The notes under the pieces were generated by a model, which made no database searches, had not been told where the DNA came from, and was given only the letters and a program-made list of their open reading frames with translations. A stretch of 29,766 nucleotides of DNA, taken from contig MGDH01000020.1 of assembly GCA_001790855.1 (NCBI GenBank), positions 1 to 29,766 of the forward strand, in the 5' to 3' direction. The position numbers and the translations under genes are program-made. This stretch comes from Candidatus Schekmanbacteria bacterium RIFCSPLOWO2_02_FULL_38_14 (lineage in GTDB: Bacteria > Schekmanbacteria > GWA2-38-11). This document shows, in pieces, positions 1 through 29,766 of the stretch. Each line of letters opens with the position of its first letter. Positions within the stretch are counted from its first letter, which is position 1.

Positions 1-1643
1 ATGTGGTATTTGGGCGCATCCTTTAAAGAATAAATAGAGCTTTTCTTAATAATGACATACACACCGGTGTCTGAGGTCAGATAATTGTACAACTGTTCTC
101 TCTGATGTTCATTTAATTCCTTTACAGGATGGCGCGCATAGAAAAGTATGCTTGGTTTATTAAAACAATAGGATATTAAAACATCATCCTTTTTTATGAT
201 ATTTCTTGTAAACTCTGACAAATCCCGCAAAGAATCCTGTCTGTATCTTCCAATCTCAGGACCAACATAGATTATTCCTATAAGATGAAAAAGGAATATA
301 CTTAATATAAGGGAAAAAATGCTCAGTTGCCTGAGTTTTTTAAACCATGAAATTGAAAAGAAAACAATTCCAACTATTAAAACTGCTGAGAGAATCCATG
401 GTATGTTTTTAAGGTCAATTGTATTGTTGAAAAAACTTGAAACAGAATCACTCTTGAATTTATTAACCATTGCAGGGAAAAAGACAGAAAAGGCTGATAT
501 TAAAAAAAAGGTTATGATGAGTATAATGACCGGCAGTTTTAAGTATCTAATCACTTTTTCTTTTTCCTGCATCACATCATCAAATAATTTTCCGACTAAA
601 ATAGCCATTGGCGGGAAAAGTGGTGTTATGTATGTAGCAAGTTTTGTTTTTGAAATAGTAAAAAAGAAAAAGACTACAAAAAACCATATAAGTGCGAAAA
701 ATTTTATGCTGGCGGTTTCCTTGTTTTTTACCGGAGATTCTTTGATGCTGGTTATTGTATTTAATATGGCGGATGGAAGAAAAATAGCCCAGGGGAAAAA
801 CCCTAATAAAATTACAGGCAAGTAGAAGAAAAAAGAACCATCGTGCCCTGAAACAACACCTGCAAACCGGTTGATATTATGCCTGATGTAGAATTGCCAT
901 ATAAACTCCTCCCTGTGGATCTTGAACATTGCAAGGTTCCATGGAAGAATAATAATTGCCATAACAAAAAATCCCTGAAAAAGCATCATTTTTGAGAATG
1001 TGCTGAAGAATGTTTTATTTATAAGAGTAAAGAGAATTATGATTAAAAAAGGAATTACTATCCCTACAGGACCTTTTGTCAGAGTAGCCAAAGCCATGCA
1101 GGCATAAAACAGAAGATAAAAATATTTTCTTGACCTGTCATTTCCTGTGTATCCAAGGTAGAAGAGAAAAAGACTTGTGGATATGAAAAATGTCAGGGTC
1201 ATATCAGTGATTGAAGCCCTTGCCAGGAGTATTATCTGCGATGAAATAGAAAAAACAAGAGAGCTGAGTATTGCAGTGCGCAGACTAAGGAATTTTCTTC
1301 CTATGAAGAAAATTAAAAGAACCAGAGAGGTTGCAAATGTCGCTGACCAGAAGCGTGCGGCAAACTCATTGATGCCAAATATTTTGTAGGCAATTGCTAT
1401 GAGCCAGTAAAAAAGAATCGGTTTGTCGTACCTTATTTTGCCATCAAACCAGGGAGTTATCCAGTCTCTGTTTTCAAGTATATTCCTTGCAGTTTCCGCA
1501 TAACGCGGCTCATCAACATCAAACAGAGAAATGGCTCCAAGCTTGTAGAAAAAAAGAATATAGCAGCTGCCAAGAATAAGAAAAAGGATTGGCAGAATAT
1601 TTTTATTTAATGAGTTTTTTAAGTAATTATTAAATGAATCCAA
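1..1643 (-). CDS. GT-C glycosyltransferase, ArnT/PMT (COG1807) type, 3' end beyond window
   Basis: Read on the minus strand, one frame stays open from about 1739 to base 1, giving about 547 codons without a stop; the C-terminus lies outside the window. The protein begins with a short cytoplasmic tail and a membrane helix, followed by the luminal motif DVDEPRYAETARNI and then YDKPILFYW. This is the acidic first loop of lipid-linked-sugar glycosyltransferases of the ArnT/PMT superfamily. Many hydrophobic helices follow, as does a TKGPVG motif. These enzymes move a sugar from a polyprenyl-phosphate donor to lipid A, protein or glycan on the outer face of the inner membrane. The acceptor cannot be told from sequence. 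No ATG lies near the N-terminus; the TTG at 1643 sits 16 residues before the first helix and about 64 nt after a predicted transcription start, so I chose it. The family is secure, the start less so. Confidence 0.88.
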   Translation of the reverse strand, partial: MDSFNNYLKNSLNKNILPILFLILGSCYILFFYKLGAISLFDVDEPRYAETARNILENRDWITPWFDGKIRYDKPILFYWLIAIAYKIFGINEFAARFWSATFATSLVLLIFFIGRKFLSLRTAILSSLVFSISSQIILLARASITDMTLTFFISTSLFLFYLGYTGNDRSRKYFYLLFYACMALATLTKGPVGIVIPFLIIILFTLINKTFFSTFSKMMLFQGFFVMAIIILPWNLAMFKIHREEFIWQFYIRHNINRFAGVVSGHDGSFFFYLPVILLGFFPWAIFLPSAILNTITSIKESPVKNKETASIKFFALIWFFVVFFFFTISKTKLATYITPLFPPMAILVGKLFDDVMQEKEKVIRYLKLPVIILIITFFLISAFSVFFPAMVNKFKSDSVSSFFNNTIDLKNIPWILSAVLIVGIVFFSISWFKKLRQLSIFSLILSIFLFHLIGIIYVGPEIGRYRQDSLRDLSEFTRNIIKKDDVLISYCFNKPSILFYARHPVKELNEHQREQLYNYLTSDTGVYVIIKKSSIYSLKDAPKYH

Positions 1644-1713
1644 TGCAAGAACTTCTACCCTGTTATTTATTAAGATGGATTCTATCTTCCATCTGCAAAT
1701 ATTTAAGTTAATT

Positions 1714-1743
1714 CTTATAGCATGAAGAAAATAATTGTGTCAA
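1714..1743 (-). promoter_or_regulatory. Sigma70-type promoter for the left-edge glycosyltransferase
   Basis: On the minus strand there is TTGACA (1743-1738), an 18-bp spacer and TATAAG (1719-1714). The predicted start point is near 1707, giving a leader of about 64 nt to the TTG start at 1643. It lies just outside the end of the IS remnant (1760). Confidence 0.6.
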
Positions 1744-1759
1744 TCAGTTTTGCCCTCTT

Positions 1760-2239
1760 TGTCAAGCCAATTCAGAAATGTCCTGTTTTTATAATACAGG
1801 ATATTTTCTCAAGGGATGGTCTTTTGGAGGAATGTATTTCTCTTTTATCTTAAAGGGCTTTAAGCGTCGTCTATACTACCCATAAGCACAATCTCCGAAC
1901 CTCTACCTTCAAGCCAGTCGTGATGGCTTCCGTCCACCTGAAGCATCTCGCCAAAACGCCCTTTTCGCTCTGCCGTTGCCGGCGAACCCTCTTTTTGCGC
2001 CCCTTTACCCAAGGCACCCTCCTTTATAAGCCAGTTGCGAAGCGTCTCGTCTTGCTTTAGACTGCCTTCTAAAATCTTTTGCACTACATGAAAACGTTTT
2101 AGTTCCTCCTGTGTCGCCATGATAATGTTCTTTCCTGCCATTTACCCTCCTTTTTAATCTAAAAAAAGGGTACTATAGCATCCGTAAATTAGGACATTTC
2201 TACTTTGGTGAAATAGGACATTATCATCTTGGCGTTACA
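1760..2239 (-). mobile_element. 480-bp internally deleted IS (ISNCY/IS1202-like) with terminal inverted repeats
   Basis: The outer 31 bases at 1760-1790 (TGTCAAGCCAATTCAGAAAT...) and the reverse complement of 2209-2239 (TGTAACGCCAAGATGATAAT...) align without gaps at 20 of 31 positions, including a shared AATGTCCT. Between them lie three pieces of one transposase, in the correct order and orientation but with the middle missing. No target-site duplication is obvious in the immediate flanks. I infer a non-autonomous, MITE-like derivative of a full-length element of roughly 1.5 kb. The family assignment rests on the transposase motif DGSHHDWLEGRG and the C-terminal piece YIPPKDHP, both typical of ISNCY-group transposases. 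Confidence 0.75.
1789..2141 (-). pseudogene. ISNCY-type transposase remnant, two internal deletions
   Basis: The 93-codon frame at 2141-1860 joins an N-terminal piece (EELKRFHVVQKILEGSLKQ) directly to DETLRNWLIKEG and then to GEMLQVDGSHHDWLEGRG...IDDA. In intact relatives, roughly 70-80 residues with the helix-turn-helix region separate the first two pieces. After IDDA the frame meets TAA. In another frame, 1860-1789 reads KPFKIKEKYIPPKDHPLRKY followed by PVL and a stop, which is the usual C-terminus of these transposases. Most of the DDE catalytic core is therefore deleted as well. A GGAGGG ribosome site precedes the ATG at 2141; an inner ATG at 2120 is the alternative start. The product cannot be an active transposase. 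Confidence 0.8.
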
Positions 2240-2256
2240 CAAACCTCTCTAATATA

Positions 2257-2285
2257 TTGACATGACGGATAAAATCCTTTAAGAT
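2257..2285 (+). promoter_or_regulatory. Sigma70-type promoter for the WecA-like gene
   Basis: TTGACA (2257-2262), a 17-bp spacer and TAAGAT (2280-2285). The predicted start is near 2292, about 13 nt before the ATG at 2305, so the leader is very short and has no clear Shine-Dalgarno site. The promoter lies just outside the IS remnant. Confidence 0.6.
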
Positions 2286-2304
2286 TTCAAAAACTTTATA
2301 CCTG

Positions 2305-3303
2305 ATGATAGTTACATATATTTTAACATTTTTCCTCTCTTTTTTTCTCTCAATCTACGGGACACCGATTGCTCGCAAGGCTGCTACTCAGTATGGAATT
2401 GTTGACAAGCCTGATGGCAATCTCAAAACCCATCAGGAACCTGTCCCGTATCTTGGGGGGTTAAGCATATATCTTGCGTTTTTGCTCTCTCTGAGTTTTA
2501 CCTTTGATTTTAACAAAGAAGTTCTTGGAATAATCCTTGCAGGAACCATTATTGTTCTGCTTGGGTTAATAGATGATTTCGGGGTATTAAGTCCGCGCAA
2601 CAAATTCATTGGCCAGTTTATCGCTACATTCATACTCATCAAAGCAGGAGTAATGATAACAGTCGTTGCCCTTCCACATTGGCTGGCAATTGCCTTAACA
2701 TTCTTCTGGATAGTGGGGATTACAAACGGCTTTAATATAATTGATATAATGGATGGATTGTCAACAGGCATTGCCTTTTGGGTTTCAATCTTTTTTTTCA
2801 TAGTTGCAGTATTGAATGAAAAAACAATGATTGCCACTCTTACAATGGCTTTGGCAGGAAGCCTTCTTGGCTTTTTATGGTATAATTTTGAGCCTGCAAA
2901 AATATACCTTGGAGATGCAGGGAGCATGTTTATAGGAATGATTCTCGGCTCTCTTGCAATGACAGGAAGCTATTCTGATGTAAACCATGTAGGTTTTATT
3001 GCACCGCTTATAATTCTCGGGCTCCCGATTTTTGATACATTTCTTGTAATGTACATAAGATTTTTGAGAGGTCAGTCTGTTTTTAAAGGAAGTTCAGACC
3101 ACTTTGCCTTACGCTTGAGAAAATGGGTTTTTTCAAAAAAAGCAACAGTAATTGTCAGCTATGGTGTAACTGTATTGCTTGGAATAATGGCAATCATTAT
3201 GATTCATTCATCAAACTCTGTGGCGCTTTCAATATTTTCAGGTGTAATCCTGCTTTTCCTTGTTACCGCATACTTCTTAAAGAAGGTTGATATGGGGCTT
3301 TAG
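2305..3303 (+). CDS. wecA-like: Undecaprenyl-phosphate sugar-1-phosphate transferase (WecA/TagO/MraY family)
   Basis: Polytopic membrane enzyme of 332 residues, a normal length for the family. It joins a sugar-1-phosphate, usually GlcNAc-1-P, from a UDP-sugar to undecaprenyl phosphate as the first step of O-antigen, enterobacterial common antigen or other glycan synthesis. The family signature residues are visible: the Asp pair LIDDFG (D90-D91), NGFNIIDIMDG (N141, D147, D150), GDAGS (D204) and PIFDT (D244). The final cytosolic loop is RGQSVFKGSSDHFALRL, in place of the common HLHHRL-type ending, so the sugar specificity may differ. The stop (TAG 3301-3303) nearly touches the next start, so it is co-transcribed with the GT4 gene downstream. 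The family is certain, the substrate is not. Confidence 0.9.
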   Translation: MIVTYILTFFLSFFLSIYGTPIARKAATQYGIVDKPDGNLKTHQEPVPYLGGLSIYLAFLLSLSFTFDFNKEVLGIILAGTIIVLLGLIDDFGVLSPRNKFIGQFIATFILIKAGVMITVVALPHWLAIALTFFWIVGITNGFNIIDIMDGLSTGIAFWVSIFFFIVAVLNEKTMIATLTMALAGSLLGFLWYNFEPAKIYLGDAGSMFIGMILGSLAMTGSYSDVNHVGFIAPLIILGLPIFDTFLVMYIRFLRGQSVFKGSSDHFALRLRKWVFSKKATVIVSYGVTVLLGIMAIIMIHSSNSVALSIFSGVILLFLVTAYFLKKVDMGL

Positions 3304-3305
3304 TG

Positions 3306-4589
3306 ATGAAAGCAAAGATTATCCACATAATAACAAAACTGGAACTTGGCGGCGCACAGCAGAACACCCTCTTTACTGTAAAGAACCTTGACAGGGATAT
3401 CTTTGAACCTGTCCTTATATCAGGCACAGGAGGAGTTTTAGATGAAGAGGTAAAAAGGCTTGAAGGGGTAAGAGTCTTTTTTGTCCCTGAGCTTGTACGG
3501 GAAATAAATCCTTTAAAAGATATTATAGCCCTTCTCAAACTCACAAAAATCCTCTTCAGAGAAAAACGCGAGCTTTTAACCTCAGAAAAAAAAAATAACA
3601 ACATAAATTACTATTCACTGTTCACTGTTTACTGTTCACTTCCTATAGTCGTCCACACCCACAGTTCAAAAGCCGGGATTTTAGGAAGATGGGCTGCAAG
3701 GCTTGCAGGAGTTCCGTTTATCATCCATACCTTTCACGGCTTTGGATTCAATGATTACCAGAACTTTTTCAAAAAAAATCTTTTCATATTTCTTGAGCGC
3801 CTTACAGAAAAAATAACCTCTCGCTTCGTCTGTGTTTCAAGGGCTAATATCAAAAAAGGGAAAAGGCTTGGTATTTTTATTGAAAAAAAAGTTTCCCTGA
3901 TAAGAAGCGGAATCGAGATTGAAAAATTCATGAACGCTGGTAATAATCCCCCCAGCCCCCCTTTGACAAAGGGGGGCAATGGGGGATTTTCTGAAGAGAT
4001 AAGGAAGCTGTTGAAAATAGACAAAAACGGAGCATCAAAAGTCCCGATAGTTGGAATGATTGCCTGCTTTAAACCCCAGAAAGCCCCTCTTGATTTCTTA
4101 AAGATAGCAGCAAAGGTAAAAAAAGAAGTTGAAGCTAAATTTGTCCTTGTCGGCGATGGTGAGTTGCGCAAAGAAATAGAAGCTGATATAGAAAGCTCAA
4201 ATCTGAAAGATGACGTAATTCTTGCAGGATGGCAGAGGGATATCCCGCAGGTTTTGAAATGCTTTGACCTGCTTTTACTGACATCTTTATGGGAAGGCTT
4301 ACCACGTGTAATCCCTGAAGCAGTAGCCTCAAATATCCCTGTGATTGCCACTGATGTGGACGGCACAGCAGAAGTCATACAGGATGGAGTCAATGGCTAC
4401 CTTCTTAAGCCACACAACATTGACGGATTTTCAGAAAAAATCACCTATCTTCTGAAAAACAAAACCGTACTTGAGGATTTCAGAAAATCAGGAAAAGAAA
4501 TCTTAGCTGAATTTGACATAAATGAGATGGTAAAAAAACAAGAGAAGCTTTATCTTTCATTATTAAACTCTTCTGAAAAATTAGATTAA
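3306..4589 (+). CDS. GT4-family glycosyltransferase with two repeat-derived insertions
   Basis: Cytosolic GT-B glycosyltransferase of 427 residues. The N-terminal domain has the nucleotide-sugar loop TKLELGGAQQ and VHTHSSKAGILGR. The C-terminal domain has the family EX7E motif in WEGLPRVIPEA and IATDVDGTAEVI. The ATG at 3306 is preferred over the overlapping GTG at 3303. It follows the WecA-like gene by two bases, so it probably adds a further sugar to the undecaprenyl-PP-linked product. Two stretches do not belong to the fold. One, around residues 95-116 (NNNINYYSLFTVYCSLP), is encoded by a 7-bp tandem repeat. The other, around residues 214-228 (NPPSPPLTKGGNGGF), is encoded by a 44-bp palindrome. 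Both keep the frame, and the rest of the protein looks intact and functional. Confidence 0.88.
   Translation: MKAKIIHIITKLELGGAQQNTLFTVKNLDRDIFEPVLISGTGGVLDEEVKRLEGVRVFFVPELVREINPLKDIIALLKLTKILFREKRELLTSEKKNNNINYYSLFTVYCSLPIVVHTHSSKAGILGRWAARLAGVPFIIHTFHGFGFNDYQNFFKKNLFIFLERLTEKITSRFVCVSRANIKKGKRLGIFIEKKVSLIRSGIEIEKFMNAGNNPPSPPLTKGGNGGFSEEIRKLLKIDKNGASKVPIVGMIACFKPQKAPLDFLKIAAKVKKEVEAKFVLVGDGELRKEIEADIESSNLKDDVILAGWQRDIPQVLKCFDLLLLTSLWEGLPRVIPEAVASNIPVIATDVDGTAEVIQDGVNGYLLKPHNIDGFSEKITYLLKNKTVLEDFRKSGKEILAEFDINEMVKKQEKLYLSLLNSSEKLD
3607..3641 (+). repeat. 7-bp tandem repeat TTCACTG inside a coding sequence
   Basis: TTCACTG, TTCACTG, TTTACTG and TTCACTT follow one another at 3614-3641, preceded by a degraded copy (ATTACTA). 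It lies in frame in the GT4 gene, between the first domain's helix and VVHTHSSKAG. A different 7-bp tandem repeat with the same period sits at 16231-16251. Confidence 0.75.
3945..3988 (+). repeat. Palindromic dispersed repeat (AATCCCCC...GGGGGATT), in-frame copy 1
   Basis: The unit has nested arms: AATCCCCC, CAG, then CCCCCCTTTG opposite CAAAGGGGGG, CAAT, GGGGGATT. The same architecture recurs at 16951-16995. The left arm starts on a codon boundary and the element reads through as NPPSPPLTKGGNGGF. The RNA would form a strong hairpin within the message. Confidence 0.85.
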
Positions 4590-4625
4590 AATCCCTGTCT
4601 TCTTAAATAATTTTCAAAGATTTGA

Positions 4626-4955
4626 TATTCTGTTTGTATAAAAAAATTAAGCAGAGATAAGGTAAAGAAACAGCAATGGATAATTGAGCACATATTTGGG
4701 ACTATGAAGAGGAATTTTAATCATGGCTATTTTCTTACCAGAGGGATTGATAAGGTTGGAGAGGAGATGGGCTTAACAGTTCTTGCCTATAATATAAGGA
4801 GAGTTCTGAATATATTAGGAATAGATGGTCTGATAGCAGCAGTAAAGTTAAAATCTAATAAAATATTTAATGTTTTAGGAAATATATGGGAAAAAACTAA
4901 AAAGTTTTTCTCCTGGTGGCTAAAAACTACCTATATAGAAGTAATATGTACCTAA
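4626..4955 (+). pseudogene. IS1182-like transposase, C-terminal fragment
   Basis: An open frame begins after a TGA at 4623. From about 4644 it reads LSRDKVKKQQWIIEHIFGTM followed by KRNFNHGYFLTRGI, and later LAYNIRRVLNILG. This is the C-terminal end of DDE transposases of the IS1182/DDE_Tnp_1 type, in which a Glu in the (V/I)EHxFG motif completes the catalytic triad. The ATG at 4704 lies inside the conserved motif, so it is not a real start. The N-terminal two thirds is absent upstream, where the GT4 gene ends at 4589. The element is therefore truncated, and its right end probably lies somewhere between 4955 and about 5000. Confidence 0.78.
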
Positions 4956-5007
4956 TTGCTTCTGGTTCTCACACAGTCTGACGTCCCCCTTTCCTCTTCT
5001 GAAAAAG

Positions 5008-5036
5008 TTGCAATAATCTGTATATCTCGGTAAGAT
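5008..5036 (+). promoter_or_regulatory. Predicted promoter for the antitoxin gene
   Basis: TTGCAA (5008-5013), a 17-bp spacer and TAAGAT (5031-5036). The predicted start is near 5043, upstream of a GGAGG ribosome site and the ATG at 5067. The -10 sequence is identical to that of the WecA-like promoter. Confidence 0.5.
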
Positions 5037-5066
5037 AAAAAATAAGCCCTATTGGAGGAATTTCAT

Positions 5067-5297
5067 ATGTCATCGAAAATAGAAAAGATTGAGAAGGAAG
5101 TTTTCAGACTTCTTTCTCATGTAAGAGCTATATTAGCGGAGCACATCATAAGCAGTTCAGATGAGGAAGAAGATCCGGAAGCAGAAAGGTTGTGGATTGA
5201 AGAGGCTGAACATCGTTATAAGGAATACAAAGAAGGCAAGGTAAAAGCAAAATCTGCAGAGATGGTATTTAAAGAGGTTCGCTCAAAACCGGAATGA
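5067..5297 (+). CDS. Addiction-module antitoxin of the TIGR02574/Unstab_antitox type, orphaned
   Basis: Protein of 76 residues, starting at the ATG at 5067 behind a GGAGG site about seven bases upstream. The acidic run SSDEEEDPEAERLWIEEAEHRY and the ending KEGKVKAKSAEMVFKEVR are typical of the small antitoxins paired with ParE/RelE-like toxins. The family role is to bind and neutralise the partner toxin and to repress the operon. The stop overlaps the toxin start (ATGA), the usual coupled arrangement, but the toxin is cut after eight codons (see 5294-5320). The antitoxin therefore has no partner here and could only act on a related toxin elsewhere. Confidence 0.75.
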   Translation: MSSKIEKIEKEVFRLLSHVRAILAEHIISSSDEEEDPEAERLWIEEAEHRYKEYKEGKVKAKSAEMVFKEVRSKPE

Positions 5298-5320
5298 AGA
5301 CTGTTGTGTTCCTCCCTTAA
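5294..5320 (+). pseudogene. ParE/RelE-type toxin, first eight codons only
   Basis: The ATG overlaps the antitoxin stop (ATGA). The frame reads MKTVVFLP and then TAA. An N-terminus of this kind (MKxVFLPEAExE) is what ParE-like toxins paired with this antitoxin family carry. The stop falls exactly where the C-terminal end of the convergent ferredoxin gene (5317) begins, so the remainder of the toxin was apparently replaced at a deletion or recombination junction. With so few residues the assignment rests mostly on context. Confidence 0.5.
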
Positions 5321-5601
5321 GCATATTTTCCGGTTACTACTGCTTTTGGAACTCCCTCAACTTTCTTTGCTTTAATTTTTATCGCATCAAGAGGGCAGTT
5401 TTTTATACACTCCATACACCCTGAACAGCTTGGCCAGTACCATGCGTCTAAATGAAAGTCTTCATCTTCAGCTTCCTTATATTTTTCAATTCTGGCTAAG
5501 TGCATCTTGAAAACTGCCTGTGGACAAACTTCAAGACATTTCCTGCATTTAGCAGGAACTTTACATTTTTCATGATCTATTGTTATTTCCATTTGAATCA
5601 T
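5317..5601 (-). CDS. Two-[4Fe-4S] ferredoxin-like protein
   Basis: Soluble electron carrier of 94 residues. Eight cysteines form two 4Fe-4S motifs: C13-X5-C19-X2-C22-X3-C26-P and C59-X2-C62-X2-C65-X3-C69-P. An acidic linker of about 32 residues (KYKEAEDEDF) separates them. The first motif is stretched (X5 in place of X2), which suggests an altered environment for that cluster. I chose the ATG at 5601 because AGGAGG lies eight bases upstream. A longer frame back to 5634 would overlap the previous gene. It follows the 341-residue 4Fe-4S protein by 19 bases in the same operon and is its likely redox partner. The terminal codons abut the truncated toxin remnant. Confidence 0.85.
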   Translation of the reverse strand: MIQMEITIDHEKCKVPAKCRKCLEVCPQAVFKMHLARIEKYKEAEDEDFHLDAWYWPSCSGCMECIKNCPLDAIKIKAKKVEGVPKAVVTGKYA

Positions 5602-5620
5602 TTTTATTTCCTCCTGAAAA

Positions 5621-6646
5621 TTACCATGCCTCACTTATACCTGGGCATTTTCGTCTTTCAACCAGTTTAATAGCTGCATTTGGACAATGTTTTTCACATT
5701 GGCCACAACCAAAACACCTCTTCATATCAATCGAGATTTTATTACGAGACAGTCCCATGCTCATAGCACCGAACTGGCAATACCTGAGGCAATAACCACA
5801 TCCTGTACAATTTTCAAAAACAGGCTGGGCACAATATTCACCTTTGAGTATTATGGAATCAACACCATAATCTATTCTTCCCCTTATTCCCTGACATACA
5901 GGATATTCACAATTGCAGATTCCTCCTATATAAGGAACATTAAATGTCCAGAGGGAATGAACAAATCCTTTTTTATTGAAATGCTTTAGATGTTCTTTTG
6001 CTTCCTTAACACTTAAAAATGTAAGCCCTCTGAAAGTTTCAGGCCATCTTTCCCACTTGTAAAGACCAACTCCGAGAGAGAAACAGTAATTAGCTTCACT
6101 TTTATTCATCATTCCTCTTGTCTCTCTGCGGCATATGCATTGCATAAGTCCTATAGGATAAGTTAAATCCATCATATCAAGGGCTTCTTCCAGGGTTATA
6201 ACCTGACCAAAGTGATATTTACCCATAAAACTTGCTACTTTTCTTTTCATTTGAGGGAGGCTCTCAACATCAACTCCTGTAGCATCAACTACTTCTTTTA
6301 AAAGGTCAGTAAACATTATATCTAAGTCAGTAGGCACTCCTGGCGGTATTTGTACCTCTCCCTTATCATTAAGGAAATAAGAGAAGTTACTCTTTGTTAC
6401 TCGCAATTCTGCATTCTCTCCTGCCTGTGCCAGTAAATCTTCTATTATAACAGGAGGCTTTGGGGAAATTGAAGATATCCTTCCTTTTTCCGGGTCAATC
6501 TTTATAGGAACTCCTCCCATATGCTGTGTAAATTTATCTTGCTTCTCAACCTTCTTTTTCCTGTTGCTATACATTCGTGCAGCAAAGTTTGACGCGTTTT
6601 CAAACCACTTACCGCCATCTGCGTGTGTTGTGCAAAAATGACACAT
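5621..6646 (-). CDS. 4Fe-4S dicluster protein with N-terminal CHFC motif, function unknown
   Basis: Protein of 341 residues with no signal peptide or membrane helix. It opens with MCHFCTTHADGGKWF (C2, C5). A middle domain of about 150 residues ends in QCICRRETRG (C170, C172), followed by C188 and the motif ICNCEYPVC (C244, C246, C251). The C-terminal 70 residues form a bacterial ferredoxin fold with C280/C283/C286/C290 and C311/C314/C317/C321. The latter bind two 4Fe-4S clusters; the seven or more upstream cysteines could bind another cluster or a metal. Similar proteins in anaerobic archaea and deltaproteobacteria are annotated only as 4Fe-4S binding. A strong GGAGGAGG site precedes the ATG at 6646. 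It heads an operon with the small ferredoxin under the promoter and operator at 6813-6857. A redox-enzyme role is inferred; the substrate is unknown. Confidence 0.8.
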   Translation of the reverse strand: MCHFCTTHADGGKWFENASNFAARMYSNRKKKVEKQDKFTQHMGGVPIKIDPEKGRISSISPKPPVIIEDLLAQAGENAELRVTKSNFSYFLNDKGEVQIPPGVPTDLDIMFTDLLKEVVDATGVDVESLPQMKRKVASFMGKYHFGQVITLEEALDMMDLTYPIGLMQCICRRETRGMMNKSEANYCFSLGVGLYKWERWPETFRGLTFLSVKEAKEHLKHFNKKGFVHSLWTFNVPYIGGICNCEYPVCQGIRGRIDYGVDSIILKGEYCAQPVFENCTGCGYCLRYCQFGAMSMGLSRNKISIDMKRCFGCGQCEKHCPNAAIKLVERRKCPGISEAW

Positions 6647-6812
6647 ATTTATTTTCCTCCTCCGAGAGTGTTTTTTCTGATTAACATATTCATTTTCATT
6701 GTTATTATCATAAAATCTATTTTGATTTACTTATACTTTTTTAAACTTCCATTTTTCTCTTTTTCCATGATTCATCAAAAATAAATATAAGTTATATTGC
6801 TTTAAAAAACAA

Positions 6813-6828
6813 TCAAACGTTAGTTTGA
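6813..6828 (-). promoter_or_regulatory. Perfect inverted-repeat operator overlapping the transcription start
   Basis: TCAAAC GTTA GTTTGA, two perfect 6-bp arms around a 4-bp spacer. It abuts the -10 box (6829-6834) directly and covers the predicted +1 near 6822. A bound dimer there would block transcription. Size and symmetry fit a TetR-, MarR- or similar-family repressor, but no such regulator gene is in the window. Confidence 0.65.
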
Positions 6829-6857
6829 ATTCTAATGTTTTTTCATTACTTTGTCAA
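6829..6857 (-). promoter_or_regulatory. Near-consensus sigma70 promoter of the 4Fe-4S operon
   Basis: On the minus strand, TTGACA (6857-6852), a 17-bp spacer and TAGAAT (6834-6829). This is among the closest matches to consensus in the window, and it pairs with the operator immediately downstream. Confidence 0.7.
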
Positions 6858-7037
6858 GGAAATTTTTCTGTGATTTTTTTAATTTTATTAATTTCTTTTA
6901 ACTATTTGATTTTTAATTAAAATAGTAATCAAAATATAAGAATTTTCAAGATTAGCAATAACCTATTAAAATAAATTTGTAGCTTTGTTAGAAGTTAATA
7001 CTGCTTTTAAAGTAGTATCTGTAGAGTAATTGATTTG

Positions 7038-7538
7038 TTAATCTGCCTTTAGCATCCCATGCTTTTTAATGTAAGGAACAAGTCCGCCTTCCAATAATAT
7101 TTTGTTCATAAGCGAAGGGAAAGGGGAAAAAGTGAGCTCTATATTTTTAGATTTATCAATAACAGTTCCTTTTATTATATCTATTTCTAACTCATCTCCT
7201 TCATCTATTGATGATGTGTTACAGATAATAGCTGGCAAACCTACATTTATACTGTTTCTATAAAAAATTCGTGCAAAACTTTTTGCTAAAACTGCATCAA
7301 TCCCTGACATTTTTATTATTGTTGGAGCGTGTTCACGGCTTGAGCCAAGGCCAAAATTTTCTCCGGCAACTATAAAATCTCCTTTTGAAATCATATCTGA
7401 AAACCCGGGCTTTGCGTCTTCCATAACATGTTTTGCAAGCTCCGGTAGATTCGACCTTAAGTGAAAAAGTCTCCCCGGTGCAATAAGGTCTGTGCTGATA
7501 TTATCTTCAAATTTCCATACCTTGCCATTTAATAACAT
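7038..7538 (-). CDS. leuD: 3-isopropylmalate dehydratase-type small subunit (LeuD/HacB family)
   Basis: Swivelling small subunit of an aconitase-family hydro-lyase, 166 residues, typical of the archaeal-type class. [14 protein letters not shown] (residues 59-72) is the conserved substrate-binding segment, and [10 protein letters not shown] (86-95) follows. The substrate-choosing loop reads [11 protein letters not shown], with Arg at residue 28. In the methanogen pair of paralogues, Arg at this site is found in the homoaconitase subunit (YLRTT) and Val in the isopropylmalate isomerase (YLVYT), so the substrate is not settled. It begins 12 bases after the large-subunit stop, and the two are certainly co-expressed. 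No leuA or leuB is nearby. Confidence 0.85.
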
Positions 7539-7550
7539 ATAGTTACTCCT

Positions 7551-8804
7551 TTACAGAAATTCTCTTGGATCAGCTATTTTACCCTTAATTGCTGTTGCCG
7601 CAGCTACAGCAGGTGAGCCGATGTATATAAATGCTTTTGGATTTCCCATCCTTCCCTTAAAATTTCTTGGCTGTGTTGCAAAGCAGACCTCTCCATCTGC
7701 TAATACCCCTTCGTGAACTCCAACACATGCACCGCATCCAGGACCTGTTACAACCCCCCCTGCTTCAACAAATATCTTTAAAATTTCTTCGTTCAAAGCC
7801 TCAAGATATGTCCTTCTTGAAGCAGGTGTAACAATTAATCTTGTTCCATGCTTAACTTCTTTTCCTTTTAATATTTTTGCTGCTTCCCTTAAATCTTCAA
7901 TCCTGCCATTACAGGAAGTCCCGATAAAAACCTCATCTACCTTTATATCTTCAATTTCTTCTATAGTTTTTACATTATCAACCATATGGGGACAGGCAAT
8001 CGTTGGTTTAAGAGAAGAAACATTTATTTCAATAATCTTTTCAAAAACCGCATTAGGGTCTGAAGAAATTTCTCTAAATTTATTTCCTCTGCCCATTTTC
8101 TCCAGAAAAACCTTTGTCTTTTTATCAGAGGCAAAGAGCCCGACCTTAGCTCCTGCTTCAACTGACATATTAGCTATCGTCGCCCTTGCATCTACCTCCA
8201 TATTATCTATTGCTTCTCCTGTAAATTCCAGGGCTTTATAAGTTGCACCACGGCTTGAAATTTTTCCAATTAAATGAACTATCAAATCTTTTGAATATGC
8301 TCCCTTTTGGAATTTACCATTGACTATAATTCTAAAAGTCTCCGGAACTCTCATCCAAGTTTTTCCAAAGGCAAAAGCAACAGCAACATCAGTTGAACCC
8401 ATTCCTGTTGAAAAAGCGCATAAAGCCCCATTTGTGCATGTATGCGAATCTGCACCAATAATCACATCCCCCGGATTGGCATAAGATTCAAGTGAAACAT
8501 GATGAGAAATACCTCCTCCTACTTCTGACAAAACCGCACCGGTCATATCAGCAAACTCTCTGAGCAGTTTGTGGTCATTGCTTAATTCAAGTCTTGGACT
8601 GGGAGAGGCGTGGTCAAGAAAAAGGATTGTTTTTTTGGGGTTACGAATCTTTTCTATCCCCATCTTCTCTATTTGCCCAATCGTTAAAGGTCCTGTCCCA
8701 TCCTGAACATAGCATAGATCAACGTCAGCAATAACAATCTCACCTGCCTTTACTTCTCTTCCGCAATGCTGGCTTATGATTTTTTCAGATAAAGTAAGAC
8801 CCAT
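7551..8804 (-). CDS. leuC: 3-isopropylmalate dehydratase-type large subunit (LeuC/HacA family)
   Basis: Catalytic subunit of 417 residues, the usual size of the short class. It binds the single 4Fe-4S cluster through C298 (GTSCNG), C357 and C360 (GPGCGAC). GADSHTCTNGALCAFSTGMG (118-137) is the family signature. With LeuD it interconverts 2- and 3-isopropylmalate through dehydration and rehydration in leucine synthesis; close relatives act on homoaconitate or dimethylmalate. The ATG at 8804 has an AGGAG site a few bases upstream. Its promoter is at 8868-8896 and overlaps the divergent promoter of the Tmtc-like gene. The general reaction is confident, the exact substrate less so. Confidence 0.88.
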   Translation of the reverse strand: MGLTLSEKIISQHCGREVKAGEIVIADVDLCYVQDGTGPLTIGQIEKMGIEKIRNPKKTILFLDHASPSPRLELSNDHKLLREFADMTGAVLSEVGGGISHHVSLESYANPGDVIIGADSHTCTNGALCAFSTGMGSTDVAVAFAFGKTWMRVPETFRIIVNGKFQKGAYSKDLIVHLIGKISSRGATYKALEFTGEAIDNMEVDARATIANMSVEAGAKVGLFASDKKTKVFLEKMGRGNKFREISSDPNAVFEKIIEINVSSLKPTIACPHMVDNVKTIEEIEDIKVDEVFIGTSCNGRIEDLREAAKILKGKEVKHGTRLIVTPASRRTYLEALNEEILKIFVEAGGVVTGPGCGACVGVHEGVLADGEVCFATQPRNFKGRMGNPKAFIYIGSPAVAAATAIKGKIADPREFL

Positions 8805-8867
8805 GGCTTTCTCCTGAGATTTTTTATTGGCATTCCAAGAAATTTTTATTCTTTTCTTTATTTGAGA

Positions 8868-8896
8868 ATTATTTTAAACTATTAGCTCATTGACAA
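8868..8896 (-). promoter_or_regulatory. leuC promoter
   Basis: On the minus strand, TTGTCA (8896-8891), a 17-bp spacer and AATAAT (8873-8868). Its -35 box shares bases with the divergent plus-strand -35 box at 8890-8895. Confidence 0.5.
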
Positions 8897-8918
8897 CATT
8901 TTGTAAAGAAGGTAATTT
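8890..8918 (+). promoter_or_regulatory. Promoter of the Tmtc-like gene, almost leaderless
   Basis: TTGACA (8890-8895), a 17-bp spacer and TAATTT (8913-8918). The predicted start near 8925 leaves only about four bases before the ATG at 8929, and no ribosome site is visible. The mRNA would be effectively leaderless. Confidence 0.5.
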
Positions 8919-8928
8919 TTTGTTGTAG

Positions 8929-10959
8929 ATGAATCCAAAAATTAAAGATTTCTTATGTTTTCTGATATTAGCTTTTTTAGGCTTTATTGTCTACTCTAAC
9001 TCCTTTAAAGTACCTTTCCTCTATGACGACAGGGCTCTAATCCCTTACAGCAAATGGAATATAATTCCTTTTTACTTTTACTTCAGTAAAAATGACTTTG
9101 GAAATTTTTTAAAAAGCATATTCCAGACAAACAGGCCAATCCTCGCTTTTAGTTTCTTTTTAAATTACAAGTTAGGTGACTTAAACCCTTTCTCATACCA
9201 TATAGTAAACTTAACTTTTCATATTTTGACAGCTTTTCTTATATATTTAACACTTAAAAATATCATCGAGAATCCCCTCATCCCTGTGCTTTCTGCCTCT
9301 ATTTTTTTAGTTCATCCAATAACTGTTGAATCAGTAACATATATCTCAAGCCGGTCATCAATCCTGAGCGCTTTCTTCTATATAGTTCCATTTTATCTTT
9401 TAAGCAAAAAAAAATTAAAAAATTCTAACTCAATTATCTATTATATTTTATCAATCTTCTCGTACCTGTTTTCTATAGGATGTAAAGAAATTGGCATTAC
9501 CTTGCCTTTAATGCTTCTTATCTATGATTATTTTTTCCTCTCAGGGGAAAACAAAAAGGAATTAATGAAAAGAGCTAAAGGCTGTTATATCCCAATGGGG
9601 ATTCTTACATTAGTGATGATATTTTTAAGATTTAATTTTGCATTGTCTCTTCAAAGCCCGGATCAAGCCGTAAGAGGACTCTACCCACATATACTGACTG
9701 AGATATATATCTTCGCATATTATCTTATTAAATTTTTCCTGCCAATAAATTTAAATGTTGATCCAGATTTTAATCTGGCAAGTTCTTTACTCCAATTCAA
9801 TTTCCTTCTCTCTGCGATTCTTTTAGCATCACTTATCTTGATAGCATGGTATTTCAGGAAAAAATCTAAAATCCTTTCTTTTGCTATAGCATGGCTTCTT
9901 ATAACAGTTTCACCTCATTTTTTAATCAGGCTAAGGGACCTTATGGCTGACAGGTGGCTTTATTTATCTCTTATAAGTTTAAGCTTTTTATCCGGGACTG
10001 TTTTTCTTAAAACTTTGATTTTTTTTAAAGAGGGGGTTCTCAAAAAAACTTCTATTAAAGTAATTTACACAGGATTAATTCTATTTATCACTTTTTTATC
10101 AATACTCACCTTTAACAGGAATTTTGTATGGGAAAGTGAAATTGCTCTCTGGTCAGATGCAGTTAAAAAATCCCCCGATAAAGAAAGACCCCATAGCAAC
10201 CTGGGTAAGGCTTATACTGACAAGGGAATGATTGATGAAGCACTTGCTGAATTTAAAAAAGCGATTGAGATAGATTCCTCTTCAGGCCAGGCTCATTACA
10301 ATCTCGGAAATTGCTATTACGGAATGGGGAAAGTAGATGATGCGATAACGCAATACGGACTCTCGATAAAAGCCAATCGTAATTATGTGTTAGCCTATAA
10401 TAACTTAGGTATAGCTTATTTTTCCAAAGGACTTTATGAAAAGGGGGTAAGAGCCTGTAAGAAGGCAATAAAAATAAATCCTTTCTTATATCAGCCTTAT
10501 TATAATCTTGGGAATTACTATCAGAAAATGGGGAAAACAGATGATGCCATAACACAGTATAAAATCGCTTTAGAAATTAATCCCGGCTACGCAACAGCCT
10601 ATAATAACCTTGGAACAGTTTATTTTGCCAAAGGGCTTTATGGAGATGCAGTTAATTCATATATGAAAGCAATAGAAATCTCACCAAATTTTGCAGAAGC
10701 TTACAGCAACTTAGGAAATGCATATAGAAAAATGAATATCCCGGGAAAAGCGGTTCAGGCATACAGGAAAGCTCTGGGTATAGATTTTAATCTTTTTGAG
10801 TCCCACTATATGCTTGCTTCATCCTATATGCAGATTGGAGCTTACAAAAATGCATTTGAAGAATTCGGAATATGCCTTCGGTTTAGAACAGATATCCGCA
10901 CATCAGAAGATATAAGAAAAAAAATGAAGTCTCTGCAGGAAAAGTTAAAAATGAAATAG
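8929..10959 (+). CDS. Tmtc-like GT-C membrane protein with C-terminal TPR array
   Basis: Protein of 676 residues in two parts. Residues 1-400 form about ten or eleven membrane helices. The first external loop carries the acidic pair FLYDDRALI (D33-D34), later segments read HPITVESVTYISSRSSILSA and MADRWLYLSLISLSF. These are hallmarks of bacterial and animal TMTC-type O-mannosyltransferases. Residues 419-655 hold about seven 34-residue tetratricopeptide repeats of the NLGNAYxKxGxxDDAI...ALEINP type. Animal TMTC proteins transfer mannose from a lipid-phosphate donor to protein Ser/Thr; the bacterial role is unproven, and here I infer glycan or protein glycosylation at the outer face of the inner membrane. 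It is transcribed alone, divergent from leuCD and convergent with the GT-C gene at 10986. Confidence 0.85.
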   Translation: MNPKIKDFLCFLILAFLGFIVYSNSFKVPFLYDDRALIPYSKWNIIPFYFYFSKNDFGNFLKSIFQTNRPILAFSFFLNYKLGDLNPFSYHIVNLTFHILTAFLIYLTLKNIIENPLIPVLSASIFLVHPITVESVTYISSRSSILSAFFYIVPFYLLSKKKLKNSNSIIYYILSIFSYLFSIGCKEIGITLPLMLLIYDYFFLSGENKKELMKRAKGCYIPMGILTLVMIFLRFNFALSLQSPDQAVRGLYPHILTEIYIFAYYLIKFFLPINLNVDPDFNLASSLLQFNFLLSAILLASLILIAWYFRKKSKILSFAIAWLLITVSPHFLIRLRDLMADRWLYLSLISLSFLSGTVFLKTLIFFKEGVLKKTSIKVIYTGLILFITFLSILTFNRNFVWESEIALWSDAVKKSPDKERPHSNLGKAYTDKGMIDEALAEFKKAIEIDSSSGQAHYNLGNCYYGMGKVDDAITQYGLSIKANRNYVLAYNNLGIAYFSKGLYEKGVRACKKAIKINPFLYQPYYNLGNYYQKMGKTDDAITQYKIALEINPGYATAYNNLGTVYFAKGLYGDAVNSYMKAIEISPNFAEAYSNLGNAYRKMNIPGKAVQAYRKALGIDFNLFESHYMLASSYMQIGAYKNAFEEFGICLRFRTDIRTSEDIRKKMKSLQEKLKMK

Positions 10960-10985
10960 AAAAGCAGAATGGATAAAACCTTTTC

Positions 10986-12791
10986 TCACTCCTTCTTTTT
11001 AAATTCATAAATTTTAATTATAGGTCCTTTTAAAGATTTATCAGGTCTGATTTCTTTAATCAGTTTTGAGTAATTCTCTGGTCTTAATTTTAAAGTAACT
11101 TCTTTCTCATTATATTTATAGACTCCTGTAACCAGATAGTCTACGGCATTTTTTTTCAAGTAATCAGACCCCATATCTTCTTCTAAAAATTTTTGCTTAA
11201 AATGCTTAAAAATTAAATAATCTCTGTCTGAAAGCGTCAAATCAGGGGCATCTCCCATTAAAACGATTTTAGATTTTTCCCTTATATTATTCTCTATCCA
11301 TCTAAATCCCTCAACAAGCGTACTCCCCTCATGGAAGGGTTTAACAGCTGCAATAGAATTTCTAAAGGGAACAATCGAACAGGTTATAATTATCAATAAT
11401 GCAAATATCTCTCCTAATCTTTCACTAACTATCCATCCCCCGGTTTTATTTCTTCTGATTATAAGAGAAAGTTTGTCAGCACTAAAGAATATAAATGCCG
11501 CACAATATATTGCAGCGAAAGGGAGTACCGGAAGCACAAAACGGCCCATACTTACCTTCCAGTTACTGACCATTAAAAAATATATAACTATCCAGGAAAC
11601 CGGTATAAAATTTTTTCTATTCAAGCTGACTATTGCTCCCAGAATAAAAAAAATAAAAAATATTAATCCCCCTCCTCCGGTCAACATCCTGAGGTAAGAT
11701 ATAAAAGATGGCGGGAAGTTTTCTGATACCCATAGTTTATTTTCATAAAAGCCAAGGGCTGTGACCTTAAGGGCAAATTTAAAATCCCTGAAAAACGAGG
11801 TGAAGTCAAAAAGAATATATGGGGAAATAATAAAAAAAATAATTACAAATATAAGAGCACTGTAAATTATCTTTTTATTTAAATAAGTGATATAAATTAA
11901 TTTTTTAAAGGGGGTGAAATATCTCACCAGGAAAGAAAGCAGCAGAAAAATAATTCCCACTCCACAAAAAGCAAATCTTACCTTTTCTATGAAATAATAC
12001 CCCAGGTCCCCTTTCTCAATTCTATCCTTATAGCTAAAAACCTTCCCGAAAATATAAAAGGCCTGCGATGAAGCAAGAAAAAGGCTTACTCCTAAAAAGA
12101 AAATACCAAGAGTCAAAATCAAATAAAATCCTGTCTTCTCTTTCTTAAGATCATACTGAATTTTTTGGAGCCTGGAATATTGAACTACAAGAAACGATCC
12201 ATAGATTACAACTATTAATAAAAGAGCTGTATACTTTGTGGAGCTGCTTAGTCCCCCCATTATACCTGCCAGAATAAAATATTTTAAACTATCTTCCTCT
12301 ATGATTGCAATGCAAAAATAAATTGTTGCACAAATAAAAAGGGTCAGCGGTATATCAACTATCGCATAATGACTGCTAATAATATGGGAAGAGAAAATGG
12401 AGAAGAAAAATGCTGATGCAAGGGCAACTCTCCTGTCAAATAACTTTTTCCCAATAAAATAAATTACCAGAACATTGAGAGTACCGAAAACTGCCGACAC
12501 AAATCTCCCTGTGAGATAGAATACAGATTTACTTGCTGTTATTTTAAAAAAAGCAGGGATTAAAGCATTTAGTATCTTAAATATTATGAATAAAAAATAA
12601 ACTAAAAAGGACGGGTAATAAAAAACATGAGGGTTTAAATCCCAATTAAACATTTTTAGTGCTGGTTCGATTTGAGACCACTCATCAGGATGGAGGTGCA
12701 ATGGAAGACCGTAATTTATTCCGGAACTTCTGAGAATAAAGGAACCGGCTAAAATTATGATTAAAATTAAAAAGGATAATTTCTTATGCAC
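10986..12791 (-). CDS. GT-C glycosyltransferase, PMT_2/ArnT-like (GT39/GT83 type)
   Basis: Protein of 601 residues with about a dozen membrane helices. The first external loop reads NYGLPLHLHPDEWSQIEPAL, with the catalytic-type acidic pair D36-E37. Family features SSHYAIVDIPLTLF and GGLSSSTKYTALLL follow. The last 110 residues form a soluble domain (GDAPDLTLSDRDY). It should transfer a sugar from a polyprenyl-phosphate donor outside the membrane; donor and acceptor are unknown. Its ATG at 12791 overlaps the end of the radical SAM gene by eight bases, indicating translational coupling. It is the last gene of the operon that begins at 16128. Confidence 0.85.
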   Translation of the reverse strand: MHKKLSFLILIIILAGSFILRSSGINYGLPLHLHPDEWSQIEPALKMFNWDLNPHVFYYPSFLVYFLFIIFKILNALIPAFFKITASKSVFYLTGRFVSAVFGTLNVLVIYFIGKKLFDRRVALASAFFFSIFSSHIISSHYAIVDIPLTLFICATIYFCIAIIEEDSLKYFILAGIMGGLSSSTKYTALLLIVVIYGSFLVVQYSRLQKIQYDLKKEKTGFYLILTLGIFFLGVSLFLASSQAFYIFGKVFSYKDRIEKGDLGYYFIEKVRFAFCGVGIIFLLLSFLVRYFTPFKKLIYITYLNKKIIYSALIFVIIFFIISPYILFDFTSFFRDFKFALKVTALGFYENKLWVSENFPPSFISYLRMLTGGGGLIFFIFFILGAIVSLNRKNFIPVSWIVIYFLMVSNWKVSMGRFVLPVLPFAAIYCAAFIFFSADKLSLIIRRNKTGGWIVSERLGEIFALLIIITCSIVPFRNSIAAVKPFHEGSTLVEGFRWIENNIREKSKIVLMGDAPDLTLSDRDYLIFKHFKQKFLEEDMGSDYLKKNAVDYLVTGVYKYNEKEVTLKLRPENYSKLIKEIRPDKSLKGPIIKIYEFKKKE

Positions 12792-14478
12792 TAATTTCCT
12801 TTTTTGTTATCCTGTATTTTAAAAGCAGACTATCTTTAGAAAATCCATTATTAATAAAATCCCACGGGAATAACTCTTCTTCTTCTCTATCTCTGTAATT
12901 GTAGAAATCAGGATTAATATTAAGTTCTCTGAATGATTTATACCAGTTGCCGTTATTATCCAATGTTTTTAATAATACTTCAGACACCCGCCTGTCTCCT
13001 CTTGACAACATAGCCTGTACATAGCTCCATTTGGGGACATCAGTTGTTACTGAGATATTGCTCACACTTCTGAGAGACTTTCGCAAAAAGGTTAACTTTT
13101 CATTTAATCGTGCTACTTCCTCCATAGAATGCCATTGAAATGGAGTAAAAGGTTTTGGAATAAATGAACTTATACTTGATGTTATCTTTCCAAGGCGTGC
13201 TCTTTCCTTTGCTTCTTCAACCATTCTGTGTTTTATTTTTTTTACTAAATCCACTATTGCTTCTATGTCGTCCCATCTCTCGCCTGGTAGTCCTACTAAA
13301 AAGTAGAGCTTTAAGTTCAGGATTCCTCTTGCAACTGCATACTGAGCTTTATCAAGTATTGTTTCTTCTTTCAGAGGCTTTCCTATTAATGTTCTTATTC
13401 TTTCACTGCCGCCTTCAGGAGCTAATGTCAGCGAGTTCTGTCCCTTTTCTGTTAATAATTCTAAAAGCGGGTCTTTTAAACCTTCAAAACGTATTGATGA
13501 GATTGAAGGAATTATCTCCTTGCCAATTAAACTCTTGCAGAGAAAGTCAAATTCGGGATGGTCTGAAATTGATGAGCCAAGAAGCCCAATTTTTTTTGTA
13601 AGCCTCAACCCATTTTCTATTGAAAACAGAAGGTTGTTTGCATTTCTATACCTTCCTTCACCGCTCAAATTTCCGATTAAGCAGAATTTGCAACATCTAG
13701 AACACCCCCTTGCAACTTCTACAAGATACATATTTGAGAATTCTGTATTTGACGTCAGAATTCTTGAAACAGTTTCAGTGCTGTTTAAATCATTTACTCT
13801 TCCAATAATGACATTTTTCTTTCTTTCTTTTTTATTTCTAAATTTTTTAACGGTCCCGTCCTTATTATAGCTAACTTCAAGAAAACTTGGTATGTAAACT
13901 TCTTTGGCTGAGTCAAAGTATCCGAGAAAATCTTCCTTGTTATTAGCTTCAGTTTTTGCACTTTTATAATTTTTTAAAAATATTTCTAAAACTTCTTCTG
14001 CTTCTCCCATCACAAAAAGGTCAACAAATTCAGCGATTGGTTCAGGGTTTGAGGTTGGTGCAATACCGCCAGCGATGATTAAAGGGTCAGAGAGGTTTCT
14101 TTCTTTGGTTTTGAACTTGATTCTTGACAGATTGAGAATTTTTAAAAGGTTTAAAAAATCACTTTCAAAGGATATTGAAAAAGCAATGATGTCAAATTCC
14201 TTAATTGGTTTCTGAGATTCTAAAGAAAAGAGCGGTGTGCTGGTTCTGTTATGTTCAATTAAATCTTCTTCATTTGGGAGAAAACTTCTTTCACATACAA
14301 CATCAGAAAAACTATTAAAAAGATAATATATATTTTGAAAACCAAGGTTTGACATCCCAATATAATATGTATTGGGATATATGAGAGCAACTGATGTTTT
14401 CCCTCCAAAATCCTTTCGGATAGTACCTTGTTCTTCTTTTAAAAAACTTCTAGCTTTTTCAATTAATTTCCATGACAT
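12784..14478 (-). CDS. B12-binding-type radical SAM protein (TIGR03960-like)
   Basis: Protein of 564 residues. The N-terminal ~170 residues resemble a cobalamin-binding Rossmann-like domain (VALIYPNTYYIGMSNLGF, IIAGGIAPTSNPEPIAEFVD), though no clear DXHXXG motif is present. The radical SAM core carries the cluster cysteines C259, C263 and C266 in VARGCSRCCKFC, with LTLAPEGGSERIR and YFLVGLPGERWDDI further on. Such enzymes cleave S-adenosylmethionine to a radical; this subfamily has no assigned substrate. Unlike some relatives, it is not fused to a DUF2344-type domain. It starts 40 bases after the AI-2E-type permease gene and overlaps the downstream GT-C gene, so it may modify the same product, but that is inference. 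Confidence 0.85.
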   Translation of the reverse strand: MSWKLIEKARSFLKEEQGTIRKDFGGKTSVALIYPNTYYIGMSNLGFQNIYYLFNSFSDVVCERSFLPNEEDLIEHNRTSTPLFSLESQKPIKEFDIIAFSISFESDFLNLLKILNLSRIKFKTKERNLSDPLIIAGGIAPTSNPEPIAEFVDLFVMGEAEEVLEIFLKNYKSAKTEANNKEDFLGYFDSAKEVYIPSFLEVSYNKDGTVKKFRNKKERKKNVIIGRVNDLNSTETVSRILTSNTEFSNMYLVEVARGCSRCCKFCLIGNLSGEGRYRNANNLLFSIENGLRLTKKIGLLGSSISDHPEFDFLCKSLIGKEIIPSISSIRFEGLKDPLLELLTEKGQNSLTLAPEGGSERIRTLIGKPLKEETILDKAQYAVARGILNLKLYFLVGLPGERWDDIEAIVDLVKKIKHRMVEEAKERARLGKITSSISSFIPKPFTPFQWHSMEEVARLNEKLTFLRKSLRSVSNISVTTDVPKWSYVQAMLSRGDRRVSEVLLKTLDNNGNWYKSFRELNINPDFYNYRDREEEELFPWDFINNGFSKDSLLLKYRITKKEISA

Positions 14479-14518
14479 GAAACAATGCCGGAAAAAGGTT
14501 TAAAGAATAGAATCTTTA

Positions 14519-15622
14519 TCAGGTCAAGTGGTGTCTGTAAATTATTCCCTGTATTTCCTTTAAAATTATTTTTATAACTTCATAAACAGGGACAGCGAGA
14601 ATCATTCCGATAATGCCCATCATGTGTTCTCCAACAAGGATCGCAAGCAATACAATTACCGGATGAATCTTAACAGCATTAGAAATTACAATAGGAATTA
14701 TCAACAAATCATCTATAAGCCTTATGGTAATAAAGAGAATTAAAACTTGGAAAACATCTGTCAGGTTTCCTGACTCAAGCAATACTACAATAATAGCAAG
14801 AGAACTACCTATTAAAGGTCCAAGATAAGGAACAACATTTACGATTCCGGCAATTATTCCAATAAACAAAAAGTAATTGACATTAAGAAAATAGAGTCCT
14901 GTCGCAGATAGGGTACCTATTATAAAACATTCTATAATCATACCACCAAGATAGTTTCTAAGCTGGCTGTCTATCCTGTGAAGAAAATTCAATGAGACTT
15001 CAAAATATCTGTTTGGAACAAGGCTGATTAAATATTTTTTGATAGCTCTGCTTTTCAGAAGAAGAAAAAAAGTAATAAAAGGTACAAATATGAAAAGAGG
15101 CAAAATTGATATTACACTGAATACTGTTGAGATAGAAAGTAACTCATTAAACCCATTGACTGCTGTTTTAGACATAGAATCTAAAAGATTTTCAACAATA
15201 TATATTTCTCCAATTATTGGGAATCTTTTTTGGAATGAAGACTGTAGGTAATAGAGTTTATCTTTTATATAAGCAATTTTATTCAGACTGAGTTCTTTGT
15301 ACTCGGGAAGTTTTTTCTGAATTGTATCAATCTGACTTATAAGAAGCGGACCAAGATTGAATACACCAATTACCAGAATGGCTCCAATTACTAAAAAGGC
15401 AATTGATACAACTATTACACGTGTTATACCCAACCTCTCAATTCTATCTACTATTGGAAGGAGGAGATATGAAATGATAGCAGCAATAAAGAGGGAAATA
15501 AGGGGTTGGCGGAGAAGATAAAAAATGCTTACCGCAAGAATTAAAATTATAACAATTCCAATCAGGTCATAAATTAAATTTTTTTTCTGGTATTTGCTGG
15601 TAATTATTATTGATTCGTTCAT
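14519..15622 (-). CDS. AI-2E-type permease family membrane protein (PF01594)
   Basis: Protein of 367 residues, normal for the family. It has two or three N-terminal helices, a long amphipathic segment around residues 90-150, and a C-terminal helix bundle with the conserved stretches GIVNVVPYLGPLIGS and RLIDDLLIIPIVISNAVKIH. Members export varied small solutes and some work as Na+/H+ antiporters. The autoinducer-2 link applies to only a few, so the cargo should not be taken from the name. It starts five bases after the cNMP-binding gene. Confidence 0.85.
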   Translation of the reverse strand: MNESIIITSKYQKKNLIYDLIGIVIILILAVSIFYLLRQPLISLFIAAIISYLLLPIVDRIERLGITRVIVVSIAFLVIGAILVIGVFNLGPLLISQIDTIQKKLPEYKELSLNKIAYIKDKLYYLQSSFQKRFPIIGEIYIVENLLDSMSKTAVNGFNELLSISTVFSVISILPLFIFVPFITFFLLLKSRAIKKYLISLVPNRYFEVSLNFLHRIDSQLRNYLGGMIIECFIIGTLSATGLYFLNVNYFLFIGIIAGIVNVVPYLGPLIGSSLAIIVVLLESGNLTDVFQVLILFITIRLIDDLLIIPIVISNAVKIHPVIVLLAILVGEHMMGIIGMILAVPVYEVIKIILKEIQGIIYRHHLT

Positions 15623-15627
15623 TGAAA

Positions 15628-16128
15628 TCAGGCTAGAGTTGATTCATGGTCGCTGAGTTTTTTATATAATTTAACGTTTGCCCGTCTGAGTTTTGATGAA
15701 AGAAGTATTGCAATATTGTAGAGCAACTTGAATCCGAGTTTCTTGTTCCTGTGGATCAAAGCGTCAAAATCATGTTTGAATATTCCGAGAATCTGGGCAT
15801 CACCATCTGCAATTACATGGACCGAACGTGGTTCGTTTCCAAAAAGAGACATTTCTCCGAATACTTCTCCTTCTTCTATCTTCTCAAGAATTTCCCCTTT
15901 TCCCCCAACAGAACCTAAGACGACATATGCATTCCCCTTTTTTATTATGTATATTGCTAGTCCGGGCTCTTTGCTTTGAATAATGATTTCTCCATCTTTG
16001 TATTCTCTCAGATGGGTTATCATTTCCAGTTCATTTATTTCTTTGTTGGTGAGATTTTTTAGCAACGGATTGTGTTTTGAAAAATTTATAAGCCCCTTTA
16101 ATTTTTCTTTAGAGCCAAATAATGGCAT
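15628..16128 (-). CDS. Cyclic-nucleotide-binding domain protein without DNA-binding domain
   Basis: Protein of 166 residues consisting mainly of one cNMP-binding beta-barrel (residues ~20-140). The phosphate-binding cassette is present as GEVFGEMSLFGNEPRSVHV, with F90-G91-E92 and R101-S102. These residues suit cAMP or cGMP binding, whereas many bacterial homologues have lost them. No helix-turn-helix follows; the C-terminus is a short helix rich in Lys and Arg. It is therefore a sensor or adaptor, not a Crp-type transcription factor, and may act on the permease encoded five bases downstream. It is the first gene of the operon ending at 10986. Confidence 0.82.
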   Translation of the reverse strand: MPLFGSKEKLKGLINFSKHNPLLKNLTNKEINELEMITHLREYKDGEIIIQSKEPGLAIYIIKKGNAYVVLGSVGGKGEILEKIEEGEVFGEMSLFGNEPRSVHVIADGDAQILGIFKHDFDALIHRNKKLGFKLLYNIAILLSSKLRRANVKLYKKLSDHESTLA

Positions 16129-16230
16129 TCTCTATTTTCTCCTTGTATACAATTTAGAGTTTAACTATATAAGAAAATTCAAGTCAACAGATATTTAAGG
16201 TTACTTAGAAATAGATTTTCAGTAACACTT

Positions 16231-16251
16231 ATAGCTGATAGCTAATAGCTA
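16231..16251 (+). repeat. 7-bp tandem repeat ATAGCTG/ATAGCTA
   Basis: Three units (ATAGCTG, ATAGCTA, ATAGCTA) lie immediately upstream of the ATG at 16256 and occupy the place where a ribosome site would be expected. The period matches the coding repeat at 3614-3641 but the sequence differs. Confidence 0.7.
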
Positions 16252-16255
16252 ATTT

Positions 16256-17209
16256 ATGAATCTCAAACAAAAAGATACTCTAATATATTTTAAATCTGAG
16301 AGTCTTTCCAGAGCAGGACTTGGAACCCATGCCTTCTGCAGCAGAAAAGGTGGTTTAAGCAGTCCACCTTTTAATTCACTCAATCTGAGTTATAATGTTG
16401 GAGACAGGAATGATATAGTTTCTGAAAACTACAAAATTGTCGGAGAAAAGCTTGGAATAAACCACGAGCATTTTATAACAGTTAATCAGTCTCATGGAGA
16501 CGGGATACTGATAATTGATGAGTTTCCTGAAAATCTGAAAGAGTTTGCTATTAAAACAAAAAATTTGGGAAATGATGCATTAATTACAAATAAGCCTTTA
16601 ATCCCTATAGGAATCCTCACTGCTGATTGCCAACCGATAATGTTTCTTGACAGGAAAAATAGAGCCATTGGAATCGCACATGCAGGATGGAGGGGGACGG
16701 TTTTACGGATTGGACAGAAGGTATTTGGAGAAATGAAGAAACTTTACGGGACAAATCCCAATGATTGCCTGATTGCTTTTGGCCCATCAATCAGGCAATG
16801 TTGCTATGAAGTAGGGGAAGAAGTTATTGAAAGTTTAAAGAAGGAATTTTCAAACTGGGAAAACTTCGTTACGCAAAAAACATTTATGCCTCAACACGAC
16901 ACAAAAGATAATGGGAATACCCCTTCCTCACCCCCCTTTAGTAAAGGTATAATCCCCCTTAGTCCCCCTTTATTAAAGGGGGATTTAGGGGGATTTTCTG
17001 AGAGAAGAAAATCTAAATGGAATTTTTCTTTAGATGACCTAAACCTTTTTCAGATGACTGAAATCGGAATCCCGCTTAAGAATATTTCAAAAATCAACCT
17101 ATGCACAAGTTGTAATAATTATTTGTTTTTTTCTTACAGGAGAGAAAAAGGAGTCACTGGAAGATGTTTGTCTTTTATAATGCTGAACGGGGATAAGGAT
17201 AATCTCTAA
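16256..17209 (+). CDS. pgeF: Peptidoglycan editing factor / multi-copper polyphenol oxidase family (PgeF/YfiH)
   Basis: Cytosolic protein of 317 residues. The zinc-site residues of the family are present: H80 (NQSHGDG), C125 (TADCQP) and H142 (AHAGWRGT), plus GPSIRQCCYEVG. Family members act as purine nucleoside phosphorylases or adenosine deaminases, and in E. coli PgeF prevents misincorporation of L-Ser into peptidoglycan precursors. Typical length is 240-260 residues. The excess is partly explained by residues ~221-248 (NTPSSPPFSKGIIPLSPPLL and on), encoded by a palindromic repeat at 16915-16995. The insertion precedes the conserved FSLDDLNLFQMTEIGI segment and keeps the frame, and no catalytic residue is lost. 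No Shine-Dalgarno site is seen. Confidence 0.88.
   Translation: MNLKQKDTLIYFKSESLSRAGLGTHAFCSRKGGLSSPPFNSLNLSYNVGDRNDIVSENYKIVGEKLGINHEHFITVNQSHGDGILIIDEFPENLKEFAIKTKNLGNDALITNKPLIPIGILTADCQPIMFLDRKNRAIGIAHAGWRGTVLRIGQKVFGEMKKLYGTNPNDCLIAFGPSIRQCCYEVGEEVIESLKKEFSNWENFVTQKTFMPQHDTKDNGNTPSSPPFSKGIIPLSPPLLKGDLGGFSERRKSKWNFSLDDLNLFQMTEIGIPLKNISKINLCTSCNNYLFFSYRREKGVTGRCLSFIMLNGDKDNL
16915..16995 (+). repeat. Palindromic dispersed repeat, in-frame copy 2, with an extra half unit
   Basis: A full unit at 16951-16995 reads AATCCCCC, TTAG, TCCCCCTTTA, then TTAAAGGGGGA, TTTA, GGGGGATT. It is preceded by a partial unit at about 16915-16948 (CACCCCCCTTTAGTAAAGGT). The full unit matches copy 1 at 3945-3988 in orientation, length and layout. 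It lies in frame in pgeF. Confidence 0.85.
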
Positions 17210-17237
17210 AAGGGTTCAAGGATTCGAGGGGTCAAGT
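17209..17237 (+). repeat. Probable dispersed repeat, GGGTTCAAGGATTCGAGGGG type
   Basis: Right after the pgeF stop lies AAAAGGGTTCAAGGATTCGAG followed by GGGTCAAGTG, built from GGxTTCxAG-like units. Similar strings recur in genomes of uncultured bacteria. Only one copy is in the window, so the label rests on its internal periodicity. Confidence 0.4.
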
Positions 17238-17335
17238 GTAAAAAAGGTAAAAAGTAAATTACCCCATGCTTCCGCACGGGGGTTTCAGGTTTTATTTTTG
17301 CTAAATATATGGTGAACAAATAAGCAAAGGGAAAA

Positions 17336-17464
17336 ATGGAATATAACTCTATGCAAAAATTATCATGCAAAATAATCGCTGGTGCAAAACCCTTTGAAGC
17401 GTTTAAAAATATCATTGATGATGAGTTGAAAAAAGCAGAGAGTGAGAAGAAGGGTGGATTTTGA
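17336..17464 (+). pseudogene. Remnant resembling the C-terminus of a DsbA-like thioredoxin-fold protein
   Basis: The frame reads CKIIAGAKPFEAFKNIIDDE and then LKKAESEKKGGF before a TGA. An ending of the form G-A-x-P-F-x-x-F-x-x-I-I-x-x-E-L-K-K is characteristic of secreted thiol-disulfide oxidoreductases of the DsbA/Thioredoxin_4 type. No thioredoxin CXXC core precedes it, because a TAA lies in frame at 17321-17323. I read it as a leftover of a deleted gene. It could also be a chance frame or a small unrelated peptide. Confidence 0.35.
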
Positions 17465-17506
17465 GATTGCCACGCTCCTGTTAGTCGCTCGCAATGACAG
17501 GCGATA
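17462..17506 (+). repeat. Dispersed repeat GAGATTGCCACGCTCCTG...CGCTCGCAATGACAGG
   Basis: This string, with GATTGCCACG at one end and CGCAATGACAGGCG at the other, is of a kind commonly scattered through genomes of deltaproteobacteria and related uncultured lineages. It begins at the TGA of the upstream remnant and ends within ten bases of the GH57 stop codon. Only one copy is in the window; the claim of dispersal is from recollection of such elements. Confidence 0.5.
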
Positions 17507-17512
17507 TGACTA

Positions 17513-20071
17513 TTATGGCCAGAATCTTGGAAGCTCAATTAATTCTTTTTCAAAAGGTTTTAGCTGGTCTCTAAATCTGTCAGTATTTAAATTCAATTCT
17601 TCAGCAAGCTTTAATATCATATTAATCAGTTCGTACTTGTCAGTATCTTTTTCCTTTAAAACAAAAGGGTCAATCAAACCCGGGAGTTTTTTTCCCAAAA
17701 ATTCAAATAATAAATTTTGAGAATTTGTCATTGAAGGATTCAGAGAAATGCTTTTTAGAACTCCGAGAAATGATTTTATAGAAATACATTTATCCTTTCC
17801 ATGAGTTTCCGTCAATTCAAAAATTTTATTTTCAAAAACTAAAGAAAACTTCTCACTTATCTTCCTTGTGTCAAGATTGAGATCTAATTTGCGGGCAGTT
17901 TCAGTCAACTCTTTTAACTTTTTTGGGCTATTTGTATCAGGGTTTTTTAGAAAATCATCAGTTTCTTTTAATAAATTTAACGAGAAAGTATATTCAAGAG
18001 AGGCTTTAATTGCAGGGGAAATTGTGATTTTGTTCTCTAAAAGAGTATTGAAGAGGATTAAATTATTTTCAAAAATCTCTGTGATTTCTTTTCTTAATGG
18101 GGCTACTTTTTGAGCTGCTATTTTAAGCAGAAGTTTTCCTCTTTCATCAGGCAGTATATCTTTTATTTCCAGTGGTGATATTTTAAAAAGCTTGAATATC
18201 TGTGATTCAACTTTTTCAACTGAATATTTTAAAATTTCTCCAAATATTTCTTTCAGGTTAAGAAATTCTTTTTCACTCTTAACCTCAATAAGATAATCTC
18301 TTATATCGAGTTCATCTTTCTGTATACAGATAAACAGGTATGATGTTGTTTCTTGCAACCCTATGCTTTCTGCTCTAACTCTTCCGAGAATATATTTATA
18401 CTGTTCCTTCTTATGGAATATTATTTCTTCTGCTTTGAGTGTGTAACCATATAATTCATCAATACTGTTATCTCCAAAGAAAACGTGGCTGACAACAAGT
18501 TGATGAGCTATTTTTCTCAAGGTGTCAAAATAGGGATTTGTTTCTGAAAGAAATATATTTTTCCCAGATATTTTTGTCTGATTTCCGGCTGCTTTTTCTA
18601 ATTCCTTCAAAAAAGGAAGAATGAAATCAGCAGGAGTAAATTCTTTTACAAGCTCACAGGCTTTAGCTGCAAATTTTAAATTCTGTATTGCTTCAATTCC
18701 CTCTATGTCATCAAAAAACCATGCGCAGCTTGTGTGCATCTGGATAGCATATCGCTGGGATTCAAGAAGCTTTAAAACCTTTGATTTTGAAGTTCTGTCA
18801 TTTTTGTCTTTAAGGTGTTTTTCGAAAAAAAGAGAAATACTTGCTTCAGACCAGTTATTAACAATTATGTCTCCATAGTCATTCCTTGCTTCCCATGGGT
18901 CACGAATATATTTTGATGATTCTTTTTCATATACTTTGGCTAACTCATCAGCAAGGATATCAACAGCCTTTTTTAGCGGGGTTCTCCATTTCTGGTTCCA
19001 TCCTTTTATTTTGTTTATACTACAACCACAGTCTTCCTTCCATCTTTTAACTCCATGGAAGCAACTCCAAGAAGTCCCTTCACTATCATCTCCGAAATTT
19101 AACTCAACTTCAAACTCCGGAGGAGAGATTTTAAGGAAATTGGAATAATTGGTTATAATTAAATTTTGGTTCCTGGCTTCTTTCTTGAAAAAATAGGCGA
19201 TGCACATATCCCCGAATGGTTCGTGATGGCCATATGATTCTCCATCTGTGCAAATATTTATCAGACAGGAATTCTTAAAATCTTTTGGGATTGCTTCCTT
19301 TATTTTTGAGACAAGAAAGTTTGCATTTTTTAAAAGGTGTTCAAAAGCTATAGCCTTTGAGATATCTTTTTGATAGAAAATAACCGCCAGAGATTTATCA
19401 GCAGGGATAGCCCTTTTAGAATAGACTTTGTAAGTTCTGGTTGTGTCTATATTCCCGTTTCTTGCATCTGTCCATTCTCCGTCAGGAATTTTCCTTATTC
19501 TTAAAGCCTGATAAGGTGATAAAATTGAAAAATTTATTCCCTGCTCTATCAGGCACTCAACAGTTTCGCTGTTAATGGCTGCTTCAGGAAGCCAGATTCC
19601 TTCTGGTTCCCGTTTAAATCTTTTTATGAAATCTTTCTTTCCCCATAGAATCTGAGTTGTTTTGTCTCTTCTTGGTATTAACGGCATAATTACGTGATTA
19701 TAGACCTGAGCAATTGCATTTCCTTTGCCATTATTTTCAACCTGACTAACCCTGTCAGCTTCAATTATTTTTTTATATGTTTCAGGATATTTCCGTTCAA
19801 GCCAGGATGCAAGAGTGGGTCCAATATTAAAGCTTAAAAATTGAAAATTATTTACTATATCAAGAACTTTACCTTTGCTATCCAGCACCCTTGAAGCAGT
19901 ATTAGTTTTATAACATTCTTCGTGAATACGTTCATTCCAGTCGTGATAAGGGAATGCAGATGGTTGTACTTCGATGGTTCCAAGGAATGGATTTTCCCTT
20001 GGTGGCTGATAAAAATGACCGTGGATTACAACATAAACTTTTTTTTCTAACTGCTTTAAATCCTCTGGCAC
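17513..20071 (-). CDS. GH57-family glycoside hydrolase with DUF3536 C-terminal domain
   Basis: Soluble protein of 852 residues without a signal peptide. The N-terminal GH57 barrel shows HGHFYQPPREN (17-27), the usual H-x-H-x-P-type opening, EGIWLPEAA (157-165), whose Glu residues include the expected nucleophile, and TDGESYGHHEPFGD (275-288) with the expected acid/base Asp. The last ~500 residues match the layout of the helical DUF3536 extension. GH57 members act on alpha-glucans (amylases, branching enzymes, 4-alpha-glucanotransferases); this DUF3536 subgroup has no proven substrate, and intracellular glycogen-like glucan is my inference. The start is GTG at 20071, with GAGGA upstream. It is monocistronic. 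Confidence 0.85.
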   Translation of the reverse strand: MPEDLKQLEKKVYVVIHGHFYQPPRENPFLGTIEVQPSAFPYHDWNERIHEECYKTNTASRVLDSKGKVLDIVNNFQFLSFNIGPTLASWLERKYPETYKKIIEADRVSQVENNGKGNAIAQVYNHVIMPLIPRRDKTTQILWGKKDFIKRFKREPEGIWLPEAAINSETVECLIEQGINFSILSPYQALRIRKIPDGEWTDARNGNIDTTRTYKVYSKRAIPADKSLAVIFYQKDISKAIAFEHLLKNANFLVSKIKEAIPKDFKNSCLINICTDGESYGHHEPFGDMCIAYFFKKEARNQNLIITNYSNFLKISPPEFEVELNFGDDSEGTSWSCFHGVKRWKEDCGCSINKIKGWNQKWRTPLKKAVDILADELAKVYEKESSKYIRDPWEARNDYGDIIVNNWSEASISLFFEKHLKDKNDRTSKSKVLKLLESQRYAIQMHTSCAWFFDDIEGIEAIQNLKFAAKACELVKEFTPADFILPFLKELEKAAGNQTKISGKNIFLSETNPYFDTLRKIAHQLVVSHVFFGDNSIDELYGYTLKAEEIIFHKKEQYKYILGRVRAESIGLQETTSYLFICIQKDELDIRDYLIEVKSEKEFLNLKEIFGEILKYSVEKVESQIFKLFKISPLEIKDILPDERGKLLLKIAAQKVAPLRKEITEIFENNLILFNTLLENKITISPAIKASLEYTFSLNLLKETDDFLKNPDTNSPKKLKELTETARKLDLNLDTRKISEKFSLVFENKIFELTETHGKDKCISIKSFLGVLKSISLNPSMTNSQNLLFEFLGKKLPGLIDPFVLKEKDTDKYELINMILKLAEELNLNTDRFRDQLKPFEKELIELPRFWP

Positions 20072-20276
20072 AATGTTTTCCTCAGTAATTTTTCAGTTTT
20101 ATTCAGATGTTAAAGCCTTTATAAAATTCAATACAAAATAAAATCTAAATGAATAAATGAAACTTTTTGATATTTGATAATTTGACATTCATTTGTTGGG
20201 TTTGTTTCATTGATTACAGGCTAAATCCTGCGGTTGCCACTTTTTTCAAACGGGGGAAATTGCCTTACTGTATAAA

Positions 20277-21275
20277 TCACTGACTAAGACTTTCACTTTT
20301 AATAATTTCATCAAGTGTTCCAAATTTATCACGGTTTGTAAAAAAGAAAATAGCTCCAATAATTACAGCAAACCAGAGAGTGCATGCCCTGATTATGAAA
20401 GTTGCAGCTACTGCTATTGGTCTTAATACTTTTAACAGAATAAGAATTCCAGTCATGCTGGTTTCTGTTGTTCCGATTCCTCCCGGCAACATACTCAGGG
20501 CGCCGACAATGGTGGCAAAAGAATAAATGAAGGCAGAATTGAAGCAGGAAACCTGGCTTTTTAAACCGAGGAGAACAAGATAAAAAGCAAGACATTCACA
20601 AAACCAGGATAAAATGCTTATAATAGTAGGAAAGAAGAGGTTTTTCAAAGCCAGCAGACTTGAGGCGCTTTCATAAGCCCTTTCTACTTTTACTGCATGT
20701 TTTGAAACTAAGGGCAATTTTTCAACTACAGTTATTATTTTTAAAAACAGGGGTTCAATTCCAAGAACGATAATGATTCCAAAAATTACCAGGATAGTAA
20801 AAGTTAATATCTTTATGCCAAAGTGAAGAGAGTAGGCTCCTGCAGCAGCAATAGCACATAAGCCCAAAAGGTCTGTTACCCTTTCAGCAAGGATTATTGG
20901 CGAGGATTTCGTAATAGGTGTTAAATTTATTTTTTTTAGAAGATAAGACTTCAGCACTTCTCCAAATTTCCCGGGCGTAACCGCCATAATGAGTCCTGAC
21001 ATAAAAATTATAAAACTGTTTTTCTTATCAACAGGGATTTTAAGAATCTTAAGGTAATGGTCCCATTTCCAGAATCTTAAAAGATAATTAAGAAAAACCA
21101 AGAAAAGTATTAAGGGGAAATAAAACCAAGAGAATTTTTTGAATGCTGATAACAGATTTGTAAAATCAGCATAAACTGTGAGAACTGCAAATACTAGGGC
21201 AGATAGAATTAGAGAAAATAAAAATTTAAATTTTAAATTATTGCTGAATCCCATAAATCTTGGCTTGACCTTCAA
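20277..21275 (-). CDS. Flippase-like/LPG-synthase-TM family integral membrane protein (UPF0104)
   Basis: Protein of 332 residues with about eight helices. The family segments are visible: SGLIMAVTPGKFGEVLKSYL, PIILAERVTDLLGL and GALSMLPGGIGTTETSMTGI. This domain is the membrane half of lysyl-phosphatidylglycerol synthases and also occurs alone beside glycan and lipid genes, where it is proposed to move or modify lipids. The soluble MprF aminoacyl-transferase domain is absent. The reading from 21275 uses a TTG start; the ATG at 21254 (MGFSNNLKFKF) fits about as well, and neither has a good ribosome site. The promoter of the divergent gene sits inside its 5' end. Confidence 0.85.
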   Translation of the reverse strand: MKVKPRFMGFSNNLKFKFLFSLILSALVFAVLTVYADFTNLLSAFKKFSWFYFPLILFLVFLNYLLRFWKWDHYLKILKIPVDKKNSFIIFMSGLIMAVTPGKFGEVLKSYLLKKINLTPITKSSPIILAERVTDLLGLCAIAAAGAYSLHFGIKILTFTILVIFGIIIVLGIEPLFLKIITVVEKLPLVSKHAVKVERAYESASSLLALKNLFFPTIISILSWFCECLAFYLVLLGLKSQVSCFNSAFIYSFATIVGALSMLPGGIGTTETSMTGILILLKVLRPIAVAATFIIRACTLWFAVIIGAIFFFTNRDKFGTLDEIIKSESLSQ

Positions 21276-21293
21276 AAGAGCTGTTGCTATAAA
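21265..21293 (+). promoter_or_regulatory. Promoter for the lipoprotein-like gene
   Basis: TTGACC (21265-21270), a 17-bp spacer and TATAAA (21288-21293). The predicted start near 21300 is 30 nt before the ATG at 21330. The -35 box lies within the first codons of the divergent flippase-like gene if its TTG start is used. Confidence 0.6.
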
Positions 21294-21329
21294 CTAATCT
21301 AATTTGTTTGTATAGGATTCGGAACTAAA

Positions 21330-22097
21330 ATGCAACCCATTAAAAGATGTTTGCTTTTAAAGAAAATTTTGAAGGATATAAGGTCTAATAAGAAAAAAGC
21401 TGTTGCTTTTATCCTTTTATTTTTGTTTTTGAATTCTTCATGTGGCTCAAGCAAGTACAGATATCTTGCCCTTAGTCCTCTTGAACAGACTCAGAGAAAG
21501 GCTTATGAAGATTATGAATCTGTCAAGAATGATGACATTGAGATAAGAGTTGCGAGAAGACTTCCTGATTTAATTCTTAAATCTTTAAAGACTTTAAAAA
21601 ACGAGAATGAATATCAGGAAGCAAAGAGTGTTCTGAAAAGAATCAAAAAGGCAAATTATACAATTTTTTTATTAAGTGTGGTAAACGACAAGAATAAAAA
21701 AATTGTAATTGATCCACAAAAGCTGGTTTTAAAATTCTTTGGAGAATTAACTGAGAAAGAATTTAATCCGGTGAAACAGAAAGATTTCTATGATCTTACA
21801 AAAATAAAAGCAGATGGCACAGATAATTTGAACCCTAATTTTCTTATATCTTCCAAACCAACAGAAATCAGCGGGAATAAAGAGTTTTTTTTAGTTTTTC
21901 CGTATGAGATTAATGATGAACACATGACCAGAATTACCTTGAAAGATGTTTTAATTGATGAAAAAGAATATAATTTTGAATATTTCTTTTACAGCGCTAA
22001 TAAATACGAAAAGGCAAAAAGGATGGCTCAGTATACCGGAATGGTTATGGGTGGAGTCGCTCTGATTGTAGTCGGCATATCTGCATACACTAACTAA
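21330..22097 (+). CDS. Putative lipoprotein or exported protein with C-terminal helix, unknown function
   Basis: Protein of 255 residues that I do not recognise. A basic N-terminus with 11 Lys/Arg among the first 23 residues is followed by a hydrophobic run AVAFILLFLFLNSSCGSS. The LNSSC resembles a lipobox but lacks the usual residue at -3, so lipidation at Cys38 is uncertain. Residues ~40-105 look helical and charged (LEQTQRKAYEDYESV); 110-220 is likely beta-rich. A glycine-rich hydrophobic C-terminus (TGMVMGGVALIVVGISAY) could be a second membrane anchor. If both ends are embedded, the middle would face the periplasm. It is monocistronic with its own promoter and converges on the GT4 gene seven bases away. 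Confidence 0.6.
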   Translation: MQPIKRCLLLKKILKDIRSNKKKAVAFILLFLFLNSSCGSSKYRYLALSPLEQTQRKAYEDYESVKNDDIEIRVARRLPDLILKSLKTLKNENEYQEAKSVLKRIKKANYTIFLLSVVNDKNKKIVIDPQKLVLKFFGELTEKEFNPVKQKDFYDLTKIKADGTDNLNPNFLISSKPTEISGNKEFFLVFPYEINDEHMTRITLKDVLIDEKEYNFEYFFYSANKYEKAKRMAQYTGMVMGGVALIVVGISAYTN

Positions 22098-22103
22098 AGT
22101 CAA

Positions 22104-23312
22104 TCAGGCTGTAATTTTAAACATAGGAAGATAGTATTTTTCAACTATTCTGTCCCAATTATACTCTATTTCAACTTTTTGTCTTGCTGCGATTCCCATC
22201 CTGTAGCACAAATCAGGTTTTTCTAAAAGCAGTTCAATTTTGGAAGCCAATTCGTCAGAATTTTCTGGAGAAAAAAGAAAACCATTACAGCCATCATCTA
22301 TGATGCTCAGAAGACCTCCAACCTTTGAAGCTATTACAGGTTTTCCGCAAGCCATCGCTTCAACAGCAACAATTCCAAATGGTTCCAGCCAGATTGAAGG
22401 GACAATACAAATATCTGCTTTATGGTAGAGGTTTGGGAGTTCTTTTTGTGTTAGCCAACCTGTTGATTCTATGAATGGCTCTTCAAACTTTTTCTCTGTT
22501 GTGACAAGTAGTTTAAATATCTTGCCTTTATCGTGTAGTTTCTTGCAGGCTCTAAGCAGGACATTGAAACCTTTTTGAGGGTCATCAATTCTTCCTGACA
22601 TCAGGATTATCGGTATGTCTGATGTTATTTTATTATCACTAGGCTTAAAAAGAGTGGTATCCACACCAGAAGGAATTACCATACAACTCTTGTTATACTT
22701 TGATGCAATCTCCTTTATAAACTCGTTATAAACTATAATTTTGCCAGCACTCTTTAATCCTTCTTTTATAATTCCTGAAAATCCGGGAAGAAAAGCCAGA
22801 GATGTAAGAAAAGTATGTGCAGCCATCCTTGGCTTGTACTTTAAAAGCCACATGGTGGTGCACCTGAGACAATAAAGCGGAGTGTCAAGAAAGCAGTGAA
22901 GACAAATTGAACCATCTTTAAAGAATGTTCCGTAGTCTTTTATGCAGAAGCTGTCATATGTATAAAACCTTAAAATCGGATTATATTTGCCCAATGCCCT
23001 GACAACATATGGCTTTATATGCTCACCATCAGCAATGAATACATAGTCCGGGGAGAATTTCTCTAACGCTTTTTTGATTTTTATTGGAACATGGAAGAAA
23101 TTGTAATTGAAGCGATTGAATGGAATCAGTTCAATATTCAAAGGAATCGGTTCAAGGATTTCTCCTCTCGGATAGTATCTTGTAAAATGAGGGACAAAGA
23201 GTTTTACTTCATGGAATTTTGCAATTCTTGAAAAAACCTCTTTCAAATCTACTCTGGAACCTCCGTCAGGGGGCCAGTTGAAAAGTAAATCTACTACAGC
23301 TATTTTTGACAT
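22104..23312 (-). CDS. GT4-family glycosyltransferase with a four-cysteine insert
   Basis: GT-B glycosyltransferase of 402 residues. The N-terminal loop FNWPPDGGSRVDL is followed by a C-terminal domain with MSGRIDDPQKGFNVLL, PSIWLEPFGIVAVEAMACG (EX7E motif) and IASKVGGLLSIIDDG. In the first domain C137-X2-C140-X7-C148-X2-C151 (CLHCFLDTPLYCLRC) could bind zinc; similar Cys clusters occur in a subset of GT4 proteins. It starts five bases after the lon stop and so is the third gene of the rpoZ-lon operon. Its acceptor is unknown. Confidence 0.85.
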   Translation of the reverse strand: MSKIAVVDLLFNWPPDGGSRVDLKEVFSRIAKFHEVKLFVPHFTRYYPRGEILEPIPLNIELIPFNRFNYNFFHVPIKIKKALEKFSPDYVFIADGEHIKPYVVRALGKYNPILRFYTYDSFCIKDYGTFFKDGSICLHCFLDTPLYCLRCTTMWLLKYKPRMAAHTFLTSLAFLPGFSGIIKEGLKSAGKIIVYNEFIKEIASKYNKSCMVIPSGVDTTLFKPSDNKITSDIPIILMSGRIDDPQKGFNVLLRACKKLHDKGKIFKLLVTTEKKFEEPFIESTGWLTQKELPNLYHKADICIVPSIWLEPFGIVAVEAMACGKPVIASKVGGLLSIIDDGCNGFLFSPENSDELASKIELLLEKPDLCYRMGIAARQKVEIEYNWDRIVEKYYLPMFKITA

Positions 23313-23317
23313 TCTGG

Positions 23318-25744
23318 TCAGGTGTAAAGGATGGCGGGTTCCTGTTTCTGGTTTTCTATTTCAGTTTCTTTTTCAAGGGCGATTTTAACTGCCTCATCAA
23401 TTCTGGATATAAAATGGTACTGCATGTCATTTTTAATATTCTCAGGAACATCTTCTAAATCCTTTTCATTGTTTTTCGGAAGAATGATTCTTTTGATTCC
23501 TGCTCTTCTTGCAGCCAAGACCTTCTCTTTTATCCCTCCAACCGGAAGCACCATTCCACGCAGTGTTATTTCTCCTGTCATGGCAATATCACTCCTGACT
23601 CTTTTTTCTGTAAGCAAGGAAAGAAGGGCTGTGAAAATAGTGATTCCTGCTGAAGGACCATCTTTTGGAATTGCCCCTGCAGGAACATGTACATGAATAT
23701 CGCTTTTTTCATAGAAATTTTCAGGTATATTAAACTCTTTTGCCTGAGATCTGACATATGTTAAGGCAGCCTGGGCTGATTCCTTCATAACATCCCCAAG
23801 CTGGCCTGTCAGTGTGAGATTTCCTTTGCCGTTCATCCTTGAAGCTTCGACAAATATTATATCTCCACCGGTTGAGGTCCATGCAAGACCAGTTGCAATA
23901 CCAGCCCTTGAAAGTCTTTCTGCAATTTCTGAGAAGAATTTTTTTGGACCAAGATATTTTGATAAAATATCAACATCTATTTCAGCTTTCTCAATTTTAC
24001 CTTCGGCAACGTCTGTTGCCACTTTTCTGCAGATTGTTGCAATCTCTCTTTCAAGGTTCCTCAATCCTGCTTCTCTAGTATAATCTCTGATAATTGCTCT
24101 CAGTGCATTATCGCTGAAACCAAGATTTTCTGTTTTTAAGCCGTGCTCTTCTATCTGTTTTGGAATTATATGTTTTTTTGTTATCATAAGCTTTTCTTCT
24201 TCTGTATATCCAGGAATGTCAAGAACTTCCATCCGGTCAAGAAGGACTTTCGGGATTGATTCCAGCACGTTTGCAGTGACTATGAACATTACCCTTGAAA
24301 GGTCAAAGGGAACATTCAGGTAATGGTCAGAAAATGAAAAATTTTGCTCCGGATCCAAAACCTCAAGAAGTGCTGAAGACGGGTCACCTCTGAAATCAGA
24401 GCCGAGTTTATCAATCTCATCAAGCATAAAAACAGGATTTTTTGAAGCAGCCCTCTTTATCCCCTGAATTATTCTTCCCGGCAGAGCTCCAACATAGGTT
24501 CTTCTGTGCCCTCTTATTTCTGCCTCATCTCTTACACCCCCTAAAGATATCCTTACAAATTTTCTGCCAAGAGCTTTTGCAATTGATTTTCCAAGCGAGG
24601 TCTTACCAACCCCGGGAGGACCTGCAAAGCAAAGGATAGGTCCTTTCTTATCAGGTTTCAATTTTCTTACAGCCAGATATTCAATTGTTCTTTTTTTGAC
24701 TTTATCAAGATTATAATGGTCTTCATCAAGTACGTCTCTGACATTTTTTAAGTCCATATTATCTTCACTGTGAAAAATCCATGGCAATTCTACAAGCCAG
24801 TCAAGATAGGTTCTTGATACTGTATATTCTGCTGATGAAGGGTGTATTTTTGATAGCCGGTTTAGTTCCTTCATTGTCTCCTCTTCCACTTCCTTAGGCA
24901 TCCCGGAGTTTTTTATCTTCTCCCTTAAATCCTTTATTTCTCCAGTGTCATCACCGTCCTCGCCTAATTCTTTTTTTATGGCTTTAAGCTGTTCTCTTAA
25001 ATAAAATTCACGCTGAGCCTTTGTAACGTTTCCGACAACATCAGAATGAATTTTATCTGCCATTTCAAGCGCCTGAAGTTCTTTATTAAGAAAAACTGAA
25101 ACTCTTTTTAGCCTCTGTTTTACTTCCAGAGTCTCAAGAAGTCCCTGTTTTTCTTCAATTGAAATGTTCAGATTTGAAGCTATCAAATCAGCTAATTTTC
25201 CAGCCTCGCTAATATTCTCAATAATAAGGGTCAATTCATTTGGCAAAGTTTTTGATAAACTTATGGCTTTTTTTGCCATATCTTTTAAATTTATCAAAAG
25301 GGCTTCAGTTTCAATATCCTTGCTCAGCTGGTCTTCCAAAACTTCAATTCTTGCTGAATAATAAGGTTCAATTCTCACAAATTCTTTTACTCTTATTCTT
25401 GTCAATCCCTGTACTATTACACTGAGGCTGCTGGCACTTAGATTTGAGGTTTTTATTATAGTCCCGACAGTTCCGATAGTGTACATGTTCTCTTCTTCGG
25501 GGTCTTCAATTCTGCCGTCTTTTTGAGCTACAACCACAAGCATCTTTTGTGATGCGATTGCTTCTTTTACCAATTTAACAGATTTTTCCCTGCCAACTAC
25601 CAGCGGCATAACAGTGTTTGGAAACATTACTGAGTTTCTGAGAGGTAACAGTGGTAATTCTTTGGGAATAAGAGAGTTTCCTTTATTCCCATTTTTCTGT
25701 TCATTAATTTTGTTTTTGAATATAGAAAACTTTAGCTTTTTCAT
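23318..25744 (-). CDS. lon: ATP-dependent Lon protease
   Basis: Full-length LonA of 808 residues: N-terminal substrate-binding domain (PLLPLRNSVMFPNTVMPLVV), AAA+ module with Walker A GPPGVGKT (375-382) and Walker B FMLDEID (439-445), and a C-terminal protease domain. The catalytic dyad is S698 in PKDGPSAG and K741 in GGIKEKVLAA, 43 residues apart as in E. coli. It degrades misfolded and regulatory proteins in the cytosol. The first ~25 residues (KNKINEQKNGNKGN) form an extra Lys/Asn-rich tail ahead of the usual start. It lies one base after the rpoZ stop. No heat-shock-type promoter is apparent directly upstream. Confidence 0.97.
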   Translation of the reverse strand: MKKLKFSIFKNKINEQKNGNKGNSLIPKELPLLPLRNSVMFPNTVMPLVVGREKSVKLVKEAIASQKMLVVVAQKDGRIEDPEEENMYTIGTVGTIIKTSNLSASSLSVIVQGLTRIRVKEFVRIEPYYSARIEVLEDQLSKDIETEALLINLKDMAKKAISLSKTLPNELTLIIENISEAGKLADLIASNLNISIEEKQGLLETLEVKQRLKRVSVFLNKELQALEMADKIHSDVVGNVTKAQREFYLREQLKAIKKELGEDGDDTGEIKDLREKIKNSGMPKEVEEETMKELNRLSKIHPSSAEYTVSRTYLDWLVELPWIFHSEDNMDLKNVRDVLDEDHYNLDKVKKRTIEYLAVRKLKPDKKGPILCFAGPPGVGKTSLGKSIAKALGRKFVRISLGGVRDEAEIRGHRRTYVGALPGRIIQGIKRAASKNPVFMLDEIDKLGSDFRGDPSSALLEVLDPEQNFSFSDHYLNVPFDLSRVMFIVTANVLESIPKVLLDRMEVLDIPGYTEEEKLMITKKHIIPKQIEEHGLKTENLGFSDNALRAIIRDYTREAGLRNLEREIATICRKVATDVAEGKIEKAEIDVDILSKYLGPKKFFSEIAERLSRAGIATGLAWTSTGGDIIFVEASRMNGKGNLTLTGQLGDVMKESAQAALTYVRSQAKEFNIPENFYEKSDIHVHVPAGAIPKDGPSAGITIFTALLSLLTEKRVRSDIAMTGEITLRGMVLPVGGIKEKVLAARRAGIKRIILPKNNEKDLEDVPENIKNDMQYHFISRIDEAVKIALEKETEIENQKQEPAILYT

Positions 25745-25745
25745 A

Positions 25746-25952
25746 CTAATCTTCGTTTTCGTCAGTTTCTACACTGGCTTTTCCCTCTGCTATTTCTTCA
25801 AGCGCTATTATTGTTGGTTTACTTCTTTTGGTTTCAACTAGCGGTTCAAAGCCTGCCCCAAGCTGGCGTGCCCTTCTTGCAGCAAGGACAACAAGAAGGT
25901 ATCTATTTTTGATCTTCTCTATACTTTTTTCAACTATTATATCCATATCCAT
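25746..25952 (-). CDS. rpoZ: RNA polymerase omega subunit
   Basis: Protein of 68 residues, in the normal omega range. NRYLLVVLAARRARQLGAG matches the conserved helix that clamps the beta' C-terminus, and KPTIIALEEIAEGK is the usual downstream segment. Omega helps assemble core polymerase and forms part of a ppGpp site in proteobacteria. The acidic tail (SVETDENED) is common. GGAGG stands about 11 bases before the first ATG (25952); the second in-frame ATG at 25946 is an alternative. It precedes lon by one base; elsewhere rpoZ more often follows gmk. Confidence 0.92.
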   Translation of the reverse strand: MDMDIIVEKSIEKIKNRYLLVVLAARRARQLGAGFEPLVETKRSKPTIIALEEIAEGKASVETDENED

Positions 25953-26154
25953 TTGCCGTGCTTCCTCCTTTTTTAAAAATTGCAGGTATAATTTTAAGTC
26001 AAGTATTTAATAATAACCTTATTCCTTATAATTTCAACAAAAAATATTGTCTTAAGCATTTTGTTTTTACCATTACTATAAATATCTCTTTATGGAAAGA
26101 TTACTTTTTTGTAAAATAAATTCAAGCATAAGCCTTGTCAGCTTAAGTCTTTTC

Positions 26155-26184
26155 TTGACCTTTTGTTTTTAAAAATCGTATAAA
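26155..26184 (+). promoter_or_regulatory. Promoter for the gamma-carbonic anhydrase-like gene
   Basis: TTGACC (26155-26160), an 18-bp spacer and TATAAA (26179-26184), with a predicted start near 26191, about 31 nt before the ATG. The rest of the 269-bp gap to rpoZ shows nothing else that I can support; the rpoZ promoter is not clear. Confidence 0.55.
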
Positions 26185-26221
26185 AGTCCATATTTTAATT
26201 CAGCCAGTTAATTGATAGCAA

Positions 26222-26728
26222 ATGATAATCAAATATAAAGATATTGAACCTGTAATACACCCAAGCGTTTTTATTGCAGGTTCAGCTAATATCATTGGAA
26301 AGGTTAAAATAGACGAGTTTTCAAGCCTGTGGTTTCAGACAGTAACAAGAGGGGATGTGAATTTCATATCTATTGGTAAAAGCACAAATATACAGGATGG
26401 GGCAATGCTACATGTTACCACAGACAAGTATCCTTTAATTATTGGAGATTATGTGACAGTTGGGCACGGGGCAATGCTACACGGTTGTACAATCGGGGAC
26501 TGCTGTCTTATAGGAATGGGTGCAATCGTCCTTGATGATGTGAGAATTGGAGATGGCTGCATTATTGGTGCAGGTTCAGTTGTTCCTGAACATTCAGTAA
26601 TTGAACCTGAAACCCTTGTTCTTGGAATTCCGGCAAAGCCAAAAAGAAAGATAAGTAAAAAAGAAATAGAGGAAATAAAAGTTTCTGCTATCAACTATGT
26701 TGAGCTTGCAAAAAAGTATAAAAGATAA
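26222..26728 (+). CDS. Gamma-carbonic anhydrase family protein (left-handed beta-helix; YrdA/PaaY type)
   Basis: Protein of 168 residues made of hexapeptide repeats (IGDYVTVGHGAMLHG, IGMGAIVLDDVRIGDG) with a C-terminal helix. The three metal-binding histidines of the gamma class are present at H64, H82 and H87. R43, D45 and Q58 (VTRGDVN, NIQDG) match the structural residues. Members hydrate CO2 or act on CoA thioesters (PaaY). The acidic proton-shuttle loop of archaeal Cam is absent, as is usual for the short bacterial class, so activity is likely but unproven. It may be transcribed together with the next gene, 34 bases downstream. Confidence 0.88.
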   Translation: MIIKYKDIEPVIHPSVFIAGSANIIGKVKIDEFSSLWFQTVTRGDVNFISIGKSTNIQDGAMLHVTTDKYPLIIGDYVTVGHGAMLHGCTIGDCCLIGMGAIVLDDVRIGDGCIIGAGSVVPEHSVIEPETLVLGIPAKPKRKISKKEIEEIKVSAINYVELAKKYKR

Positions 26729-26762
26729 CAGCCGGTAAAATAAAATTACAGGAGGAATAAAA

Positions 26763-27236
26763 ATGGCGAATAAGACTCCTTTTGTAGAGAAACAAAGGGA
26801 TATACTGCTTGAAAGATTTGGATTAGCACTGCCTGATCTATATGAAAATTTAAAGGTTGTCTGCGGCAAGAATGAAGGTGAAAGGATTTTTAAGGCTATT
26901 GCTGAAGAAAAATTTAAAAAGAATTTACTGCCAAAAATAAAGGGGATTGACATTAACGTTCTTATGAACAGGGAAGAGGGTTTGTCATCACCTTTTGACT
27001 GGAAACTTAAGATTGAAGAAAAAACAGAAAATGGGGAAAAGGTCTGGTATGAAACCCTTTGGAATTGCCCGCATTTAAAAGCTACACAAAAACATAATTT
27101 ACCTTCTCCCTGTGAACCTGTCTGCTATACTGACTTCTGGCTCTTAGAGAAGTATGGAATCCTAAAGGCTAAACTAGTTTCTCACATTCTTGAGGGCGCA
27201 GAGGGTTGCTGTTTCAGGGTTATGAAGGTAAAATAA
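26763..27236 (+). CDS. Cys-rich protein resembling L-2-amino-thiazoline-4-carboxylate hydrolase family
   Basis: Protein of 157 residues behind an ideal AGGAGG site. The first 70 residues are helical. The second half shows WNCPHLKATQ (C102, H104), PSPCEPVCYTDF (C117, C121, D124) and EGAEGCCFRV (C149, C150). This order, CP-x-n-C-x3-C-x2-D-x-n-EG-x-n-CxFR, matches my recollection of the ATC_hydrolase/DUF6125-like families, whose founding member opens a thiazoline ring to make cysteine precursors. Most relatives in anaerobes lack a tested role, and the Cys/His set could instead bind a metal or cluster. The partner gene is the carbonic-anhydrase-like protein upstream. Confidence 0.55.
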   Translation: MANKTPFVEKQRDILLERFGLALPDLYENLKVVCGKNEGERIFKAIAEEKFKKNLLPKIKGIDINVLMNREEGLSSPFDWKLKIEEKTENGEKVWYETLWNCPHLKATQKHNLPSPCEPVCYTDFWLLEKYGILKAKLVSHILEGAEGCCFRVMKVK

Positions 27237-27324
27237 AATAGGCTATTATATATTTCTCAGTGTATTGGTTTATTAGCAATTTTCCTACACTATTCTTCTG
27301 CAATGAGAAAATGGTGATGATAAG

Positions 27325-29592
27325 ATGAATGACAAAAAGAAGTGTATACTTTTACTACTTATTTTTATTTTTAGCTTCCTTGCCGTAAGGCTCCAGATAT
27401 TAACATCTAGAATCTTCCTGACTCAATGGGAAGAATTATACTCTGGCACAATTACAAGAGAGATTTTAAAAGGGCTTAAGATGCCGCTTTTTGATTACCA
27501 ACCTAAGCCCTTTCTCGGAGGACCTTTAATCTACGGAATAATAGGAGTCCCTTTTTTTAAACTCTTTGGAGACTCATATTTTTCTCTTAAATTAATTGGA
27601 CTTACCTTCTCTCTGGGAAGCCTCATTATTTGCTTTATCTTAATAAATAAACATTTCGGGCTTAAAGCAGCAACCCTTACCTCTCTGCTTTTTATCTTTT
27701 CTCCTCCACTTTATACTGAGACAACCCTTACAAGTTGGGGTAGTCACTTAGATTCAATTTTTTTCTCTCTTCTCACAATTCTTACTTTCTTTCAGATATT
27801 TTTCAAAAGACAAGAAGATCCATCTAAAGATAAGGAATACAACTTTTTTAGCCTATTTTTCTTTGGTTTAATATCGGGGTTTTCCATATATTTTTCATAT
27901 ATGTGCTTTTATTCTTTTCTGACATGCCTCTTCTTCTGGTACATCTTTGATAAGAAGTTTTTCCTTAGAAAGTATTTCCTAATATATTGCTCATCCATTC
28001 TGATAGGATTTAGTCCATGGCTATATTACAACATAACTCATTCATTCAGGGGTATAGATATAATTGCAAAACAAGGGATTGAGGGAACTGTAAATAGAAT
28101 AGACTTTTTTGCTAAATTAATAAGATATTTTTCATTCGATCTCTCTTACATTCTAAATTTTCCACAAATTAAAATACCTGGCATCCCCAATTTTCGTTAT
28201 TTTTATTACTTGATCCTGTTAATGTCATTATTTTTTGTAACATGGGAAAGCAAAGATACCTTTAAGAAGATTTTTAAAACCTTAGTCTCTGTCCAAAAAA
28301 AACACCGAATTTCTTCTGTAGAAATATGTAAGGAAAGTTTTTTTATCGTAGCATTTATTCTTTTTACTTTGATATATCTTTTCTCTGGATTTGAAACCCT
28401 GTTAGCTGATATTGACCCATTAGTAGGCCATAGATACATAATCCCTCTTTTCCCAATCTTTTTCATAATCATAGCTCTTTTTATTTCAAAATTAACAGAT
28501 AATAAAAAAACAATTAAGAAAATTTTTGGTTATGGAATACTAATTATATTACTCATCTTAGGTGCATTCAGCAATAGCAGGATTGGCTATCGCGAAGGTA
28601 TGACCTATTTCGATTTAGACGGCTTTTCATATACCACCCTTGCTTTACATACCTACTACAGGTTTGGAAATGACTTCAAAAAATATGTAGAGCAAGGGGA
28701 AAAAATGGATCCGGACTACAAACATTTTTATTATCTTGGATTAGGAAAAATTGTTAATGGAAGAGGGCTTGTGTGGGAAAAAGGTTTTGAAGAATATAAG
28801 ATTTTTGAAAAATGGATAAGTAAGATTGATATCATATATCAATCTTATTATTATGAAGGGATAGGTTTTGGTGTTGGAGAAGATATAGTTTACAATCAAT
28901 ATAAAAAACCTTTTTTTGCTTTAAATAAAATCCCTGGAAAAAAACGATATTATGCATATTTAGGGGTAGTACGTCTATTGGAGGAAAAAAAACTACCTAA
29001 AACAAATATATATGAATTAATAAAAGTAATTGATAGAAAATATAGGAAGTTTTTTTATCCTATATGGGGAAAGGAAGTTCTGGAAAAAAGTGCAGACTTT
29101 GAAAAAACTATTGCTTTTGTAGAGGGTTTGGAAAAAGAGGAAAAGGAAGGAGTTTACAAAGGGTTAGGAATTAAACTTTTTAGTAGATCAGATTTTGACA
29201 TAAATAGATTTACTAAAATAATAGAGCCCTTCCCAAAGAATTCCAGAGGTTTCCTCTACGAAAGTGCAGGAGAGGAAGTTGGTTTTTTAAACAAAAACCA
29301 TATTAGCAGGATTCAGGATATTATACATTCCCTTTCTGAATCTGAGAAGCAGTCAGTCTACAAGGGAATTGGAAGATTTGCTGCAGAAAGATATGGTTTC
29401 AGCTTTAAAAAATATTCTGATTATATTCAAGAAATAGCCCCTCGCTACAGAGTTTACTGTTATGAAGGAATAGGAGCTCAAATTGCTCTAAGATTTGGAG
29501 GCAATCCTGAAGCAGCTAATTTGATAATAAATGAATTGCCGGTAAATATTAGACCTTCTATTGAAAGAGGGTTTGCAGAAGAATTAACATAA
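27325..29592 (+). CDS. GT-C-like membrane protein with nine C-terminal ~34-residue repeats
   Basis: Protein of 755 residues. Residues 1-425 hold about ten membrane helices. The first external loop reads TQWEELYSGTITREI, an acidic pair where PMT-type enzymes have D-E, and then PKPFLGGPLIYG, so it is probably a GT-C relative. From about residue 465 to the end runs a soluble array built on Y-Y-x-G-x-G. Its key position falls at residues 472, 512, 547, 580, 613, 647, 681, 715 and 749, spacings 40, 35, 33, 33, 34, 34, 34 and 34. The period equals that of TPRs, but the TPR consensus is weak. By analogy with the Tmtc-like protein at 8929, the tail may bind an acceptor protein outside the membrane. 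No Shine-Dalgarno site is clear beyond GGTGAT. Confidence 0.75.
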   Translation: MNDKKKCILLLLIFIFSFLAVRLQILTSRIFLTQWEELYSGTITREILKGLKMPLFDYQPKPFLGGPLIYGIIGVPFFKLFGDSYFSLKLIGLTFSLGSLIICFILINKHFGLKAATLTSLLFIFSPPLYTETTLTSWGSHLDSIFFSLLTILTFFQIFFKRQEDPSKDKEYNFFSLFFFGLISGFSIYFSYMCFYSFLTCLFFWYIFDKKFFLRKYFLIYCSSILIGFSPWLYYNITHSFRGIDIIAKQGIEGTVNRIDFFAKLIRYFSFDLSYILNFPQIKIPGIPNFRYFYYLILLMSLFFVTWESKDTFKKIFKTLVSVQKKHRISSVEICKESFFIVAFILFTLIYLFSGFETLLADIDPLVGHRYIIPLFPIFFIIIALFISKLTDNKKTIKKIFGYGILIILLILGAFSNSRIGYREGMTYFDLDGFSYTTLALHTYYRFGNDFKKYVEQGEKMDPDYKHFYYLGLGKIVNGRGLVWEKGFEEYKIFEKWISKIDIIYQSYYYEGIGFGVGEDIVYNQYKKPFFALNKIPGKKRYYAYLGVVRLLEEKKLPKTNIYELIKVIDRKYRKFFYPIWGKEVLEKSADFEKTIAFVEGLEKEEKEGVYKGLGIKLFSRSDFDINRFTKIIEPFPKNSRGFLYESAGEEVGFLNKNHISRIQDIIHSLSESEKQSVYKGIGRFAAERYGFSFKKYSDYIQEIAPRYRVYCYEGIGAQIALRFGGNPEAANLIINELPVNIRPSIERGFAEELT

Positions 29593-29699
29593 ACACGTTT
29601 AATGCCATTCTCTTGGACACTTGAATATTCTCTCCTTTCATATTCTATTAAAATATATTAATTTTTCTGAGGATTTTCTGCTGACGCTTTTGTGTTAAG

Positions 29700-29727
29700 T
29701 TGACAAAACCTCAAGATAAAATAAAAT
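29700..29727 (+). promoter_or_regulatory. Candidate promoter reading out of the right edge
   Basis: TTGACA (29700-29705), a 16-bp spacer and TAAAAT (29722-29727). It lies in the 174-bp AT-rich stretch after the last gene and would serve a plus-strand gene beyond the window. Confidence 0.45.
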
Positions 29728-29766
29728 TATTGAGTTAATTAGATATTAATAATAATATAATGTTTA

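Follow-up and report, generated by a model that had tools for sequence, protein, structure and literature searches.

A putative undescribed helical repeat on a GT-C-like membrane protein of Candidatus Schekmanbacteria

Gene content of the window

The analyzed window is the whole stretch of 29,766 nucleotides from contig MGDH01000020.1 of Candidatus Schekmanbacteria bacterium RIFCSPLOWO2_02_FULL_38_14. Near its end, on the plus strand, lies a gene (27325..29592) coding for a protein of 755 amino acids, where a GT-C-like membrane half (residues 1 to about 425) is followed by a tail of predicted helical repeats (residues 465-755). The stop codon is separated by 174 bases from the end of the contig, and the downstream context is missing. 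The upstream neighbours, a hexapeptide transferase gene and an ATC_hydrolase-like gene, name no pathway; the latter, directly upstream (26763-27236), codes for a protein of 157 amino acids, whose match to ATC_hydrolase is sub-threshold (E 2.5e-5).

The genes found on the minus strand between 20277 and 25744, coding for an LPG_synthase_TM protein, a GT4 glycosyltransferase and a Lon protease, are ordinary by Pfam. A second membrane protein, of 676 amino acids, is encoded at 8929-10959: it features a long TPR array (TPR_1, E 9.5e-52), and is a possible TMTC-like counterpart. The original prediction had drawn a parallel between this protein and the repeat-tailed one. The parallel is confirmed for the TPRs of the former only; its membrane half, compared by BLAST with those of the repeat-tailed family, shows no relation.

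Repeat units in the C-terminal tail

In the tail, eight full units, which begin at residues 465, 505, 540, 573, 606, 640, 674 and 708, are followed by a truncated ninth at 742; the unit-to-unit spacings are 40, 35, 33, 33, 34, 34, 34 and 34. The unit consensus reads YkxffYeGhGxxhAxxxgxxxxxhhxhhxxhpxx. All units are on the plus strand. Unit 1 (residues 465-504, 28717..28836), found by the unit HMM, contains an insert and is predicted to form helices at 463-479 and 485-498. Units 2 (505-539, 28837..28941), 3 (540-572, 28942..29040), 5 (606-639, 29140..29241) and 7 (674-707, 29344..29445) were delimited from both the unit HMM and the structural model, unit 8 (708-741, 29446..29547) from the unit HMM. 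Unit 8 is the closest to the consensus (33 bits). Unit 3 is the weakest in sequence, scoring 9.6 bits, or -1.7 bits when the 755-aa protein is left out of training: its assignment rests mainly on the helices of the model. The truncated unit 9 (742-755, 29548..29589) is 14 residues long and includes helix A alone, predicted at 743-754; it may be seen as a capping helix.

In units 4 (573-605, 29041..29139) and 6 (640-673, 29242..29343) the first glycine of the motif is replaced, by I580 and S647, respectively. The initially proposed series of nine recurring glycines is therefore to be reduced to seven (472, 512, 547, 613, 681, 715 and 749). Where the first glycine is lost, the later one is kept, as in YPIWG (position 580) and YESAG (position 647).

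The presence in the tail of about nine regular repeats of about 34 residues, already proposed from the sequence alone, was borne out by two comparisons with shuffled sequences. BLOSUM autocorrelation of the tail has its maxima at lag 68 (-0.02) and lag 34 (-0.29), above the best lag found in 500 shuffles (-0.37). A unit HMM trained without the 755-aa protein finds eight units in the tail, seven of them with a positive score; their sum is 114 bits, against a value of 11.4 for the best of 1000 shuffles. In the membrane half the same HMM finds no units. The training set of this HMM contains orthologous units of close paralogs. A cleaner and more independent test is therefore provided by nine more distant family tails, outside the training set: each of them scores better than all of its 300 shuffles (300/300).

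Mean identity among the units of the 755-aa protein is 17%, which indicates an old repeat array, rather than a recent tandem duplication.

Predicted structure of the tail and comparison with repeat libraries

Structure prediction by AlphaFold was run both on the full protein, with an alignment of 15 family sequences (pLDDT 85.6, pTM 0.85), and on the tail alone, with 13 sequences (pLDDT 89.7, pTM 0.90). The tail is modelled as a confident solenoid: in both models most units contain a helix A of about 18 residues, which bears the YxGxG motif, and a helix B of 7-9 residues. An alpha-alpha solenoid is thus well supported as the predicted fold of the tail. Of the anticipated unit, two helices in about 34 residues, the number of helices and their packing into a solenoid are found in the models; the helices, 18 and 7-9 residues long, are unequal.

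No known repeat family could be recognized. No Pfam or NCBIfam repeat model is matched by the full-length protein or by its tail (Pfam at cut-off), and the tails of relatives, among those scanned, give only sub-threshold and inconsistent Pfam matches. Searches of PDB sequences with the tail or its profile found no match; when the tail was compared with PDB structures by Foldseek, and with the BFVD viral library, nothing reached E <= 0.001. In the VIA-align lists for the tail no Z of 8 or more is present, which is not proof of a new fold. A literature search gave no match for the terms used. FYRC, Clp_N and many other Pfam matches, obtained with an idealised consensus made of one 34-mer repeated four times in tandem, were discarded as artefacts of that construct.

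Of the two outcomes that would have spoken against the proposal, a known family scoring well with the units and a model lacking a solenoid, neither was obtained. As far as sequence libraries (Pfam, NCBIfam, PDB sequences) and predicted structure go, an undescribed helical repeat carried by a GT-C enzyme is supported.

The membrane half

Pfam assigns the membrane half (residues 1-430, 27325..28614, plus strand) to PMT_2 with a weak score, below the cut-off (E 5.7e-4; 20.6 bits against 26.1). Its predicted model, compared by VIA-align with known structures, reaches Z of 25.1 with ALG12, 23.0 with ArnT and 18-23 with STT3, AglB, PglB and PMT; about 330-365 residues are covered in the superposition on ALG12, ArnT, STT3, AglB and PglB. 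A GT-C fold is well supported by this model, and the anticipated joining of a GT-C-like half to the repeats is confirmed at that level (Z 18-25). Active-site positions of ArnT, ALG12 and PglB/STT3 are also kept. Identity to these enzymes is as low as 10-15%, approximately, and they carry other C-terminal domains, without this solenoid.

Conserved residues were evaluated in 27 family members from two phyla. An acidic pair, E36-E37 (27430..27435, plus strand), is located in the first extracytoplasmic loop, at the position of the GT-C catalytic site: E37 is invariant, and at position 36 almost every member has E or D. In the second extracytoplasmic loop, H141-x-D143 (27745..27753, plus strand) corresponds to G-N-H-x-E in most members, with H at 141 in 85% and E at 143 in 93% of them. 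R370 (28432..28434, plus strand), located ahead of the penultimate TM helix, is conserved in 85%. GT-C enzymes feature an acidic motif in EL1, and an arginine in EL5 which contacts the phosphate of the lipid donor (PMC7801869). E36-E37 and R370 correspond to these elements by position, as judged without a solved structure.

Ahead of the last TM helix is a loop of cytoplasmic type (388-398), with 4 K/R against 1 D/E. According to the positive-inside rule, and to the GT-C template, such a loop would place the tail outside the cytoplasm.

Family members and genomic distribution

At least eight genes of the family are present in the same genome (G000; 2.68 Mb, 43 contigs): one each on contigs C20 (the gene described here), C21, C24, C11 and C9, and three on C10. 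Paralogs differ in the length of the tail and in the number of units, and the GT-C half is kept. One of those on C10 (L081:16518-19790), 1091 amino acids long, is a fusion of three parts, where a PIG-L (GlcNAc deacetylase) domain (Pfam E 7e-22) accompanies the repeats and the GT-C half.

Family genes are also found in relatives belonging to the same family and order. A scan of genome contigs with a conserved alignment picked up a single locus, which belongs to Candidatus Schekmanbacteria GWA2_38_11; no match was obtained in such a scan with a single-protein query. When the tail profile was compared with 386 genomes, clear matches were found only in the four genomes of the Schekmanbacteria order (G000-G003), along with two marginal ones (E 0.003 and 0.007). 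The marginal match in G115 falls inside a GatB-like gene, and was attributed to chance.

In a second phylum the GT-C half is present in seven out of seven genomes, which make up the whole sample of that phylum. Its longer tails match those of Schekmanbacteria in a profile comparison (E 4e-7, 0 out of 40 decoys); 10 of their 13 invariant columns are glycines, and eight of these glycines form four GxG pairs. The fusion of a GT-C half to a repeat tail is thus conserved in two phyla. As a family, these proteins are well supported. Other GT-C genes of the second phylum (L061, L064, L065, L069) have a short tail that bears GhGxG motifs along with recurring cysteines; such short tails match the main ones only weakly (E 0.003). 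The profile of the second-phylum tails, compared with 289 genomes, finds matches in that phylum only, and neither of the two tail profiles, searched against 386 and 289 genomes, gave a convincing match in any further phylum. Genome sampling is thin, and absence of the family from other phyla therefore does not follow.

The surroundings of some members were also inspected. Paralogs on C10 and C9 are located among GT2 glycosyltransferases, GT-C genes of the PMT_2 type and sulfatases; the latter recur close to repeat-tailed GT-C genes on both contigs (L081:1772-3844, L085:10116-13035), and sulfatase-like C-termini adjoin two members of G002 (neighbours of L017 and L020). The C11 paralog overlaps by 14 bases an asparagine-synthase-like gene, and a similar pair, overlapping or abutting, is found in G002: this suggests that the two genes form a conserved pair (L083:7805-11564 and L023). 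At another G002 locus (L030, C4:556681-560265) two repeat-tailed GT-C copies are adjacent, with nearly identical C-termini, probably as a result of a recent tandem duplication.

Possible role of the tail

GT-C enzymes bearing solenoid tails are already known; the repeat described here is outside the catalogued families searched. TMTC1-4 are GT-C O-mannosyltransferases, with a C-terminal TPR solenoid in the lumen (PMC7801869). As in TMTC1-4, a GT-C half is followed by a two-helix solenoid of about 34-residue units, lumenal in the former and probably extracytoplasmic here, and the acidic pair of EL1 and the arginine of EL5 (PMC7801869) have their likely counterparts. Unlike those of TMTC1-4, the repeats are non-TPR in both sequence and helix lengths, and the protein is bacterial; no close sequence relation of the 755-aa protein to TMTC1-4 is apparent.

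The favoured role, to which an even chance may be assigned, is that of an active extracytoplasmic GT-C enzyme, using polyprenyl-phosphate-sugar, where the non-TPR solenoid would hold or position the acceptor outside the membrane, as TPRs may do in TMTC enzymes. The membrane half would work on the outer face of the inner membrane, with a polyprenyl-phosphate carrier as its source of sugar. Its catalytic loops would be overlaid, outside the membrane, by the solenoid and its approximately nine Y-x-G-x-G units, and there the acceptor, which could be a protein to be secreted or a glycan under construction, would be held or positioned. Differences in the tails among the eight or more genes of a genome would provide each enzyme with its own acceptor. 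The nature of the donor, the binding of the acceptor and specificity set by the tail are all suggested by analogy; in particular, the acceptor-holding role is proposed on the basis of the TMTC and GT-C precedent. Conservation in the tail mostly concerns structural glycines and tyrosines, and is uninformative on a binding site.

The strongest rival explanation, rather less probable, sees the tail as a scaffold for partner proteins or a structural cap, docking the GT-C enzyme into a complex for the assembly of surface glycans. Solenoids usually bind proteins, and other glycosyltransferases and sulfatases do adjoin paralogs; that the tails vary in length and unit number, on a constant GT-C half, also speaks for this role. 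No single partner gene, however, was seen to adjoin all paralogs. Moreover, C-terminal extracytoplasmic domains of GT-C enzymes commonly serve the handling of the acceptor, as is the case for PglB and AglB, a point against the scaffold.

Relationship of the repeat to other families

A wider hypothesis, speculative and on the whole improbable, is that the Y-x-G-x-G repeats make up an undescribed alpha-alpha family, found in at least two phyla as extracytoplasmic, acceptor-reading tails of GT-C enzymes, and having in DUF1702 (PF08012) a distant soluble branch. DUF1702, known from enediyne gene clusters, carries recurring unit-like stretches of the types YEGAAMxLAL, VGxGWAxAR, FDQGLGRxLWF and xxGVGLACTYAG (for example YEGAAMGLAL, VGLGWALAR, FDQGLGRCLWF and SGVGLACTYAGG). 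Recurring xxGhGxxhA stretches, with weak, sub-threshold scores, are observed in DUF1702 proteins (L051, L052, L053, L054). Two natural tails match PF08012 with E of 0.12 and 0.26; scores of 10.6 bits, for one natural tail, and 7.1 bits, in a genome search, are below the curated cut-off of 25 bits. Comparison of the tail and DUF1702 profiles gave E 0.0096, with a probability of 4% and 0 out of 40 decoys. DUF1702 differs from the tails in its irregular spacing, and in the examples seen a membrane half is not present. These tests are interrelated and second-phylum tails give no signal in the profile comparison with DUF1702; the link is therefore to be taken as a lead only.

More doubtful is a derivation of the tail from TPR, or from SEL1 or PPR, by strong divergence; the protein would then be a TMTC-like enzyme of bacteria whose TPRs have decayed. 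The period of 34, the two helices per unit, the same position on a GT-C enzyme and a loose likeness in the spacing of G and A would agree with it, and designed PPRs are among the best PDB rows of Foldseek (E 3.5e-3, but TM 0.22 and rmsd 22 A). Yet no Pfam model of TPR, SEL1 or PPR matches the tail of the 755-aa protein, or any further tail among those scanned, even with E allowed up to 10, in contrast with the positive control, where the protein at 8929 matches TPR_1 with E 9.5e-52. Profile-profile comparison of the tail with the TPRs of that protein gave only noise (E 0.3; 11 out of 40 column-shuffled decoys were equally good). In addition, TPR units are formed by two nearly equal helices of 12-14 residues, differing from the 18 and 7-9 residues of helices A and B. 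The tail is thus not an ordinary TPR array, as the original prediction had stated.

A bacterial relative of the proteasome/cyclosome (PC) repeats of Rpn1 and Rpn2, which form a tight, curved, glycine-rich two-helix solenoid, is very improbable: the richness in glycine is common to the tail units and PC repeats, and the VIA-align alignments that span nearly the full tail are mainly with Rpn1/Rpn2 chains (about 240-265 residues, Z 5-6), but at a rmsd of 9-10 A and with Z < 8, values which according to VIA-align may reflect a common arrangement only, so that the likeness to these cytosolic eukaryotic proteins is considered an analogy, and PC_rep (PF01851) has no match over the cut-off in four family-bearing genomes, nor any match from the tails scanned, and PDB sequences gave none.

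Implications

If the GT-C enzyme with an acceptor-holding, non-TPR solenoid is the correct reading, a second repeat, unrelated in sequence, would occupy in bacteria the position taken by TPRs in TMTC enzymes, and a solenoid outside the membrane would appear as a repeated solution for acceptor handling. A genome with eight or more such genes would offer a natural series on whether tails set specificity, and a repeat left blank in current libraries would gain a name.
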